From: Thalassospira lucentensis
GTDB taxonomy: Bacteria > Pseudomonadota > Alphaproteobacteria > Rhodospirillales > Thalassospiraceae
Length of the DNA stretch: 64,000 nucleotides
NCBI RefSeq assembly: GCF_011806425.1
Contig: NZ_JAATOV010000003.1
Location: forward strand, 682,001-746,000
Direction of reading: 5' to 3'
The position numbers and the translations under genes are program-made. Below the pieces are notes generated by a model. That model ran no database searches, had not been told where the DNA came from, and saw nothing but the letters and a program-made list of their open reading frames with translations. Of the stretch, positions 1 through 64,000 are shown piece by piece (positions within the stretch are counted from its first letter, which is position 1; each line of letters starts with the position of its first letter).

Positions 1-1
1 G

Positions 2-466
2 GTTAAAAACCTTGGCATGACGCGCCTGATCGGGATTTCAAACTTCCCAACTGCGCTGATCGACAAGGCAAATGACCTCACCGATATTCCGCTGACAGTT
101 AATCAGGTCGAATATCACCCTTATCTGGATCAGACCAAGGTGCTTGAAAACCTGCGTGGGCACGACATGTTGCTGACGGCTTATTGCCCGATTGCACGTG
201 GCTCGGTGCTTAAGGATAAAACCCTGACCGAGATCGGCAAGAAGCACGGAAAATCAGCCGTTCAGGTGACCTTGCGCTGGCTGCTGCAACAAGATGACGT
301 GATGGCCATTCCAAAATCTGGCTCGCCCAAAAATGCGGCGGCGAATTTCGATATCTTTGATTTTGAATTGTCAGAAGGCGAAATGACCGACATCAGCAAT
401 CTGGCCAAGCCCGATGGCCGCCTGATTGATCCTGACTTTGCGCCGAAATGGGATGACGCGGCCTGA
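2..466 (+). CDS. aldo/keto reductase, C-terminal part
   Basis: This is the C-terminal part of an aldo/keto reductase; the 5' end lies outside the window and the reading frame is open from base 2. The family reduces aldehydes and ketones (for example 2,5-diketo-D-gluconate) with NADPH on a TIM barrel. Visible family features are the GISNF stretch, the QVEYHPYL motif, the AYCPIARG strand, and the C-terminal cofactor segment with IPKSGSPKNAAANFDIFDF. The ATG at 17 is internal to the conserved strand and is not the real start. A strong terminator follows about 55 bases after the stop. The substrate cannot be told from this part. Confidence 0.9.
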   Translation, partial: VKNLGMTRLIGISNFPTALIDKANDLTDIPLTVNQVEYHPYLDQTKVLENLRGHDMLLTAYCPIARGSVLKDKTLTEIGKKHGKSAVQVTLRWLLQQDDVMAIPKSGSPKNAAANFDIFDFELSEGEMTDISNLAKPDGRLIDPDFAPKWDDAA

Positions 467-520
467 TCCCCAACACGATCAGGCAAGCCGCCAAACGTCA
501 AACCGACGCATAAAATTACC

Positions 521-549
521 AAGACCGGCCACCTGATGGCCGGTCTTTT
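521..549 (+). terminator. Rho-independent terminator after the aldo/keto reductase
   Basis: A 10-bp perfect stem (AAGACCGGCC / GGCCGGTCTT) with a 7-base loop is followed by a short T-run. It closes the aldo/keto reductase transcript. Confidence 0.85.
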
Positions 550-612
550 GCGTTTGCGAGCACACTTCTATCAAAAACGCGCATATAACGCCGCCTTCAA
601 CGCGCCCGCTTG

Positions 613-628
613 TTTCGCAGTTGCGAAA
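613..628. promoter_or_regulatory. inverted repeat TTTCGCA-GT-TGCGAAA
   Basis: Perfect 7-bp inverted repeat with a 2-base centre, about 46 bases upstream of the YitT-type gene. The compact dyad and its place in the likely promoter suggest an operator for a dimeric repressor. No regulator gene for it is next door, and the binding protein is unknown. Confidence 0.35.
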
Positions 629-674
629 AGCGTAACCTGATATCTATTCATCAGACAAAAGACGGACCCCATTC

Positions 675-1364
675 ATGACCACATCCGCCACGCAGACCAG
701 CGACGCCAAAAACGGCGCACCGGAAAACACGCCTGACGTCAAATCGCAAGACGCTGCGAAAAAAGGCGACATTTCCCATCGCCTGTATGAGGATGTTTTG
801 GCTCTTTTGCTGGGGACGATGGTGGTTTCGCTTGGTGTGACACTTTATAGCGAAAGCGTTCTGGTCACCGGCAGCACGGCCGGTGCAGCCCTTTTGATCG
901 AGCATGCGACCGGGCTTGGCTTTGGGATGATCTTCTTTCTCATCAACCTGCCCTTTTACTGGCTGGCCTATAAACGCATGGGAACCGCATTTACGGTAAA
1001 AACCTTTATCGCGGTGGGTCTGGTGTCGGTCTTTTCCAAACTGACCCCAATGATGGTCGATTTCACCATGCTCAACCCGATCTATGCCGCCGTTGCGGGT
1101 GGTGCGCTGATGGGGATTGGCCTGTTAATGCTGTTTCGTCACCGCGCCGGCCTTGGCGGGATCAATATCCTCGCCCTTTACCTGCAAGAACATTTTGGCA
1201 TCCGGGCTGGTTACGTGCAGCTTGCCATCGACATGGTGATCCTCGTCATCGCTTTCCTGACCCTGCCCTTTGACAAAGTCCTGCTATCGATCTTGGGGGC
1301 GGTCGTGCTGAACCTGATCATCGCCATCAACCACCGTCCGGGGCGGTATTTGGCTGCGCGTTAA
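675..1364 (+). CDS. YitT family integral membrane protein
   Basis: Predicted inner-membrane protein of 229 residues in the YitT/YczE family, whose biochemical role is not established. After a hydrophilic N-terminus of about 40 residues there are five to six hydrophobic segments. The family-type stretch around residues 63-95 (SVLVTGSTAGAALLIEHATG, then a membrane helix with LINLPFYWLAYKRMG) and the later GIGLLMLFRHRAGLGGINIL are the basis for the call. The C-terminal DUF2179 domain found in many YitT proteins is absent, so this is the short, membrane-only form. It appears to be monocistronic, preceded by a possible operator at 613-628. Confidence 0.8.
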   Translation: MTTSATQTSDAKNGAPENTPDVKSQDAAKKGDISHRLYEDVLALLLGTMVVSLGVTLYSESVLVTGSTAGAALLIEHATGLGFGMIFFLINLPFYWLAYKRMGTAFTVKTFIAVGLVSVFSKLTPMMVDFTMLNPIYAAVAGGALMGIGLLMLFRHRAGLGGINILALYLQEHFGIRAGYVQLAIDMVILVIAFLTLPFDKVLLSILGAVVLNLIIAINHRPGRYLAAR

Positions 1365-1714
1365 TCCTGAAAAACACGCGATTTTCGCGCCTGCCCTATA
1401 TGCTGTTTTATCCAGCGCTCAGCTCTAGAGATCGGTTCGTCTGGTCATCTGGCATCTTAGAATAACCTTTCTTGTTTGGGTTTTATTTGACCACTCGGCA
1501 ATACCAATTGGGTCTGTTTCACGCTCTTCAGATGCGGAGATGCGCTTGTATCAGAAGAATTCCAAAGAGATATGCTCTCGGCACCAACGCCCGTGATTGA
1601 CCATGATGTGCATTCCAGAACGCTTGCAGCCCTGGCGATCACATTGCTTTACGATTGCAGGTTGCATTATGCTAACCTCAACTGCGGCTAGGGCATTGTG
1701 GGAAAGAGATCACC
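1365..1714. other. intergenic stretch without a convincing gene
   Basis: About 350 bases between the YitT gene and the first of several orphan membrane-protein genes. It is visibly less GC-rich than its surroundings. A 61-codon minus-strand frame (1457-1642) has no ribosome binding site or recognisable feature and was not called. No clear repeat of the tRNA-Arg 3' end was found here. Confidence 0.4.
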
Positions 1715-2434
1715 TTGAGCGATAAACCTGTATACATCATCGCCGCAATGGGGGCTGGTAGTGCAGTCGGTTTTCCAATTGGGCTCATCGCCGCAACATA
1801 TGTATTGCCAATGGCCGTCGGTGATGGATGGGCAACCATTATCGGTGCACTTCTTGGCGCGGCCATGACATCCGCTGCGGCGCTTTATGTTGTTCACAGG
1901 CAAGACAAACTTAGTCGTAAAGCCAAGCGCGAAGAACAGTTCCACAACATTATTGACGCTATCCAATGGCTTGAAGACACCTTCACCGATTACGAAGAGG
2001 TTCATTCCACTGATTACTGGCAGGCTCTTTCTCAAACAGAAGGATTTATGAGAGATGGCAGCAAAGAACTGCTTGGCCACGCGAGCAAATGCAAACGCCA
2101 AATCCGATACCTGGCCAGAGATCTGAACAGCGTTCTGGGGGAGCTCGCAGAACTCAAGTTGCCAGATAGCATTCCAATAACTATTCGCCGCATCTTCAAA
2201 GACAGTCTCAGGCCGGTTCGCTTGATCATTGAAGACTGGGAAAGCCTTAAACCGCTCACGCTCGTCAAAGAGGAAAACCACCATAGATTTTTCAACACCA
2301 CGTATTATGCAGCGGTTTCGATCATCCCGGCAGAGATTAGAGAATTCAGAATGCAGACCAAATTTCTGCGAGCAGAGATACTGCGACTGATTGATCAATC
2401 CCCTCTGGAACCAACATCCCGCCCTCGGTCGTAG
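1715..2434 (+). CDS. orphan membrane protein with N-terminal helical hairpin
   Basis: Unrecognised protein of 239 residues starting at TTG, with GGAAAGAG about 7 bases upstream. Two hydrophobic segments (about residues 6-30 and 36-58) form a likely membrane hairpin. A basic stretch (HRQDKLSRKAKREEQ) and a mostly helical cytoplasmic region of about 170 residues follow, with no motif I know. The plan, membrane hairpin plus long helical tail, resembles that of the next gene. It lies in a 2.3-kb block between the YitT gene and the 3' end of tRNA-Arg. A long minus-strand frame overlaps it completely; the plus frame is preferred because of its membrane segments and upstream binding site. No function is proposed. 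Confidence 0.6.
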   Translation: MSDKPVYIIAAMGAGSAVGFPIGLIAATYVLPMAVGDGWATIIGALLGAAMTSAAALYVVHRQDKLSRKAKREEQFHNIIDAIQWLEDTFTDYEEVHSTDYWQALSQTEGFMRDGSKELLGHASKCKRQIRYLARDLNSVLGELAELKLPDSIPITIRRIFKDSLRPVRLIIEDWESLKPLTLVKEENHHRFFNTTYYAAVSIIPAEIREFRMQTKFLRAEILRLIDQSPLEPTSRPRS

Positions 2435-2630
2435 TGAAGCTGATTTCCGTTTCCGCATTTCCATGCCCTTCCATCGTTGTCGTGATGGAATAAGGCTTGC
2501 ACGGAACGAGATGGTCTTTGTGCAAGTTGGCGCTAAAGTTTCGCGCTTGTTAGCACATTGGGCGTTTTCTTTTGACGGGAGCGCCACCCACGCGGGCAGT
2601 CAACATTGACCCACCCACAAACAGAGGCGC

Positions 2631-3383
2631 ATGATCATCGCACCGTTTCAACTTCTCAGTCAAAGCAGCACCGCCATGACCAAGCTCACCTATATCGCCA
2701 TAACCGTCGTCATCGCGGCGTTTGCCTTCATTGTGCTTTTTCTGGGCGTTAATGCAGCATGCACTAATAGCCCCAACTTTCACTGCGTCGTTTGGCGCGG
2801 CTTTGAATGGGAAAGCATCCTTGCCGGGGCCCTTGGTTTGATGGGTGGTATATTTGTCATCACATCAAGCCGTGCACAAATTGCGGCCATGCAGGAAACG
2901 GCAGACCGATCGCTCCGGCAAGCCAAGCTGCACAGGGCTGACGAAGCAAGTACCCCACTTGAACTTGCACGCGAAGTGGCCGTTAACTTCCAAGCATGGG
3001 CGGAATATAAACTCTCGTGTATTGACGAACTTGAACAAAACCACATGAGCACCCCTATGAGATTGTCCTTAGGGGATAACTTGTACGGCGAAACCCACCA
3101 GATGCTCGTTCAGCGATGCGATCACGTTACGAAAATCGTTAACGCGCACGCTATGACCAGTTTCAATTTTGAAGTAAGCAAAGCACTTACGCAGCTTGCG
3201 GACAGCAAGGGATTTGTCTGCAAACCTGCCACTCCTACGCCAGCGAACAATCCAATTACCGATGATATGGTCAAATTGAAGCACAAACTCAATGAGGCTA
3301 GAGAAAGCGCAAACCTTTCGAGCGAATGCATCCTCGCACAGATAGGCTTGATCTATGACCGCTGCGGAGTTGACGACAGCTAA
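2631..3383 (+). CDS. orphan two-helix membrane protein
   Basis: Unrecognised protein of 250 residues. The ATG at 2631 has AGAGG about 7 bases upstream; an in-frame ATG at 2676 lacks such a site. Two membrane helices are visible (about residues 19-43 and 64-82), joined by a short loop with two cysteines (AACTNSPNFHC), then a long helical hydrophilic region. The second helix begins with the signature GFEWESILAGALGLMGG. A damaged paralogue of the N-terminal part lies immediately downstream (3447-3684) and shares the WESILAG signature, so this family has been duplicated here. It may be an accessory gene inserted next to the tRNA. No function is proposed. Confidence 0.6.
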   Translation: MIIAPFQLLSQSSTAMTKLTYIAITVVIAAFAFIVLFLGVNAACTNSPNFHCVVWRGFEWESILAGALGLMGGIFVITSSRAQIAAMQETADRSLRQAKLHRADEASTPLELAREVAVNFQAWAEYKLSCIDELEQNHMSTPMRLSLGDNLYGETHQMLVQRCDHVTKIVNAHAMTSFNFEVSKALTQLADSKGFVCKPATPTPANNPITDDMVKLKHKLNEARESANLSSECILAQIGLIYDRCGVDDS

Positions 3384-3446
3384 TATTGATTTACCTGCCA
3401 CCCGATGTGCATGCCCACTCTGCAAGCACAGTCCGGATACTACGCA

Positions 3447-3684
3447 ATGAAAGTCATGTGGACGTTTTTGTCTTTTACCGCCATTAGCGCAATCGTCTTC
3501 GGTTTCGTCGTATTCAGCCTTTACCGACATGACCTCGTTGCAGGATGCGCTGGCACCACATGCAACGAAATCCAAAGTTTCCAATGGGAATCCCATCCTT
3601 GCTGGATTGCTTGGTTTGATTGGCAGAGCATTGGCCTTGATCGCCTTCACCAAGCAAATCAGCACACATGAACGACACCGGTAA
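3447..3684 (+). pseudogene. frameshifted, truncated paralogue of the upstream membrane protein
   Basis: The frame from 3447 encodes a membrane helix, a cysteine-containing loop (GCAGTTC) and SFQWES, matching the FEWES of the gene at 2631-3383. At 3591-3594 the run TCCC carries one extra C relative to the paralogue. Past that base, the +1 frame reads ILAGLLGLIGRALALIAF and then KQISTHERHR before a stop at 3682-3684, restoring the paralogue's ILAGALGLMGG helix. The copy therefore has a one-base insertion and also lacks the whole helical tail of about 170 residues. It ends 23 bases before the tRNA-Arg 3' end. Reading the frameshift is direct; calling it inactive is inference. Confidence 0.65.
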
Positions 3685-3707
3685 GGCACGAAAAAATATG
3701 AAAAAAA

Positions 3708-3784
3708 TGGCGATCCCTGCAGGACTTGAACCTGCAACCTACAGATTAGAAGTCTGTTGCTCTATCCAGTTGAGCTAAGGGACC
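3708..3784 (-). tRNA. tRNA-Arg (anticodon TCT)
   Basis: On the minus strand the sequence folds as a full tRNA with a GGTCCCT/AGGGATC acceptor stem, the D-arm AGCTCAACTGGATAGAGC, anticodon loop CTTCTAA (anticodon TCT, reading AGA), and T-arm with GGTTCAAGTCC. CCA is encoded at 3708-3710. The 3' end points toward the orphan membrane genes at 1.7-3.7 kb. Confidence 0.95.
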
Positions 3785-3883
3785 GCGGTGTGGGGTGGTT
3801 GTTTCCCCGGATGGTATATGCGGGCTTGGCATTGGGCGCCTGCCCGGCTGGTCACAGGATTTAATGTCCCCTGTCAGACAAAC

Positions 3884-3901
3884 GGGGCGGAAATCCGCCC
3901 C
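3884..3901 (-). terminator. hairpin after the complex I accessory subunit gene
   Basis: GGGGCGGA/TCCGCCCC inverted repeat about 50 bases past the stop of the minus-strand gene at 3949-4242, followed on that strand by GTTTGT. It is a probable weak terminator. Confidence 0.55.
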
Positions 3902-3948
3902 GGTAAATGGGTCTTGCCGTTCTGGTTGCCAGAACGAAGCTCCGTCAC

Positions 3949-4242
3949 TTAAACGACGCGTTTGAACGCGAAGTTATCGGCATATGCCTTGAGCTGAAGC
4001 TTACGAGGTTTTGGCTGTTCGACGTCGGCGATCAATTTGTGTTTCGCGGCAAAGGCCTGGGCTTCTGCAAGCGTATCGAAATACATTTTGACCTGACCGC
4101 GGGTATCGGTGGAACCGATCCACCCCATCAGCTGATCCGCGACTTTTTTGGCACCCGGTTCAAATTCCATAACCCAGTGCTTGGTCGCAGCTTGACCGGA
4201 CTGCATGGCGTTCTTGGCAGGTTTGTAAACACGGACCTTCAT
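3949..4242 (-). CDS. ETC complex I subunit, NDUFS4-like
   Basis: Small protein of 97 residues of the ETC complex I family (mitochondrial NDUFS4/18-kDa subunit homologues found in alphaproteobacteria). It is a supernumerary subunit of NADH:ubiquinone oxidoreductase on its cytoplasmic arm. Supporting features are the start MKVRVYKPAKNAMQSG, the stretch WVMEFEP, the central GWIGSTDT, and the segment LAEAQAFAAKHK. I chose the ATG at 4242, with GAGGG about 6 bases upstream, over the longer frame from 4287. It sits alone between two tRNA genes and away from any nuo operon. Confidence 0.85.
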   Translation of the reverse strand: MKVRVYKPAKNAMQSGQAATKHWVMEFEPGAKKVADQLMGWIGSTDTRGQVKMYFDTLAEAQAFAAKHKLIADVEQPKPRKLQLKAYADNFAFKRVV

Positions 4243-4389
4243 CGGGACCCTCGTCTTGACCGTCAGGATTAAGATGGCGATGGCCATTAAGTGGGCTTAA
4301 GAACCCGTTACCATCATCACATCTTTTACACCTTTTGCTGCCAATTGGAAATCCCATTGGAACTTCATGAAACAACAAAAGGGGAAAAG

Positions 4390-4466
4390 TGGTCGGGAAG
4401 GCGAGATTCGAACTCGCGACCCCCTGCTCCCAAAGCAGGTACGCTACCAGGCTGCGCTACTCCCCG
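4390..4466 (-). tRNA. tRNA-Pro (anticodon TGG)
   Basis: The minus strand gives a complete cloverleaf: acceptor CGGGGAG/CTTCCCG, D-arm with AGCGCAGCCTGGTAGCG, anticodon stem-loop CTGCTTTGGGAGCAG (anticodon TGG), T-arm GCGAGTTCGAATCTCGC and encoded CCA at 4390-4392. Confidence 0.95.
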
Positions 4467-4547
4467 AACGAGGGAGGGTTTAGCACCACACTCTGGCGTG
4501 GGCAAGCCCGTTTTGCACTTTTTATCATAAAAATGCATAAAAAACCA

Positions 4548-4574
4548 AAGCCCGCAGATATCCTCTGCGGGCTT
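4548..4574 (-). terminator. terminator after the DUF192 gene
   Basis: An 11-bp perfect stem (AAGCCCGCAGA / TCTGCGGGCTT) with a 5-base loop, followed on the minus strand by TTGGTTTTTT. It ends the HDAC-like/DUF192 transcript before tRNA-Pro. Confidence 0.85.
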
Positions 4575-4613
4575 GCTATTGCTGATTGTGATAAATGCCT
4601 GAAAGTGCAGTGA

Positions 4614-5060
4614 TTAACGCGGAAGGCCTTCAACCTTTTCACCAACTTCGAAGCCCATTCGCTCTGCAGCGCCACCATTTAACTCAAGAACAAAGCGCAC
4701 AGGCTTTGGTGCTGGGATGATGGTTTGTGATTGCGGGACGGTGCGTTGTTCGATCCCGACAATCGTGCCGTTAGCATCGATAAACAGCATATCAAGCGAG
4801 ATGAAGGTGTTTTTCATCCACATGGAAACATCTGCTGCCCGGCCAAAGTCAAACAGCATGCCTGCATCCTTGGCCATTTCAGTTCGGAACATCAATCCGC
4901 GGGAGCGTTCCTCAGGCGTGATGGCAAGTTCAACATTAAAGACTTCGCCATCAACCATAATGCGGGAGCGCTCAAACCCGTTTGCCTTTGCATTCAGCCC
5001 CGCAACAACGGCGGCACACACAAAGCAAACCACAAGAACCATCTGAAAAAGCGACTTCAT
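4614..5060 (-). CDS. DUF192 domain-containing secreted protein
   Basis: Protein of 148 residues with an N-terminal signal peptide (hydrophobic stretch at about residues 7-22) and a DUF192 domain over most of the rest. The family hallmark is clear: ELAITPEERSRGLMFR, then MLFDF, then MWMKNTFISLDMLFID, and a C-terminal part ending near FVLELNGG. The function of DUF192 is not established. Its ATG overlaps the stop of the upstream deacetylase gene (ATGA), so the two are probably translated as a coupled pair. A strong terminator follows. Confidence 0.85.
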   Translation of the reverse strand: MKSLFQMVLVVCFVCAAVVAGLNAKANGFERSRIMVDGEVFNVELAITPEERSRGLMFRTEMAKDAGMLFDFGRAADVSMWMKNTFISLDMLFIDANGTIVGIEQRTVPQSQTIIPAPKPVRFVLELNGGAAERMGFEVGEKVEGLPR

Positions 5061-6229
5061 ACCCCATACCCCTTTAGTCTTCGCACACGTTCACGGGTTT
5101 CTTCCCGGATAGTGCCACCCCGCCATGGATCGCCGAGTGTCGTAAACAAATCACTGTCGGGCTGTCTGCCGCGACTATGCGACCATTTAATGACACGCAG
5201 GATATTTTCCGCATTTTTCGGTAACACGGTTGGTATTTCTATCTGGTTAATGGTTGCCCAAATCCCAGACCAACAGCGCGCAACCCCATACGGGCTATAT
5301 CCCCCACCGCCAAGGACCAGGCTTCTTGGTGCCAATCGGGTCATCGCCCCCACGACTTCCCAAATTGATTGGTTCCCCAAAAGCTGTTTTGACAGTGGAT
5401 CTTCCGAAAGTGTATCGCAACCACATTGTAAAACAATAGCTTGTGGCGCAAAACTTAATGCAAGTGGAATGAAATATTCATGAAGAACATACCGCATTTC
5501 ATCATCATTCATCCCAGCGGGCATTGGCAAATTGCGCGCCATGCCCCCAGCAATGTCATCAATGCTTCCGGTTTTCGGCCATAAATCCTCCTGATGCATG
5601 GAAACCGTTAAAACCCGTTCATCATCCTTAAACGCGATCTGCACCCCGTCGCCATGATGTGCATCAATATCCAGATAAAGCACCCGATCGAGGCCCGAAT
5701 CCAATAGCCGGTAAATGCCCAAAACCGGATCGTTGAAATAACAAAATCCCGATGCCCGGTCGCGCAATCCATGATGCGTTCCACCCGCGGGATGATGCAC
5801 AATCCCGCCCTTGGCAATCATGTCGGCGGCCATGATGGATGACCCAGCCGCCGTTGCCGGGCGTCGGAATATTTCGGGGTAAATCGGATTGCCGTTTTTG
5901 CCCAAGCCGAATTTCACCATCATGTCTTCGGGCAAGGCCTGATCGCGTTCGGCCTGCATGACGGCCCGGACATAATCAGGATCATGAAACCGGGTGAGTT
6001 GTTCGGGCGTTGCCACCGGCCCGGTGACATAACGATCGGCATCCACCCACCCCATGGCATGCACCATATCCACCACCAACGACACACGCGGGATCGCCAG
6101 CGGATGTTTGGGACCGTAGCTTGAGCCACGATAAATCTCGGCAGCGATCATGCGGGTTGGGATTGTTGGGATGCGATGATCAGGAAGTGTATGGGGCAAG
6201 GTTACGGCGGCCTTTAGTCTGTTGGGCAA
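5057..6229 (-). CDS. histone deacetylase family protein (AcuC-like)
   Basis: Zinc-dependent deacetylase fold related to acetoin-utilisation protein AcuC and class II HDACs; likely substrates are acetylated small molecules or proteins. Seen in order: HPLAIPRVS near the N-terminus, the AGGTHHG motif with the catalytic histidine pair, GFCYFND, the metal-binding LDIDAHHGDG, VSMHQ, a QCGCDTLSEDPLS segment holding the second metal aspartate, and LVLGGGGY with the glycine-rich loop and no tyrosine change. Most bacterial members have CGAD where this has CGCD. The longest frame starts at TTG (6229) without a visible binding site; ATG at 6151 is an alternative, so the true N-terminus is uncertain. Its stop overlaps the DUF192 start. 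Confidence 0.85.
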   Translation of the reverse strand: MPNRLKAAVTLPHTLPDHRIPTIPTRMIAAEIYRGSSYGPKHPLAIPRVSLVVDMVHAMGWVDADRYVTGPVATPEQLTRFHDPDYVRAVMQAERDQALPEDMMVKFGLGKNGNPIYPEIFRRPATAAGSSIMAADMIAKGGIVHHPAGGTHHGLRDRASGFCYFNDPVLGIYRLLDSGLDRVLYLDIDAHHGDGVQIAFKDDERVLTVSMHQEDLWPKTGSIDDIAGGMARNLPMPAGMNDDEMRYVLHEYFIPLALSFAPQAIVLQCGCDTLSEDPLSKQLLGNQSIWEVVGAMTRLAPRSLVLGGGGYSPYGVARCWSGIWATINQIEIPTVLPKNAENILRVIKWSHSRGRQPDSDLFTTLGDPWRGGTIREETRERVRRLKGYGV

Positions 6230-6348
6230 TTAAGGTCACAGCATTGCGCGCAGAGCCATCTGGCTGCAAGAACTGTTTCACGCAATGCGTACCCCCGAAC
6301 GCCATTGTCATGCATGCAGTGCACAATTTTTGCGAACTGTCACAATCC

Positions 6349-6377
6349 TTGACGTGCGGGATTTAACTGCGCATAGT
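6349..6377 (+). promoter_or_regulatory. sigma-70-type promoter of the thiamin-precursor uptake operon
   Basis: TTGACG at 6349-6354 and CATAGT at 6372-6377 are separated by 17 bases. The expected start point is about 6384, exactly where the TPP riboswitch begins, which supports the call. Confidence 0.7.
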
Positions 6378-6383
6378 CCCGTC

Positions 6384-6476
6384 ATCTCCGGGGGGGCCGA
6401 TCGTAAATCGGCTGAGAGGTTTGGTGTTGCCAAACGACCCTTTGAACCTGAACCGGTTAAGACCGGCGTAGGAAGG
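6384..6476 (+). ncRNA. TPP riboswitch (THI element)
   Basis: Contains the conserved THI-box blocks in order: CTCCGGGGGGGCC, CTGAGAGG at about 6411, ACCCTTTGAACCTGA at about 6437, the helix ACCGGTTAAGACCGG, and GCGTAGGAAGG at the end. The last block merges with the ribosome binding site of the ATPase gene at 6482. Thiamin pyrophosphate binding would hide that site, so the likely mechanism is control of translation initiation. Confidence 0.95.
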
Positions 6477-6481
6477 ATCGC

Positions 6482-7303
6482 ATGACCAACACAGACCGAA
6501 CATCCAAAAACCACCCCTCCACCGTCGCCCCTAATTTGGCGCCCAATGCCACCAGATTTGATATTGATCTGCGTGCAGCGCGCGTGGCCTTTGGCGGTGT
6601 TGATATTTTCCATGACCTTGATCTTAGCCTTCCGGCGGGCAGCTTTACCTGTTTGCTGGGGCCAAGTGGTGTGGGCAAAAGCACACTTTTGCGCTACCTC
6701 GCCGATCTTGTCGAAGGTGATGTTAGCGGTAACATCACCTGTTCGGATGGCATCCCTCTTAAAGGGCGCATCGCCTATATGGCTCAGCAGGACTTGTTGC
6801 TGCCATGGCGCACTGTGCGTGAAAATGTCGAACTGGGTGCCGCATTGCGCGGCGACCGACCCGATCACGCCAAGGCCGATCGCCTGATTGCGCAAGTCGG
6901 CCTGACCGATGCCGCCCATCTGCGGCCAGCCGCCCTTTCAGGCGGCATGAAACAACGGGTCGCCCTTGCCCGCACCCTGATGGAAGATCGCCCGGTTGTC
7001 CTGATGGACGAACCGTTCTCGGCCCTTGATCCCGTCAATCGGTTGCGCCTGCAAGAACTCGCCGCACAGGTGCTGCGCGGGAAGACCGTGCTGCTGGTCA
7101 CCCATGATCCGCTCGAAGCATTGCGTCTTGGCGACGTGGTTCACGTTTTGCGCGGCAGTCCGGCCCGGTTACAACATCCGATCACGCCAAGCGGCACCAG
7201 CCCGCGCGACATTACCGATCCTGATATTTTGCGCCAGCAGGCCGAATTGCTGCGACAACTTGGTGCCAATGAAACATCCGCCACATTGTTGGAGGATGCG
7301 TAA
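6482..7303 (+). CDS. thiZ: thiamin-precursor ABC transporter, ATP-binding protein
   Basis: ATPase of 273 residues energising import of a thiamin precursor, probably hydroxymethylpyrimidine or a related compound. Walker A is GPSGVGKST (around residue 60), the Q-loop is in AYMAQQDLLLPWRTV, the signature is LSGGMKQRVALARTL, Walker B is VVLMDEPFSALD, and the switch histidine is in LLVTHDPLEAL. It belongs to the taurine/nitrate/aminopyrimidine class of importers. It follows a TPP riboswitch directly and its stop overlaps the permease start by one base (TAATG), so the role is firmly tied to thiamin. No thiamin biosynthesis genes are adjacent. The symbol follows the thiXYZ usage for riboswitch-linked transporters of this type. 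Confidence 0.9.
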   Translation: MTNTDRTSKNHPSTVAPNLAPNATRFDIDLRAARVAFGGVDIFHDLDLSLPAGSFTCLLGPSGVGKSTLLRYLADLVEGDVSGNITCSDGIPLKGRIAYMAQQDLLLPWRTVRENVELGAALRGDRPDHAKADRLIAQVGLTDAAHLRPAALSGGMKQRVALARTLMEDRPVVLMDEPFSALDPVNRLRLQELAAQVLRGKTVLLVTHDPLEALRLGDVVHVLRGSPARLQHPITPSGTSPRDITDPDILRQQAELLRQLGANETSATLLEDA

Positions 7304-8103
7304 TGCGCCAGCATGCCAAACACACCCCGCTTTTCGAACGGCGCCTTTTGAAAATTGCCCGGCCGATCATTATTGTCGTCGCGCTGATTGCCACATGGCA
7401 ATTGACCGTGACATTGACCGGTGCGCCAAAATACATGCTGCCAACCCCGGCGGATGTTTGGGTCACTCTGATCACCCGTTACGCGGTTCTGTTGGATCAC
7501 GCACAATATACCATTGCCGAAACCGTGATTGGGCTATTTGCCGGTGCAACCCTTGGCGCATTGGCGGCCATTCCGATGGCACTGTTTACGCCCGTACGGT
7601 TCTGGTTGATGCCGATCTTGCTGGTCTCGCAAGCCATTCCGTTCTTTGCGCTTGCCCCTCTTTTGGTGCTTTGGCTGGGCTTTGGCTTGGCATCCAAAAT
7701 CGCCATGGCTGCGCTTATTATCTTTTTCCCGGTGACTGTCGCCTTCTTTGATGGGCTGGCCCGCACTGAACCGGGATGGCTTGATCTGGCGCGCACCATG
7801 GGGGCCAGCCGTTGGCGGCTTTTAACCCATATTCGCCTGCCGGCGGCCTTACCGGCATTTGCATCGGGCTTTCGCGTTGCCACGGCCGTTGCCCCGATTG
7901 GGGCGGTGATTGGCGAATGGGTCGGATCAAGTCACGGGCTTGGATATTTGATGCTGCACGCCAATGCGCGGGTTCAGATTGATATGGTTTTTGCCTGTCT
8001 TTTGATCCTGTGCGTCTTTTCGATCACGCAATATTTCATTGTTGATCGCATCTTGCGTGCCGCCCTGCCCTGGCAGCCAGACAGCCTGAAACCTGTTTCC
8101 TAA
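7303..8103 (+). CDS. thiX: thiamin-precursor ABC transporter, permease
   Basis: Inner-membrane permease of 266 residues of the NitT/TauT type, with about six membrane helices. The cytoplasmic EAA loop that docks to the ATPase is visible as DLARTMGASRWRLLTHIRLP (about residues 160-179), followed by PAALPAFASGFR. It overlaps the ATPase gene by one base and precedes the binding-protein gene. Riboswitch control of the operon points to import of a thiamin precursor; the exact substrate is not shown by sequence. Confidence 0.9.
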   Translation: MRQHAKHTPLFERRLLKIARPIIIVVALIATWQLTVTLTGAPKYMLPTPADVWVTLITRYAVLLDHAQYTIAETVIGLFAGATLGALAAIPMALFTPVRFWLMPILLVSQAIPFFALAPLLVLWLGFGLASKIAMAALIIFFPVTVAFFDGLARTEPGWLDLARTMGASRWRLLTHIRLPAALPAFASGFRVATAVAPIGAVIGEWVGSSHGLGYLMLHANARVQIDMVFACLLILCVFSITQYFIVDRILRAALPWQPDSLKPVS

Positions 8104-8195
8104 ATCAAATTGATCGCCGGCCAAACGGGCCGCGATCCAACAAAAATACAATCCTCATACAATTTAATTGACGACATCCTAACGGAGGTTCATCC

Positions 8196-9161
8196 ATGTC
8201 ACGCCTAAAATCCATGATCAAAGCCGCGACGATTGGCGCAACCATGAGTGCCGCACTGCTTGGCACCGCCAGCCCGGCATGCGCCGCCGATAAGCTGACC
8301 ATCTTGCTTGATTGGTTTGTAAATCCAGATCACGCGCCGTTGATCGTCGCCAAGGAAAAGGGTTTCTTTGCCAAGCATGATTTGGATGTCGAATTGATTG
8401 AACCATCCGATCCATCCGCCCCGCCGCGTCTTGTTGCCGCTGGTCAGGGGGATGTGGCGGTGAATTATCAGCCCCAGCTTCATGTGCAAGCCGCGCAAGG
8501 ATTACCACTAACCCGCATCGGGACATTGGTGGCGACCCCGCTCAATACCTTGATCGTCCTAAAAGACGGCCCGGTCAAAGATATCGCCGACCTTAAGGGA
8601 AAGAAAATCGGCTATTCATTGGCCGGATTTGAAGACGCGCTTTTGGCGACCATGCTCGGCAATCATGGGATATCGATTGACGATGTTGAGTTGGTGAATG
8701 TCAATTTCTCGCTCTCGCCATCGCTTTATTCCGGGCAGGTTGATGCGATCATTGGCGGCTATCGCAATTTTGAACTCAACCAAATGGATATCGAAGGCAA
8801 ACCAGGCAAGGCATTCTTTGTCGAAGAAGAAGGTGTGCCGCCTTATGACGAGCTGGTCCTGACCGTGCGTAACGACAAAACCGACGACCCGCGCTATGCC
8901 CGCATGCTGGCCGCCCTTGAAGAAGGCGTTCAGTATCTGGTTAATCACCCCGATGAGAGCTGGAAGGCCTTTGTTGCCGCCTATCCGAACCTAGATGATG
9001 AGCTTAACAAACGCGCATGGGCCGATACCCTGCCGCGCTTTGCTTTGCGTCCTGCCGCCCTTGATAAAAAACGCTACAGCCGGTTTGCCGACTACATGGT
9101 GTCGCAGGGCCTGATTGATGCGGCGCCGGAACTTGAAAGCTACGTCACCGTCATCGAGTAA
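8196..9161 (+). CDS. thiY: thiamin-precursor ABC transporter, substrate-binding protein (NMT1/THI5-like)
   Basis: Periplasmic binding protein of 321 residues with a signal peptide ending near SPACAA (about residue 30). The mature part opens with DKLTILLDWFVNPDHAPLIVA, the NMT1/THI5 pattern seen in ThiY proteins, which bind pyrimidine precursors of thiamin. Other family features are DVAVNYQPQL, GKKIGYSLAG and SGQVDAIIGGYRNFE. ATG has CGGAGG about 7 bases upstream. A 92-base gap separates it from the permease, and a strong terminator follows. It completes the transporter set controlled by the TPP riboswitch. Confidence 0.92.
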   Translation: MSRLKSMIKAATIGATMSAALLGTASPACAADKLTILLDWFVNPDHAPLIVAKEKGFFAKHDLDVELIEPSDPSAPPRLVAAGQGDVAVNYQPQLHVQAAQGLPLTRIGTLVATPLNTLIVLKDGPVKDIADLKGKKIGYSLAGFEDALLATMLGNHGISIDDVELVNVNFSLSPSLYSGQVDAIIGGYRNFELNQMDIEGKPGKAFFVEEEGVPPYDELVLTVRNDKTDDPRYARMLAALEEGVQYLVNHPDESWKAFVAAYPNLDDELNKRAWADTLPRFALRPAALDKKRYSRFADYMVSQGLIDAAPELESYVTVIE

Positions 9162-9211
9162 CGCAATTACCAAGTTATCACCCACCCTATTGGGGCAATG
9201 ACAAACAGACC

Positions 9212-9250
9212 AAAGGCCGGAACGCACGCCCCGTTCCGGCCTTTATATTT
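9212..9250 (+). terminator. terminator of the thiamin-precursor uptake operon
   Basis: A 13-bp perfect stem (AAAGGCCGGAACG / CGTTCCGGCCTTT) with a 7-base loop, followed by ATATTTTT. It lies 50 bases after the binding-protein stop. Confidence 0.9.
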
Positions 9251-9359
9251 TTCGGGCTTCGGTCCAAGCGGGCGTGTGCTTTGGTTTGAAGCCTTGCGCA
9301 ATCTGTTGGATGCGACACATTGTAAAGATTGAAAAACATCATTCGCAGGGGCAACACGC

Positions 9360-10385
9360 GTGCAGACCAAAAACAAGCCAGCACATCATACCGAAACCGG
9401 ATTTGAAAACCGCCACCCCCTGCCCGATCCGGTCAAACGGTCTTTCTGGCGTTTTTTAAAACGTCGGTATTTCGGCAATGACGACTGGCCAAAGGCCAAA
9501 CATCAACATGGTAAAATTCCGGTTGAAACCCCAGACCATAATGCCATCCAAAACCCCGATCCCACGCGATTACAGGTGACGTGGGTCGGCCATGCCACGG
9601 TTCTGGTGCAATATGGCGGACTTAACATCCTGACCGATCCGGTCTTTTCCAAACGCGCTTCTCCGTTTAAGCGGCTCGGCCCCAAACGCTATAGCCCACC
9701 GGGCTTGTCGATAGATGAGTTGCCCAAGCTTGATCTGGTGTTGCTTTCACATAATCACTATGACCATTTCGATCTGGCAAGCTTGTCTAAGCTTGGCAAT
9801 GCGCCGCGCTATGTTTTGCCGCTTAAAAATGGATCCTTGCTTGAAAAGGCGGGTATTACGCCGGATCGGTATGACGAACTTGATTGGGATGATCAACTTT
9901 CCCATCCGGGGGTCACCATCACCCATGTACCGTCCAACCATTGGTCCAGCCGCACGACCAGCGACCGTAAGGAAATGCTGTGGGGCGGCTATATCCTTGA
10001 ATTTTCAGACGGCTATCGGTTCTATTTTGTGGGTGACACCGGCTGGAACGAAAAGCTGTTTGCCGAACTGGGTGCACAATATGGCGGGATTGATTTTGGC
10101 CTGATCCCCATCGGGGCTTATGCCCCACGCGATTTCATGCGCAACGCCCACACCAATCCCGACGAAGCGGTGAAAATCATGCAAGCAATGGACGTCAAAC
10201 AAGCCCTTGCCATTCATTGGGGCACGTTCGTCCTAACCGCCGAACCGGTTGATGAACCGCCGCAACGACTGGCATCGGCGCGGAAAGAGGCCGGAGTTGC
10301 CGAGGCTGATTTCATTGCCCCGCCGATTGGCGCGACGCGGCATTTTTCGGGCAGAACAACAGGCAAAAGTCCTGAATCCGCCTAA
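9360..10385 (+). CDS. metallo-beta-lactamase-fold hydrolase, NAPE-PLD-like
   Basis: Protein of 341 residues with the zinc-binding metallo-beta-lactamase fold, of the group that includes NAPE-hydrolysing phospholipase D and UlaG. Metal ligands are visible: SHNHYDHFD (the HxHxDH motif), the later histidine in VPSNHWSSR, the aspartate in FVGDTGW, and the histidine in AIHWGTF near the C-terminus. The segment NILTDPVFSKRASPF and RYSPPGL are typical of NAPE-PLD-like members. The start is GTG at 9360, with AGGGGC about 9 bases upstream. There is no signal peptide. The substrate in bacteria is not known; phospholipid cleavage is only a family-based possibility. Confidence 0.85.
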   Translation: MQTKNKPAHHTETGFENRHPLPDPVKRSFWRFLKRRYFGNDDWPKAKHQHGKIPVETPDHNAIQNPDPTRLQVTWVGHATVLVQYGGLNILTDPVFSKRASPFKRLGPKRYSPPGLSIDELPKLDLVLLSHNHYDHFDLASLSKLGNAPRYVLPLKNGSLLEKAGITPDRYDELDWDDQLSHPGVTITHVPSNHWSSRTTSDRKEMLWGGYILEFSDGYRFYFVGDTGWNEKLFAELGAQYGGIDFGLIPIGAYAPRDFMRNAHTNPDEAVKIMQAMDVKQALAIHWGTFVLTAEPVDEPPQRLASARKEAGVAEADFIAPPIGATRHFSGRTTGKSPESA

Positions 10386-10446
10386 AGGATTGCGCGGCAG
10401 AAACCGGAATAAATCAGCACTCTGTAAAGACGCGCACAATATAAAC

Positions 10447-11829
10447 TCAGAGAATAGTAATCATTCTGTCAGCGGTTGCATTTCCACTTTCCATCGCACC
10501 GGCAATCTGGCCATACCAACGCAATGAGCACGCCTCGCCAGCATAAAAGATCCGCGCCGCCCGAAAATCCCTCAGTTGCTGCCTTGTCTCCCACGCATTA
10601 GGACGCGTCAACGAGTAAGCCCCGCCATAATATGGTTCTCTGCACCAGTCGTAAACATATGCTGTAACAGCAGGAGGCAGCGGGAATAACGCATCCGCAG
10701 TATTATTCAAACGTTTGATCGATTGCACCAAGACCTGGGCTGCCAGTTCATGATCATCGGACATAACCCGTCCGGTATCGCCCGCAGCATGAAGATAAAT
10801 CTGTGATGCAGCTGCATTCTGCCCGATAAGAAAATGGCTATAGCCGGTTTCAAGCGTGACATAAACGCCGTTGCCCGGGCTAGGCACGCGCACACCATTG
10901 ATACCCGTCATTACAAGTTTGAAATAGCAACCTAGAGGGTTACCCCTGAATGCCGCAATCTGGGGGGCTGTCAAATCAGGCAGGAACAAATCATTGGCTT
11001 GCCGCGCTTCATGTGGTCCCTTTACCCGATCGGTAGGCACGGTCACCAACACCGCATCATATGTGGCATTTGCTGCACCGCGAAATCTGACTTCAACCTT
11101 GTCATCGGCGATATTGGTAACCTGCGTCACCACTGTTGATCGACGAATAATGCCATCAAGACTATTGGCGCTTGCCCAGCGCAGCACCGACGCACCGAGG
11201 GTCTGATTGGTTTCATCTTCACGAACTTCCCCCCCGTTATTGGCAGCAGCGGCGCGCGCAAAATTGTGGATGGAACCCCAAGGAGGATTAACTTCGACAG
11301 CATCGGAAATAATTGGCCATGACCCGAATTGCCCCTGACGGAAACGAATACTGTTCAGATCCTCGTGGCCAAGCAGGATATTCACCTCGTTAAAAAAATC
11401 GTCATTAACTGTTTGGAAATTCCCCACAACAGCTTGCCTGTTTTCATCGACGGTCTTACTGCCTTGCGGCACCTCAGCCCCTCCTGTAACCAAGGCCTCA
11501 CGCTGCCCGGAACCGGCAAAAGGCAATCGAAACAGTTTCCAATCCGCACCGTCGACGCCGAGAGGTGGCTCTTGCACCGGGTGGTACCCATCAGGCGGGT
11601 TCTCCACCGCATATTGATCGTCCCTCAAAAGCCATGCCTCCGCATCGGTTTTTGCTTCAATTGCTTCAGCCCCCCAATCGAAATAAACACCTTCGATCTG
11701 CTCGGAAAAAGCACGTCCGCCAATCAGGTCCAATGCCTCGGCGATTTCGACATCATGATGGGCTGTGCGTAATTTAATGGCAGCACTCAGCCCTGCGACA
11801 CCTGCACCAATGATCAATATCTTTGCCAT
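10447..11829 (-). CDS. flavin-containing amine oxidase family protein
   Basis: FAD-dependent oxidase of 460 residues. The N-terminal dinucleotide fold (IIGAGVAGLSAAIKL, with E at the end of strand 2, then GGRAFSE) and the C-terminal FAD segment (IFYAGEACSLRWYGQIAGAM) place it with monoamine oxidases, protoporphyrinogen oxidases and phytoene desaturases. The middle diverges and the substrate cannot be read. It has no signal peptide. Its ATG overlaps the stop of the upstream small gene (TAATG), so the two are translationally coupled and probably work together. The minus strand is about 60 bases from the convergent hydrolase gene at 10385, with no good terminator between them. Confidence 0.8.
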   Translation of the reverse strand: MAKILIIGAGVAGLSAAIKLRTAHHDVEIAEALDLIGGRAFSEQIEGVYFDWGAEAIEAKTDAEAWLLRDDQYAVENPPDGYHPVQEPPLGVDGADWKLFRLPFAGSGQREALVTGGAEVPQGSKTVDENRQAVVGNFQTVNDDFFNEVNILLGHEDLNSIRFRQGQFGSWPIISDAVEVNPPWGSIHNFARAAAANNGGEVREDETNQTLGASVLRWASANSLDGIIRRSTVVTQVTNIADDKVEVRFRGAANATYDAVLVTVPTDRVKGPHEARQANDLFLPDLTAPQIAAFRGNPLGCYFKLVMTGINGVRVPSPGNGVYVTLETGYSHFLIGQNAAASQIYLHAAGDTGRVMSDDHELAAQVLVQSIKRLNNTADALFPLPPAVTAYVYDWCREPYYGGAYSLTRPNAWETRQQLRDFRAARIFYAGEACSLRWYGQIAGAMESGNATADRMITIL

Positions 11830-12356
11830 TAGCCTGCCCTCACAACATTTTTGATCGTAATCTTTGTAACGCCAGTATTTAGCTTTTCAAACTCTGCACG
11901 GATTGCTTTGCGATAGTCTCCTGCACCACTTTGGGGCTGCACTGGCTTGGAAGGTATAGAGGGCTGCACTTTGATGAGTGTGTCGACCACATTCAGGCTC
12001 GTCAGCGTTTCCTTCAAAAGCGCAGAGAATGCAGTACTTACTGATGTTGAGACTTTTTTGGACCTATTGAGCTGCCCAGTCTTGGCGCTCATTTTCGCCT
12101 CACTGATATGAAGCTCTGCCAATCCGGGCGAAATAGCAGCGATGGAATTTTCAATACTGGTCGCCATCGATGGCGTCATTTGCGCTGCCACGAGGACAGC
12201 ATTCAATTCCTTTTCCAAGACCATGGCAAGCGGCACCGCAGCCTTACCGGGCTCTACGTCGCTTAAATCCTGACGCGCCAAAATCGTCTTACTGACTTGC
12301 TCCAGATTATTTATTGCGGTCTGGATACTTTGTTGAAGTTCGGGATCAAGTGCCAT
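11829..12356 (-). CDS. unknown helical protein coupled to the amine oxidase
   Basis: Protein of about 175 residues with no recognised motif. It is rich in Ala, Leu, Ser, Thr and Lys and looks all-helical, with no membrane segment or signal peptide. The C-terminal part is basic (RKAIRAEFEKLNTGVTKITI). The ATG at 12356 has GAGG 7 bases upstream and is preferred to the ATG at 12368. It is the first gene of a two-gene operon; its stop overlaps the start of the flavin oxidase by one base. A structural partner, substrate carrier or regulator of the oxidase are all possible; the sequence does not decide. Confidence 0.65.
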   Translation of the reverse strand: MALDPELQQSIQTAINNLEQVSKTILARQDLSDVEPGKAAVPLAMVLEKELNAVLVAAQMTPSMATSIENSIAAISPGLAELHISEAKMSAKTGQLNRSKKVSTSVSTAFSALLKETLTSLNVVDTLIKVQPSIPSKPVQPQSGAGDYRKAIRAEFEKLNTGVTKITIKNVVRAG

Positions 12357-12437
12357 TGCCTGCCTCATTCATAGACCGTGGTGCAGGACAACGAATCACG
12401 CCTGCACCAGAACGACGCACATAGCATCCGCATGTGA

Positions 12438-12473
12438 AAAGACCGGCCCCGCAAACAAGCGACGCCGGTCTTT
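12438..12473 (-). terminator. terminator after the DadA-type oxidoreductase
   Basis: AAGACCGGC/GCCGGTCTT stem with a 16-base loop, followed on the minus strand by TTCACAT. It lies about 120 bases past the stop of the gene at 12594-13907. Confidence 0.6.
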
Positions 12474-12593
12474 CTCAAAACATAGCAACAGCTGATTTTA
12501 TATAGATCGCGGATTGGTTTCGGCGGAGCTTTTCGAGTTAACGTCAAGAAAACACGTAAAGATTTTAAGAGCGAACAACCTTTGTTGGGAATA

Positions 12594-13907
12594 TCAGACC
12601 CGCGAGCGTGGGCGGCGGCGGGTGCCGTCTTCAAAGCGTGCCAGTTCCATCCCGGCAAGGGTGATGGAAGGTTGGCCGGTGGTGATCCAGTCAGCCAGCA
12701 CCTTGCCCACAACCGGGCCCATGGCAAATCCATGGCCGGAAAATCCGGTGGCGATAAAGAAGTGCTTTGGCCGATCAAGCTGATCAATCACGGGCACGGC
12801 ATCCGGGGTCACATCAATATCGCCGGCCCATTGATCGACAATGCCGACCTGCTTGATCTGTGGGAACACCTTTTGCAGGTTTGCCATCGCGTTGTTCACC
12901 CGCACTTTATAAGGTTCTGCCTGGTTGGTGCGTCGGCCAATGGTTGGCTGTTTTGCGGCTTCTGATCCGGGCATGCGATCGACCAGATCATCAAAGAACC
13001 GCTTGTTAAAGTGGAACTTGAACGTTGCCCAGTTATCAAACAGCCCCGGCGCGAAATCCCGGGCAAATTTAAACCGGCCCAAGGTCAGATCAATATCGGT
13101 CATAAACTCGTCAGCGATATTCATCGACCCGTCTGTACGCTGACGAAAGGCAAGGCCTGCCGCCAATGTTCCGGCGGCGGAAATATGGGGGACTGGTGTG
13201 GTCCGAATAACCGTGCCGCGCGTGGTTTGCTGCGGCAAGCGACGGCCCAGTTTGGCAACAAATTTATGCGACGCCGCCCCGGCAGCACAAATAACGTATT
13301 TGCATTTAATCTCGCCGCGTTCTGACACGACGGAGCTTACGGCACCGCCCTCGGTCTCAATCGAAAGCGCGCCGCATCCTTCGGCGATGACGGCCCCCAT
13401 TTCCGATGCACGCTTGGCAATCGCAGGTGCGGCCTTTTTCGGTTCGGCCTGCCCATCGGACGGTGTGTAGATACCGCCAACACCCGGTGTTGTGATCCCC
13501 GGGGTCAGCTTTTCGACACCTTTGGTATCAAGAACTTGGGTTTCAATGCCAAAGCCCTTTGTTTCTTCAATCCATTGTTCATATTCGGCCATTTCCGAAC
13601 CGTCACGCGCAACAAAAAGAACCCCGCCTTGCCGCCATTCCAGATCGGCGTCGAGTTCCTTTTCCAGCCCCTGCCAAATGCGGTTGCATTCAATCATCAG
13701 GGGTAATTCCGCCGGATCGCGTCCCTGTTGGCGAACGAACCCCCATGCGCGCCCGGACTGATGCGATGCAACCGTGTCCTTTTCCAAAAGAACAACCTTC
13801 ATCCCGGCCTTGGTCAGGTAATAGGCGCTTGATGCGCCATGAATACCGCCGCCGATAACAACGACGTCGCATGCGTTGGGAAGGTCGATTTTTGGGTACT
13901 GCGTCAT
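12594..13907 (-). CDS. FAD-dependent amino-acid oxidase (DadA/SoxB-like)
   Basis: Flavoprotein of 437 residues of the DAO family (D-amino acid dehydrogenase, glycine oxidase, sarcosine oxidase beta and relatives). The N-terminal FAD motif is DVVVIGGGIHGASSAYYL with LLEKD closing the second strand. QSGRAWGFVRQQGRD is the conserved FAD-binding loop. The C-terminal motif is the IATGFSGHGFAMGP stretch typical of these enzymes. The upstream DVTPDAVPVIDQ is shared with sarcosine-oxidase-like members. The ATG at 13907 has GAGG upstream; the longer frame to 13985 would overlap the promoter of the divergent metC. The substrate is a secondary or D-amino acid by family, not by direct evidence. Confidence 0.85.
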   Translation of the reverse strand: MTQYPKIDLPNACDVVVIGGGIHGASSAYYLTKAGMKVVLLEKDTVASHQSGRAWGFVRQQGRDPAELPLMIECNRIWQGLEKELDADLEWRQGGVLFVARDGSEMAEYEQWIEETKGFGIETQVLDTKGVEKLTPGITTPGVGGIYTPSDGQAEPKKAAPAIAKRASEMGAVIAEGCGALSIETEGGAVSSVVSERGEIKCKYVICAAGAASHKFVAKLGRRLPQQTTRGTVIRTTPVPHISAAGTLAAGLAFRQRTDGSMNIADEFMTDIDLTLGRFKFARDFAPGLFDNWATFKFHFNKRFFDDLVDRMPGSEAAKQPTIGRRTNQAEPYKVRVNNAMANLQKVFPQIKQVGIVDQWAGDIDVTPDAVPVIDQLDRPKHFFIATGFSGHGFAMGPVVGKVLADWITTGQPSITLAGMELARFEDGTRRRPRSRV

Positions 13908-14009
13908 GTGGGGCCTCTTAATCTGATCGTATTTTGTTTTCGATTTGGTGTGTGGCGCGAACCACGTTATGTTGCGCGCCAACAAATCTCAACAAAATCA
14001 GGTGGCACC

Positions 14010-15164
14010 ATGGCGGATCAGGCCAAAAAACAATCTCCTGCAACCATCACCGCACAGGCTTTGGGATGGGTCGATGACGCGACGCGTTCGGTTACACCGC
14101 CGCTTTATCCGTCGACCACGTTCGAACGTAACCCGGACCTGAGTTACCATGACGGGCGCTGTTACACCCGGGCTGATAACCCGACATATGATCAGGCGAG
14201 CGCGGTTTTGAGCGCGCTTGAAGGTGGTACTGAAACCCGCCTGTTTTCATCGGGTATGGCCGCCGCGGTTGCGGTTTTGCATGCGCTTAATCCCGGCGAT
14301 CATGTTGTCGCCCCCAAAGTCATGTATTGGGCGCTGCGCAGCTTTATGCTCGATAGCGGTGTTCGCGCCGGACTGACGTTTGATTTTGTCGATAATGGCG
14401 ACACCGATGACTGGGCCCAACATATCGTTGCGGGCAAAACCAAGATGGTCTGGCTGGAAACCCCGGCCAATCCCGATTGGCAGATCAGCGATATTTCAGC
14501 CGTGGCCGATATTGCCCATGCCGCCGGGGCCGTGGTTGTCGTCGATAACACGGTTGCCACCCCACTTTTGACCCGCCCGATTGATTTTGGCGCCGATATC
14601 GTCATGCATTCGGCCACCAAATATCTGAATGGTCACAGTGACGTTTTGGCTGGCAGCCTGACCACCGCCAAAGACAGCGAATTTTGGCAGTGGGTTTGTA
14701 AACAACACGCATCCGGCGGTGCTGTTTTAGGCGTCTTTGAAACCTGGCTTTTGCTGCGCGGCATGCGCACCTTATCCATCCGGGTCGAACGCGCATCGGC
14801 CAATGCGATGGCCATCGCGCAACATTTTGAAAACCACCCCGACATCGAACAAATCCAGTATCCGGGCCTTCAAAGCCATGTCGGTCACGACATCGCCAAA
14901 AAGCAAATGACCGGCGGATTTGGCGGCATGCTATCGATCCGGGTGAAGGGCGGCGAAAAACGTGCCGTTGCGCTCCATAACCACTGCAAACTGTTTAAAC
15001 GGGCAACGTCCCTTGGCGGAGTCGAAAGCCTGATCGAGCACCGCGCATCCGTCGAAGGCCCAACCAGTCCCGTGCCGAGCGACCTGTTGCGACTTTCCGT
15101 TGGCATCGAAAACGGCAAAGATCTGATTGATGATATTGAAAATGCTTTGAAATCATCCAAATAA
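14010..15164 (+). CDS. metC: cystathionine beta-lyase
   Basis: PLP enzyme of 384 residues of the Cys/Met-metabolism family; the expected reaction is cleavage of cystathionine to homocysteine, pyruvate and ammonia in methionine synthesis. The PLP lysine is K204 in HSATKYLNGHSD. RADNPTYDQASAVLSALEGG, SSGMAAAV and the VVDNTVATP strand are family features. WYALRSF-type sequence and the TSLGGVESLIEHRAS segment fit beta-lyases better than gamma-synthases. The ATG at 14010 has AGGTGG upstream; the much longer upstream frame crosses into the divergent gene's region. O-acetylhomoserine sulfhydrylase is a less likely alternative. Confidence 0.85.
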   Translation: MADQAKKQSPATITAQALGWVDDATRSVTPPLYPSTTFERNPDLSYHDGRCYTRADNPTYDQASAVLSALEGGTETRLFSSGMAAAVAVLHALNPGDHVVAPKVMYWALRSFMLDSGVRAGLTFDFVDNGDTDDWAQHIVAGKTKMVWLETPANPDWQISDISAVADIAHAAGAVVVVDNTVATPLLTRPIDFGADIVMHSATKYLNGHSDVLAGSLTTAKDSEFWQWVCKQHASGGAVLGVFETWLLLRGMRTLSIRVERASANAMAIAQHFENHPDIEQIQYPGLQSHVGHDIAKKQMTGGFGGMLSIRVKGGEKRAVALHNHCKLFKRATSLGGVESLIEHRASVEGPTSPVPSDLLRLSVGIENGKDLIDDIENALKSSK

Positions 15165-15196
15165 GACATGTCCATCCGTCATCTGGGATTACACCT

Positions 15197-16303
15197 GTGA
15201 ACGCAATACGATCAAAAATAAAGCTGTCTGAACGCACGACCTTTTGCGCACCAACCCGCCCGGGATACGGCGCTGTTGGCATTTTGACGGCAACGTTGAT
15301 GATTGCGATGGCCGCCGACGTGGCAAACGCCGCAAATGGCGATGAAGATGAAGAACTTCAGCGTATCCCGGCCCGATCACAAAGCGTTGGCGCCCCGATC
15401 AGGATCCCGGATGTCAGCAGCCTGCCCCCGGCGCCGGGCCTTATTTTTGATGTGCGCGCCGGGGAGTACATCATGCTGGGCGAACTGGTGCGCCGTATTG
15501 GCGATGCCAAATATATCCTGATCGGTGAAAAGCACGACAATCCGATCCATCACCACCACCAGGCGGAACTGGTCGACGCGCTCAGCAAATCTGATGACCG
15601 CCACCGCGCGGTTGTCTGGGAAATGTTCACCCGCGATCAGCAAAGCTCGCTTAGTCAGAATTGGCAAAAACTGTCGGTTGAGGATTTGGGTGCTGCCATG
15701 ACATGGGAAGACCGCGGTTGGCCATCTTGGCACGATTACGCCCCGATTGCCGAGGCCGCGCGCAGCAATGATCTGGCGATGGTTGCGGGCAACCTGCCCG
15801 ACGACATTTTGCGCCCAATGATTGCCGACGGTCGGTCGGCCCTGCCCGATAAATTGGCAAAGGACCTTTCCCTGCCGCCAATCCCAGATAACATTCAAGT
15901 TTTGCTGGATCAGGAAATGGCCGAAGGCCATTGCAACACATTGCCAAAATCAATGTTACCGGCATTTTCAACGGTGCAATTTGCCCGTGATGCATCCCTT
16001 GCACGTGCCATGTATGACGCAGCAAATAACGATGATACGGACGGTGCATTTTTGATTGCCGGTGCAATGCATGTGCGACGCGGCATTGCCGCCCCTTGGC
16101 ATCTGGCACGGTTTGATGATGGCCTGACGGATAAGGACATTGCTGTTGTCAGCCTGGTCGAGGCCGATGCGCCCAGCGACACCCCCGCAACAATAGACGA
16201 TTATGCCATGCGGTTTGGCGCATCAGACGCGATTGATTATATGTGGTTTACCAATGACATCATGCGCAGCAATCCGTGTGACAACATCAATATGGGGCAA
16301 TAG
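15197..16303 (+). CDS. ChaN/DUF399 family protein
   Basis: Exported protein of 368 residues of the ChaN family, whose characterised members bind heme and are linked to iron uptake. The start is GTG, and a signal peptide with a long basic n-region ends near DVANAANG. Family motifs are YILIGEKHDNPIHHHHQ (the EKHDN core), VVWEMF, the WEDRGWPSWHDYAP segment, and AGAMHVRRGIAAPWHL near the C-terminus. Unlike many ChaN proteins it has no obvious lipobox cysteine, so it is probably soluble in the periplasm. It follows metC after 32 bases and may share its transcript, though no functional link is evident. Confidence 0.85.
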   Translation: MNAIRSKIKLSERTTFCAPTRPGYGAVGILTATLMIAMAADVANAANGDEDEELQRIPARSQSVGAPIRIPDVSSLPPAPGLIFDVRAGEYIMLGELVRRIGDAKYILIGEKHDNPIHHHHQAELVDALSKSDDRHRAVVWEMFTRDQQSSLSQNWQKLSVEDLGAAMTWEDRGWPSWHDYAPIAEAARSNDLAMVAGNLPDDILRPMIADGRSALPDKLAKDLSLPPIPDNIQVLLDQEMAEGHCNTLPKSMLPAFSTVQFARDASLARAMYDAANNDDTDGAFLIAGAMHVRRGIAAPWHLARFDDGLTDKDIAVVSLVEADAPSDTPATIDDYAMRFGASDAIDYMWFTNDIMRSNPCDNINMGQ

Positions 16304-16382
16304 CCCAACGCCGCCTTACACCCAATGACATGGCGAGCACACGAGCCCAGCCCGGTCCTTCTTAAGCTTAGAAAACCCCCGT

Positions 16383-16925
16383 CTATTTGATACGGCGTGG
16401 CATCCAGTCAGTGGTCGCAACGGGTTTGCCCTTATGCGACTGCATTACGCGCGGGCGGACGACGTCTTTGGCCTCTGGCGTGGTGGCTGTTTTGCGCACC
16501 GACGTGTAAAAATCCACCAAATCCTGATAGGGAATGATTGTGCCAATACCCTGTTTATAGGCATTGGTGTAGGGCGGGTGATTGCGCACTGTCATGCTTA
16601 GGTGCTCGACTGTGTGGTGCCCAAACTGCGCCCAGATGCTTTCGATAAAGTGCGCGGTTTTCGGATCAACAGGCTTAAGCCGCACATCTGGCCGACATTC
16701 TTCCATCACCGCGTAAAGGTTCGGTTCAACCGGGCCAAATTCCTCGGCGACAAACAGGGCTGGCATCAACATACGCCCGTGATAGTTCGCCCCGTAATAG
16801 GCTTGGGCAAGATATAAAAGCCGATGCAGCTTTTGTGGCTGCAGGTATTCGTTATCATTTAGCGCATGATCAATCAGTCTGAAGGCTGCTTCGAATACGG
16901 TATTAAGAACCGGCTTATTCTTCAT
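16383..16925 (-). CDS. Panacea-domain (DUF4065/SocA-like) protein
   Basis: Protein of 180 residues with the Panacea fold found in SocA antitoxin and phage GepA-type proteins. Supporting features are LQPQKLHRLLYLAQAYYGA, LFVAEEFGPVEPNLYAVM and the helical region that follows. In known toxin-antitoxin pairs such domains neutralise diverse toxins, usually encoded in the same operon. Here the neighbours on both sides are separated and on different transcripts, and no small toxin-like gene is adjacent. It may be a stand-alone housekeeping version, which is common in alphaproteobacteria, or an orphan antitoxin. Confidence 0.75.
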   Translation of the reverse strand: MKNKPVLNTVFEAAFRLIDHALNDNEYLQPQKLHRLLYLAQAYYGANYHGRMLMPALFVAEEFGPVEPNLYAVMEECRPDVRLKPVDPKTAHFIESIWAQFGHHTVEHLSMTVRNHPPYTNAYKQGIGTIIPYQDLVDFYTSVRKTATTPEAKDVVRPRVMQSHKGKPVATTDWMPRRIK

Positions 16926-17067
16926 GATTGGCCCGATGGTCTACTGGTCTACTGGGATGGAAAGAACCGCAATCATACGATCTATGCGCGCCACCAACAA
17001 GCACCCGCATCCAGATTTGATCGAATTTAAAAAGGAATGATGATGGTTGGGTGAAACCCACGCGTGA

Positions 17068-17514
17068 TCAAATCACGGTATCGAGATGCGTTCCACGATG
17101 GCCCGCCCCATGCACCACCGCATTCACCACGGCATAGAATGACGGACCGCTGTTTGATGACAAATCGAATGGAATGCTGGGATCAAGCAGGCTGGAAAAC
17201 GCGATATCCGTGGTCGGTTCAATCGCACCTTCTTTGTCACTGGCACGCCGTGCAGCAGACACCGTACGTTGTTCGGTGCGTTGGTCTTTTTGCTCGCCGG
17301 AATTGCCCTGCCCGGATTGGCGTTTGCTTTGCCCGTCGATATAGGCATTAAACAAAATGCCATCATCATCAGGGTTATAGCCAAAATGCTGAGAGGATTG
17401 TTCGACCTGCGCATTACGGTCAACAGTTGCCACACCGCGCGCACCAGCAGCCGCAGGTCGGCCATACTGGCTAACCTGTGAAACGACTTGTGGTGGGTTT
17501 ACGGTAGCAACCAT
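17068..17514 (-). CDS. unknown hydrophilic protein
   Basis: Protein of 148 residues without recognised domain. The N-terminal half is low-complexity and rich in Gln, Ser, Arg and Glu (for example SKRQSGQGNSGEQKDQRTEQ), so it is probably disordered. The C-terminal 50 residues are more regular (FYAVVNAVVHGAGHRG). The ATG at 17514 has AGGGGA 7 bases upstream; the longer frame to 17541 lacks one. There is no signal peptide or membrane segment. It resembles the small proteins often left near flagellar genes, but nothing here proves this. Confidence 0.6.
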   Translation of the reverse strand: MVATVNPPQVVSQVSQYGRPAAAGARGVATVDRNAQVEQSSQHFGYNPDDDGILFNAYIDGQSKRQSGQGNSGEQKDQRTEQRTVSAARRASDKEGAIEPTTDIAFSSLLDPSIPFDLSSNSGPSFYAVVNAVVHGAGHRGTHLDTVI

Positions 17515-17632
17515 TTTCAATCCCCTGCCGACAACCGGCAACGCATTAGTTGATATCCAACCTAAACATTATACTCGAAAAATGGGGATTCAGGTCAGAA
17601 AAATCAACTGAACCGCGGTTTTCAGGCAAATC

Positions 17633-18160
17633 TTATTCGCCTTCGAACTCAACCAGATGGAATTCGTCAACACCGCGATCACGAATTTTCTGTGCCCCAC
17701 CCAGATCAGGCAGATCAATGATAAAGGCACAACCGGCAACTTCGCCGCCCGCCTTTTCGACCAAATCGATAGCGCCAAGGGCCGTGCCGCCCGTTGCAAT
17801 CAAGTCATCCATGATCAAAACGCGCTGACCGGGCTTGATGGAATCCTTATGGATTTCAATAACATCTGAGCCATATTCAAGATCGTATTCAACGCTGATG
17901 GTTTCTGCGGGCAGTTTGCCCTTTTTACGCACGGTGACAAATCCGATGCCAAGTGCAAGTGCGACCGCAGGGCCAATCACAAAGCCGCGCGCTTCGATCC
18001 CGGCAATCACATCGATCTTTTTGTCCTGATATTCGGCGGCAAAACCGTCAATCACTTCGCGCAATCCGTCGGCATCGGAAAACAGCGTCGTAATGTCGCG
18101 GAACATAATTCCCGTTTTGGGATAATCGGGAATGGTGCGGATCAACGACTTAATCGACAT
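17633..18160 (-). CDS. apt: adenine phosphoribosyltransferase
   Basis: Purine salvage enzyme of 175 residues that makes AMP from adenine and PRPP. It begins MSIKSLIRTIPDYPKTG and includes the typical GIMFRDITTL, the IEARGFVIG segment, and the PRPP-binding motif VLIMDDLIATGGTA. The full family length is present. The ATG at 18160 follows GGAGAG at normal distance; the frame to 18196 is an unlikely extension. Confidence 0.95.
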   Translation of the reverse strand: MSIKSLIRTIPDYPKTGIMFRDITTLFSDADGLREVIDGFAAEYQDKKIDVIAGIEARGFVIGPAVALALGIGFVTVRKKGKLPAETISVEYDLEYGSDVIEIHKDSIKPGQRVLIMDDLIATGGTALGAIDLVEKAGGEVAGCAFIIDLPDLGGAQKIRDRGVDEFHLVEFEGE

Positions 18161-18448
18161 AAAGCTCTCCGGTCTGCAAGCGGGCATGAAAAACACGAAA
18201 GGCAGAACCGCCGTTTCAACCGGCCTTACCTTAAATTCGGGTCACTTGATGCCTGAAACCGGCGGGATTGGCAAGGTGCATCGCCCAATGAACGGTAAAA
18301 TCAGACCATCGACATCACGCGAAATAAGTCGATACACGCCCGTCGTTACCCTGGACCGCGGCCCTTCATGACAGATCCCTAAGTCATGCCAACAGCTTAG
18401 CGCATGGCGGCTTTAAAACCCGGATGCGAGGGAGAATGTACTCATCAA

Positions 18449-18673
18449 TCACGCAGCGTGTGCAGACGTGCCGCGTGATGCGATATCCTTGGGGCCTGTG
18501 ACGAAATCATTGGCGAGTTTCTTGCTGATTTCCGCACGCGTACCGCGCGAAAGGCCGGTTTCAGCAGCCTGCCGATTGCCCCATACCGCACGGTAAAGGC
18601 GATAGTCGTGGTCATTGATCTGACCGAATACTTTTTCGACTTCCATCAGAGTTTGGACATAACTCTTTTTCAT
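18449..18673 (-). CDS. small unknown protein
   Basis: Protein of 74 residues beginning MKKSYVQTLMEVEKVFGQIN. It is hydrophilic, mixed-charge and probably helical, without known motif. The ATG at 18673 has AGGA at suitable distance; the ATG 9 bases upstream overlaps that site. A perfect inverted repeat lies in its leader region (18697-18722). Many short proteins with a conserved RLYRAVWGNR-type stretch occur in this clade as unnamed genes, but I do not recognise it. Confidence 0.5.
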   Translation of the reverse strand: MKKSYVQTLMEVEKVFGQINDHDYRLYRAVWGNRQAAETGLSRGTRAEISKKLANDFVTGPKDIASRGTSAHAA

Positions 18674-18696
18674 GTCAGCCATCCTGTTGCTCGTTG

Positions 18697-18722
18697 TGTT
18701 TCACCGAGTCGTTGGTGAAACA
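18697..18722. promoter_or_regulatory. inverted repeat TGTTTCACC-N8-GGTGAAACA
   Basis: A perfect 9-bp inverted repeat with an 8-base spacer, 24 bases upstream of the start at 18673. It could be an operator overlapping the promoter or a hairpin in the mRNA leader. Confidence 0.4.
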
Positions 18723-18916
18723 ATGTTGGGGCGATGCTGCCCGTTGTTACCGCTGCGATATAATCGCTGTTACGCGGTCTCTCAACGTCAGGACGGTGAC
18801 AAGATCGGGAATATTTTGTGACAAACCGCCTTAATCAGGTTTGCCACGCGCAAAAGGCGTTAAAACGCCATAGAACATTTGCGCCAAGGATGACAGACCT
18901 TAACGTCCCAAAACGA

Positions 18917-18952
18917 AAAGCGCCTGTCTTCTATTTCAGACAACAGGCGCTT
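18917..18952 (-). terminator. terminator after the 88-residue unknown protein
   Basis: AAGCGCCTGT/ACAGGCGCTT stem with an inner TCT-AGA extension; on the minus strand it is followed by TTTCGTTTT. It ends the transcript of the gene at 18998-19264. Confidence 0.75.
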
Positions 18953-18997
18953 GGTCGCTTAAACGAAAATACTTTCTACGGGGACCGGACGTGCTGA

Positions 18998-19264
18998 TCA
19001 GTTCAGCTTTTTTGCTGCCTCGGCCTGTTTGGCTTCTTGGTCGATCTGCTTTTGCAGCGCTTCGCCATACTCACCGTAAATCCGCCCTTCTAGCGACAGT
19101 TCCAAAAACCGGATGTAATCGTCCTGATTTGAAATCTTGGCGCGCGCGACGGAAATCACGTCAAACGGGCTGGCCGCATCAAGATCGTATTTACGGATCA
19201 AGCCCACCATTTCGGCGGTGATTTGATCAAGCTTTTTGCGGGTGTCGCTATATGAAAGCGTCAT
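18998..19264 (-). CDS. small unknown protein
   Basis: Protein of 88 residues beginning MTLSYSDTRKKLDQITAEMV, with a helical, charged composition and a coiled-coil-like C-terminus (QKQIDQEAKQAEAAKKLN). There is no membrane segment. It is flanked by its own terminator and transcribed divergently from the heme chemoreceptor at 19481, with a shared 216-base control region. I do not recognise the family. Confidence 0.55.
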   Translation of the reverse strand: MTLSYSDTRKKLDQITAEMVGLIRKYDLDAASPFDVISVARAKISNQDDYIRFLELSLEGRIYGEYGEALQKQIDQEAKQAEAAKKLN

Positions 19265-19355
19265 AAAACCGTCCTGTCGTTCGAATGCATGAGTTGGCGT
19301 GGTTATGCCTGTTCATCGCAAAACTGACAAGCCCCAGCCCAATCTTTGCCCGTCC

Positions 19356-19369
19356 TTGACTTACATCAA
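19356..19369. promoter_or_regulatory. FNR/Anr-like site TTGAC-TTAC-ATCAA
   Basis: It matches the FNR-family consensus TTGAT-N4-ATCAA with one mismatch. It lies 112 bases upstream of the heme chemoreceptor and 92 bases from the divergent small gene. At the usual -41.5 position it would place a start point near 19404, in front of the chemoreceptor. Confidence 0.5.
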
Positions 19370-19480
19370 AGCACGCGAAGCGTGTTGTGGCGATGTTGGG
19401 ACAATCCATACGCGACTGGCGGCGCACACCTATTATCCGTATGGTTTCATCAACGACCGCCACTCAGGGAATAATAAAAA

Positions 19481-21193
19481 ATGCGAATTTTGTCTGCGTT
19501 TAATGCTATGGGCATCCGTAAACGCTTTATGTGGGCGTCCGCGTTTGGCGTGACGTCAACCGTGATCATTTCCCTTTTAATCATGGCCTATGTCGAAGAA
19601 CGCGCCATGGATGCCAAGCTTGATCAACTCAGCCAAAATGAACTGACATCGCTTCATGCACTGATTGTGAATGTGATGGCCGCGCGCCCAGATGACGTTG
19701 ATGACATCGGCATTAACGTGTTCAACAACTGGTTTGACAGCCGCAACGCAGATTACCCTGGTGAACTGTGGTCCGCATGGGGCCCGACCACCCTTGCCTA
19801 TATGAAGGAATATGGCGAAAAGCCCATCAAAACTCCGCGGGATGCCATTGATATCGAGGCCATCGAAACCGGCAAAACCATCGGCCGCTATACCGATGAT
19901 GGTACCTATCGCAAATCAATGCCGATTGTCTTGGGTGTCACCAAGGGGGCGGACCGCGAAGTTTGTTTTAGTTGCCACGGCGCGATGGAAGCCGAAACAG
20001 GCGACGTGATTGCCGTTCTGTCGTCCAGCTTGTCAGTCGGCCCGGAACAGGCCAAAACCAACCGCATCCTGATTGGCATTGTCATTGGCGGCATTGTGAT
20101 CGCCATCGCGACCATCATTGGGATGCGCGCATTGCTGTCGCGGATTGTGACCGGCCCGCTATCAAACCTTGGCAACGACATGACCGCCCTTGCCGATGGC
20201 AATACAGAATTTGAAATAAGCGCCCTGTCGCGCCGTGATGAAATCGGCGATATGGCGAAATCAGTTGATGTGTTCCGCACCAATGCCATCGCCAAGAAAA
20301 AGATGGAGGCTGAACAGCAGGCAGCGTTTGAGCGCCGCGAAGAACGCATGCGCCAACTTGAAGGCCACATTGAAAACTTTGACGGCCTGATTGCCAAAAT
20401 TATTGATGCGGTATCGCATTCAGCCGGTGAAATGCAAACCACCGCCCGTGGCTTGGTGCAGGCCGCCGACCTTGCCAGCAAAAGCGCAACCACCGTTGCC
20501 GCCGCGTCCGAGCAAGCCACGGTCAATGTTCGCACCGTGTCCGAGGCCGCCGATCACTTGTCTGAATCGATTTCGGCCATCGGTGAACAGGCCCAACAAT
20601 CAAGCCTGGTTGCCCAAGAAGCATCACGCGAAGCCGCGCAATCATCAACCACTGTTGCCAACCTGTCGGATGCCGCCGACCGTATTGGCGAGATTGTCGA
20701 GCTGATTAGCGACATCGCCGGTCAGACAAACCTTCTGGCCCTGAATGCGACGATTGAGGCCGCCCGTGCGGGTGAAGCCGGCAAAGGATTTGCTGTTGTC
20801 GCATCCGAAGTTAAAAACCTTGCCAATCAGACGGCACGTGCAACCGGCGACATTTCCGCCCAGATTGCCGCCATTCAGGAAGAAACCGGTAAAACCGTGA
20901 CCTCGATTGGCGATATTGCTGATGTGATCACGCGGATCACCGACATGACCAACACCATTTCCGACGCGGTTCAGCAGCAATCAGAAGCCACCAGCGAAAT
21001 TGCCCAAAATGTTGAACAGGCCGCCATCGGCACACAGGAAGTCAGTTCCAACATTGAACGCGTGAGCGGCACGGTATCGGAAACCGATCAGGCAGCCCAT
21101 CTTGTCCTGGCTGTAGCCGATGAACTTGGTGGCTTGTCTGTTGATCTACGCACCGAAGTCGACAAATTCCTTGCCGACATTCGTGCGTCATAA
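19481..21193 (+). CDS. methyl-accepting chemotaxis protein with periplasmic c-type heme motif
   Basis: Chemoreceptor of 570 residues. A first membrane helix lies at about residues 18-38, a periplasmic sensor domain at about 40-190, a second helix at 195-215, then a HAMP domain and a signalling domain with the hairpin tip [20 protein letters not shown] and [17 protein letters not shown]. The sensor domain contains C162-F-S-C165-H166, a CxxCH heme-attachment motif. With the following [20 protein letters not shown] it resembles the Tll0287-like (DUF3365) heme-binding sensor. It is therefore a likely redox, oxygen or NO sensor. AGGGA precedes the ATG by 9 bases. An FNR-like site upstream fits control by oxygen. 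motA and motB follow but are separated by about 270 bases. Confidence 0.88.
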
Positions 21194-21462
21194 GCTCTAA
21201 GACATCCTACCGGCTTGGCAACAGCGTCTTTTTTGCCTGCAAAAGCTTGTATTTGTCGATCCCGCCCCAAAAATGTAACAGAACCAAACGGTCAGACAAA
21301 ATCACCTGTCTGGCCGTTTCAATCTGTTGATATATCGCGCCGAATTTACCTTATCGCCTTACATCGCGCGACGATGTCAGCACGCAAGTATGAACCTTTG
21401 CGAACACGAAGTTATCGGCTGATACGTTCGGGACGTGCTTTCTTGGGGGAATGGAAGTAGCG

Positions 21463-22257
21463 ATGTCGTTTACGACAATTTTGGGCATAGTGATCGGTCT
21501 TGGGCTATTTGTTGGTTCAATTTTTATCTCGACCGATAACTATCTTGTCTTTGTAAGCATCTCGAGTGCGCTAATGGTCATTGGCGGCACGCTTGCGGCA
21601 ACATTCATTGCTTACGAAGCACGCTATGTTCTTCTTGCCCTTAAACTGATTTTCAAAATCTTTCGGGCCCCGCAAATGGGCCGCGGACAGCTGACCGGCG
21701 AAGTCGGCCGGGTTGTGAAATGGGCCTATCTTCTTCAGAAAAAGGGCATCAACGCGCTTGAACAGGAATCAGAGCGCGTAGCCAAGGAAGAACCATTTCT
21801 GGGGTGGGCAATGGAAATCGTCATTACCGGTTATGACGGGGATGACACCGCCGACATGCTCCATAACGCGATAGAAAATTCGTTTAACCGCAGCATCGTG
21901 CCCGTTTCGATCCTAAAAAGCATGGCTGCCGCCGCCCCTGCCTTTGGCATGATCGGGACGTTGGTTGGGCTTGTCATCATGCTTGATAAAATGGCCGATG
22001 ATCCAACCTCGCTTGGTGCCGGGTTGGCGATTGCCTTGATCACCACCCTTTATGGCATTGTTGCCGCGCGATTTTTCTTTATGCCCGCCGCCAGTAAAAT
22101 TCAGCAGCGCGAAGAAATCATGCGGTTTCGCAACTACCTGATTGCCGAGGGCCTGATCATGCTTGCCGACCGAAAAGGTCCGCGCGCCATTCAGGACAAA
22201 ATGAATTCATTTTTGGATCCGGCGATCCATTTCAATATCGACAAGTCGGCAAAATAA
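21463..22257 (+). CDS. motA: flagellar motor stator protein, MotA/PomA type
   Basis: Inner-membrane stator subunit of 264 residues. Four membrane helices are visible, two near the N-terminus (about 5-22 and 30-50) and two after residue 145 (VPVSILKSMAAAAPAFGMIG and LGAGLAIALITTLYGIV). The short first loop and overall length match PomA, which works with a MotB/PomB partner to drive flagellar rotation. The ATG at 21463 follows GGAAG; a slightly longer frame starts at 21451. motB follows after 69 bases and is presumably co-transcribed. Whether the stator uses protons or sodium cannot be settled from sequence alone. Confidence 0.9.
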   Translation: MSFTTILGIVIGLGLFVGSIFISTDNYLVFVSISSALMVIGGTLAATFIAYEARYVLLALKLIFKIFRAPQMGRGQLTGEVGRVVKWAYLLQKKGINALEQESERVAKEEPFLGWAMEIVITGYDGDDTADMLHNAIENSFNRSIVPVSILKSMAAAAPAFGMIGTLVGLVIMLDKMADDPTSLGAGLAIALITTLYGIVAARFFFMPAASKIQQREEIMRFRNYLIAEGLIMLADRKGPRAIQDKMNSFLDPAIHFNIDKSAK

Positions 22258-22326
22258 CCGTCGATCACCGCATCGGGCCACCACGCAGAAACACGCGATA
22301 CAAACATATGACAAAGGGAACATCAT

Positions 22327-23019
22327 ATGGCGCGCCGTAGAAAAGCCATGCAACCGATTAAGGAAGAAGAAGTCAGCGAAGACTGGCTTGCGACCTACGC
22401 CGATGCCATCACGCTTTTGATGGCGTTCTTTGTTATGCTGGTCAGCTTTTCCAAAGTTGAAATCCCGATCTTTGAGAAGGTCCAAGCCGGTATTGCCGAA
22501 CAAATCGGCAAACGCGAAGTCATCCGTCCGACCGAAATCCTTGAAACCGACCTCAAAGACGTCGTGTTCAATATGGCGATGGACAGTTCGGTCAATGTAT
22601 CGACCGACGATGAAGGCATCCTGATGGAATTGGGCGGCGGCGCATTTTTCCAACCGGGCTCCGCCAACCTGACGCGCGATGCGGTCATCTTCCTAAAGGA
22701 CGTCGGCGACCTGCTAAAAGAGCCCCGCTATCTTGGTTTTCAGGTTGAAGTCGCCGGTCATACGGACGACACCCCAATAAGCACGCCCCGCTTTCCGTCA
22801 AACTGGGAATTGGCATCGGGGCGTGCCATTGCTGTTGTGCGTTTTTTGCACGCCCTTGGCGTCGATCCCAATCAGAAACGCATGCGCGCGATTTCTTATG
22901 GCGACACAAAGCCCAAACTGCCCAACCGCGATGATTTCGGCCATCCGATTGAAGCAAACCGGGATGCAAACCGCCGCATCGAAATTCGCATTTTCCCGAA
23001 ATATTCCCGCGTCTTCTAA
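22327..23019 (+). CDS. motB: flagellar motor stator protein MotB (OmpA-like C-terminus)
   Basis: Stator subunit of 230 residues. A single membrane helix follows a charged N-terminus; D26 in WLATYADAITLLMAFF is the conserved ion-binding aspartate. The C-terminal OmpA-like peptidoglycan-binding domain runs from about residue 100, with VEVAGHTDDTPIS, the region NWELASGRAIAVVRFL and a final NRRIEIRIFP. It pairs with the preceding motA. AAAGGGA precedes the start. Confidence 0.92.
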   Translation: MARRRKAMQPIKEEEVSEDWLATYADAITLLMAFFVMLVSFSKVEIPIFEKVQAGIAEQIGKREVIRPTEILETDLKDVVFNMAMDSSVNVSTDDEGILMELGGGAFFQPGSANLTRDAVIFLKDVGDLLKEPRYLGFQVEVAGHTDDTPISTPRFPSNWELASGRAIAVVRFLHALGVDPNQKRMRAISYGDTKPKLPNRDDFGHPIEANRDANRRIEIRIFPKYSRVF

Positions 23020-23081
23020 GCCGTGACTTAGGGAATGCAGACCGGCTCCTAGCCCGCACGATGGGGCGGCCTAAGTTTTAC

Positions 23082-23807
23082 CTAAACAATTGAAACCGCA
23101 GTCCCAATTTGTGCATCATATTTCTGATCCGCACGCCCGCAATTGACCGCGATCTCACAAAGCCCAATTGAATTGCGGTAATGGAACCCCTGCCCGACTT
23201 TCACATCGGAAAATGTACGCGCAGGTCCCACAACCTCACCCTTCACCTTCACATGCCCAACTTCCTTTGGCGGCATCATGCCGGTCATGAGATTGCCGTA
23301 GGTATCGATATAGATCACTTCTTCAAGCTGATCTGGCCAGTCTTTCGCGGCGGCATGCCGGTCATCAATTGCAAGCGGTCTGGCCGCAAACGATGTATCG
23401 GTGGCGATCATTGCCGCAACGGGGGCAAAAATATCGCGCCCGTGGAAGCTTGCCGATGGATCATCGGGCTGCCAATCAATCGTGTTCATTGAAACATCTG
23501 TTCCGCGGCGAATGATCATTTCAAAAAGCCCATTATCCGGCCCGACAAATGACACACCATCGCAGTTGACCACCACACCTTTGCGCGCACTGCCAACACC
23601 GGGATCGACCACCGCCAACACAACGTCGCCGGGTTTGAATTCACGCATAAGCGCCGCCAAAAGATAACTGGCAGCCTTGGGATTTCGATCAGGGGCATCG
23701 ACCATCAAATCACACACAGGAACAGTCGGCGCACCGCGCATCACCACAGATCGCATGGTGCCGCTATAGGGGCCGTTGATACCAAAATCGCTAAAGATGA
23801 AAATCAT
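23082..23807 (-). CDS. SAM hydroxide adenosyltransferase (DUF62 family)
   Basis: Protein of 241 residues of the SAM-dependent halogenase/hydroxide adenosyltransferase family. Most bacterial members split S-adenosylmethionine to adenosine and methionine with water rather than halide. Seen are the N-terminal IFIFSDFGINGPYSG, VVDPGVGSARKGVV, the conserved VGPDNGLF, SFHGRDIFAPVAA, and YIDTYGNLMTG, which match the family in order. The halide-specific extra loop of fluorinases is not evident. A terminator-like palindrome separates it from the SPOR lipoprotein gene upstream. Confidence 0.88.
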   Translation of the reverse strand: MIFIFSDFGINGPYSGTMRSVVMRGAPTVPVCDLMVDAPDRNPKAASYLLAALMREFKPGDVVLAVVDPGVGSARKGVVVNCDGVSFVGPDNGLFEMIIRRGTDVSMNTIDWQPDDPSASFHGRDIFAPVAAMIATDTSFAARPLAIDDRHAAAKDWPDQLEEVIYIDTYGNLMTGMMPPKEVGHVKVKGEVVGPARTFSDVKVGQGFHYRNSIGLCEIAVNCGRADQKYDAQIGTAVSIV

Positions 23808-23853
23808 GCCGCTGCACCGTCGTTAAACAAGATCGCGTAAACACACCCCAAAC

Positions 23854-23905
23854 AATAACGCCGACGGCATCTAAGATCACGAAGGATCAAACCGTCGGCG
23901 TTATT
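23854..23905 (-). terminator. long inverted repeat after the SPOR lipoprotein gene
   Basis: A 14-bp perfect stem (AATAACGCCGACGG / CCGTCGGCGTTATT) with a 24-base loop, followed on the minus strand by GTTTGGGG. It lies about 50 bases past the SPOR-gene stop. It is probably a terminator, although the T-run is poor. Confidence 0.6.
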
Positions 23906-23955
23906 GAAAACCAATTCATTTGGCTTCGCCGCCAAATCGTTCTGGCGGTGATGCG

Positions 23956-25356
23956 TTATTTCACGTCGCAGAATTGCCCACGGCGCTTAAGGTCCGCACA
24001 CAACGATTTTGCAACACTGTCACTAAGCCCCGTCGCCATCAGACGGTAATAGGTTCCTTTGCCCGGGATGTTGGCGCGCATGATGTCATGTTGCATGGAT
24101 GCCAATTGACCATACCGCCCCGTCAGAACTTTCCAGCCCCGTTCAGCCTGCGACTGACTGCGATAGGATGCAAGATGGGCAGATCGGTTGCCACTTGCCA
24201 CCACGGCGGCATCACCAGCCGGTGCTTCGCCGCCTTGAACCGGGCGGCTGTTGCCCGTGGCAACCCGGCGCACAGGTTCGCCGGGGTTAATTGTCATCAC
24301 ATTTGCCTTGGCCGGTTCAATGATCGCGGCCTCGATCGCATCGCGTTCGCGTTTAAATTCATCCGCGGTCACAAGCTTCATCTGAGCCAGATCTTCAATC
24401 CGGGCAATTTGCCGGGCGGCATCCATCAACCCTTGCGGTGCAGGTGGCGGTGTTGCGCGCTGACGCGGTTGGGCGGGCAACAACGCATCCAAAATCGCGG
24501 TGCGTTCCGAAACATGTTCCTGCACCGTGATCGCGCCGATCTGAAGAGCGCGGTTCAACTGATTAAGGCGCTGTTCGATCTGCGCCCCATCTGGCGGCGG
24601 GCTATCTAGGAAGGCTGACGGCGCCTGCTGGCTCATGGGCAATAACGCACCAAGGTTGGCCGAACGCCGTGCAGAATATTCTTCTGGCGTGATCAGGCCA
24701 GCCGATTGCAAATCACGCAAAATACCAAACCGCTTTGCCACCGCTTCATCACTGGCGGTTAAAACATCGCCCTCAGGGATATTTGCCGTGCGTGTGCCGG
24801 TCATGGCGGGTCTTGCCTGTGGCATCGGTTTGCCCATGGCTGTTGGCACTTCGACCACACGACCGTTTTCACCAAGCCCGGCAGGACCGGTGACAATCTG
24901 ATCATTAATGCTAAGCGATCCGGGCAAGCCGCGCTGCAGACGCATCAGGTTAAATTCCGCAGCATCGCTTAAAGGGCGCGGCTGGGTACCGTTTGCGGTA
25001 CTCATTAACACAGTACCGGGCGGGTTCATCGCAATCAGCGTATCATAGCCATCCTTCGCACGGTCTGGGCGATTGGTGTTTTGATAAAGAACCGAACGCC
25101 ACAGCATCGCATGCCCGTCTTGCGGGTCTTTACGAAGGGCCTCGTCAAAAAACTTCTCAGCCGAGGCATAATCGCCACTGGCAAGTTGTTGAAGGCCAAG
25201 TGCGGTATAATTGGAATCGGCAAACGATGTTGCTTCATCCCAAAAGTCCTGATCTAGCAACGGCGCGCAGGCCGACACCCATGAAACCATACCGATCACA
25301 GCAAGTCCTTTGCTGATTTTCAGCCAGTTTGCGGTCCGCTTTGCGGATACCTGCAT
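23956..25356 (-). CDS. lipoprotein with TPR-like, SHOCT-like and SPOR regions
   Basis: Envelope protein of 466 residues. The N-terminal signal ends in a lipobox-like VSAC (about residue 30). A TPR-like pair follows (LQQLASGDYASAEKFFDEAL). Then come three short motifs of SHOCT type, each L/I-x-L plus L-I/V-T-xx-E/D: LRDLQSAGLITPEEYSARR, LQIGAITVQEHVSER and LAQMKLVTADEFKRER. The C-terminal 75 residues form a SPOR domain (HLASYRSQSQAERGW ... YYRLMATGLSD). SPOR domains bind denuded glycan strands at division sites, so an envelope or septum role is likely. The three SHOCT-like repeats are unusual. The gene is monocistronic and closed by an inverted repeat. Confidence 0.75.
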   Translation of the reverse strand: MQVSAKRTANWLKISKGLAVIGMVSWVSACAPLLDQDFWDEATSFADSNYTALGLQQLASGDYASAEKFFDEALRKDPQDGHAMLWRSVLYQNTNRPDRAKDGYDTLIAMNPPGTVLMSTANGTQPRPLSDAAEFNLMRLQRGLPGSLSINDQIVTGPAGLGENGRVVEVPTAMGKPMPQARPAMTGTRTANIPEGDVLTASDEAVAKRFGILRDLQSAGLITPEEYSARRSANLGALLPMSQQAPSAFLDSPPPDGAQIEQRLNQLNRALQIGAITVQEHVSERTAILDALLPAQPRQRATPPPAPQGLMDAARQIARIEDLAQMKLVTADEFKRERDAIEAAIIEPAKANVMTINPGEPVRRVATGNSRPVQGGEAPAGDAAVVASGNRSAHLASYRSQSQAERGWKVLTGRYGQLASMQHDIMRANIPGKGTYYRLMATGLSDSVAKSLCADLKRRGQFCDVK

Positions 25357-25647
25357 GGCGCCAATCCCCTATTATATAACAACTATTCGTAAGACCATAC
25401 TGCATGTTCGGCCAAAAGTCGGCGACAAAACAGTATCGACTATCCCCATATCACATTGATTTTGCACTCTGCTTGCCAAGAATTCGTTAAAGAAAAAACC
25501 AACACGTCCATTCAGCTATATCTTGCTCTTCGCGCGCAACGCTTCATATAAAGAAGAACGCACAACGCATTAACCTGAACTTCAGAAGAATATGATTTGC
25601 TCATTCATTGAGTACGATTGTATGGAATGAGCCTATAAAGATATAAA

Positions 25648-26958
25648 ATGAATAGTTTAATCTCTCAGGGGATGCTCGTGATTGAACCGCAGCAATATGG
25701 TCAGCAAGCTCTTCAGGAATACCTGTTGCTTGATTATGTGCAACGGCTCGAAACCCGCAAATACGGGCATCGTGCGGTTCATATCCATATGTCGCGGATG
25801 AAACCGTTCCATCGCCGCGATTACCACATCCGCGTTGCGACCAATACCTTTGAAAGCTATGTGAAACTGTATGTTGGGCGTATTTTCGTCCTAACCAATA
25901 ACGACCTGATTTTTGTCTGGAAAGACAAATCGATTGCCGATGTTGAACCCGCTGTCGACACATTGCGCTATCTGTTCCGCGATGATCCCTTGTCACAAGA
26001 TGACAGCGAGGAAACCGGTTTTTGCACCTGGTATAACCTTAATACCGAGTATCAAGAATTCCTGCTGCTTTGTCAGCATCTGGACGAGCGCGCCAAAAAG
26101 CTGCAGCAAAACATCAATATGCGCCCTGCTCAGCAGCGCGACAAAAATGATAGCCTGCAGCCGATCAACGCAGAAAATCTCGCTCAGCTTGAAGAAACCA
26201 TTCATTCGGCTGATCTGTCTGAACATATCCGCCAACAACCGGTATGCGTTTTTGCCAATGGCAGCTCCAAGGAACTCCATCCGGTGTTTGACGAGTTTTT
26301 CGTGTCCATCGCGGATTTGCGCACGGCCTTGATGCCCAAAATCGATCTGGCGTCAAACCGCTGGCTATTTCAGCACATGACCGAAGTGCTTGATAAACGC
26401 ATGCTCAACTATCTGTGCAAGCGGACCTTTAAAACCCACGCCAGTTCGTTCTCGCTCAACCTGAACCTTGGCACCCTAACATCTAAGGACTTTGAAAAGT
26501 TCGATGAAACCGTGCGGCGCAAATGGCCGGGCAATGTGATTATCGAACTTAATCAGGTCGATTTGTTTTCCAATCTGGAAACCTATCTGAAGCTGCGTGA
26601 TGATTTCCATAAACGCGGCTACCGGATCTTGATTGATAACCTGACGGTCGAATCGCTTTCCTTTGTTGATCGCAAACGCCTAAAGGCCGATTTCATCAAG
26701 GTCGCCTGGCGCGAAGAAATGACCGACAATGTCATTCGCAAAAAATACGGCGAAATGGACAATCTGGTCAAAAATTCCGGCCGTGAACGCGTTATTCTGT
26801 GTCGATGCGACAGCCCGACGGCGATCAAATTTGGCCAATCCCTTGGCATCACCCTTTTCCAGGGACGCTATATCGATCAAATGATCGCCCGCCAACGACG
26901 TGCAAAACGCGCTGCCAAGGCCGCGCAAAAGCCAAAAGTCGGCAAACCGGCAGGCTGA
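25648..26958 (+). CDS. degenerate EAL-domain protein
   Basis: Protein of 436 residues. The N-terminal 200 residues are unrecognised. From about residue 215 it follows the EAL phosphodiesterase fold: SFSLNLNLGTL, VIIELNQVDLF, LRDDFHKRGYRILIDN, KADFIKVAW and FGQSLGITLFQGRYID. The catalytic pieces are missing: the EAL motif itself is gone, DDFGTG is replaced by DNLTVESLS, and the AEGVE-type glutamate is replaced in ILCRCDSP. It therefore cannot be expected to hydrolyse cyclic-di-GMP; it may bind it, or act through protein contacts. There is no signal peptide. ATG at 25648 lacks a clear binding site; ATG at 25672 is an alternative. A strong terminator follows. Confidence 0.75.
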   Translation: MNSLISQGMLVIEPQQYGQQALQEYLLLDYVQRLETRKYGHRAVHIHMSRMKPFHRRDYHIRVATNTFESYVKLYVGRIFVLTNNDLIFVWKDKSIADVEPAVDTLRYLFRDDPLSQDDSEETGFCTWYNLNTEYQEFLLLCQHLDERAKKLQQNINMRPAQQRDKNDSLQPINAENLAQLEETIHSADLSEHIRQQPVCVFANGSSKELHPVFDEFFVSIADLRTALMPKIDLASNRWLFQHMTEVLDKRMLNYLCKRTFKTHASSFSLNLNLGTLTSKDFEKFDETVRRKWPGNVIIELNQVDLFSNLETYLKLRDDFHKRGYRILIDNLTVESLSFVDRKRLKADFIKVAWREEMTDNVIRKKYGEMDNLVKNSGRERVILCRCDSPTAIKFGQSLGITLFQGRYIDQMIARQRRAKRAAKAAQKPKVGKPAG

Positions 26959-26988
26959 TCAATCCTGCCAGATGACACAAACCCCATC

Positions 26989-27016
26989 AAAGCCGGTGCA
27001 TTGCGCCGGCTTTTTT
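26989..27016 (+). terminator. terminator after the degenerate EAL gene
   Basis: An 11-bp stem (AAAGCCGGTGC / GCGCCGGCTTT, one G-U pair) with a 3-base loop and a T6 run. Confidence 0.9.
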
Positions 27017-27115
27017 GTCTGCATCCTGCCATCACCTGTCAGCAGTCATGCATACCAGAACAACGATGCAATTTCTGGGCTTGGCAACAAAGGAACAAAA
27101 GAAGTACAAACAAAC

Positions 27116-28507
27116 ATGCTCTACGCGCTTTGCACCGATTGCCATCATAAATGGCGCCTGCACCTTGATCGACCGCTGCCCAAAAGCGGCCCGGGATCAT
27201 ACGTTGCGTGCCCATCATGTGGCAGAAAACGCGCAATTGCCCATTCCGAACTTCTTGACCTTTCCATCGGCCATCTTGATTGCGACGCGTTTTATGCCTC
27301 CATCGAAAAGCGTGATAACCCCGAACTGATTGACCAACCGGTTATCATTGGTGGCGGGCATCGCGGCGTTGTTGCGACCTGCTGCTATATCGCGCGTAAA
27401 TACGGTGTGCGTTCCGCCATGCCGGCATTTAAGGCCCGTGAACTGTGTCCGGATGCGGTATTTCTGAAATCCGACATGAAGAAATATCAACGCGAAGGAT
27501 ACCGGGTGCGCGACATGATGCGTGCCCTAACACCCGATATCGAACCGCTTTCGATTGACGAAGCCTTTATGGACCTGTCGAACGCGCGCGAAACCCATGG
27601 CAAAACGGCGGCCGAATGCCTGATGGGCTTACAGGCGACCATCCGCCAAGAAGTCGGCATCACGGTATCAATCGGGCTTTCCTATAACAAATTCCTCGCC
27701 AAAACCGCATCGGACCTGAACAAGCCGTTTGGCTTTTCGATGATTGGCGAAGCTGAGGCGATTGATTTTCTGGCCGATAAGCCCGTGCGCATGATGTGGG
27801 GCGTAGGACCGGCGATGGAGCGCAAGCTTAATGACGATGGCATCACCACCATCGGACAGCTTCAGGAACGCGACATCCATGCCCTACAGGGTCGCTATGG
27901 CAGCATAGGCAAGCGCCTGTACTACTTTTCACGTGGCCAAGACAATCGCCGGGTTGAACAAAGCACGGAACGCAAAAGCCTATCGTCGGAAACCACCTTT
28001 AACGAAGATATCGCAAGCCTTTCGGAACTGACTGAAATTGCCACCCGCCTGACGGCCCGTGTTGCCAGCGATCTGGCGCGCAAGGAAATCGCCGGGCATA
28101 CCGTGGTGCTGAAACTAAAATCATCGGATTTCAAAATCCGCACGCGCAATATGCGCCTGACCTATCCGACATTACGCGAAGACGTCATCCTCGATACCGC
28201 GCTGACTTTGCTGAAAAAAGAAGTCGACGGCACCAAATACCGCCTGCTGGGCATCGGTGTGGCCGATTTATTCGCAGCAGATCAGGCCGACCCGGTCGAT
28301 TTGTTTGCAGAAAACGGTAACGACGCGGCACTTGATACCGCGATCAATGACGATGAAACCACCACCGACAGCGTTAAAGCCACCGTCAAGCAGCGCCCCG
28401 TCATCGAACTCCCCCGCCCAACGACCGAAGAATTACGCGAAAGCCTGACCCGGCGTTATCGCCTGCATAAAAAGAAAATCATCCGCCAGCAAAGGTTCAG
28501 GTTTTAG
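27116..28507 (+). CDS. dinB: DNA polymerase IV with N-terminal cysteine-rich extension
   Basis: Y-family translesion polymerase of 463 residues. The palm motif HLDCDAFYASIEKRDNPEL, the PVIIGGG strand, SIDEAFMDLS with the two catalytic acidic residues, and VSIGLSYNKFLAKTASDLNKP are all intact, followed by the little-finger domain. Before the polymerase core there is an extension of about 50 residues with two CxxC pairs (CTDC ... CPSC), a likely zinc-binding knuckle, as in other alphaproteobacterial DinB proteins. The C-terminus ends in a basic tail (RRYRLHKKKIIRQQRFRF). ATG at 27116 is preferred; the frame extends upstream across the terminator of the previous gene. Confidence 0.92.
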   Translation: MLYALCTDCHHKWRLHLDRPLPKSGPGSYVACPSCGRKRAIAHSELLDLSIGHLDCDAFYASIEKRDNPELIDQPVIIGGGHRGVVATCCYIARKYGVRSAMPAFKARELCPDAVFLKSDMKKYQREGYRVRDMMRALTPDIEPLSIDEAFMDLSNARETHGKTAAECLMGLQATIRQEVGITVSIGLSYNKFLAKTASDLNKPFGFSMIGEAEAIDFLADKPVRMMWGVGPAMERKLNDDGITTIGQLQERDIHALQGRYGSIGKRLYYFSRGQDNRRVEQSTERKSLSSETTFNEDIASLSELTEIATRLTARVASDLARKEIAGHTVVLKLKSSDFKIRTRNMRLTYPTLREDVILDTALTLLKKEVDGTKYRLLGIGVADLFAADQADPVDLFAENGNDAALDTAINDDETTTDSVKATVKQRPVIELPRPTTEELRESLTRRYRLHKKKIIRQQRFRF

Positions 28508-28597
28508 CGAGGACGCCAAAGACCAAACACAAAAAATGCCCGCCGATAAATCGTTGCGAGCATTTGCTGGTAATATGTTCATCTTTCAGAAGAAAGA

Positions 28598-28673
28598 TGG
28601 CGTCCCCTAGGGGATTCGAACCCCTGTTGCCGCCGTGAAAGGGCAGTGTCCTAGGCCTCTAGACGAAGGGGAC
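28598..28673 (-). tRNA. tRNA-Glu (anticodon TTC), copy 1
   Basis: Minus-strand cloverleaf with GTCCCCT/AGGGGAC acceptor, anticodon stem-loop around CCCTTTCACGG (anticodon TTC), T-arm AGGGGTTCGAATCCCCT and encoded CCA. It is identical to the second copy at 28712-28787. Confidence 0.95.
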
Positions 28674-28711
28674 GCAAATCGCAGTGCGATCTTATGTATG
28701 GTCTGCTTTGG

Positions 28712-28787
28712 TGGCGTCCCCTAGGGGATTCGAACCCCTGTTGCCGCCGTGAAAGGGCAGTGTCCTAGGCCTCTAGACGAAGGGGAC
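28712..28787 (-). tRNA. tRNA-Glu (anticodon TTC), copy 2
   Basis: Identical in all 76 positions to the copy at 28598-28673, with a 38-base spacer between them. A tandem gene pair transcribed on the minus strand, copy 2 first. Confidence 0.95.
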
Positions 28788-29021
28788 GCAGCGCGTTAAC
28801 GAGGCCGGTTTTTAGCGATTGGGTCGGGTAAGGTCAAGCGGCTTTTTTGCCCCTGTGACGTTTTTTTTAATCTTCCCCCTAAAATAAGGCCAGAACCGGC
28901 CAAAACCCGCAAAAACCAAGCCACCCTGTTTAACCAGATGGTTTATTTCATCTTTCACGACAACCCGGCATCACAACAATCTTGATATTCAATCCCCATT
29001 CGATTGGCCTGATCGTCGAAA

Positions 29022-30272
29022 TTATTCTTTCTTTGCCCGTGTTCCGAACCAGAAAACCATCGCAGCCGTGCCAAGACCAAACCCCAAAAACGCGAAAACC
29101 CAACGATAGCCATCTGGCGATCCTTCGGGGAACTGGCCAATAATCAGCCCTGCCCCACCCTGGAGCAAGAACAGCCCGGCAAAGGTGGCAAGATTGATGG
29201 TGGTTAAGGCACGCCCGACCTGATGTTCGGGAACCGCCGCACGCGAGCCCGCATAATTAAGCGTCGCACTGCTGCCAAGGAATCCATGCAGCAGCAGAAG
29301 CACCGCGGCCACACCAACGCCTGTTGGCCCGATAAACGCCTGCAGGATGCACATCAGGCTGCCAACCATCACCGCAAACACAATCAGCCCACGGGTTTTG
29401 CCATGCAGCTTACGCGAAAGCTGGCCATAGGTTGGCGGGCCAAAGATCATGCCAACGGTCATAATCAGCAAAATATTGCCAACTTCGACCGGCCCGAGGG
29501 CGAAAACGTCGTGCAAATACGGCCCGCCCCACAATCCGCGCACGGTCAGAATCGCCGGATAACTAAATGCCGCCACGGTGCATAACAGCCAAACCTGCCG
29601 ATTCTTCCAAACCGACACCATGCCCCTAAGGGCTTCGGCAACGGTTTCGCCTTTGCGTTCGGTATCTTTTGCCCCGGGGGGCGTATCGCGAACCAAGGTG
29701 AAATCAAGGATCACGGCCAACACCGTAAGTCCGGCCAAGCCGTAATACACCGCGCGCCAACCATACGCCTCGACCAAGGCGGCAAGCGGGGTGGCCGATG
29801 CCAAAACACCAAGCAAACTAAACGCAACGATTAAGCCAGAAGCGGCCGCAAACTTTTCAGGCGCGGTCCACCGTGCAGCCAGCATCAGTGCCGACATAAA
29901 CGCCGCCGAACACCCAAGCCCAATCACCGCCTGCCCGGCCATCAAGCCATAGACACTTTGCGCATTGGCGAAAATGATCACGCCAAGCAACGCAAAGGCC
30001 ATCATCACGCCATTTGTCTTGCGCGGGCCATAGCGATCAAGCATCACCCCAACGGGGATCTGCATCAGGGCAAAACCAAAATGGAAACTGCCTGCAATCA
30101 GGCCAAGCTGTTCGGGGCTAACGGCAAGTTCGGTCCGAAGCGGCTCGGCCAATAGCGCCTGGGCGGAGCGGAAAAACTGGCTGAGCGAGAATGCAAGCAT
30201 GATGGGAAACAGCACCATCAAAAAGGTGCCGATACCATGCGAAGTCGTTGTGGGGCGTGTTTGTTCTGTCAT
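29022..30272 (-). CDS. MFS transporter
   Basis: Major facilitator superfamily permease of 416 residues with about 12 hydrophobic segments. The conserved loop between helices 2 and 3 reads GVMLDRYGPRKTNG, matching the family G-x-x-x-D-R-x-G-R/K pattern. A short hydrophilic central loop follows (RDTPPGAKDTERKGE). The substrate is not evident. Neighbours give no clue: tandem tRNA-Glu downstream and recJ upstream, separated by 130 bases. Confidence 0.85.
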   Translation of the reverse strand: MTEQTRPTTTSHGIGTFLMVLFPIMLAFSLSQFFRSAQALLAEPLRTELAVSPEQLGLIAGSFHFGFALMQIPVGVMLDRYGPRKTNGVMMAFALLGVIIFANAQSVYGLMAGQAVIGLGCSAAFMSALMLAARWTAPEKFAAASGLIVAFSLLGVLASATPLAALVEAYGWRAVYYGLAGLTVLAVILDFTLVRDTPPGAKDTERKGETVAEALRGMVSVWKNRQVWLLCTVAAFSYPAILTVRGLWGGPYLHDVFALGPVEVGNILLIMTVGMIFGPPTYGQLSRKLHGKTRGLIVFAVMVGSLMCILQAFIGPTGVGVAAVLLLLHGFLGSSATLNYAGSRAAVPEHQVGRALTTINLATFAGLFLLQGGAGLIIGQFPEGSPDGYRWVFAFLGFGLGTAAMVFWFGTRAKKE

Positions 30273-30402
30273 GATATCATCTGGCTTAATGCGATATCAT
30301 GCCAACGGCAAGCAAATTGCGCCCCGTTTTAACTGTCAAAACAACCCGTTGGTCCATTTACCTGATGATGCGAATCACCAAACCATGGCGTCCATCACGG
30401 AT

Positions 30403-32193
30403 TTACATTGGCAGTGACACATCATCAATCATCAGCTGAACGCCTTCGCGGCCCTGCCACGTATCGCGGCGCAAATGCCCCAAAATATGCAACGGACGCC
30501 CACCATGCTTAATCAGGGTTTGGCCCATATCATTATCAAGACACCGGAACGCGATGGCCTTAAGCCGTCCCTTGCCGTTGGCCCCGGTCAGGATGCAGCG
30601 CACGTGATCGGCCCCGACCACATCGGCCTTTACCACCCGGCAATCGACAAAGACAAATCGGGGTTCGGCATTGCCCGCCCCAAATGGCCCCATCTTTTCC
30701 AACGCATCAATCAGTTCAAGCGTCGCCCCGGCGGCGTGAAGTGCCCCATCAACTGTGATGGTCGGACGAATATCGTTTTCAGCAATGATCTTAGCAAAGC
30801 GTTCTTCAAGGAATGCTTCAAATTCATCGCGCTTTTCCGGCTCCAGCGTAAAGCCAGCCGCCATGCCGTGCCCACCGCCATTGACCAAAAGCCCGGACTG
30901 GCGTGCCGCAATAATCGCAGCCCCCAAATCAATGCCCCGTACGGATCGCGCCGATCCTTTATAAACCCCATCAACCATGCCCATTACCAAGGATGGCACG
31001 TGATAACGATCTTTCAGGCGGCTTGCGACAATGCCGATCACACCGGGATGCCAATCTTCGCCGCCAACCAGCACCATCGACCCGACTTTTGATTTGCCTT
31101 CGACGGCATTAATCGCCTGATCAAGGACAATATCCTCAATCGCCTTACGTTCACGGTTATATTCATCAAGCTTGCGCGCGATATCCTGCGCCTCAGCGGG
31201 GTTGTCCCCCGAAAGCAGGGTCGTACCAAGGAAACTTTCGCCAACGCGCCCACCGGCGTTCACACGCGGCCCCAGCACAAAGCCAAGGTGATAGGCACTT
31301 GGTGTTTCATTGACCCCGGCAACATCGGCCAACGCCGTCATGCCAACATTAGAACGATGACGCATGACCTTAATGCCCTGAGTCACGAACGCCCGGTTAA
31401 GGCCACGCAACGGCACCACGTCACACACGGTTCCCAATGCCACCAAATCCAGAAAGTTGCGCAAATCTGGTGCCCGCAGTCCGGCCTTTTCCAGCCAGCC
31501 GCGGCTGCGCACTTCTCGCAACACCGCAACGCACAGCAAAAATGCGACACCAGCCGCGCATAAATTGCCAAGGCCGCTTTCATCGTCAAGACGATTGGGG
31601 TTCACCACCGCAACGGCGGGCGGCAATTCCGGCTCGGCCGCGTGGTGATCCACCACAATGACCTCAATCCCGGCATCCTTGGCTTCTTGCAGCGGCGCAT
31701 AGGCCGTGACCCCGCAATCGACCGTCAGGATCAGGTTCGCACCATTACGCTGAAGCTCCAGCAACGCCGGGGCGTTGGGGCCATACCCCTCTTTCATGCG
31801 ATCAGGAATATGAACCGGCACATCTGGGCCAAGGGCGCGGAAAAATCGCTTTAAAACTGCCGTGCTGGTCGCACCATCAACGTCATAATCACCAAAAACG
31901 GCAAGCTTTTCGCCTGCCTCAATCGCATCGGCAATGCGTGATGCGGCCTTATCCATGTCCTTTAAAGTCGACGGATCGGGCATCAAATCACGCAATGTCG
32001 GCGACAGGTAACTTTCGGCATCATCCAAACCGATGCCGCGTGCCGCCATGACGCGGCCAACAATTTCGGGCACCCCGAACCGTTGGGCAATGGTAATGCC
32101 TAGTCGCTCATCCAGGTCGCGCTCACGCCACCATTTACCGGTCGCGGATCGTTCGACCCCCATAAAAGTCTTTTCATGTGCATGATCATTCAT
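30403..32193 (-). CDS. recJ: single-stranded-DNA-specific exonuclease RecJ
   Basis: DHH-family 5'-3' exonuclease of 596 residues acting in recombination and mismatch repair. DHH motifs are intact: FGDYDVDGATS, LTVDCGVTAY and the name-giving VDHHAAEPELPPA, followed by a conserved asparagine pair in VVNPNRLD. The DHHA1 domain with VNGGGHGMAAGFT and the C-terminal OB domain are present. Near-normal length. ATG at 32193 is used; an internal ATG at 32163 is possible. In other alphaproteobacteria recJ often follows glpX; here the Hsp70 gene and two small membrane genes separate them. Confidence 0.95.
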   Translation of the reverse strand: MNDHAHEKTFMGVERSATGKWWRERDLDERLGITIAQRFGVPEIVGRVMAARGIGLDDAESYLSPTLRDLMPDPSTLKDMDKAASRIADAIEAGEKLAVFGDYDVDGATSTAVLKRFFRALGPDVPVHIPDRMKEGYGPNAPALLELQRNGANLILTVDCGVTAYAPLQEAKDAGIEVIVVDHHAAEPELPPAVAVVNPNRLDDESGLGNLCAAGVAFLLCVAVLREVRSRGWLEKAGLRAPDLRNFLDLVALGTVCDVVPLRGLNRAFVTQGIKVMRHRSNVGMTALADVAGVNETPSAYHLGFVLGPRVNAGGRVGESFLGTTLLSGDNPAEAQDIARKLDEYNRERKAIEDIVLDQAINAVEGKSKVGSMVLVGGEDWHPGVIGIVASRLKDRYHVPSLVMGMVDGVYKGSARSVRGIDLGAAIIAARQSGLLVNGGGHGMAAGFTLEPEKRDEFEAFLEERFAKIIAENDIRPTITVDGALHAAGATLELIDALEKMGPFGAGNAEPRFVFVDCRVVKADVVGADHVRCILTGANGKGRLKAIAFRCLDNDMGQTLIKHGGRPLHILGHLRRDTWQGREGVQLMIDDVSLPM

Positions 32194-32494
32194 GCCCCAT
32201 GAAATAGCGCAATCTTGGGTCGGCTTAAACTGGATTATTTATCAGAAGGTCCTACTTGGCCAAATTGCCCCTAAAATCCGTTTGTTCATTGGTGCTGCGA
32301 CACACGCTCATACGATTAGACAGCTCGATTCTTTTGGCATTGTTTAAGGGTGTTTGCCGCACCTGCTGCCCAGCGACCAGTTCAACATTGGGTGGTCTGA
32401 TACTGTTTTGCGCGAAACCATAAGCTCTTGCCGACGATCCATTGTTATGTGATTTTACGAACAAAATCATATTAATCACAACAGGATACGAGCA

Positions 32495-32791
32495 ATGGTT
32501 CATCGAAAGAAAACGCGGATCGTGCTGTCTATATTGTCGGTACTGGTCGCCCTGATGTCTTCCCCGCTGATCATGGTTGCGCCCATGATTTTTGACTCAC
32601 CGGGATCTTCGGAAAGTCCACTCGCACAGTTTCTGTTTTACACTCTGCTCTCTTTTCCGGTGCTGAGCATGCTTGGCGCCATCCTGCCGTGGATGTTCAA
32701 AAGTCACCCAAAATCAATCTGGCTTTATTCCCTGACTGGTTTGGCCATCGTCCAGTTTTTGGTTTCAATAATGTTGCTTGAGACACCATGA
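32495..32791 (+). CDS. small membrane protein, tandem paralogue A
   Basis: Protein of 98 residues with three likely membrane helices (about 8-28, 46-66 and 74-94). It is clearly a paralogue of the gene at 33035-33355: both have MVAPMIFDSPGS / MMAPMMFDAPGS, then FYTLLSFP / FYSLLAFP and SIWLYSLTGLAI / SIWLYALSGLAI. The sequence before the ATG (GGATACGAGCA) is also shared with the other copy (GGATACGTGCA), so gene and leader were duplicated together. The function is unknown. Confidence 0.6.
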   Translation: MVHRKKTRIVLSILSVLVALMSSPLIMVAPMIFDSPGSSESPLAQFLFYTLLSFPVLSMLGAILPWMFKSHPKSIWLYSLTGLAIVQFLVSIMLLETP

Positions 32792-32828
32792 AATTGGGGA
32801 ACTGCGAATTTGCCTACGAGAAGGTAAA

Positions 32829-32886
32829 CTGCAGCCAGTCCCAAGCCATGCATAACGCACAGGCACGGCTGGCCGATTTCAATCGC
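32829..32886 (-). pseudogene. fragment of the Hsp70 gene 3' end
   Basis: Reading minus, this encodes IEIGQPCLCVMHGLGLAA, closely matching IEIGQPFLSVAHGLALIAA near the C-terminus of the Hsp70 protein at 33389-34681. The nucleotide match is clear over about 55 bases. It lies just downstream of membrane paralogue A, in the same relation as the real Hsp70 end to paralogue B, so it is a remnant of a tandem segment duplication. No other part of the Hsp70 gene is present. Confidence 0.75.
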
Positions 32887-33034
32887 GCACTTTATTCTTA
32901 GCTGCCATTACGGCGGTGTCGGCTTATGGAAACAAAGGCTGATTGAACCTTCAAAAACACACTTTTGCCGCCAAAGATTGTACCGCGCCAAAGACTATGC
33001 AAACTGATCGCATAACAACAATGGGATACGTGCA

Positions 33035-33355
33035 ATGACGAACAAAAAAGGCCTGCGGATCACCCTGACGATCGTTTCCATCCTTGGCGCATTTTTATCG
33101 CTGCCAATGGTGATGATGGCACCAATGATGTTCGATGCCCCGGGATCAGAAAACAATCCCATCACCCAGTTGATGTTCTATAGCCTTCTGGCCTTCCCCG
33201 CATTGTGCCTCATGGGCGGCATCCTGCCATGGATTTTCAAACGCCATGAAATATCGATCTGGCTTTACGCACTTAGCGGCTTGGCCATCGGCCTGTTTTT
33301 CGCAAGCGTGGTTCTGTTGCAAATCCAGTGCGGCGGCGATTTTTCGTGCTCATAA
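33035..33355 (+). CDS. small membrane protein, tandem paralogue B
   Basis: Protein of 106 residues with three membrane helices, paralogous to the gene at 32495-32791 and slightly longer because of a C-terminal QCGGDFSCS tail with two cysteines. The ATG has GGGATACGTGCA upstream. It converges with the Hsp70 gene and shares a bidirectional terminator with it. The function is unknown. Confidence 0.6.
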   Translation: MTNKKGLRITLTIVSILGAFLSLPMVMMAPMMFDAPGSENNPITQLMFYSLLAFPALCLMGGILPWIFKRHEISIWLYALSGLAIGLFFASVVLLQIQCGGDFSCS

Positions 33356-33357
33356 AA

Positions 33358-33383
33358 AAAAGCCTGCCGCGATGGCAGGCTTT
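33358..33383. terminator. bidirectional terminator between membrane gene B and Hsp70
   Basis: Stem AAAGCCTGCC/GGCAGGCTTT with a 5-base loop and A/T runs on both sides, fitting termination on either strand of two convergent genes. Confidence 0.85.
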
Positions 33384-33388
33384 AAAAA

Positions 33389-34681
33389 TCAGACGATCCC
33401 CTCGTCCGCCGCAATCAAGGCCAAGCCATGGGCCACGGACAGGAACGGCTGGCCGATTTCGATGCGGTCTTTGCCAAATCCGTCTTCGAATATTTTGCGC
33501 ACCGCCGGGACATAGGATGTGCCGCCCGTCATAAAGACCTTGGACACATCACCGGCCTTTAAGCCGGCCTGATCAAGGCAATGTTTGGCCGCTGCTTCGA
33601 TTTCGGCCATGTCTGGCGCGATAGAGGCTTCAAAATCGGCACGAGTCAGGCGTTCTTCAATTTCGACACCACCGTGCGAGAATTGCAAAAGCGCGCTATC
33701 ATTGGATGACAGTTCCGCCTTGGCTTTCGACACGGTTTGATACAGGTGGAAGCCCATTTCTTCTTCAATGATCGCCACCAGATCTTCGATATCATCTGGT
33801 TTGGTCGCTGAGCGAACCAGGCTTTTGATTTCATTGATGGTTTTGGGCTGATTCATCATGGCAAGTTCGTGCCAGCGTGAAAACGCCGTATAGTATTGCC
33901 GCGGCACCGGAAGGGTCGCCCCCATCGATTTATAATCCGAGCCAAAGCCGAGGCGCGGCCAAACTGCTTTTTGGATGATGCGGTAATCAAATCGGTCGCC
34001 TGCAACGCCAAGGCCGGTATGGGCCAATGGCTGCACGCCGCGCATGCCAAGACCTGGCGTAAAGCGGATCAACGAAAAGTCACTTGTCCCGCCACCAAAG
34101 TCAGCCACCAGAACAGTTTCGGCTTTTTCAAGTTCACGCCCGTAATAATAAGATGCCGCCAAGGGTTCAAATACCATGGCTTCGACGTCAAAGCCCGCTT
34201 GGTCATAGGCACTGCGCAGGCGCATTTCGGCAAAATCGTTATCGGGATTATTGCCCGCAAACGCCACGGGACGCCCAGAAATCACCCGCTGCCCCAGCCA
34301 TCCAAGGCTGTCCTGCGCGAAATGATGAATTTGGGTAAGGAACGTGCCGATCAGATCTTCGATCGAATAGGTCGTGCCGAAAATGTCTGTGCCTTCAAAA
34401 TCCTTGGACGCAAGGTAGGATTTCATCGACTGGATCAGGCGGCAATCATGGCTTTCTTTGAGATACTCATCAATCGCATACGGGCCAGAGCAGCTTCGAA
34501 CATGGGTCGGCGCGCCCGGCGCGGTCAGTTCCTGTTCTTCCCAGAAATACAGAATGGTCCGATAGGTATCAAAGCTGTTGGCACCCACTTCAAACTTTGC
34601 CGATTGCACGTTTCCCGCACTGTCTGCCACGGCAAGAACTGAATTGGTCGTCCCAAAATCAAGCGCGATAATTTCAGACAT
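33389..34681 (-). CDS. Hsp70 family protein (YegD-like)
   Basis: Actin-fold ATPase of 430 residues with an Hsp70 nucleotide-binding domain but no clear substrate-binding/lid domain, as in YegD. Phosphate 1 motif is ALDFGTTNSV near the start, phosphate 2 is LVADFGGGTSDFSL, and the adenosine motif is VFMTGGTSYVPAVRKIF. The region between (HELAMMNQPKTINEI) is typical of YegD-like proteins. The ATG at 34681 has GGAG about 8 bases upstream; the frame runs on to 34795 through the glpX terminator region. It sits between glpX and recJ, and a copy of its last codons lies at 32829-32886. Confidence 0.88.
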   Translation of the reverse strand: MSEIIALDFGTTNSVLAVADSAGNVQSAKFEVGANSFDTYRTILYFWEEQELTAPGAPTHVRSCSGPYAIDEYLKESHDCRLIQSMKSYLASKDFEGTDIFGTTYSIEDLIGTFLTQIHHFAQDSLGWLGQRVISGRPVAFAGNNPDNDFAEMRLRSAYDQAGFDVEAMVFEPLAASYYYGRELEKAETVLVADFGGGTSDFSLIRFTPGLGMRGVQPLAHTGLGVAGDRFDYRIIQKAVWPRLGFGSDYKSMGATLPVPRQYYTAFSRWHELAMMNQPKTINEIKSLVRSATKPDDIEDLVAIIEEEMGFHLYQTVSKAKAELSSNDSALLQFSHGGVEIEERLTRADFEASIAPDMAEIEAAAKHCLDQAGLKAGDVSKVFMTGGTSYVPAVRKIFEDGFGKDRIEIGQPFLSVAHGLALIAADEGIV

Positions 34682-34777
34682 TTGGCGGGCTCCGGCGGTT
34701 ATGTGTTTGATAGGGGGCGGAGGATGTAACCCAGACCGCCCTGCCCTGCAAGCGATTAGCGTAACCGTGTCACGAAA

Positions 34778-34802
34778 AAAGGGAGTGCGTCGCACTCCCT
34801 TT
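34778..34802 (-). terminator. terminator after glpX
   Basis: GGGAGTG/CACTCCC stem with a CGTCG loop, extended by A-T pairs and followed on the minus strand by T6. It separates glpX from the Hsp70 gene, so the two are not one simple transcript. Confidence 0.85.
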
Positions 34803-34826
34803 CCTTAATGCTGCTATCAGCAGAAC

Positions 34827-35786
34827 TTACTTGTACCAGATTTTCCGGCTAAAATCGTGGACCGCGCGAACATAGCGCACAGTACCCGACTGGCTGCGCA
34901 TCACGATGCTTTCGGTTTCAGCACCATTGGCAAAACGGCGCACACCGCGCAACATCGCACCATCGGTAACGCCGGTGGCCGCAAACATCACGTTGCCTTT
35001 GGCCAGCTCGCCCAGTTTGTATTTGCGATTAAGGTCTTCGATACCCCATTTTTTCGCGCGCGCAATTTCATCATCATTGCGGAAAACAAGACGGCCCTGG
35101 AACTGACCACCGATGCAACGAAGGGCAGCAGCCGCAAGAACACCTTCTGGTGCGCCGCCAGTGCCCATGTAAAGATCAATACCCGATGTTTTTTGCGACG
35201 TCGCAATAACACCAGCCACATCACCATCACCGATTAGCATGATGCGTGCACCAGCTTCGCGGGTTTTGGCAATGATTTCATGGTGGCGCGGACGATCAAG
35301 GATACAAACAACAAGATCAGCAACCGCACAGCCCTTGGCCGCCGCAAGGTTTTTAAGGTTTTCATGCGGGGTGGCATCAAGATCAACCACATCTTCGGGC
35401 AGACCACCGCCAACAGCGATTTTTTCCATATAGGTATCAGGCGCGTTCAAAAAGCCGCCTTTTTCCGCCATGGCCACAACCGCAAGCGAGTTCGGCCCAC
35501 CGGTCGCACAAATCGTCGTACCTTCAAGCGGATCAAGCGCGATATCGATTTCCGGGCCTTGGCCAGAACCGACTTCTTCGCCAATGAAAAGCATCGGGGC
35601 TTCGTCACGTTCGCCTTCGCCGATGACGACCGTGCCTTTGATATCCATGCTGTTAAGTGCATTGCGCATCGCATCGACTGCCGCCTGATCAGCAGCCTTT
35701 TCGTCGCCACGTCCCATCAAGCCAGAGCACGCAAGCGCTGCGGCCTCGGTCACGCGAACGGTTTCAAGCGCAAGATTTCGATCCAT
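34827..35786 (-). CDS. glpX: class II fructose-1,6-bisphosphatase
   Basis: Gluconeogenic phosphatase of 319 residues that converts fructose 1,6-bisphosphate to fructose 6-phosphate. The characteristic GlpX motifs are present: GEGERDEAPMLFIGE, the metal-binding IALDPLEGTT, and LYMGTGGAPEGVLAAAALRC. Length is normal. It lies downstream of hom in the same direction with a 135-base gap. A terminator follows directly. Confidence 0.95.
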   Translation of the reverse strand: MDRNLALETVRVTEAAALACSGLMGRGDEKAADQAAVDAMRNALNSMDIKGTVVIGEGERDEAPMLFIGEEVGSGQGPEIDIALDPLEGTTICATGGPNSLAVVAMAEKGGFLNAPDTYMEKIAVGGGLPEDVVDLDATPHENLKNLAAAKGCAVADLVVCILDRPRHHEIIAKTREAGARIMLIGDGDVAGVIATSQKTSGIDLYMGTGGAPEGVLAAAALRCIGGQFQGRLVFRNDDEIARAKKWGIEDLNRKYKLGELAKGNVMFAATGVTDGAMLRGVRRFANGAETESIVMRSQSGTVRYVRAVHDFSRKIWYK

Positions 35787-35869
35787 TTTGTCTTCCTCGT
35801 TTCGTGATGCAGGGTCTGGGGGCCCTATTCTTTTATCGGCAAAAAGCTGTAAGTAGTGCCCGACGCATT

Positions 35870-35900
35870 TGCGCCTCGCTACGATAAGTGTTGCGAGGCG
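35870..35900. terminator. inverted repeat between hom and glpX
   Basis: GCGCCTCGC/GCGAGGCGC with a 13-base loop. The T-run (T8) is on the plus strand, where no gene is transcribed toward it. On the minus strand it would be an attenuator or weak terminator between hom and glpX. Confidence 0.4.
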
Positions 35901-35921
35901 CTTGTGTCTTTTTTTTGTTTG

Positions 35922-37226
35922 TTACGACGCGAAACTTTCGATCCGCATCAACACTGGCGGCTGCGAATTGCTTTCGAACGCAGCGATATCTTCGACCGCA
36001 CCGGCCATGGCCGCTTCGGTCGTTTCATGGGCGACAATCACCACCGGCACAACACCGCCTTCGGTCTCGGCCCGGCCATGCTGGATCATCGACGCCATGG
36101 AAACGCCGTGTTGGGCAAGGGTCGCGGTGACTTTTGCCATCACGCCCGGACGATCCCAAACCATCAGGCGCAAGTAATAGGCGCCGACATGCTTCTCAAG
36201 CGACGCACGCACGTTCTTGCGCAGACGCTCGGCTGGGACACCAAATACCGGTGCGGTGCGTCCTGCGGCGATATCAACAATATCGGCAACCACCGCCGAT
36301 GCGGTTGGTCGTTCACCAGCACCGCGTCCTTGCAAAACAACAGGACCGACATAATCGCCTTCAAGGGCAACGGCGTTAAACACGCCCTCAACCTTTGAAA
36401 TCTGGGTCGCACGATCCACCATTACCGGGGACACACGCTGTTCAATGCCTTCGGCGGTTTGCTTGGCAATCCCCAAAAGCTTAATGCGATAGCCAAGTTC
36501 TTCTGCAAGCTGAATATCAAGCGCCGATACGCTGCGAATGCCATCCACGGCCACGGCATCAAAGTCAACCTCAACGCCAAAGGCAAGGCTGGCCAGAATG
36601 GCAAGCTTGTGCGCCGCATCAATGCCATCAACATCAAATGTCGGATCAGACTCGGCATATCCCAACTGCTGGGCTTCGGCCAAGACATCGGCAAAATCAC
36701 GACCCTGCTCCCGCATGGTGGTCAGGATGAAGTTACAGGTGCCATTCAAAATACCGGTCACGCGCGAAATGGCATTGCCCGCCAAACCTTCGCGCAGGGC
36801 CTTAACCACCGGGATACCACCGGCAACCGCGGCTTCGTAGGCGATGGTGACATTGTTGTTATCGGCAATCTGCGCCAATTCAGCCCCCTTAAGGGCAATC
36901 AGCGCCTTATTGGCGGTGACAACATGCTTGCCATTTTCAAGCGCGGTTTTGCAGACATCATAGGCAATGCCGTCTGATCCGCCGATCAGCTCGACCAGAA
37001 TGTCGATTTCTTTGTCCGCTGCCAAATCACGCGCATCATCGTACCAAGTCAGACCTTCGGTCGAAAAACCACGATCACGAGTTCGATCACGCGCCGATAC
37101 CGCTGTTACAACAATCTGGCTGCCCGAACGGTCGGTCAGAATGTCGCGATGTTCACTCAGCAGTTTAACGGTTCCTGCACCGACCGTACCGAGGCCAGCC
37201 ACACCGATTTTTACGACGTCTTTCAC
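35922..37226 (-). CDS. hom: homoserine dehydrogenase
   Basis: Enzyme of 434 residues reducing aspartate semialdehyde to homoserine in the threonine/methionine branch. The N-terminal NAD(P) motif is VGVAGLGTVGAGTV, followed by the catalytic-domain signature GGIPVVKALREGLAGN and GILNGTCNFILTTM, and the C-terminal ACT domain (YYLRLMVWDRPGVMAKV), through which threonine usually inhibits. The stand-alone form lacks an aspartokinase domain. alaC lies upstream with a 123-base gap and glpX downstream. Confidence 0.95.
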   Translation of the reverse strand: MKDVVKIGVAGLGTVGAGTVKLLSEHRDILTDRSGSQIVVTAVSARDRTRDRGFSTEGLTWYDDARDLAADKEIDILVELIGGSDGIAYDVCKTALENGKHVVTANKALIALKGAELAQIADNNNVTIAYEAAVAGGIPVVKALREGLAGNAISRVTGILNGTCNFILTTMREQGRDFADVLAEAQQLGYAESDPTFDVDGIDAAHKLAILASLAFGVEVDFDAVAVDGIRSVSALDIQLAEELGYRIKLLGIAKQTAEGIEQRVSPVMVDRATQISKVEGVFNAVALEGDYVGPVVLQGRGAGERPTASAVVADIVDIAAGRTAPVFGVPAERLRKNVRASLEKHVGAYYLRLMVWDRPGVMAKVTATLAQHGVSMASMIQHGRAETEGGVVPVVIVAHETTEAAMAGAVEDIAAFESNSQPPVLMRIESFAS

Positions 37227-37303
37227 GATAACTCCTTAGCACGTGGGTTCATCCGCAGGCGCGAAACGCACGGTTTTATGCGCATCCCATCCTGACAAAG
37301 TAA

Positions 37304-37325
37304 CGCCCGGAACATGTCCCGGGCG
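37304..37325 (-). terminator. hairpin between alaC and hom
   Basis: CGCCCGG/CCGGGCG stem, 8-base loop, followed on the minus strand by TTACTTTG. A weak terminator or processing signal between alaC and hom. Confidence 0.5.
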
Positions 37326-37349
37326 AAACACAGAATGCTTTATCGGTTA

Positions 37350-38591
37350 TCAGACGGATTTCTTCAACAGTTCACGTGCAGAATTTGCATCCGGGCATTT
37401 GGCAAAGAACTGTTTGATGTTCCGATTGGCCTGTCGAATGCGGTGTTTATTTTCCACCAAGGCAATGCGCACATGCCCATCGCCATACTCGCCAAAGCCA
37501 AGCCCCGGCGCGACCGCAACGCCCGCTTCCTGCAAAAGAAGCTTGGAAAAATCAAGCGATCCCAACTCGGCAAATGCTTCGGGGATTGGGGCCCAGGCAA
37601 ACATGGTGGCCGCCGGGCTTGGAATTTCCCAACCAGCACTTTGCGCGCCTTCGATAAAGATATCGCGCCGTTCACGGTACAAGTTGCGGAATTCTTCAAC
37701 GCAATCTTGCGGGCCGTTCAACGCGGCGGTCGCTGCAACCTGAACCGGGGTAAAGGCACCGTAATCAAGATATGATTTAATCCGCGTCAGTGCATTGATC
37801 AGCTTTTTATTGCCGGTGGCAAAGCCAATGCGCCAGCCCGCCATCGAATAGGTTTTCGACAGGGAATAAAATTCAACGGCAATGTCCTTGGCCCCCTTGC
37901 ACTGCAAGATAGACGGCGGCGGATTGCCATCAAAATAAATCTCGGAATAGGCAATATCAGACAGCACATAGATTTCATGCTTTCGGCAGAAATCGACGAC
38001 TTCCTGATAAAACGCCAGATCCACCACAAGCGATGTCGGGTTGGCCGGGAAATTCAACACCACCGCACTTGGTTTTGGCACGGAATGCTTCACCGCCCGG
38101 TGCAGCTGCTCCATAAAGCTTTCTGCATTGAACGTGCCCTGTTCATCATGCCCAATCGGGATATGGCGCAAGGCCGCACCGGCAATGATGAAACCAAACG
38201 CATGGATCGGATAGGACGGGTTGGGCACAAGGAAAATATCCCCCGGGCTGGTAATCGCAGCCGCCAGGTTCGCCAAACCTTCCTTGGAGCCCAATGTAAC
38301 AACCGTTTCGGTTTCCGGATCGATATCGACCCCGAACCGACGACCGTAATAGGCCGACAATGCTTTGCGCAGGCCCGGAATACCGCGTGACATGGAATAC
38401 CCATGGGTGCGCGGGTTCTGAACCGTTTCGACCAGTTTATCGACAATATGCTGCGGCGTGGCCGGGTCCGGATTGCCCATGCCAAAATCGATAATGTCCT
38501 CTCCCGCGCGCCGTGCCGCCGCCTTCATCGCATTTACTTCTGCAAATACATAGGGCGGGAGACGTTTTATGCGGTGGAAGTCTTGGGACAT
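37350..38591 (-). CDS. alaC: AlaC-type class I/II aminotransferase
   Basis: PLP aminotransferase of 413 residues of the AlaC/LL-diaminopimelate aminotransferase-like group. The PLP lysine lies in YSLSKTYSMAGWRIGF, the cofactor aspartate in LSDIAYSE, and NFPANPTS and YSMSRGIPGLRKA are conserved. It transfers amino groups between pyruvate/alanine and glutamate in the best-studied homologue; a diaminopimelate role is an alternative. It precedes hom, the usual order in this clade, which hints at a role in amino-acid metabolism connected to the aspartate family. Confidence 0.85.
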   Translation of the reverse strand: MSQDFHRIKRLPPYVFAEVNAMKAAARRAGEDIIDFGMGNPDPATPQHIVDKLVETVQNPRTHGYSMSRGIPGLRKALSAYYGRRFGVDIDPETETVVTLGSKEGLANLAAAITSPGDIFLVPNPSYPIHAFGFIIAGAALRHIPIGHDEQGTFNAESFMEQLHRAVKHSVPKPSAVVLNFPANPTSLVVDLAFYQEVVDFCRKHEIYVLSDIAYSEIYFDGNPPPSILQCKGAKDIAVEFYSLSKTYSMAGWRIGFATGNKKLINALTRIKSYLDYGAFTPVQVAATAALNGPQDCVEEFRNLYRERRDIFIEGAQSAGWEIPSPAATMFAWAPIPEAFAELGSLDFSKLLLQEAGVAVAPGLGFGEYGDGHVRIALVENKHRIRQANRNIKQFFAKCPDANSARELLKKSV

Positions 38592-38847
38592 TATCCTACA
38601 TCCTCATGAAATTGGCGATTTTCGAATTTTATGCGAAAAGCACAGCCTCGAATTTACGAATATTGCATTTAGCACCGAAAAAGCAGTGCTTTACGACGTA
38701 CAATTCGAAGGATTTACCTTTTCTGGGATAATGACTCAACGAATTAATGCATTTGGCACCGTGCTTTATTCAAAATGCCCCAACGAACCAAGCCTTAAGC
38801 TGGGCGTAAGGTGTTCCATTTTCCGTCCTGATCGGTCCTGAAACGAC
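38592..38847. other. AT-rich upstream region of alaC
   Basis: About 250 AT-rich bases before the alaC start. A 90-codon plus-strand frame crosses it but overlaps alaC and has no binding site. Two imperfect repeats of GCATTTRGCACCG are visible near 38668 and 38749. The region probably contains the alaC promoter. Confidence 0.4.
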
Positions 38848-38881
38848 AACAGCGCGAAGGGGCATGCCCCTTCGCGCTGTT
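38848..38881 (-). terminator. terminator after the OmpA-family lipoprotein
   Basis: A 15-bp perfect stem (AACAGCGCGAAGGGG and its complement) with CATG at the centre, about 80 bases past the stop of the OmpA-family gene. Confidence 0.7.
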
Positions 38882-38961
38882 AATCTTCGTTCGATTCAGT
38901 AAACCTTGTCAGTCCAACGTGCGCCCCCGTGTTCGCACCAAGTTGAACTTAAAAGTCCCGA

Positions 38962-40323
38962 TTAGTAATCCAAAAAGATCTCGACACGGCGGTTACCCGC
39001 CTCGCCGGCTGGAACACCTTCGTAGTAGCGCGGATCGGCTGATCCGTCGGCCCCGACAAAGATCGCCCCCGGATTAACACCCAGCGACAACAGACGTGAC
39101 ACAACCGCGGCGGCACGTTTTTCAGAAACGCGGCGGTTGGCTTCCATATGCTGTTCAAGGCTCATATTCGCGGTGCGCATTGATGCATGACCAATAATGC
39201 GAAGCGCACCACCGGTTTGCTGCCACGTGCGGGCAACTTGCTGCAGGACGCGGTCATCCGTGCTGCCAAGGTTCGATGAACCATAGCCGAACTGGATTTG
39301 CGCGATCTGCATATCGCTTACCGCAGGGCCGCTTTGATTGATCGAACGGACACCAAGGCGTGATGCCAGAATGTCGTTGGTTTCGGTCATATCCATGGTC
39401 ATCGGATCGTTCCGATAAGACGACGAAGAACCGCCCAACTGACTTTCGTCAACAACGACCGACCCGTTGTCTGAATACATCGAATAATCGAAATCTTCAC
39501 CACGTGATGTCGGGGCAAGCGATGCAGACGGATCGTTTGCAAACGCGCCCTGCCCTTCAGCCAGACGACGCTGATATTGATCCATCAAAGGATCACCGGT
39601 CGACCGCAACTCAGGGCGTACATTGCCAGACTGCGCGGCTTCATATGCCGCCAACTGCTGTGCTTCGCGCGATTTTGCATCGTCAACTGCCGGGCGCTCT
39701 GGCGCTGCTTCAGGAGTCGGAACTGGGCCCGACGCAGAAGATTTTGCTGACCATTCATCCGCAATTTTCGAGCCGGACTTTGCCGACGTCACACGGTTGC
39801 TGCTGGTCGTGGTGGTTTGTGTTTGGCTCGGTGCGGCCATTTCGCTGCTGCTCACCGGTGTGGTCGGTGCTGGCTGAATGACCGGATCGTCATTCGAAAC
39901 TCTCGGCTCAGGCTCAAGCGCGTTGACCGGCGGCGTGCTGCGACGGCCAGTGCCTTCGCTATATTGTGCATTGCTGCGATCGGCTGCCAATCCCGCGATC
40001 AGCGCATCGCGTTCTTTGTCACCGGTTACAATCGGCTTAGAGGGTGTATTGGAAAGACTCGGATATTCGCCGTCCTCACCCGGAATGGCTTCCTCGGACT
40101 TGGCGGTATCGTCACCTTCGCCGTCAAACATATCGCCGACGGACTTGCCCCATTCAACCGGATTGATTGCATCAGGAACCGAAGAACAAGCGCCCAGTGT
40201 CATGACCACCGCCAGTGCAGAACCGGTCTGCAGCAATATGCGCAGCTTCCCCTTTGCAGTCTCCTGCCACGACCACTGCCCTGTCGTCGATTTCAGAACG
40301 CCCATTTGTTTTCGCTGCTCCAA
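38962..40323 (-). CDS. OmpA-family lipoprotein
   Basis: Outer-membrane-type lipoprotein of 453 residues. The signal peptide ends with a lipobox LGACSS (C at about residue 46). Residues 50-330 are low-complexity and rich in Ser, Thr, Pro, Asp and Ala, probably a long spacer across the periplasm. The C-terminal OmpA-like peptidoglycan-binding domain has IQFGYGSSNL, LRIIGHAS, the segment ANRRVSEKRAAAVVSRLLSL and a final NRRVEIFLDY. It would anchor the outer membrane to the wall, like Pal. It is divergent from phaC with a 243-base gap. Confidence 0.85.
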   Translation of the reverse strand: MEQRKQMGVLKSTTGQWSWQETAKGKLRILLQTGSALAVVMTLGACSSVPDAINPVEWGKSVGDMFDGEGDDTAKSEEAIPGEDGEYPSLSNTPSKPIVTGDKERDALIAGLAADRSNAQYSEGTGRRSTPPVNALEPEPRVSNDDPVIQPAPTTPVSSSEMAAPSQTQTTTTSSNRVTSAKSGSKIADEWSAKSSASGPVPTPEAAPERPAVDDAKSREAQQLAAYEAAQSGNVRPELRSTGDPLMDQYQRRLAEGQGAFANDPSASLAPTSRGEDFDYSMYSDNGSVVVDESQLGGSSSSYRNDPMTMDMTETNDILASRLGVRSINQSGPAVSDMQIAQIQFGYGSSNLGSTDDRVLQQVARTWQQTGGALRIIGHASMRTANMSLEQHMEANRRVSEKRAAAVVSRLLSLGVNPGAIFVGADGSADPRYYEGVPAGEAGNRRVEIFLDY

Positions 40324-40566
40324 ACTTGGTTTAATGACGCTTGCGTTGAAAAAGTCTGCAAAACGTCACCTTATAATTCTTGTACTACCCCGTCGCGACA
40401 AGCTAGGCTAAGGCTATGATTAACTTAGGATCAAGCAAAGTTTCAACCCAGCGCGCCATTTGGATAGACGAAACATAAAACGTACAAAGTCTTGCGATTT
40501 TGCAAAGATGCATACCACGTTTTTTTATCACGACCTATCCGTCGAGATATCATAAGGGAATGCCCC

Positions 40567-42369
40567 ATGAGCGATCAACAGGCCAAAGAAACTGAAATCA
40601 ATCACCCGGACCCCGAAAAACTTTCAGAAGCAATGGCAGAAATTGCCGAAAGAAGTCAACGACTTGTCGCAGATTTCCTGACGAAACAGGCCGAAGACCC
40701 TGAAATTTCTGATCCTGATCCGCTCAATATTGGCTCGGCCTTTGTCGAATTAACCAGCCAGATCATGCAAAATCCGACCAAATTGGTCGAAGCACAAATG
40801 GATTTGTGGCAGCAATATTATATGCTTTGGCACAACACCACGCTGCGCATGATGGGCGAGGATTCGGAAGCCGTGGCCGAACCAAAGCGTGGGGATCGTC
40901 GATTCCGTGACGAAGCATGGGAAAACAATGAACTGTTTGATTTCATCAAGCAGTCCTATCTTCTATCGTCGCAATGGATGCAGAACCTTGTCCATGATGT
41001 CGATGGGCTTGATGAAAAAACAGCCCAAAAGGTCGAATTTTATACCCGGCAGTTTGCCGATGCGATTTCGCCAACAAACTTTCTGATGACCAACCCCGAA
41101 GTTCTGCGTGCCACCATCGAAAGTGGCGGCGAGAACCTTCTTAAGGGATTGCAGAACCTTCTTGATGATCTCGAACGCGGCAAGGGCAAACTGCAAATCC
41201 GCATGACGGACCTTGATGCCTTTAAGATTGGCGAAAATGTCGCCACCACCAAGGGATCGGTCGTCGGCAAAACCCCACTTATGGAACTGCAACAATACGC
41301 ACCCAGCACCGATAAGGTCGCGAAACGTCCATTGATGATCGTCCCGCCATGGATCAATAAATATTACATTCTTGATCTGCGCCCGGAAAATTCTTTTATC
41401 AAATGGGCTGTTGAGCAGGGTCACACTGTTTTTGTTCTGTCATGGGTGAACCCCGACAGCGAACTGGCGGAAAAAAGCTTCGAAGATTACGCCAAGGACG
41501 GCATTTTGGCCGCCCTTGATATGATCGAAAAGGCCACTGGCGAAACCGATGTCAACGCGATTGGCTATTGCCTTGGCGGAACATTGCTCAGCTCCACCTT
41601 GGCCTATATGGCCAAAACCGGCGATGAACGCATTAAATCCGCGACGTTTTTCACAACCCTGATGGATTTTGAAAAATCCGGTGAACTGTCGGTCTTTGTT
41701 GATGATGAACAGATCAAAAGCCTTGAACATAAGATGGCCAAAGAGGGCTATCTTGATGGGCGCGATATGTCGACCTCGTTCAACATGCTGCGTGCCAACG
41801 ACCTGATCTGGTCGTTTGTCGTCAATAATTACATGTTGGGTAAAGACCCCTTCCCGTTCGATCTGCTGTATTGGAACTCCGATTCCACCCGCATGCCCAA
41901 AGCCATGCACAGCTATTATCTGCGCAACATGTACAACAAGAACCTGCTGCGTGAACCGGGCGGGATTTCCATCCTTGGCGAAAAAATTGACCTGCGCGAC
42001 ATCAAAATCCCCGCCTATTTCCTGTCCACCCGCGAAGACCACATTGCCCCGTGGCAGGCAACCTATGCCGGAACGCAGCTTCTGTCTGGTCAGGTGAAAT
42101 TCGTGCTGTCGGCATCGGGTCATATCGCCGGTGTGGTCAATCCACCCGCGGCCAAGAAATATTGCTACTGGACCTATAACCGCAATCCAAAGGACCCAGA
42201 CGATTGGATTTCAAAGGCCACTCAGCATGATGGATCATGGTGGACCGACTGGCAAAACTGGATCAGCCGCCGTTCGGGGGGCAAGGTTGACGCCCGCAAA
42301 CCCGGCGACAGCAAGCTTAAGGTGCTTGGCCCGGCACCTGGGGATTACGTCAAAGTCAGGTTATCTTGA
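40567..42369 (+). CDS. phaC: class I poly(3-hydroxyalkanoate) synthase
   Basis: Polyester synthase of 600 residues that polymerises hydroxyacyl-CoA into storage granules. The lipase-like box is GYCLGGT with the catalytic cysteine C335; the catalytic aspartate lies in STREDHIAPW and the histidine in SASGHIAGVVNP. VPPWINKYYILDLRPENS is typical of PhaC. Length fits class I enzymes, which work without PhaE or PhaR. The ATG at 40567 has AAGGGA upstream; the longer frame from 40492 is unlikely. It is monocistronic, with no phaA/phaB beside it, and ends in a good terminator. Confidence 0.95.
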   Translation: MSDQQAKETEINHPDPEKLSEAMAEIAERSQRLVADFLTKQAEDPEISDPDPLNIGSAFVELTSQIMQNPTKLVEAQMDLWQQYYMLWHNTTLRMMGEDSEAVAEPKRGDRRFRDEAWENNELFDFIKQSYLLSSQWMQNLVHDVDGLDEKTAQKVEFYTRQFADAISPTNFLMTNPEVLRATIESGGENLLKGLQNLLDDLERGKGKLQIRMTDLDAFKIGENVATTKGSVVGKTPLMELQQYAPSTDKVAKRPLMIVPPWINKYYILDLRPENSFIKWAVEQGHTVFVLSWVNPDSELAEKSFEDYAKDGILAALDMIEKATGETDVNAIGYCLGGTLLSSTLAYMAKTGDERIKSATFFTTLMDFEKSGELSVFVDDEQIKSLEHKMAKEGYLDGRDMSTSFNMLRANDLIWSFVVNNYMLGKDPFPFDLLYWNSDSTRMPKAMHSYYLRNMYNKNLLREPGGISILGEKIDLRDIKIPAYFLSTREDHIAPWQATYAGTQLLSGQVKFVLSASGHIAGVVNPPAAKKYCYWTYNRNPKDPDDWISKATQHDGSWWTDWQNWISRRSGGKVDARKPGDSKLKVLGPAPGDYVKVRLS

Positions 42370-42404
42370 ACGCAACATAGCCTAATGTCGCTATAGACCA
42401 CTTT

Positions 42405-42435
42405 AACGGCCTGCGATATTTGCAGGCCGTTTCTT
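42405..42435 (+). terminator. terminator after phaC
   Basis: AACGGCCTGC/GCAGGCCGTT stem with a 7-base loop, followed by TCTTA. It lies about 35 bases past the phaC stop. Confidence 0.8.
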
Positions 42436-42466
42436 ATGAAATACCACCTAGGACAAAGGACACACT

Positions 42467-43345
42467 ATGTCGCAGACAATCGGTTTTCTCGGTGCGGGCC
42501 GCATGGCGTCCGCAATGATCGCCCGGTCCCTTGAACAGGGTTACCGCGTTCAGGTCTGGAACAGAAGCCCGGGCAAAACCGAACCGCTTGTTGCCTTGGG
42601 CGCCACGGCCTGCTCAACGCCGGCCGATGCCGTGTCCAATGTTGATATCGTCATATCCTTTATGGCCGATGACACCGGCTCCGAAGCGGTATGGCTGGGT
42701 GATAACGGCGCGCTGGCGGCGATGAAACCAGGGACACTTGCGGTGGAATGTTCAACCCTATCGCATGGGTTTGTTTTGGACCTTGCGGCCAAAATCACCG
42801 CCGCTGGGTATGATTATATCGACGCACCGGTCACGGGCGTTCCCGCCGATATTCAGGCCGGAAACACCGTCTTTTTGATTGGGGCGGATGAAACGGTTCT
42901 TGATCGCGCCTGGCCGTTTATGAACGCCGTTGGCAAACGCATTGTGCATTTTGGCCCGATTGGTTCGGGCACGGTTTACAAACTGATGCACAACCTTCTG
43001 GGGGCCGTTCATATTGCCGCCGCCGCCGAACTGGTCGCCGTTGCTCAAAAAGCCGGGCTTGATGGCGATGTGGTCGCCGAAACATTTGCCACTGGTGCGA
43101 ATGCCAGCATGTCTGGAAAAATGACCTTGCCCGGCATGATCAGCGGCAACCACCACGAAGGCATCCACTTTACCACCGGCTTGCGCGCCAAGGACGCGGC
43201 CTATGCCATGCAACTGGCCACCGATATGAACATGTCCCTACCCGTTGGTCAGGCTGCGTCAGATGCCTTTAAAAAGGCCACCGCAGACGGGCTCGGTGAC
43301 TTGGCACAAAGTGCGGTAATCGAGACCGTTAAAAATAATAAATAA
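42467..43345 (+). CDS. beta-hydroxyacid dehydrogenase (3-hydroxyisobutyrate dehydrogenase family)
   Basis: NAD(P)-dependent dehydrogenase of 292 residues. The N-terminal Rossmann motif is IGFLGAGRMASAM. The family substrate motif appears as DYIDAPVTGVPADIQAGN, and the catalytic-lysine segment as GSGTVYKLMHNLL (family consensus GxGxxxKxxxN). Related enzymes oxidise 3-hydroxyisobutyrate, tartronate semialdehyde or similar hydroxyacids. The exact substrate is not readable. It follows phaC after a terminator, so co-regulation is not implied. Confidence 0.88.
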   Translation: MSQTIGFLGAGRMASAMIARSLEQGYRVQVWNRSPGKTEPLVALGATACSTPADAVSNVDIVISFMADDTGSEAVWLGDNGALAAMKPGTLAVECSTLSHGFVLDLAAKITAAGYDYIDAPVTGVPADIQAGNTVFLIGADETVLDRAWPFMNAVGKRIVHFGPIGSGTVYKLMHNLLGAVHIAAAAELVAVAQKAGLDGDVVAETFATGANASMSGKMTLPGMISGNHHEGIHFTTGLRAKDAAYAMQLATDMNMSLPVGQAASDAFKKATADGLGDLAQSAVIETVKNNK

Positions 43346-43437
43346 GAACGTTAAATTTCGATTTTGAAGAAACACGAACTTCGCCTTTTTGCGCGTACCT
43401 AGCTCAAAGGTTTCACGCGCACCGGGCTGTTGCAGCA

Positions 43438-43917
43438 TCAAAGCAACGGCAAGGCGTTTTTTTCGCGCAAGGTACGCACGACCAGATGCGATGAATAATT
43501 CTTGATTGCAAGATCGTCGTAGGTCTCTAGGAAATGATAGATATAGTCGGTGTAATCTGATGCATCGCGAAATTTTGCGACCATTGCAAAATCATACGCG
43601 CCCGTAATCAAATAGCACTGCATGACTTCCGGACGTGTCGCCAGAATCCGCTGCATCTTGTGGTCAACGTCACTTGTGTCCTTATCTAGCGCGACCAGAA
43701 AGACGGCAGTGACCTGAAAGCCGAGCTTTTTTTCATCAAGCTGTGCCTTCTTTGCTCTGATGAACCCTTCACTTTCCAGCTTCTTGATCCGGCGATGGCA
43801 ACTGGCCGATGACAAACCAGCGTGCTCACTGATCACATCCAGATTGGCTGTGCAGTCCTCCTGGAGTTTATCCAGAATCTTGAGATCAATCTTATCTGCT
43901 TTCAATTTTTCACCCAC
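43438..43917 (-). CDS. Lrp/AsnC family transcriptional regulator
   Basis: Regulator of 159 residues: an N-terminal winged-helix domain (KIDLKILDKLQEDCTANL, then SSASCHRRIKKLESEGFI) and a C-terminal RAM/AsnC ligand domain (PEVMQCYLITGAYDFAMV). Members respond to amino acids or their metabolites and often control a divergent neighbour. The gene is divergent from the tyrosinase-like gene at 44020 with a 102-base AT-rich gap, so that gene is the natural candidate target; this is inference. Confidence 0.9.
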   Translation of the reverse strand: MGEKLKADKIDLKILDKLQEDCTANLDVISEHAGLSSASCHRRIKKLESEGFIRAKKAQLDEKKLGFQVTAVFLVALDKDTSDVDHKMQRILATRPEVMQCYLITGAYDFAMVAKFRDASDYTDYIYHFLETYDDLAIKNYSSHLVVRTLREKNALPLL

Positions 43918-44019
43918 AACTTGAATTTGAAAAATCTACATCACTTATCGCTTAACTTTGCAATATCCCAGCAGGAAAAAAAGGTAAATTTAATGCAAAT
44001 AACTCAATTACTTGGATAG

Positions 44020-45369
44020 ATGGATAACACCATGATTGTCGCAAAGCCGACCTGGGACGATAATATACGTGATCTGATCAATACTCCACCGTGGGTAGCC
44101 GAGGGCCGCCGCGCTGAATTTAGTCGTCATTTGGCAAGCGCGTTTCAGACCCATTGCATTGATATGGCAAGCTACATTTCCGTGCGTAACGGCGCGGAAA
44201 AGATTTATCATTTTATGGTGTCCCAACATCTGCTGAACCCTGCAACCCCGAAAGACTTCTGGCCATTCGAAGTACAGGAGACCTTTCGACTGTGGATTAA
44301 CCAGGGATGCAGAAAAACGTCGGATTGTGAGTTTATCCGCACCCAAAACATCCAACCTCCCGAACTACCGATACAAATCTCCAAAACCCGTCTTGATATC
44401 GCATCAATGGATCAGATTGAGCTCGATCAGTATAGGGCCGAAATTGACGCCGCGATGACAGCGCCATTGCCAGATATCCAATCAATATGGCAACGGTTCG
44501 CTTCCCAACACCATAAATGGTATCCGATGGACATCCGGCAAATCCCGATGTGGTACCGGGCCTTTATGCTGCATTTCGAAACGGAAACAGGCATTTCCAT
44601 CCCCTACTGGGACTGGACGGCAGCTTGGATGTCGGATGGCAACAATCTGTGCCCTCGTGCGCCCCAAGCATTTCTTGATGAATATTACGTCCATCCCGAA
44701 ACCGGGAAAGAGCTCCGAAACCCTCTCCGTTACGCATTGCAAAATGTGTTTGGAACCGAGCGGCAAGACAAAAACGCATCTCGCAGCACTATGCTGTTCG
44801 CCCCCTTCAAGCTTTCGCCCAAAACAGTTGAAAACCGAAGTCGGAAACTTGCCGCATTACAAGGACCGCTCTCTGAATTGATCGAAGGTTCGTGCCTGAA
44901 TTCCCCCTCAGGCCAGCGAACGGACGGCCTGGCACTATTCGGACACCTGATTGCCCAAGCTGGAGAATGGGCGGGATTTCAGATGCGCCCAACTTCGCTC
45001 AGCGCACTTGACCCGCTGTTTTTATCGCTGTGCGCCAACTCAGACAGATTGCTTGAGACATGGCTGAACTCAATGCCCAACCTTAAAATTCAGTCATGCG
45101 CCCCCTTGCACCCTTTCATCGGACCGACAGCATCTCAGATGAGCGAAACCTGCCGCGCAAGCTGGCGATATACTTCGGTTGCACAGATGGCCCAAGCAAG
45201 CCGGGCACTGGATTATCAATATGGACTGCCAGAAGCGCGACCTTATCGGCCCTCTTTGAAAAATTCACCGCTTAAGATCGACAGCCACCTTATTCTGGAA
45301 AATTCACCGTCGCCGTCATCCACCGTCCCACGCGTGCTGAATGGGTTACCGCAACATCCGGTAAATTAA
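44020..45369 (+). CDS. tyrosinase-fold protein lacking copper ligands
   Basis: Protein of 449 residues whose central part follows the tyrosinase/hemocyanin type-3 copper fold. The CuA side shows IPMWYRAFMLHFE and then IPYWDW (P195-W199). The CuB side shows SALDPLFLSLCANSD (S328-D342) followed by RLLETW. Canonical tyrosinases have WHR where this has W-Y179-R, HN-x-x-H where this has L293-N-S-P-S297, and HH where this has L337-C338. All recognisable copper histidines are thus replaced while the scaffold residues remain, so normal tyrosinase activity is not expected. There is no signal peptide. The start could also be the ATG at 44032. It lies downstream of a divergent Lrp/AsnC gene and starts a run of three genes in one direction. 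Confidence 0.75.
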   Translation: MDNTMIVAKPTWDDNIRDLINTPPWVAEGRRAEFSRHLASAFQTHCIDMASYISVRNGAEKIYHFMVSQHLLNPATPKDFWPFEVQETFRLWINQGCRKTSDCEFIRTQNIQPPELPIQISKTRLDIASMDQIELDQYRAEIDAAMTAPLPDIQSIWQRFASQHHKWYPMDIRQIPMWYRAFMLHFETETGISIPYWDWTAAWMSDGNNLCPRAPQAFLDEYYVHPETGKELRNPLRYALQNVFGTERQDKNASRSTMLFAPFKLSPKTVENRSRKLAALQGPLSELIEGSCLNSPSGQRTDGLALFGHLIAQAGEWAGFQMRPTSLSALDPLFLSLCANSDRLLETWLNSMPNLKIQSCAPLHPFIGPTASQMSETCRASWRYTSVAQMAQASRALDYQYGLPEARPYRPSLKNSPLKIDSHLILENSPSPSSTVPRVLNGLPQHPVN

Positions 45370-45669
45370 GCAAATACCAGCTGCCTTACCCAACGTGTCG
45401 GCATTGGTATTTCCATCAATTTGCCCGCCCGGCTTAACGTCGAATATCGCGGTTTTCCTCGAACTTGCTGCGTTTTGCGATCCGGCTTTTACGACGTAGC
45501 GCCACTTGCACAAACTAATCCGATGGCGGCTGCTCTTGTGCAGACTGTCGCTACCGGATGCCAAATTTCGAACAAACCGAAATTACGGTACGAATGAAAA
45601 CGCAGCACAAGAACACCATGACTTCGGAGCAACTTTATCAACAACACAACTACTACAGGAATGGTAATC
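45370..45669. other. gap in the pseudo-tyrosinase cluster with an inverted repeat
   Basis: 300 bases between the tyrosinase-like gene and the next gene. It contains TGCACAA at 45507-45513 and its complement TTGTGCA at 45536-45542, a possible operator or leader hairpin. The gap is large enough to carry its own promoter. No gene is supported. Confidence 0.4.
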
Positions 45670-47403
45670 ATGTCGAACAGCTTCAAAGAATTTACCCCCC
45701 CCGCACAGCAAGCAGCAAAAGACTTCAAAAAAATCGGAATGGAGGATGACCTCGCACCATTCTGCTCAGCGTGGAATACAAATGTCACCGGCTGGACTGA
45801 AATGGCAATTATCGGCAACCCTTGGACGTCTGTGAATGACGCCCCGCGCAGTGATTATTTCAATCCGTTGCTTACTGGGTATGGGGCAGGTGTCGATGTG
45901 CCGATTGACTGGACGCCATTTCCCAACCGCCTAATACAGTTCTTCACGACACCACAAGCCGTTGCCAATCCGCAACTTGGTGGATCACCTTTAAGTACCG
46001 AACAGATTCTCGATCTTGCAGATACCGGCGAGATTGAGATTAAAGGCACCACTTACAAGCTCTATGACCCAAGCGGCACGTCAGATATCTTGAACATCCC
46101 GGCAACCCTATGCCCTGAAATTGACTGGCAGGGTAAATTCGCGCCCTTCGCGCCTTCAGGCCCGCGCGGGTGGTTGGACGAATACTGCGAATGGTCGATT
46201 GAATATGACGCGGACGGAAAGATGCGCAGCGTTATGTTCACCTGTGAAAATCCGGCGTATTTCCTCACAATGTGGCAGATCAATCCAGAAGCTGTTCTCT
46301 CACTTTATCAGCTTTACATTGATCCGGCTGTCAAACTTGAAGACCTGTATCTACGCTATACCGATGATCAGCCCAACGGCGCAAAGAAAGGCGACCCGGT
46401 CGTAGATGCGACAACAGGACGCCCCGCTTATGACACCTTGAACAAGTGGAACTACGGCACCAAACGCGTACCCGGCAAGAGTGGCGGCGCCATGCATCTT
46501 ACATCCGGTCCCAATACCCTTAGCGCCGAGATTTATCTTGCTGCGGCGGCCACCATCAATCGCGGTGCGCAGAAAAATCAACAGGAACTGATTTGCTGCG
46601 CACAATATGGCCAGCCATACCGCAACTCGGACCCGCACATTGGTAAACTTGCAAATAATGTCGCGTTGAGGACTCAGATATCCCTTACCGACCCGATCGG
46701 GCTGTATATCCAAAACCCGGTCGACTTTACAAACTGGAAAGGTCCGAACAACGAAGACATCGGTAAATACTGGAATATCACGCGCGGCCATACCAAGCAG
46801 GGTGACGAGGTAACAGATCAAATTCTTCAGGTCGTTTTCGCCATTCCCGAGGATGCTGGCTTCGCATTGAACGACTGTACGATCAATGGCAAACCACTGA
46901 CCCATGCCGGGGTAATTGCCGAAAACTTCAAGATCGCGCTTTCCGCCACCGGGAATGGTATTGCCCCCACCGAAGGCGAAAAAGGGTGCGTTAAAACCCG
47001 CGCGAACCATGTGCAACCTGCCCCTGTGCAGATGTTGCCAATTGATCTGTTTTATGGCCAGTCGCCAAGCGATCTACCCGGCTGTCTTGTCCCCGGAACA
47101 ACGCATAAATTCGCCCTTGTTGTACACGGTGCGAGCAATGACACCTCTGTTGACAATGCACGCATCCAATTCGAAAGCGACAGCATTACCGTAAACGTTG
47201 TCGAATATCTGAAAAACGGCACCCCGACACCGGGCAAAACCGACGCAGGCGATACCCAAGCCTTTATCATCGACGTTACCGTCGCCGATAACGCCGAAAG
47301 CGGCCTTGTTAAATTACGGGTCCTAAACCCATCAGAACCGAAAAATCCATCCGCCGACGACCATCCGTGGGCTGCTGGTTTGGGGGCAATAGACGCAAGC
47401 TGA
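45670..47403 (+). CDS. large protein of unknown family in the pseudo-tyrosinase cluster
   Basis: Protein of 577 residues with no signal peptide or membrane segment, so probably cytoplasmic. I do not recognise a named domain. Distinctive segments are GPRGWLDEYCEWSIEYDADG (C173 at its cysteine) and VMFTCENPAYFLTMW (C192), then NKWNYGT, GAMHLTSGPNTLSAE and PIGLYIQNPVDF. The paired EYCEW and FTCENP motifs and several conserved-looking tryptophans suggest an enzyme with a well-defined site. The C-terminal 150 residues are beta-rich. The ATG at 45670 has AGGAA upstream and is preferred over the ATG at 45661. The next gene follows after 82 bases. Confidence 0.7.
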   Translation: MSNSFKEFTPPAQQAAKDFKKIGMEDDLAPFCSAWNTNVTGWTEMAIIGNPWTSVNDAPRSDYFNPLLTGYGAGVDVPIDWTPFPNRLIQFFTTPQAVANPQLGGSPLSTEQILDLADTGEIEIKGTTYKLYDPSGTSDILNIPATLCPEIDWQGKFAPFAPSGPRGWLDEYCEWSIEYDADGKMRSVMFTCENPAYFLTMWQINPEAVLSLYQLYIDPAVKLEDLYLRYTDDQPNGAKKGDPVVDATTGRPAYDTLNKWNYGTKRVPGKSGGAMHLTSGPNTLSAEIYLAAAATINRGAQKNQQELICCAQYGQPYRNSDPHIGKLANNVALRTQISLTDPIGLYIQNPVDFTNWKGPNNEDIGKYWNITRGHTKQGDEVTDQILQVVFAIPEDAGFALNDCTINGKPLTHAGVIAENFKIALSATGNGIAPTEGEKGCVKTRANHVQPAPVQMLPIDLFYGQSPSDLPGCLVPGTTHKFALVVHGASNDTSVDNARIQFESDSITVNVVEYLKNGTPTPGKTDAGDTQAFIIDVTVADNAESGLVKLRVLNPSEPKNPSADDHPWAAGLGAIDAS

Positions 47404-47427
47404 AAAAACAGCAGAAAATCTATATCC

Positions 47428-47460
47428 GGGCGCGGCCGCGCATTTGTCGATGCCGCGCCC
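47428..47460 (+). other. intercistronic hairpin in the pseudo-tyrosinase cluster
   Basis: GGGCGCGG/CCGCGCCC inverted repeat with a 17-base loop between the 577-residue gene and the heme-protein gene. There is no T-run, so it may be an mRNA-stability or attenuation element rather than a terminator. Confidence 0.45.
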
Positions 47461-47485
47461 AAAGACCGTAATCAGGGGACAAAAC

Positions 47486-49093
47486 ATGTGTAAATTATTG
47501 AACACTCATTGGAGGCCGCCCGCAATACGCGGATTAATACTGCTTGCGATAGGCGTATTTTTTGCAGGGTTTCCCGCGCAGAACCATAGCGCAAAGGCAG
47601 CTTCGTCTTGCGAGCTGATCGTTGACCCGACGAACTCCCTTTTCCTTACCAGTGATATGTATGCACTGTTGCCGACCCAGGCCACAGTAAATTGCTATGC
47701 GTGGCAGATGTTTATAGCACTCAATTGGCCGGTCGACAGCGGATGGCCACAAACCCCCTCGAAGGCTGGCGAACCAGACCGCACGGCGAAGTTTTCCGAC
47801 TGGGGCGTACCATCCGCCCCCCAAAAGCCACTCGACATGTCAACCGTGTGGGCCAGCTTTATGAGCCCATCGAATATTTTCAAGCCCTATGCCGCAAAGC
47901 CGGACGACTGGGGTGTTCCAATGCCCAAGCCTACTGGATGCAAGGCAAGTTCCGACACTGGCATGCTGTTGGCTTCAACCCCGTTGCACGTTCTTCAAAG
48001 CACATCAAAGGATAATGATCACGATGGACATATGAAGGGAACATCGGTTGCTACTTCTGATGATACCCCTTCACTATCGATCATGGAGGCCACCGGGGGT
48101 TGGCTTACGGATCAGAATAAAAACCTGATTTTCTTTGAGCAAAAAGTTGGGAAAGCCGAATTCGACTATATCGTCGAGAATGGCCTTTTTGATGCCAAGA
48201 CCCAGCTCATGGTTGCCAAGAACGAAGTGCCCGGCAAAAGCTATCCATTCGGCCTGAACTTACCAAGCGGAAAACAATTGATCACACCGCCGGCAGCCCC
48301 CCAAGCCCAGGAAGAACTGGGATCATTCGAGCTAAAGGCCGCTTGGCGTATTTTGACCGATCATCCAGAACAATTCAGCCGCTATCTCACATCGACGGCA
48401 TGGGTTAAAGATCCGGAAACAGGTGATTGTGCCTCGGAAGTAATCGGGTTGGTTGGTCTTCATATCATTCACAAAACCCTGACCTTCCCCGATTTTATTT
48501 GGACCACGTTTGAGCAAATCGACAACGTGCCCACATCAAATGGAAATCCGCACCACCCTTATGGCTATTCCTTTTACAATAAGGACTGCAAAGGCCCGGG
48601 GGATACCTGCAAACCAAATGCCCCGCGGATTGTGTGTAGCACGCAATCGGGCAATGAAGTCTGCGAACATAAATTTGATATGGACGTCCCAGTGCAGGTT
48701 GTTCGCGAACAACCAATTGCCAGCCCGATTGCCACATTGAACCAAGATGTTCAGGATCAAATATCTCAGGCAACCAATGGAAAATCGGTCTTTCAGTACT
48801 ATCAGTTGGTCAATGTTTTGTGGGATCAGTCACCTAATCCCCCCCAATATGCGCCCGGACCAAACGCACCAACGCCGCTGTACTTCGGAAGCTTCACTTC
48901 TGAGGGTAATCTCGACGTCGCCAATACGACCATGGAAACCTATGTACAGGACCAATCTTGCGATTCGTGCCACAAATACGGCAACATCGCCGGTCACACG
49001 GAATTGGCATCGGATTTCAGCTTCCTATTCAAGGAGGCCAGCACAGCAGACATCGGTTTTCTTCAAGACACGATCAAAAACAGCACAAAGTAG
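47486..49093 (+). CDS. exported protein with single c-type heme motif
   Basis: Protein of 535 residues with a signal peptide (basic start, hydrophobic stretch at about 13-27, cleavage near AKAASS). Near the C-terminus C492-D-S-C495-H496 is a CxxCH heme-attachment motif. Other striking segments are NCYAWQMFIALNWP, LVGLHIIHKT, and DFIWTTFEQIDNVPTS, features I associate with unnamed proteobacterial exported cytochrome-like proteins. Several cysteine pairs (CKGPGDTC) suggest disulfides. The ATG at 47486 has AGGGGA 7 bases upstream; the longer frame starts inside a hairpin. It is the third gene of the cluster and converges with the di-heme peroxidase gene. Confidence 0.75.
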   Translation: MCKLLNTHWRPPAIRGLILLAIGVFFAGFPAQNHSAKAASSCELIVDPTNSLFLTSDMYALLPTQATVNCYAWQMFIALNWPVDSGWPQTPSKAGEPDRTAKFSDWGVPSAPQKPLDMSTVWASFMSPSNIFKPYAAKPDDWGVPMPKPTGCKASSDTGMLLASTPLHVLQSTSKDNDHDGHMKGTSVATSDDTPSLSIMEATGGWLTDQNKNLIFFEQKVGKAEFDYIVENGLFDAKTQLMVAKNEVPGKSYPFGLNLPSGKQLITPPAAPQAQEELGSFELKAAWRILTDHPEQFSRYLTSTAWVKDPETGDCASEVIGLVGLHIIHKTLTFPDFIWTTFEQIDNVPTSNGNPHHPYGYSFYNKDCKGPGDTCKPNAPRIVCSTQSGNEVCEHKFDMDVPVQVVREQPIASPIATLNQDVQDQISQATNGKSVFQYYQLVNVLWDQSPNPPQYAPGPNAPTPLYFGSFTSEGNLDVANTTMETYVQDQSCDSCHKYGNIAGHTELASDFSFLFKEASTADIGFLQDTIKNSTK

Positions 49094-49134
49094 CATCTCA
49101 CGCTCCGGGACTGAACGTCCCGGGGCTTACCGCT

Positions 49135-50418
49135 CTATTTTTGCTCGGATAAAAGCGGCTCATAACGTTTGTCGGTCAGTGTTTTCAGGAACGCGACAAG
49201 CGCCTTGATGCGTTTTTCATCAAGCGCATCGCCCTGCTCTAGCTTATCAAGCGACAAGGTATCTGCCACTTCCGGATCGCCCCACGGATTGCCGGTTTCC
49301 GGGTTGATCTGGTTGGCTTTCGCCTTGCTGTTGTACTTGTTGTAAAATCGAATGACGGTTTCCAGATCGGAAAACACACCGTTATGCATATAGGGCCCTG
49401 TCACCGCGACATTACGCAGTGACGGGGTTTTATATTTGCCCTTGTAACTTTCGTCATCAATCGCCGGGTTATCAAGCAATCCGTTATCGGTAAAACTAAC
49501 ATCCTTGCCAAGTTCCTTGCGGGTCGCGACGTTGCGCGGTACACCGATATTGTGGAACTCGTAATTGGTGAATGTCTCGCCCTCGGCGGTTGGGCTTTCT
49601 TTAAGCATGTGACAGGTATTGCAGTTGGTAAATTGCTGCGAAAAGAACAAAACCCGACCCAGTTCCTCTGTCGGGGTCATTTTGTATTCCCCGCGCAGGT
49701 ACCGGTCATATTTGCTATCAAACGGTGCGAATTCTTTGGTTTGTTCAAACGCGGCAATCGCCTGGGTCATCGCAAGATAGGCTGCGTCATTATCGGACCA
49801 GACATCATCCCCAAACAGCGCCTTAAACCCGGCTTCGTAATCCGCATCACTTTTCAGACGCGCGATCAGGGTTGGTTTGTCCGCCATCCCCATTTCAATC
49901 GGGTTTAGCGGCGGGCCACCGGCCTGTTCGGCCAAATCGGCAGCACGTCCGTCCCAGAATTGTCCACCGACGGCAACACCGTCGGGGCGCACATGAAAGG
50001 CTGGTGAATACATCGCATAGGCCGCCATTGGCGCATTACGATCGCCAAGGCTTTTGCCATCATCACCTTGCGAAAAGGCCCCTCTGGCTACATCAAACCG
50101 CGGATCGCGAAACGCGGTCGACGGATCATGACAAGACGCGCACGATTCCGTGCGATTTGCCGAAAGACTGGTATCGAAAAACAGCGCCTCGCCCAATTCG
50201 GCCTTATCGGCAAACGGGCTATCACCGGTGTTATCGGATGCCGACGCCACTTCGCGGACCGAATGGCCATCTACCAAGTGATGCAAAAATTCCTGCTGGG
50301 AATTTGATCCCGCGGCAAGGGCAGCACCGCCCGTCCCCGCCACCGTTAACACAGCAACTGCCATGGCAGCGGGGCCTGATTTTACGAACTTAGATCGGCA
50401 AAGACGGGAAACACGCAT
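49135..50418 (-). CDS. di-heme cytochrome c peroxidase family protein
   Basis: Periplasmic protein of 427 residues of the CcpA/MauG superfamily. The signal peptide ends near AALAAGS (about residue 37). Two heme motifs are visible: C93-A-S-C96-H97 followed by DPSTAFRDPR, and C266-N-T-C269-H270. KTPSLRNVAVTGPYMHNG, with the conserved distal segment, marks the family. Such enzymes reduce peroxide with electrons from cytochromes; the MauG branch instead modifies a partner protein. ATG at 50418 is preferred because a Fur-like box covers the ATG of the longer frame. It is convergent with the heme protein at 47486. Confidence 0.88.
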   Translation of the reverse strand: MRVSRLCRSKFVKSGPAAMAVAVLTVAGTGGAALAAGSNSQQEFLHHLVDGHSVREVASASDNTGDSPFADKAELGEALFFDTSLSANRTESCASCHDPSTAFRDPRFDVARGAFSQGDDGKSLGDRNAPMAAYAMYSPAFHVRPDGVAVGGQFWDGRAADLAEQAGGPPLNPIEMGMADKPTLIARLKSDADYEAGFKALFGDDVWSDNDAAYLAMTQAIAAFEQTKEFAPFDSKYDRYLRGEYKMTPTEELGRVLFFSQQFTNCNTCHMLKESPTAEGETFTNYEFHNIGVPRNVATRKELGKDVSFTDNGLLDNPAIDDESYKGKYKTPSLRNVAVTGPYMHNGVFSDLETVIRFYNKYNSKAKANQINPETGNPWGDPEVADTLSLDKLEQGDALDEKRIKALVAFLKTLTDKRYEPLLSEQK

Positions 50419-50478
50419 GTCAGCTACTTCTGATAAAACCATCGGGAAAAGACGGGTTGTTACGCAAATGAAATCGGT

Positions 50479-50491
50479 AATGATTATCATT
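50479..50491. promoter_or_regulatory. Fur-like box AATGATTATCATT
   Basis: A perfect palindrome around TGATTATCA, matching the core of the classical Fur consensus. It lies 61-73 bases upstream of the chosen peroxidase start, a usual operator position. It implies iron-dependent control of the peroxidase gene. Confidence 0.5.
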
Positions 50492-50634
50492 TACCCGGCA
50501 GGATTGCCTTTTGCTTTGATAAAAGTCAATGGTGACCACTAACATTTATTCGCAATTTGGCGCGGTTTCCCCGTCTACCCCAGATAGTTCTGATGTTTTA
50601 ATCCCAAGAACCCAGCCGCAAACGGCATAGGTTT

Positions 50635-51531
50635 TCACACAACCACACGGCGGCGGCGCCCCATCACTGGCAAAAGCTGCACACCGACAATTGCGGCCAA
50701 AATAACCCCGCATCCGGCATATTCCGCCGGTGCTAGACGCTCCCCCAGGAACCAAGCAGCGGCGATGGCGGCAAAGACCGCCTCGGCACTCATGATAATG
50801 GCTGCGTCGGCGGCTTCGGTGTAATTTTGCGCAACCGCCTGAAGAGTAAATGCAAGCCCAACCGACATGATACCGGCATACAGGATTTCAAACCCGGCAT
50901 TGTAAATATCGGCAAAACTAAACGTCTCGGTCATGGCGCCCATCACCATCGCCAAGATACCAGCGATCACAAACTGGGTTGTCGAAACCAATGCTGGCGC
51001 GTTGGTTCGGCTGACCATCACCCCGATCAAAACGACTTGTGTTGCCCAGAACAGCGCGCTGCTCATGACCCAAAAATCACCGGCATCAAGGGCGGAAAGG
51101 TTCCCACCACTTAGCATATAAGTGCCCAAGATACACATCGCCCCGCCGGGCCAAACCGACCAATGCGGGCGGGCACGAAATACAAGAAATGCCAAAACCG
51201 GGACTGTCGGCACGTAAAATGCGGTCAGAAACGCGGCATTGGTTACCGTCGTCATCATCAGGCCGATTTGCTGCAGGATACTGGCCAAATACATGGCAAT
51301 GCCGGTCGCCAGCAGTCCAAACATATCACCGCGCGAAAGCGAACGCCCTTCGCGTTTGATCTTGCGAAACTCGCGCAACGCAAATGGCAACACCACCAAC
51401 GCACCAAGCAGGAAACGCACGCCCGTAAAATACTGCGGACCGATATTTTCCATGCCGGTTTGCTGAACAATAAAGGTCGTCCCCCAAATCAGGGCGACAA
51501 AGACAATCAGGACGTTTGCCTGCCAACGCAT
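50635..51531 (-). CDS. EamA/DMT family transporter
   Basis: Ten-helix drug/metabolite-type permease of about 299 residues. Two EamA halves are visible: N-terminal LIVFVALIWGTTFIVQQTG followed by a GVRFLLGALVVLP helix, and C-terminal SAEAVFAAIAAAWFLGERL. The substrate is not evident. The start is an ATG pair at 51534/51531 with GGGA upstream; the second gives the better spacing. The frame runs further upstream but without a binding site. Confidence 0.85.
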   Translation of the reverse strand: MRWQANVLIVFVALIWGTTFIVQQTGMENIGPQYFTGVRFLLGALVVLPFALREFRKIKREGRSLSRGDMFGLLATGIAMYLASILQQIGLMMTTVTNAAFLTAFYVPTVPVLAFLVFRARPHWSVWPGGAMCILGTYMLSGGNLSALDAGDFWVMSSALFWATQVVLIGVMVSRTNAPALVSTTQFVIAGILAMVMGAMTETFSFADIYNAGFEILYAGIMSVGLAFTLQAVAQNYTEAADAAIIMSAEAVFAAIAAAWFLGERLAPAEYAGCGVILAAIVGVQLLPVMGRRRRVVV

Positions 51532-51722
51532 CATATTCCCGGTTCCGCTTATTGTGACCGGGCGTGGTGGCGCGCGGCAAGTTTCAAGGATCAATTGGTC
51601 CCCTTGCTAGCGCATGAACCACTGATCCGCAAGAACGATACTTCGCCGTCTAAAATACAGAACCCGCACAGTGACAAGCGCGGTCAGGATAGCGGTTACA
51701 GTCAGCTTAAAAGTTAGCTTGG

Positions 51723-52529
51723 TTAATTGGCGGTGACGGCCTTTTCGCCGTAAAGGTCGCGGTACCAGGCGAACTTGGTTTCACGCTCAATGGCGTCATC
51801 TATACGACGCACAAGTTCCGGACTCATCGTTTGACGTGAATACATCAAACGCACCGGCTCTTTGCCCAAAACAAACGGATGGATTTCCACCTTATCGTCC
51901 AGACTGCGTATTTTCGCCTGCATATAAGATGCTTCGGGGATCCCGATCAGCATGTCGATGCGACCGTTAATCAATAAACTGATGCCCATCTCGGCACGCG
52001 GAAGGTCAATCACATGTTGTTGATTTTCAGGGTTGGACACGAATTTTTTAAACTCTTCACCGCGATAGGCACTGCGAACGTGACCAATACGAAGATCATA
52101 TTTCACGACGTCATCAAGATCGTGGATATTGAATTTACGCGCTTCGCCGCGACGCACCAAAAACCCGCTGACATCATTACGATAAGGTCTGGAAAACCAA
52201 CCATAGGCGGTTCGTTCCTTGGTGAAGGACGCAGATGGCAAAATATCAAGATCGCCCGTTTTGATCGCATAGAGCGACCGCTTCCAGGGCAAAAACACAA
52301 AGCGATATTTACACCCAATAGAGTCAAGCACACGGGCGATGAACGTATTGTCCAAGCCAACAGCACTCCCGCCAACGCTTTTCATGCTAAAAGGCGCATA
52401 CGCTTCGGACGCCCGCACACTTAGCAGACGATCGCACGCCACCATTGGTTTGGCCGATACACTTGGCACCTTGGCGCCAAACGCAATCACCAACGCCAAA
52501 AGGCCAAGCATTAAAAGCCTGACGCCCAT
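51723..52529 (-). CDS. periplasmic solute-binding protein-like (SBP_bac_3)
   Basis: Exported protein of 268 residues of the amino-acid-binding-protein type (bacterial family 3). The signal peptide is MGVRLLMLGLLALVIAFGAK with cleavage near VSAKP. The mature part has VRASEAYAPFSM, GLDNTFIARVL, DILPSASFTKERTAYGWFS and RIDMLIGIPEAS. No transporter permease or ATPase is adjacent, so it may be an orphan binding protein or a sensor-like component. ATG at 52529 has AAGGAG upstream; earlier ATGs in frame lack such a site. Confidence 0.75.
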   Translation of the reverse strand: MGVRLLMLGLLALVIAFGAKVPSVSAKPMVACDRLLSVRASEAYAPFSMKSVGGSAVGLDNTFIARVLDSIGCKYRFVFLPWKRSLYAIKTGDLDILPSASFTKERTAYGWFSRPYRNDVSGFLVRRGEARKFNIHDLDDVVKYDLRIGHVRSAYRGEEFKKFVSNPENQQHVIDLPRAEMGISLLINGRIDMLIGIPEASYMQAKIRSLDDKVEIHPFVLGKEPVRLMYSRQTMSPELVRRIDDAIERETKFAWYRDLYGEKAVTAN

Positions 52530-52723
52530 TATCCAACCACTCCTTACGATCCGTGTCATGCTGGTCGTATCTGCGCATTTCGCAGGCATGCCGGATTTCA
52601 TATTTAGGAGCCATAGGCTCCTTCATTTTACGCATCGTCATGTAAAGATGACGTTCCCGTTTACCGGTACTAATCAGAAATACCACAAGTTCAAACGTGT
52701 TTTTAGATACATTCCAAAGACGG

Positions 52724-53257
52724 TTAAGCCAGATCTTTGGGGATCGACGTTTTATATTCTTGCCCCAGATCGGCATAACGATCTGCCGACACTTTGAAAA
52801 ATTCGATCTCTTCCTGGGTTAAATCACGCACCTTGCGCGCAGGGACACCCGCCCAAAGCTCCCCGGCCGGAATGCGTTTTCCCGGTGACAATAATCCATT
52901 CGCACCAAGCATGCCGCCCTGTTCAATCACGCAGCCATCCATCACAGTGGCCCCCATGCCAACAAAGCTTCTATCTTCCAGTGTGCAGGCATGAATGATT
53001 GCCGAATGACCAATCGTAACATCATCCCCGATATATGTGCCAAACTTGCCCTTGGCGACATGCACCATGGTCAGGTCCTGAATATTGGTCCGCGACCCAA
53101 TACGAATTTCATGCACATCCCCGCGAATGACACAGCCAAACCAAATACCGGTCTCGGCCCCGATTTCCACATCGCCTATGATCGTCGCATTCGGGGCAAC
53201 AAATGCGGTGTCGTCGATGGTGGGCAAAACCCCGCGATAAGATAAACGCATGGTCAC
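52724..53257 (-). CDS. gamma-carbonic anhydrase family protein
   Basis: Left-handed beta-helix hexapeptide protein of 177 residues. Rungs with V/I-G-D-V pattern run from about residue 20 (ATIIGDVEIGAETGIWFG) to 140. The zinc-ligand histidines of gamma-CAs are seen in LTMVHVAKG, then IGHSAIIHACTL. RGDVHEIRIGSRTNIQD is the conserved N-terminal signature. Many bacterial members (YrdA type) have no proven carbonic anhydrase activity. GTG at 53257 or ATG at 53251 are both possible; AAGGAAGG lies upstream. Confidence 0.9.
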   Translation of the reverse strand: MTMRLSYRGVLPTIDDTAFVAPNATIIGDVEIGAETGIWFGCVIRGDVHEIRIGSRTNIQDLTMVHVAKGKFGTYIGDDVTIGHSAIIHACTLEDRSFVGMGATVMDGCVIEQGGMLGANGLLSPGKRIPAGELWAGVPARKVRDLTQEEIEFFKVSADRYADLGQEYKTSIPKDLA

Positions 53258-53411
53258 TTGACCTTCCTTAAATACTGACGGTTCTCAATGGGGCATCAGT
53301 TTAAATTCTAACGTGGGAAATGCGAAAGCTTTCCGTTGAAAAATCCAACCGACGCATTTTACGGACGACATCAAACCGGTGCACGTTCAAGCACACGACA
53401 GCCCAAACTTA

Positions 53412-53440
53412 AAGGGCGCATCCAATTTGAATGCGCCCTT
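53412..53440 (-). terminator. terminator after argC
   Basis: AAGGGCGCAT/ATGCGCCCTT stem with a 9-base loop, about 30 bases after the argC stop; followed on the minus strand by TAAGTTTG. Confidence 0.75.
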
Positions 53441-53470
53441 CTAAGTGTCTTTTGAAACCTTATCCGCCCC

Positions 53471-54517
53471 TTATGGGAACAGCGGCTCGATCTCAAGGCC
53501 CATGGTTTCAGGCAGATCCATCATGACGTTCATGTTCTGAACGGCCTGGCCAGATGCGCCTTTCACCAGATTGTCCTCAACCGCGACGATGATCACACGG
53601 CCCGGTACACGGTCCTTAACAACGCCCATCAGAACAAAGTTCGACCCGCGCACGTGGCGGGTTTGCGGCGTGGCACCAAACGGCAGAACGCGAACAAACG
53701 GCTCATCGGCATAGCGTTTGGCAAGGGCTGCCTGAATGTCTTCGGCAGTCGTGCCATCGGTCATTTTGACATAGATGGATTCCAAAATACCGCGGCTCAT
53801 CGGCATCAGATGCGGCGAAAAGTTGACCACAACATCATTGCCCGATGCCCATGCAAGGCCCTGCTCGATCTCTGGTGCATGGCGGTGCCCACCCGTGCCA
53901 TAGGCATGAATGCCTTCGGTCACTTCGGCAAACAACGTCATTTCCTTGGGCGCACGTCCTGCACCGGTCACACCGGATTTCGCATCAATGATGATGTCAT
54001 CTGCATGCACCATTTTGCTTTCCAAAAGCGGGGTCAACGCCAACTGTACCGGGGTTGGATAACAGCCCGGATTGGCCACGACACGGGCTTTTTTGATCTT
54101 TTCACGATGCAGCTCGGTCAGGCCATAAACGACCTCTTTTTGCAAATCCTGTGCGGCATGTTCCGCGCCATACCATTCCTGATAGGTTTCCGGATCAAAC
54201 AACCGGAAATCAGCCGACAGATCGACAACTTTGACATGGTCGGGCAGACCGGCAATCACTTCTTGCGTCGTGCCATGCGGCAGCGCACAGAAAATAACAT
54301 CAACAGTCGACCAGTCCGCATCTTCGATCTTGATCATGGTCGGCAGATTGATATGGGCAAGATGCGGGAAAACTTCCCCAAACTGACGTCCGGCGCGTCG
54401 GTCTGCGGTCAGCAATGTGATTTTAGAAGCTTCATGGTGCGCAAGAATACGAACCAATTCCGCCCCGGTATATCCGCTGGCACCGAGAATTCCGACTTTG
54501 ACCTTAACGTCACTCAT
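53471..54517 (-). CDS. argC: N-acetyl-gamma-glutamyl-phosphate reductase
   Basis: Arginine-biosynthesis enzyme of 348 residues that reduces N-acetylglutamyl phosphate to the semialdehyde with NADPH. The nucleotide motif is VGILGASGYTGAELVR; the catalytic cysteine is C152 in VANPGCYPTP. FCALPHGTTQE and VVDLSADFRL are conserved. ATG at 54517 has AGGAGC upstream. It is monocistronic here, with no other arg genes adjacent. Confidence 0.95.
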   Translation of the reverse strand: MSDVKVKVGILGASGYTGAELVRILAHHEASKITLLTADRRAGRQFGEVFPHLAHINLPTMIKIEDADWSTVDVIFCALPHGTTQEVIAGLPDHVKVVDLSADFRLFDPETYQEWYGAEHAAQDLQKEVVYGLTELHREKIKKARVVANPGCYPTPVQLALTPLLESKMVHADDIIIDAKSGVTGAGRAPKEMTLFAEVTEGIHAYGTGGHRHAPEIEQGLAWASGNDVVVNFSPHLMPMSRGILESIYVKMTDGTTAEDIQAALAKRYADEPFVRVLPFGATPQTRHVRGSNFVLMGVVKDRVPGRVIIVAVEDNLVKGASGQAVQNMNVMMDLPETMGLEIEPLFP

Positions 54518-54748
54518 TTTAAATCTTGCTCCTAAAGGCGTGCCCCAAACAACATCAGGGCCTTGATAACGAGCGGATGTTGGCAAACAAGCCCCCTAGA
54601 TGCAAGCATTTAGGCGACAAATCCATCCCACATTCGCAGATTCCCCCATGCCGAAATGACATGGATCACGCGTTGATCATCTAATGGCTATTCAGAAGGG
54701 CGATCAACACCGTCTAAATACCTTCTGAAATTCAACGCAACAGCCGAC

Positions 54749-56095
54749 TTATTTACGTCTCGCGCGTCGCACCGTCGCTGGGCAGGCGCGCTTATCTTCG
54801 GGCAGCACGGTATAGAATTTTTCGATTTTCTCGTACCCGGTTGGCGCCGCGACTGGATAGCTTGCAACAAACCGCTGATCAGACAGGCCAAAGTCACTGG
54901 CTTTAAGGCCGGATCGTTGTTGCCACATGCGGCGATGGGCGTCTGACAATGTGATGTTTGGATCATCGATCAGGAAAATCGCATCGCGTGCCAGTCGGTC
55001 ATTATATTTATGATGGCTCGGCAACCACGCGGCCAATTGCTTACGCAACTCTCCTGGGCTTGGCAATTTGCGGGTGCGGGTCGCAAAGCTTGTCATTTGT
55101 TTTACCAGCTGGCTGATATCGCCCGGCGGCACGGATCCATGGGTGGCGCGATCAATAAAAAACGCCAGATCGATTTCAGTCGGATCGCGTCCAATGATCG
55201 GGCGAATTTCCGCATACAATTTGAAAAACCGCGCAATTTTTCCGCCATCAGCATTCGCCGCGTCATACACCTGGCGATAGGCGCGCTGCACTTCGTCACG
55301 CGCGCCATAGGCCGCAAACCGGGCCTTGAAATCATTACGTTGCGCATCATCGACCCAGATCGAACACAGGATATCAAACGCCGCATCATTATTGCCCAAG
55401 GCCAAACGATGCATGTCTTCGGTCAAGGGGCCAAATACCGATTTCAACAAGCCCGGATTGGCACGCTCCGCGGCAAAGATAATCTGCTGTATTTCCGCCC
55501 CTGCCCCGGCCGTCGCCCCGCGTGGCCCCCACGTCAGATAGGCACGCGGATCATTGGTATGACAATAAGGATCGCCTTCAAGGAATCGTTTGCCACTGCG
55601 CGGATTTTTGGACTGACAAAAGTTGAACTGGATGACGTCATAGTCGGTCCCTTCCAGCGCAAAAGTCAGTTGATTGGCCCGTTCAATCGCATCTGGTGGC
55701 GCCATGTTCGCCGGCATCAATAACCGCCAAAGCCCACCTGTAATCGCCCCAAAACTTGGCGCGCCAACCGCGGCCCGCACCGCAGAATTCAAACACGGCT
55801 GAAGATCAATAATCGCTTGGCGGGTTTTCGCCCCAACGATCCCGTCGGGCTTGCCATACACCGCAACCGGGCCACCTTGGCACTTTGCCGCCGCAACAAA
55901 CAGATTGCGCTGAAACACCGATACCGCGCCATACCGACCAAGCGTTAAGGCCCGGTCTTCAAACCGATACAGCACCTGATCATCACTTGCCGCGCGCGCC
56001 ACTTTGCCCCCTGCCAGCAGCAAGACGCATACCGGCAGAACCGAAAGCAAACGCGACAAATGCAATAGATGACGTTTCAGGACGACCTCGCTCAA
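54749..56095 (-). CDS. secreted protein with peptidoglycan-binding-like N-terminus, unknown function
   Basis: Exported protein of 448 residues. The signal peptide ends near KVARAAS. Residues 40-105 look like a peptidoglycan-binding (PG_binding_1) fold: GKPDGIVGAKTRQAIIDLQ matches its Gly-x-x-Asp-Gly and x-x-T-R-x-A-I-x-x-h-Q pattern. The rest is unrecognised; DYDVIQFNFCQSKNPRSG and YLTWGPRGATAGAGAEI are conserved-looking and could mark a glycosidase-like catalytic region. Four cysteines and a basic C-terminal tail (ACPATVRRARRK) are present. A cell-wall function is a guess based only on the N-terminal domain and export. Confidence 0.65.
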   Translation of the reverse strand: MSEVVLKRHLLHLSRLLSVLPVCVLLLAGGKVARAASDDQVLYRFEDRALTLGRYGAVSVFQRNLFVAAAKCQGGPVAVYGKPDGIVGAKTRQAIIDLQPCLNSAVRAAVGAPSFGAITGGLWRLLMPANMAPPDAIERANQLTFALEGTDYDVIQFNFCQSKNPRSGKRFLEGDPYCHTNDPRAYLTWGPRGATAGAGAEIQQIIFAAERANPGLLKSVFGPLTEDMHRLALGNNDAAFDILCSIWVDDAQRNDFKARFAAYGARDEVQRAYRQVYDAANADGGKIARFFKLYAEIRPIIGRDPTEIDLAFFIDRATHGSVPPGDISQLVKQMTSFATRTRKLPSPGELRKQLAAWLPSHHKYNDRLARDAIFLIDDPNITLSDAHRRMWQQRSGLKASDFGLSDQRFVASYPVAAPTGYEKIEKFYTVLPEDKRACPATVRRARRK

Positions 56096-56216
56096 TTCAT
56101 ACGGTGTGATTTCTCATCACCAGCAAGCCTAACCGGGCTTCCTCGTGCTGCCAAGCGCATCTGATTTCCGCCCAGCGCAAACAACCTTGTGATCTTATTT
56201 CAGTATGGTGAAACCC

Positions 56217-56252
56217 CATCCCGCCAGCAGAGGCTCTCTTGCTGACGGGATG
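56217..56252 (-). terminator. terminator after the GNAT gene
   Basis: CATCCCGCCAGCA/TGCTGACGGGATG stem (one mismatch) with a 10-base loop, about 48 bases past the acetyltransferase stop, followed on the minus strand by GGGGTTTC. Confidence 0.65.
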
Positions 56253-56299
56253 AGATAAGCCGATGCACAGTTTCAACCCGGCCCTTCAGGCACAGACGT

Positions 56300-57205
56300 T
56301 TAAACGGCACATTCCTGGATCAGGTGACCTTGAAGCTTCACCGGGCTTTCCAGAAATGCGAGGCGATAACGCCCGATTTTCGTAAAACCGAGGGCCTCAT
56401 ACGCCTTTGCCGCCGCTTCGCTGTCGGTGGACAAGATGGCGCGTTGAACGCCGTTAGATCGTGCTGCCAACAGAGTTTTCGCCACCAAAATCCGGGCGTA
56501 CCCGTTTGATCGCTCCGCCGGTGGCGTCCAAACCGGACCAACTTGCACGACATCGGGCAATTGGGCATTAAAGCCAGAAAGACTGACCGGTTTTCCGTCC
56601 ACAATCAGGCCCCACATGCAGCGCGCATCAAGCGCATTCACCACGCGCGAAGCGATTTTGCTATCAAGTGCTGGTGTATCTTGTGCGCCAAGGGCCTCGA
56701 TCTCGTAATCACGAAGCCACCCAAGCAGCGTACGGCGGTCAAGGCGTTCGGCATCAACCATCTGAAAACTGTCGGACCGGACATTCACCGGCACAATGAG
56801 ATCGGACAGATCAAGCCGATAAAGCACATCCGACGCATTAAGCGAGAATTTCGCATCCTTGAGGCCGAGCTGATCGATCATATCTAACGCCTGATCAGCA
56901 TCGCCCAAGACACCGGCAATGGGTTGAACCGTATCGGCCAAAAATGCGGCGGTCAGATTACGCGGAATGGTCGCGTGATCGCCCGACTGAACAAATACGT
57001 TGCCATTGCCAAAGATCGCAACGATCGCTGAAATGCTGCCATCCTTGGCAACTTCCCCGAAATAAGTTCCAGAAAGCGGATGACGGCGTCGCTCGATACC
57101 GGCAGTTCGCAAATTTCCGCGCAAAATCATGCTGGTGGCAGCATGGTTGGCAAGGAATGCGTTTGCGGCATCAAGATCGGCGTCGTGCAGCTTTCTGTAC
57201 TGCAT
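56300..57205 (-). CDS. GNAT family N-acetyltransferase
   Basis: Protein of 301 residues. The C-terminal half has the GNAT acetyl-CoA binding pattern: VVQVGPVWTPPAERSNGYAR followed by a helix LVAKTLLAA, then AILSTDSEAAAKAYEALGF, the typical last strand-helix of the fold. The N-terminal half is a second, degenerate acetyltransferase-like region (SMILRGNLRTAG). The substrate is unknown. ATG at 57205 has AAAGGGA upstream; the longer frame to 57262 is not needed. Confidence 0.85.
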   Translation of the reverse strand: MQYRKLHDADLDAANAFLANHAATSMILRGNLRTAGIERRRHPLSGTYFGEVAKDGSISAIVAIFGNGNVFVQSGDHATIPRNLTAAFLADTVQPIAGVLGDADQALDMIDQLGLKDAKFSLNASDVLYRLDLSDLIVPVNVRSDSFQMVDAERLDRRTLLGWLRDYEIEALGAQDTPALDSKIASRVVNALDARCMWGLIVDGKPVSLSGFNAQLPDVVQVGPVWTPPAERSNGYARILVAKTLLAARSNGVQRAILSTDSEAAAKAYEALGFTKIGRYRLAFLESPVKLQGHLIQECAV

Positions 57206-57385
57206 ATCGGGGGTCCCTTTCATTCGGGTTCTGGTCATTGCCAAACTTTGAATTTGGCACAAAAAAAAGACCGCTCCATTAGCGGCCCTTCACAAATAAC
57301 GGGGAAATCCAACAGAGGTTCAAATAGCTATGTTTTGAAAATTCGTCGCATATTTCGAACCATTGGATGACACCTTAAATTTTAA

Positions 57386-57405
57386 AAATATCCCTTGGGA
57401 TATTT
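57386..57405. promoter_or_regulatory. palindrome AAATATCCC-TT-GGGATATTT
   Basis: A perfect 9-bp inverted repeat with a 2-base centre in the divergent control region between the GNAT gene (start 57205) and the lactate-dehydrogenase-like gene (start 57588). It looks like a repressor operator; no candidate regulator gene is adjacent. A second, wider repeat (GGAATTTC ... GAAATTCC) lies at about 57423-57455. Confidence 0.45.
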
Positions 57406-57587
57406 GTTGTTACCACACGGTACGGAATTTCCCATATTTCTTTTTTGAAATTCCGCAATAACAATAACGCCATCCCGCCTTCCGGCATATGGAAAAAGTT
57501 ACTAAGAAGCTGATTTTAAATTCAGTTTGCGATAACTTCTGCAACTGGTATTCGTATGCTAAGTGCATTTTATTCGGAGTTGAACTC

Positions 57588-58751
57588 ATGCCAGTGATCA
57601 CCTGTGTCGATGACCTCAAACGTATCTACAAACGACGCACGCCGCGCATGTTCTACGATTACGCAGAATCGGGGAGCTGGACTGAGCAGACATTCCGTGA
57701 AAACACCACTGATTTTCAGGATATTCACCTGCGTCAGCGCGTGGCAATCGATATGGAAGGACGCTCAACCAAAAGCCAGATGATCGGTCAGGATGTCTCT
57801 ATGCCTGTCGCCCTTGCACCGGTCGGACTGACGGGAATGCAATGCGCGGACGGCGAGATAAAGGCCGCCCGTGCGGCTGAAAAGTTCGGCGTACCATATA
57901 CCTTGTCGACCATGTCGATCTGCTCGATCGAAGATGTCGCCGAACATACATCCAAGCCATTTTGGCTGCAGGTTTACACACTCAAAGATGACGACTTCAT
58001 GAAGCGCCTGTTTGATCGGGCGAAAGCGGCCAAATGCTCGGCAGCTGTCATCACGGTGGACCTTCAAATGCTGGGACAACGCCACAAGGATTTGAAAAAC
58101 GGCCTCTCAGCCCCACCCAAACTGACCGCGAAATCCGTCGCCAACATGATGACGAAGGTGCAGTGGGGGCTGGGCATGCTCGGCACCAAGCGCCGTTTCT
58201 TTGGCAACATTGTCGGACATGCCAAGGGTGTTGAAGACCCTTCATCGCTGAGCACCTGGACAGCAAACTCTTTTGATCAATCGCTTGATTGGGACCGTAT
58301 CCGCGAGTTCCGGAAAATGTGGGATGGCCCCTTGATCATCAAGGGGATCATTGATCCACGCGACGCGCGTGAGGCGCTCAATGTTGGCGCAGATGCGATC
58401 ATCGTATCCAATCATGGCGGACGCCAGCTTGATGGCGCCCTGTCCTCAATTCGGGCATTGCCCGCCATCATGGACGCGGTTGGCGATAAGATTGAGGTCC
58501 ATCTCGACAGTGGCATTCGCTCTGGCCAAGATGTCCTTAAGGCCCTCGCCCTTGGTGCAAAGGGCACCTATATCGGCCGCGCATATATCTATGGCCTTGG
58601 GGCCATGGGCGAAGAAGGCGTCACCAAATCGCTTGAGCTTATTCAGAAGGAACTTGAAGTTTCCATGGCGCTTTGCGGACATACTGACGTGACCAAGGTA
58701 GATCGCGACATTCTGATGATCCCGCGCGACTTCTCAGACCGCTGGCAGTAA
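57588..58751 (+). CDS. FMN-dependent alpha-hydroxy-acid dehydrogenase (LldD-like)
   Basis: Flavoenzyme of 387 residues of the L-lactate dehydrogenase / glycolate oxidase / mandelate dehydrogenase family, which oxidises 2-hydroxy acids to 2-keto acids. FYDYAESGSW, MPVALAPVGLTGM, the active-site IVSNHGGRQLDGA with the catalytic histidine, and LDSGIRSGQDVLKALALGA are intact. ATG at 57588 has GGAG upstream; the frame extends further back but through an AT-rich control region. It is closed by a strong terminator. LldD is the likeliest identity, but glycolate or mandelate cannot be excluded. Confidence 0.88.
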   Translation: MPVITCVDDLKRIYKRRTPRMFYDYAESGSWTEQTFRENTTDFQDIHLRQRVAIDMEGRSTKSQMIGQDVSMPVALAPVGLTGMQCADGEIKAARAAEKFGVPYTLSTMSICSIEDVAEHTSKPFWLQVYTLKDDDFMKRLFDRAKAAKCSAAVITVDLQMLGQRHKDLKNGLSAPPKLTAKSVANMMTKVQWGLGMLGTKRRFFGNIVGHAKGVEDPSSLSTWTANSFDQSLDWDRIREFRKMWDGPLIIKGIIDPRDAREALNVGADAIIVSNHGGRQLDGALSSIRALPAIMDAVGDKIEVHLDSGIRSGQDVLKALALGAKGTYIGRAYIYGLGAMGEEGVTKSLELIQKELEVSMALCGHTDVTKVDRDILMIPRDFSDRWQ

Positions 58752-58786
58752 CGCGACAGTCAATATTACGTCTCTCAACATGAAAT

Positions 58787-58826
58787 AAAAAAGCGGTGTC
58801 TTCCTTGATGAAGACTCCGCTTTTTT
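58787..58826 (+). terminator. terminator after the LldD-like gene
   Basis: Stem AGCGG-GTCTTC / GAAGAC-CCGCT with one mismatch and a 6-base loop, flanked by A-run and T6. Confidence 0.85.
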
Positions 58827-58889
58827 ATGAGGTTTGCGACGAGACGACATCCTGACGGCATGCCCACCGAACATCACTCCACAAACAGA

Positions 58890-58917
58890 AAAAGCGCCAC
58901 TCGATGGTGGCGCTTTT
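58890..58917 (-). terminator. terminator after rpsI
   Basis: AAAAGCGCCAC/GTGGCGCTTTT stem, 6-base loop, followed by T-run on the minus strand. It ends the rplM-rpsI transcript. Confidence 0.9.
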
Positions 58918-58952
58918 CCAATACAATTTTGGGCGTGCTGCCCGGAAACGAA

Positions 58953-59441
58953 TTAACGTTTCGAGAACTGGAAGCTACGACGTGCTTTAGCACGACCGTA
59001 TTTTTTACGTTCAACTGCACGTGAGTCACGGGTCAGGAACCCACCAGCTTTAAGCGACGGACGCAGTGCCGGCTCAAAGGCGGTCAGAGCACGTGAGATA
59101 CCGTGACGAACGGCACCGGCCTGACCAGAAAGGCCACCACCGTTAACGGTGCAAACAACGTCGAACTGATCTTTACGATCGGTGACGGTGAACGGCTGGT
59201 TGATCACCATGCGCAGAACCGGACGACCGAAGTAATCTTCGAATTCGCGGCCATTGACGGTGACTTTGCCTGAGCCCGGTTTGATCCAGACACGTGCAAT
59301 TGCGTTCTTACGACGGCCAGTTGCATAGGAACGACCCTGTGCGTCGATCTTCGGCTCCGGCAGGGTGCCTTCTGCAGCAGCAGCGGTTTCGCCGCCCTGT
59401 GCCAGATCCTTGAGATCTTCAAGAGTTTTAGTTTCGGCCAT
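58953..59441 (-). CDS. rpsI: 30S ribosomal protein S9
   Basis: Small-subunit protein of 162 residues. The S9 core is intact: [33 protein letters not shown] and the C-terminal [24 protein letters not shown]-type end, whose final arginine contacts P-site tRNA. An N-terminal extension of about 30 residues, rich in Ala and Glu, is common in alphaproteobacteria. Its ATG overlaps the rplM stop by one base. Confidence 0.97.
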
Positions 59442-59908
59442 TACTTAGCACTCCGCTTATTCTTTTCGTTCATAGCCGCAACGTCGAGGACTTCCGGCTT
59501 CTGAGCGTCATGCGGATGCTCGGTGCCTGCATAGACGTGCAACTTGGAAAGAACCTGGCTGCGCAGCGGGCCACGGGACATCATACGCTCAACAGCTTTG
59601 ATGATCACGCGTTCCGGATGCTCACCGTTCAGGAGCTTGTCCATGGTACGTTCTTTGATACCGCCCGGGTAACCGGTGTGCCAATAGAACTTCTTGTTCT
59701 GAAGTTTACGGCCGGTAAGTTTAACTTTTTCAGCATTGACGATGACGATATGATCGCCACAGTCCATGTGCGGGGTAAACATCGCTTTGTGTTTACCACG
59801 AAGACGATTGGCAACAACGGCAGCAAGGCGGCCAAGGACGACGTCTTCAGCGTCGACCACGAACCATTTGCGCTCGATGTCGCTCGGTGTCGCAGTGAAG
59901 GTTTTCAT
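59441..59908 (-). CDS. rplM: 50S ribosomal protein L13
   Basis: Large-subunit protein of 155 residues beginning [53 protein letters not shown] and the central [14 protein letters not shown] are L13 hallmarks. The ATG at 59908 gives the family length; the frame to 59986 would add 26 unlike residues. First gene of the rplM-rpsI pair. Confidence 0.97.
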
Positions 59909-60078
59909 TATTTCAATACTCGAAAACTGGGTTCCACGGAGGGAAACGTCCCTCGTTGAAAGTCGGCGCATTATGCCAGCATTCAACAGGAAAACAACAG
60001 GAATATTTCATTTTAAATCAAAGACTTAATAGTCGCGGTATTATTTTACCACACGAATTTATGCATTTTTCACGTCGA

Positions 60079-60546
60079 TCACACAGAAGGTGGCATCGCA
60101 TACGTGCCAATCACATGCGCGCACAGACTGTCGTCAACCGCCGACCGGATGTGACATTCCGCAATCAAAAGCCGCCTGCCCGCTTTTAGAATCTTGGCCT
60201 CGGCAATCAAATCACCCGGTTTTGCACCAGACAGAAAGTGAACCGTGGCCTCAGTCGTTACCGCCAAATCGGCCTTGGGCACCACCAACCACGCCACGGC
60301 ATAAAGCGCAATATCAGCCAACGCAAAAATCGCAGGCCCCGTGATCACATTCCCCGGCCGCAGGTAACGCTCCTTAAACGGAAGCCGCAAAAACGCGCTG
60401 TCATCGGTCAATCGTTCGGTGACAACCCCCATATCGCCAACAAATGGCACCTTTTCGCGCATAATCGCGTCAAAGTCGGCGGGGGTAATCCCCTGCCCCT
60501 TTGGGGCGCAATCGGCGCTTTTTATATCTGTCTGGGACGGGCTCAT
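60079..60546 (-). CDS. PaaI-type hot-dog thioesterase
   Basis: Protein of 155 residues with the hot-dog fold of PaaI-like acyl-CoA thioesterases. GNVITGPAIFALADIALYA, with the active-site aspartate, is the family signature, followed by VTTEATVHFLSGAKPGDLIAEA-like strands. The ATG at 60546 has GGGAGA upstream; the longer frame to 60678 is not supported. The substrate is an acyl-CoA by family. It lies upstream of, but unlinked to, the ribosomal pair. Confidence 0.85.
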   Translation of the reverse strand: MSPSQTDIKSADCAPKGQGITPADFDAIMREKVPFVGDMGVVTERLTDDSAFLRLPFKERYLRPGNVITGPAIFALADIALYAVAWLVVPKADLAVTTEATVHFLSGAKPGDLIAEAKILKAGRRLLIAECHIRSAVDDSLCAHVIGTYAMPPSV

Positions 60547-60715
60547 TGGGGTGTCTCCCTGCTGTGCTGCCTTGTTTGCTGCAACATCTTTGATCATCGG
60601 CCACAAGACTGACATAACGTTTACGTTAACGTCAATATTTACAGGCCTTAGCCGACCAGGCCTTCGACCAAAGCACAACGAACCAAAAGACCGAACAGCG
60701 CCGAGTATTTTACAT

Positions 60716-61033
60716 TCAGAAGAGAGCCGCCAGATCGGTATATATTATGGCAACCAGCCCCAAAATCACGATCACCACAATTGCGGTTGCGCCGATCCGC
60801 GGAAGATATGTCCGCATCCATTCCGCAGACGTGATGCCTGTCTCATCGTTTTTGGGCGCCGGAATTTTGGGCCGAACCGGCCCGCGCAGGATATCGATCA
60901 TTGGCTTTTTGACTTCGTCATTGGTCACCCAATGATGGCGGTTCTCTGGAAGATAAACCGCACGCCGAACATTTGACGCACCTTTGGCGTCTGGCACATC
61001 TGTGGCATGTGGACCATTTGCGTCACCTGTCAT
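60716..61033 (-). CDS. small C-terminally anchored membrane protein, unknown
   Basis: Protein of about 105 residues, with a single hydrophobic helix near the C-terminus (GATAIVVIVILGLVAIIY) and a hydrophilic N-terminal part (VYLPENRHHWVTNDEVKKP). No known motif. The open frame continues upstream to 61258, but that part reads like non-coding sequence, so I chose the ATG at 61033; the start is uncertain. Its design resembles the next gene upstream, which also has one C-terminal membrane helix. Confidence 0.5.
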   Translation of the reverse strand: MTGDANGPHATDVPDAKGASNVRRAVYLPENRHHWVTNDEVKKPMIDILRGPVRPKIPAPKNDETGITSAEWMRTYLPRIGATAIVVIVILGLVAIIYTDLAALF

Positions 61034-61313
61034 ACCAAACGACCAAGCAGCACCGAATGCCGCCCCCAACCAAGAGTTAATCTTTTTTATCCGCCACGCT
61101 GTGACGGTGTTTGTTTTATATCGCCGGATCAAGACGAGATTTAGTGCCCCGTTTAAATCCGCAATGCCAACACGTCTGTACCGCACACACGCACCACCCC
61201 ATTCGCAACGCGCAAATGTTTTGGTGCCGAACATGCGAACGTTTGGCATCGTCGTCATTTAAATGGGGATGAGGATCGGTTTGCAAAAGCCCCGCAAAGC
61301 GGCACAGGCAAAA

Positions 61314-62189
61314 TTATTTATGCAAAATCGCGTTAAACTGATTAAGCGTCAGCACCAGAACATAACCCACGCAGACCGCCGCAATCATATAAGCCGCGAA
61401 CTTCGGCAAAACCTTGTTCCAATTGATCGCACTGCCCTTACGGCTTTTGCGTTTTGAGCGCGGCTGGCGTTTCGGGGGACGCGGACGATTAAGGGGATGC
61501 GGGCTATGCCCATCGCGCGATACCCAGTTCGCGGAATTATCTGGCAGATCAATGCGTGACGTTGCGGTTGCTGCCGTTTTTAAATCATCAACGCGCCCTC
61601 GAACCGGGGCCTCGTCGCTTCGCATATGTTCAAGAAGGGTTGGACCACCGTGCAAACTATCAAGGTAATCCTGATAGGCACTTTGCCCGACAACATCATC
61701 GCGTAACTCCGATCCGGCATGCGCACTGTGGGGCTGCTGCGCTGCGTGATGAAGCATTTGCGCCTGCCCACCCTTCACATGCACATGGCGTGATGGTTTG
61801 GCAGCACCTGGATGTGGGGCAGCCCGCACGCTGCCAATCGATGCATTTTTTTCATTGGCCAATGGGGCTGGTTTGGGGCCTGCCATGACACCGCTTCTGA
61901 TATCGCGCACGTCCTCAGGCTCAAACTCAACAGGGTTGCCGTCTTCATCCTCAGCAGGTTTTGGTTTGGGCATCAGATAAGGTGGAATATCAAATCCATT
62001 GCGCAACAAGCGTGCGCGGGCGTCCGCGCGATACCGTTCAAGATCGCGCTCGATTGTATCGGTTCGGTCAAACCGCTTAATCGGTGTATTCGCCACCGGC
62101 TTAACGGCACGCGGCGTCTCGGCAATTACCTTGCTTGCCACAAAACGACCTGGCGCCCGGCCCGGTTTACGCGTTTTATCATTGTCCAT
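61314..62189 (-). CDS. C-terminally anchored hydrophilic protein, unknown
   Basis: Protein of 291 residues: a basic, Pro- and Ala-rich, probably disordered region of about 250 residues ending in a very basic block (RPRPPKRQPRSKRKSRKGS), then one membrane helix (FAAYMIAAVCVGYVLVLTL). The positive stretch just before the helix would keep the long N-terminal part in the cytoplasm. No known domain. The ATG at 62189 has GGAA close upstream. Divergent from the enoyl-CoA hydratase gene. Confidence 0.6.
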   Translation of the reverse strand: MDNDKTRKPGRAPGRFVASKVIAETPRAVKPVANTPIKRFDRTDTIERDLERYRADARARLLRNGFDIPPYLMPKPKPAEDEDGNPVEFEPEDVRDIRSGVMAGPKPAPLANEKNASIGSVRAAPHPGAAKPSRHVHVKGGQAQMLHHAAQQPHSAHAGSELRDDVVGQSAYQDYLDSLHGGPTLLEHMRSDEAPVRGRVDDLKTAATATSRIDLPDNSANWVSRDGHSPHPLNRPRPPKRQPRSKRKSRKGSAINWNKVLPKFAAYMIAAVCVGYVLVLTLNQFNAILHK

Positions 62190-62338
62190 TTCCACCACCC
62201 ACCTGATACGGCAGCAAGCCACCCTAGATAGCGTCCTGAAATGTTTTATTTTTTATCTGTTACGTGCAATTCTACTACGTCGATATGTATAAGGAAATAA
62301 CAATAACTACTTATGCGCGATTTAATGGGAGGATTATA

Positions 62339-63133
62339 ATGTCTGAAGACCGCAACCAAGCGCCCCTTGCGACCAGAAATGATCAAGATGGGGTCGCCAC
62401 GGTAACGCTGACAAATCCGGCGCGTCGCAACGCGCTTTCACGGGCCATGATGACCGCCCTTCACGCTATTTTTGACGATATCGCCAATGATCGCACCGTG
62501 CGTTGCGTGATTTTGGCCGCCGAGGGTCCTGTCTTTTGCGCCGGCCACGACCTTAAGGAAATGAACGGCATTTCAGATTGTGACAAACATGCCGAACTGT
62601 TTTCCCAATGCAGTGATTTGATGTTGCGCATCGTCACCCTGCCCCAGCCTGTCATTGCCAAAGTCCATGGCATGGCGACCGCGGCCGGCTGCCAACTTGT
62701 CGCAAGTTGCGATCTTGCTGTCGCCAGCACATCGGCCAAATTTGCCACGCCGGGGGTCAATATCGGTCTATTTTGCTCCACCCCGATGGTTGCATTAAGC
62801 CGCAATATCGCGCGCAAGCACGCCATGCGCATGTTGCTCACTGGCGATCCGATTACGGCGCAAACCGCGTTTTCAATGGGGCTGGTATCGGATGTTGCCG
62901 ATGATGCGGATCTAAATGACGTAACTAAGTCGTTGGCACACGGCATCGCCGAACGCTCTGGCATGACGGTGCAAACAGGCAAGCAGGCCTTTTACAAGCA
63001 ACTCGAAATGCCGCTATCAGATGCCTATTCCTATGCGTCCAAGGTCATGACCGACAATATGCAAAAACATGACGCCCGCGAAGGCATCGGCGCGTTTGTC
63101 GAAAAACGTCATCCCACTTGGCGTCACGAATAA
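62339..63133 (+). CDS. enoyl-CoA hydratase/isomerase family protein
   Basis: Crotonase-fold enzyme of 264 residues. The oxyanion-hole loops are VILAAEGPVFCAGHDLKEM and VHGMATAAGCQLVASCDLAV. LTNPARRNALSRAMM is the N-terminal family signature. Crotonases hydrate, isomerise or hydrolyse acyl-CoAs in fatty-acid, amino-acid or aromatic pathways; the substrate is not readable. The ATG at 62339 has GGGAGG upstream, so the 25 extra codons of the longer frame are not used. Confidence 0.88.
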   Translation: MSEDRNQAPLATRNDQDGVATVTLTNPARRNALSRAMMTALHAIFDDIANDRTVRCVILAAEGPVFCAGHDLKEMNGISDCDKHAELFSQCSDLMLRIVTLPQPVIAKVHGMATAAGCQLVASCDLAVASTSAKFATPGVNIGLFCSTPMVALSRNIARKHAMRMLLTGDPITAQTAFSMGLVSDVADDADLNDVTKSLAHGIAERSGMTVQTGKQAFYKQLEMPLSDAYSYASKVMTDNMQKHDAREGIGAFVEKRHPTWRHE

Positions 63134-63370
63134 ACGTGTGCTCCGGCTTACGGTGACATCCCAAAGAAAGACCTGTGACTGGCGGTAGAGACTTCACTCT
63201 TTGTCGCCAATCACCCTGATGCATCACCGCTCTTTGCAATCTGGTGTCGCTGACTTTTACATCCCAAACGCTTGACCAATTCTCGCGCCAGATGAATAGT
63301 TAAATTAAGACGTCCTGATATATCGCCGCTGCCCCGCGCCAAATCCCAACCCAAGCACCGGAGTTCCGAT

Positions 63371-64000
63371 ATGCCGATTGAAATCTGGCTTGCCTATGTT
63401 GTCGCCTGCGCGATTGTTCTGGCCATTCCCGGCCCGACCATCATGCTTGTCGTAAGCTATGCCTTGGGCAAGGGACGCCAAACCGCATGGGCCACCGTGC
63501 CCGGCGTTGCGCTGGGCGATTTGACCGCCATGACGATCTCGCTTGCCGGGGCTGGCGCATTGCTGGCGACCTCGGCGACAGCGTTTACCGTGCTAAAACT
63601 TTGTGGTGCGGGATATCTGATTTATCTGGGCATTAAGATGTGGCGGGAAAAACCCGCGGCACTTGAAGACAATCCCGATGCCAAACGCAACCGTCCAACG
63701 CGGATGTTCTTGCAGGCCTACATCGTCACCGCACTTAACCCCAAGGGCATTGTCTTTTTCATCGCCTTTGTGCCGCAGTTTGTAACCGCCAGCAGCCCGG
63801 TTTTGCCGCAGTTCATCATCATGACAACGACCTTTGTCACCCTTGCGGCAATCAATGTTGCGATTTGGGCTGTGATGGCATCAGCCTTGCGTGAACGGTT
63901 CCGCAATGCCACGGCCATGCGCCGCCTTACCCGAACCGGTGGTGCAGTTATGATCGGTGCCGGGCTTTTAACCGCCCTTACCCGCCGCGCGAGTGCTGCG
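63371..64000 (+). CDS. LysE family translocator, 3' end outside the window
   Basis: Amino-acid/homoserine-lactone exporter of the LysE/RhtB family. The frame is open from the ATG at 63371 (with GGAG upstream) for all 210 codons to the window's end, so the stop is not seen; near-complete by family length. MPIEIWLAYVVACAIVLAIP and GPTIMLVVSYALGKG match the N-terminal family signature, and LCGAGYLIYLGIKMWRE and TALNPKGIVFFIAFVPQF follow. About six membrane helices. The exported substrate is unknown. Confidence 0.9.
   Translation, partial: MPIEIWLAYVVACAIVLAIPGPTIMLVVSYALGKGRQTAWATVPGVALGDLTAMTISLAGAGALLATSATAFTVLKLCGAGYLIYLGIKMWREKPAALEDNPDAKRNRPTRMFLQAYIVTALNPKGIVFFIAFVPQFVTASSPVLPQFIIMTTTFVTLAAINVAIWAVMASALRERFRNATAMRRLTRTGGAVMIGAGLLTALTRRASAA

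Follow-up and report, generated by a model that had tools for sequence, protein, structure and literature searches.

The uninterrupted reading frame of 449 codons at positions 44020..45369 (+) of the window (i.e. the complete 64,000-nucleotide stretch of the Thalassospira lucentensis genome that was analysed) encodes a tyrosinase-like product, P0001 (449 aa), in which most of the copper ligands of the family are replaced. The locus raises the question whether such a protein is an enzyme in decay or has been retained for a role that does not depend on copper.

Tyrosinase scaffold and copper ligand columns of P0001

P0001 belongs to the Pfam family Tyrosinase (PF00264) by its score of 40.8 bits (curated cut-off 22.6), and its gene was the sole PF00264 match in the window's own genome. 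The intact frame, the affiliation to the tyrosinase fold family and the retained scaffold motifs (IPMWYRAF, PYWDW, SALDPLF and ANSDRLLETW) had been recognized in the initial annotation and were found again; the complementary frame of the opposite strand is interrupted by many stops. The starts of the orthologues align with the fifth residue of P0001 (MIVAKPTW), and inspection by eye revealed no signal peptide. The N-terminal domain (residues 1-146; 44020..44457, +) corresponds to the part that is retained without tyrosinase domain in three Pseudomonas genomes. With its N-terminal domain, tyrosinase domain, neighboring genes and gene order, P0001 falls into the orthologous group of the tyrosinase that accompanies two further proteins, here termed p580 and CxxCH protein.

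The six ligand columns read HHHHHH in 26/26 aligned orthologues (two of these being nearly identical sequences), whereas P0001 has H164, M170, Y179, I311, G315 and C338 at these positions. At the CuA site, the histidine of the first column is retained (H164; 44509..44511, +; aligned with the first CuA histidine in 26/26 orthologues), the second is substituted by methionine (M170; 44527..44529, +) and the third by tyrosine (Y179; 44554..44556, +), the last being the exchange of WHR to WYR that had been proposed before. At the CuB site, isoleucine (I311; 44950..44952, +), glycine (G315; 44962..44964, +) and cysteine (C338; 45031..45033, +) take the place of the three histidines. Five of the six copper histidines are replaced and one is present; the earlier statement that every one had been exchanged has to be restricted accordingly. 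The CuB HxxxH motif, formerly placed at L293/S297, was relocated to I311/G315, as the segment FGHLIAQAGEWAGFQM of P0001 pairs gaplessly with YEQPHDNYHGWLGPDM and the W, G and M residues are preserved. Likewise, the supposed replacement of an HH pair by L337-C338 applies to C338, but the family residue at the position of L337 is a tyrosine (SYHANIDR). Type-3 copper proteins have conserved CuA and CuB sites in common (PMC3658974); of the three CuA and three CuB histidines of a functional member, 1/6 is present in P0001. The protein very probably binds no coupled copper pair and would be devoid of tyrosinase activity, as judged from the ligand columns.

Other parts of the polypeptide deviate as well. 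Y168 replaces a cysteine positioned two residues before the second CuA histidine (C164 of the Thalassospira relative L010), which corresponds to the thioether motif known from fungal tyrosinases and hemocyanins. The C-terminal domain is largely absent; short stretches resembling it (DSHLI, VPRVLN and GLPQHPV) lie in a weakly aligned region and suggest that the domain was eroded in frame.

The reliability of the columns was supported at class level: PF00264 was present in 21/385 genomes, and the other tyrosinase-domain genes, from 20 genomes, read HHHHHH in 22/22 cases (32 frames, from which 3 short spurious ones and 7 second matches to the same gene were removed). Within the unit's own tyrosinases, 37/44 distinct sequences read HHHHHH; the seven others are P0001, Thalassospira profundimaris S25-3-2 (L009), three proteins consisting of the N-terminal domain only, and two pieces of a fragmented Pseudomonas gene (L134). 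Members from plasmids of Sinorhizobium sojae and Paracoccus denitrificans PD1222 also read HHHHHH (2/2). Scans of genome contigs and viral contigs with the P0001 pattern revealed no second copy of the window form, and a tblastn search of plasmids yielded five records: the two members just named, with HHHHHH, and three additional entries from Paracoccus denitrificans of equal identity. As to whether the substitutions are conserved across homologues, no second sequence carrying them was found, and the other lineages lost the site differently.

Gene neighborhood and distribution of the p580/CxxCH unit

The conserved order of the unit is AsnC regulator, tyrosinase, p580 and CxxCH protein. In the window, an Lrp/AsnC-type regulator (43438..43917, -; Pfam HTH_24 and AsnC_trans_reg) is divergent from the tyrosinase-like gene, which is followed by the conserved partners p580 (580 aa; 45661..47403, +; without a match in NCBIfam or, up to E = 1, in Pfam) and CxxCH protein (549 aa; 47444..49093, +), a putative c-type cytochrome whose single CxxCH motif lies close to the C-terminus and whose N-terminus looks hydrophobic on visual inspection. 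Neither p580 nor the CxxCH protein had significant relatives among solved structures; p580 contains invariant Cys, His and Trp motifs (PxGPRGWLDEYCE). A promoter and terminator scan gave no excess over shuffled sequence. The CxxCH gene is adjoined by a convergent gene for a MauG/MbnH-like di-haem peroxidase (49135-50490, -), a homologue of which was not found in the 19-kb loci of three Thalassospira relatives; at L010 and L011, the intact Thalassospira loci, the gene after that of the CxxCH protein encodes a product of 284 aa that lacks a Pfam match (L010 4441-5292, -).

Within the genus, a longer homologue of P0001 was present in 3/28 other genomes searched, with identical gene order and neighbors, and p580 in 4/29 genomes including that of the window, namely the four with the tyrosinase gene. 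At the Pseudomonas loci with six histidines, the tyrosinase stop and the p580 start share a 4-nt overlap, whereas 291 bases lie between the two genes in the window. An AsnC-type homologue accompanied 55/60 loci with the tyrosinase or its N-terminal domain (the loci being partly non-independent); it occurs at most six-histidine loci and was not found in five Halomonas, Modicisalibacter, Methylococcaceae and Nostoc loci.

The pair of p580 and CxxCH protein, which has no Pfam family, is conserved beyond the tyrosinase and extends from Proteobacteria to Nostoc, Bacteroidota and a Kuenenia MAG. Searching with the alignment of p580 revealed 58 loci, mostly from Proteobacteria but also from Nostoc, Kordia, Hymenobacter and the Kuenenia MAG, of which 28 contained the tyrosinase or N-terminal domain and 30 did not. 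Two pairs of records are the same assembly from two collections (L009 and L012; L011 and L037) and do not confirm each other. Among 398 Pseudomonas genomes, 30 encoded p580, and all strong matches to the N-terminal domain (E up to 3e-34; 29 genomes) were found within these 30: 26 had full-length genes, two the N-terminal domain only (L015 and L107) and one a frameshifted cluster (L134), while the thirtieth (G513) contained a divergent p580 and the CxxCH protein only. Weak matches (E 9e-10 to 2e-6) in six Pseudomonas genomes without p580 represent a sister tyrosinase family, five members of which (L170-L174) comprise approximately 525-544 aa, the sixth (L169) being shortened by a deletion. In the latter (L169 3094-3918, -; genome G782), the tyrosinase domain is missing and the N-terminal domain runs into an apparent neighboring membrane-protein gene; a frame resembling a multicopper oxidase, as judged by eye, is positioned upstream of the sister-family tyrosinase at L170 and L174.

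In three loci (L038, L043 and L069), the p580/CxxCH pair is located near LodA- and LodB-like genes, which recalls the operons of LodA-type quinoproteins that also carry tyrosinase and multicopper oxidase genes, as described in PMC4417212. L069 additionally has a ferritin-like (PF12902) gene near the pair. Judged by the six window proteins scanned, none of which matched a LodA model, the locus of P0001 does not conform to a LodA/LodB operon, and p580 was rejected as a LodA homologue in a profile comparison (probability 0.2%).

Divergence, frame protection and repeated loss of the copper site

Among six-histidine lineages the tyrosinase is better conserved than its partner proteins: L010 and L016 share 73.8% identity in the tyrosinase part, 64.8% in p580 and 54.5% in the CxxCH protein. 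The corresponding values between the window and L010 are 33.1%, 63.3% and 53.5%. On a fixed topology, the window branch had a length of 5.18 for the tyrosinase part (near saturation), 2.06 for the N-terminal domain, 0.41 for p580 and 0.71 for the CxxCH protein, i.e. approximately 12 times (tyrosinase part) and 5 times (N-terminal domain) the p580 value. Despite this divergence the frame is free of stops. When the gene of a relative was mutated at random to 85% identity, a mean of 3.3 stops arose and 4.5% of 200 runs remained stop-free; at 80% identity and lower, stops were present in 200/200 runs at each level. Since simulated drift nearly always leaves stops, the frame was protected during most of the divergence, and plain neutral drift of the P0001 gene is excluded. 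Its GC content by codon position matches that of the neighboring genes. As the window form is represented by one sequence and its synonymous sites are saturated relative to the other members, the last part of the branch may have been a phase of recent relaxation.

The initial annotation had read the pattern as ligands lost selectively and not through random decay. The counts do not support this as a statistical claim: 1/6 ligands was retained versus 49/103 other invariant positions of the tyrosinase domain (one-sided Fisher p = 0.15), and invariant positions within four residues of a ligand (9/26 retained) did not differ significantly from those elsewhere (40/77; p = 0.17). Among comparable invariant positions, 22/40 were retained in the N-terminal domain and 50/109 in the tyrosinase part. 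Broken down by residue type, Trp (10/11), Pro (11/15) and Arg (8/12) were mostly preserved; the values for His, Cys and Asp were 1/7, 0/3 and 2/10. The losses cluster along the chain (39 runs versus 55 expected, P = 0.0012). The overall pattern agrees with an active site taken apart within a retained scaffold, but also with relaxation of the whole gene.

P0001 is not the only member of its family without a complete copper site. In L009 the ligand columns read H, S, H, gap, gap, H; approximately 43 residues were lost in frame, removing the CuB HxxxH motif without a remnant in the DNA, and a histidine sits one residue past the second CuA column. Three Pseudomonas proteins (L029, L015 and L107; 161, 135 and 164 aa) located at the position of the tyrosinase gene comprise the N-terminal domain only, each ending in an unrelated-looking tail; in L015, the stop of the gene meets the start of p580. 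Pairwise comparison of their N-terminal domains resulted in dN of 0.38-0.39 and dS of 1.35-1.37; the ratio of approximately 0.28 points to selection on the copper-free part of the protein in these strains, in which the dN/dS of p580 is 0.14-0.19. In the Pseudomonas genome G800 (L134 2467-7683), both tyrosinase and p580 are broken into multiple frames, which shows that the unit can also decay outright. No additional tyrosinase gene was detected in the five genomes that encode copper-less forms: G000 and G023 contain no further PF00264 match and G441, G442 and G591 none at all (the control genomes G009 and G025 have one intact copy each), and an intact paralogue that might pair with P0001 was accordingly dismissed.

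A tree of p580 and CxxCH protein (16 rows; the window forms a long branch of unsure placement) requires a minimum of three changes. A single clade of all copper-less forms was rejected (p-AU 0.0002), as was a grouping of the window with the N-terminal-domain-only forms (p-AU 0.0145), whereas a grouping of the window with L009 was not rejected (p-AU 0.335). The copper site was lost at least twice independently within the unit.

Possible role of the copper-less protein

The persistence of the unit with lost ligands, a retained frame and no other tyrosinase gene suggests that part of the protein needs no copper. The classification as a pseudoenzyme put forward earlier agrees with the absence of five of six ligands, the lack of a further PF00264 match in the genome and a divergence beyond unselected drift. 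On balance, P0001 is probably a copper-less pseudo-tyrosinase retained as a non-catalytic partner beside the p580/cytochrome pair. According to this proposal, the ancestor would have been a six-histidine tyrosinase in a unit of AsnC regulator, tyrosinase, p580 and CxxCH protein; in the lineage of the window, the copper site would have been dismantled and the C-terminal domain eroded, while the protein was kept, e.g. to help p580 and the putative electron-transferring cytochrome to fold, assemble or dock. The tyrosinase scaffold together with the N-terminal domain would mediate such a role. This proposal is supported by the 4-nt overlap with p580 in six-histidine Pseudomonas and by the co-occurrence of N-terminal domain and p580. 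Against it stand the fast evolution of the N-terminal domain of the window itself, whose proportion of retained invariant positions is little above that of the tyrosinase part, the 291 bases that separate the tyrosinase-like gene from p580, and the fact that either component is found alone: the N-terminal domain without p580 in the six sister-family genomes, and p580 with CxxCH protein without the N-terminal domain in 30/58 loci. A function as translation leader for p580 could explain the retained frame of L015, but not the purifying selection on the N-terminal domain.

The main rival to a partner role is a late stage of decay under weak constraint, in which the enzyme had become dispensable; the frame would have survived either because complete relaxation set in recently or because translating it serves only to bring ribosomes to p580. 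The long branches of the tyrosinase part and N-terminal domain relative to p580, a ligand loss that does not exceed that at other invariant sites, the loss of most of the C-terminal domain and the frameshifted L134 cluster as precedent in the family would be in line with such a process; since the 449 codons are free of stops where simulated drift rarely or never left them so, the codon-position GC matches that of the neighbors and Trp, Pro and Arg are largely preserved, we regard it as rather unlikely. It is considerably less probable that a new mononuclear soft-metal or redox site replaced the dinuclear copper site. His, Met, Tyr and Cys are residue kinds able to bind copper or iron, and H164, M170, Y179 and C338 fill four of the six former ligand columns, but the remaining two are occupied by Ile and Gly, and this set of residues was found in no second sequence. 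If a new site existed, a tyrosinase-fold protein would be the partner of a c-type cytochrome in a new chemistry. An artefact, i.e. ligands that are present but misaligned or mis-sequenced, is most improbable: residues 240-300 (approximately) are poorly aligned and the genome is a single assembly, but WYRAF and SLCANSDR provide unambiguous anchors, H309 is the sole histidine between residues 226 and 363, tblastn detected neither a ligand segment nor the C-terminal domain in another frame above noise, and the six ligands of the family align onto those of the 22 ordinary tyrosinase-domain genes.

Compared with the six-histidine tyrosinases of the unit from Thalassospira, Pseudomonas, Halomonas and Paracoccus denitrificans PD1222 (PDEN_RS23115, annotated as 'tyrosinase family protein'), P0001 shares the fold family, the N-terminal domain and the neighboring p580 and CxxCH genes (31-35% identity over 443-448 aligned residues to four of these relatives); unlike P0001, they have the complete set of copper histidines and an entire C-terminal domain. 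Copper-less relatives of hemocyanin are known from arthropods, i.e. hexamerins, pseudo-hemocyanins and CleHcBI2 of the millipede Cleidogona; the last has copper histidines changed to Y, N and L, evolves approximately 4.5-fold faster and is still produced, as reported in PMC6034248. Like CleHcBI2 in that account, P0001 is a faster-evolving member of the type-3 copper proteins that has lost copper histidines; however, the former has lost 3/6 ligands and belongs to a class of animal storage or haemolymph proteins, whereas the latter has lost 5/6 and is a bacterial, operon-borne PF00264 member. A literature search, with most subscription journals outside its reach, found no copper-less case from bacteria or from the tyrosinase family.

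The wider unit is a more useful result than the single gene: In one of its branches, the p580/CxxCH pair is tied to a tyrosinase that kept an N-terminal domain through two or more losses of the catalytic part, which raises the question what copper-independent service the tyrosinase may provide to the p580/CxxCH pair.
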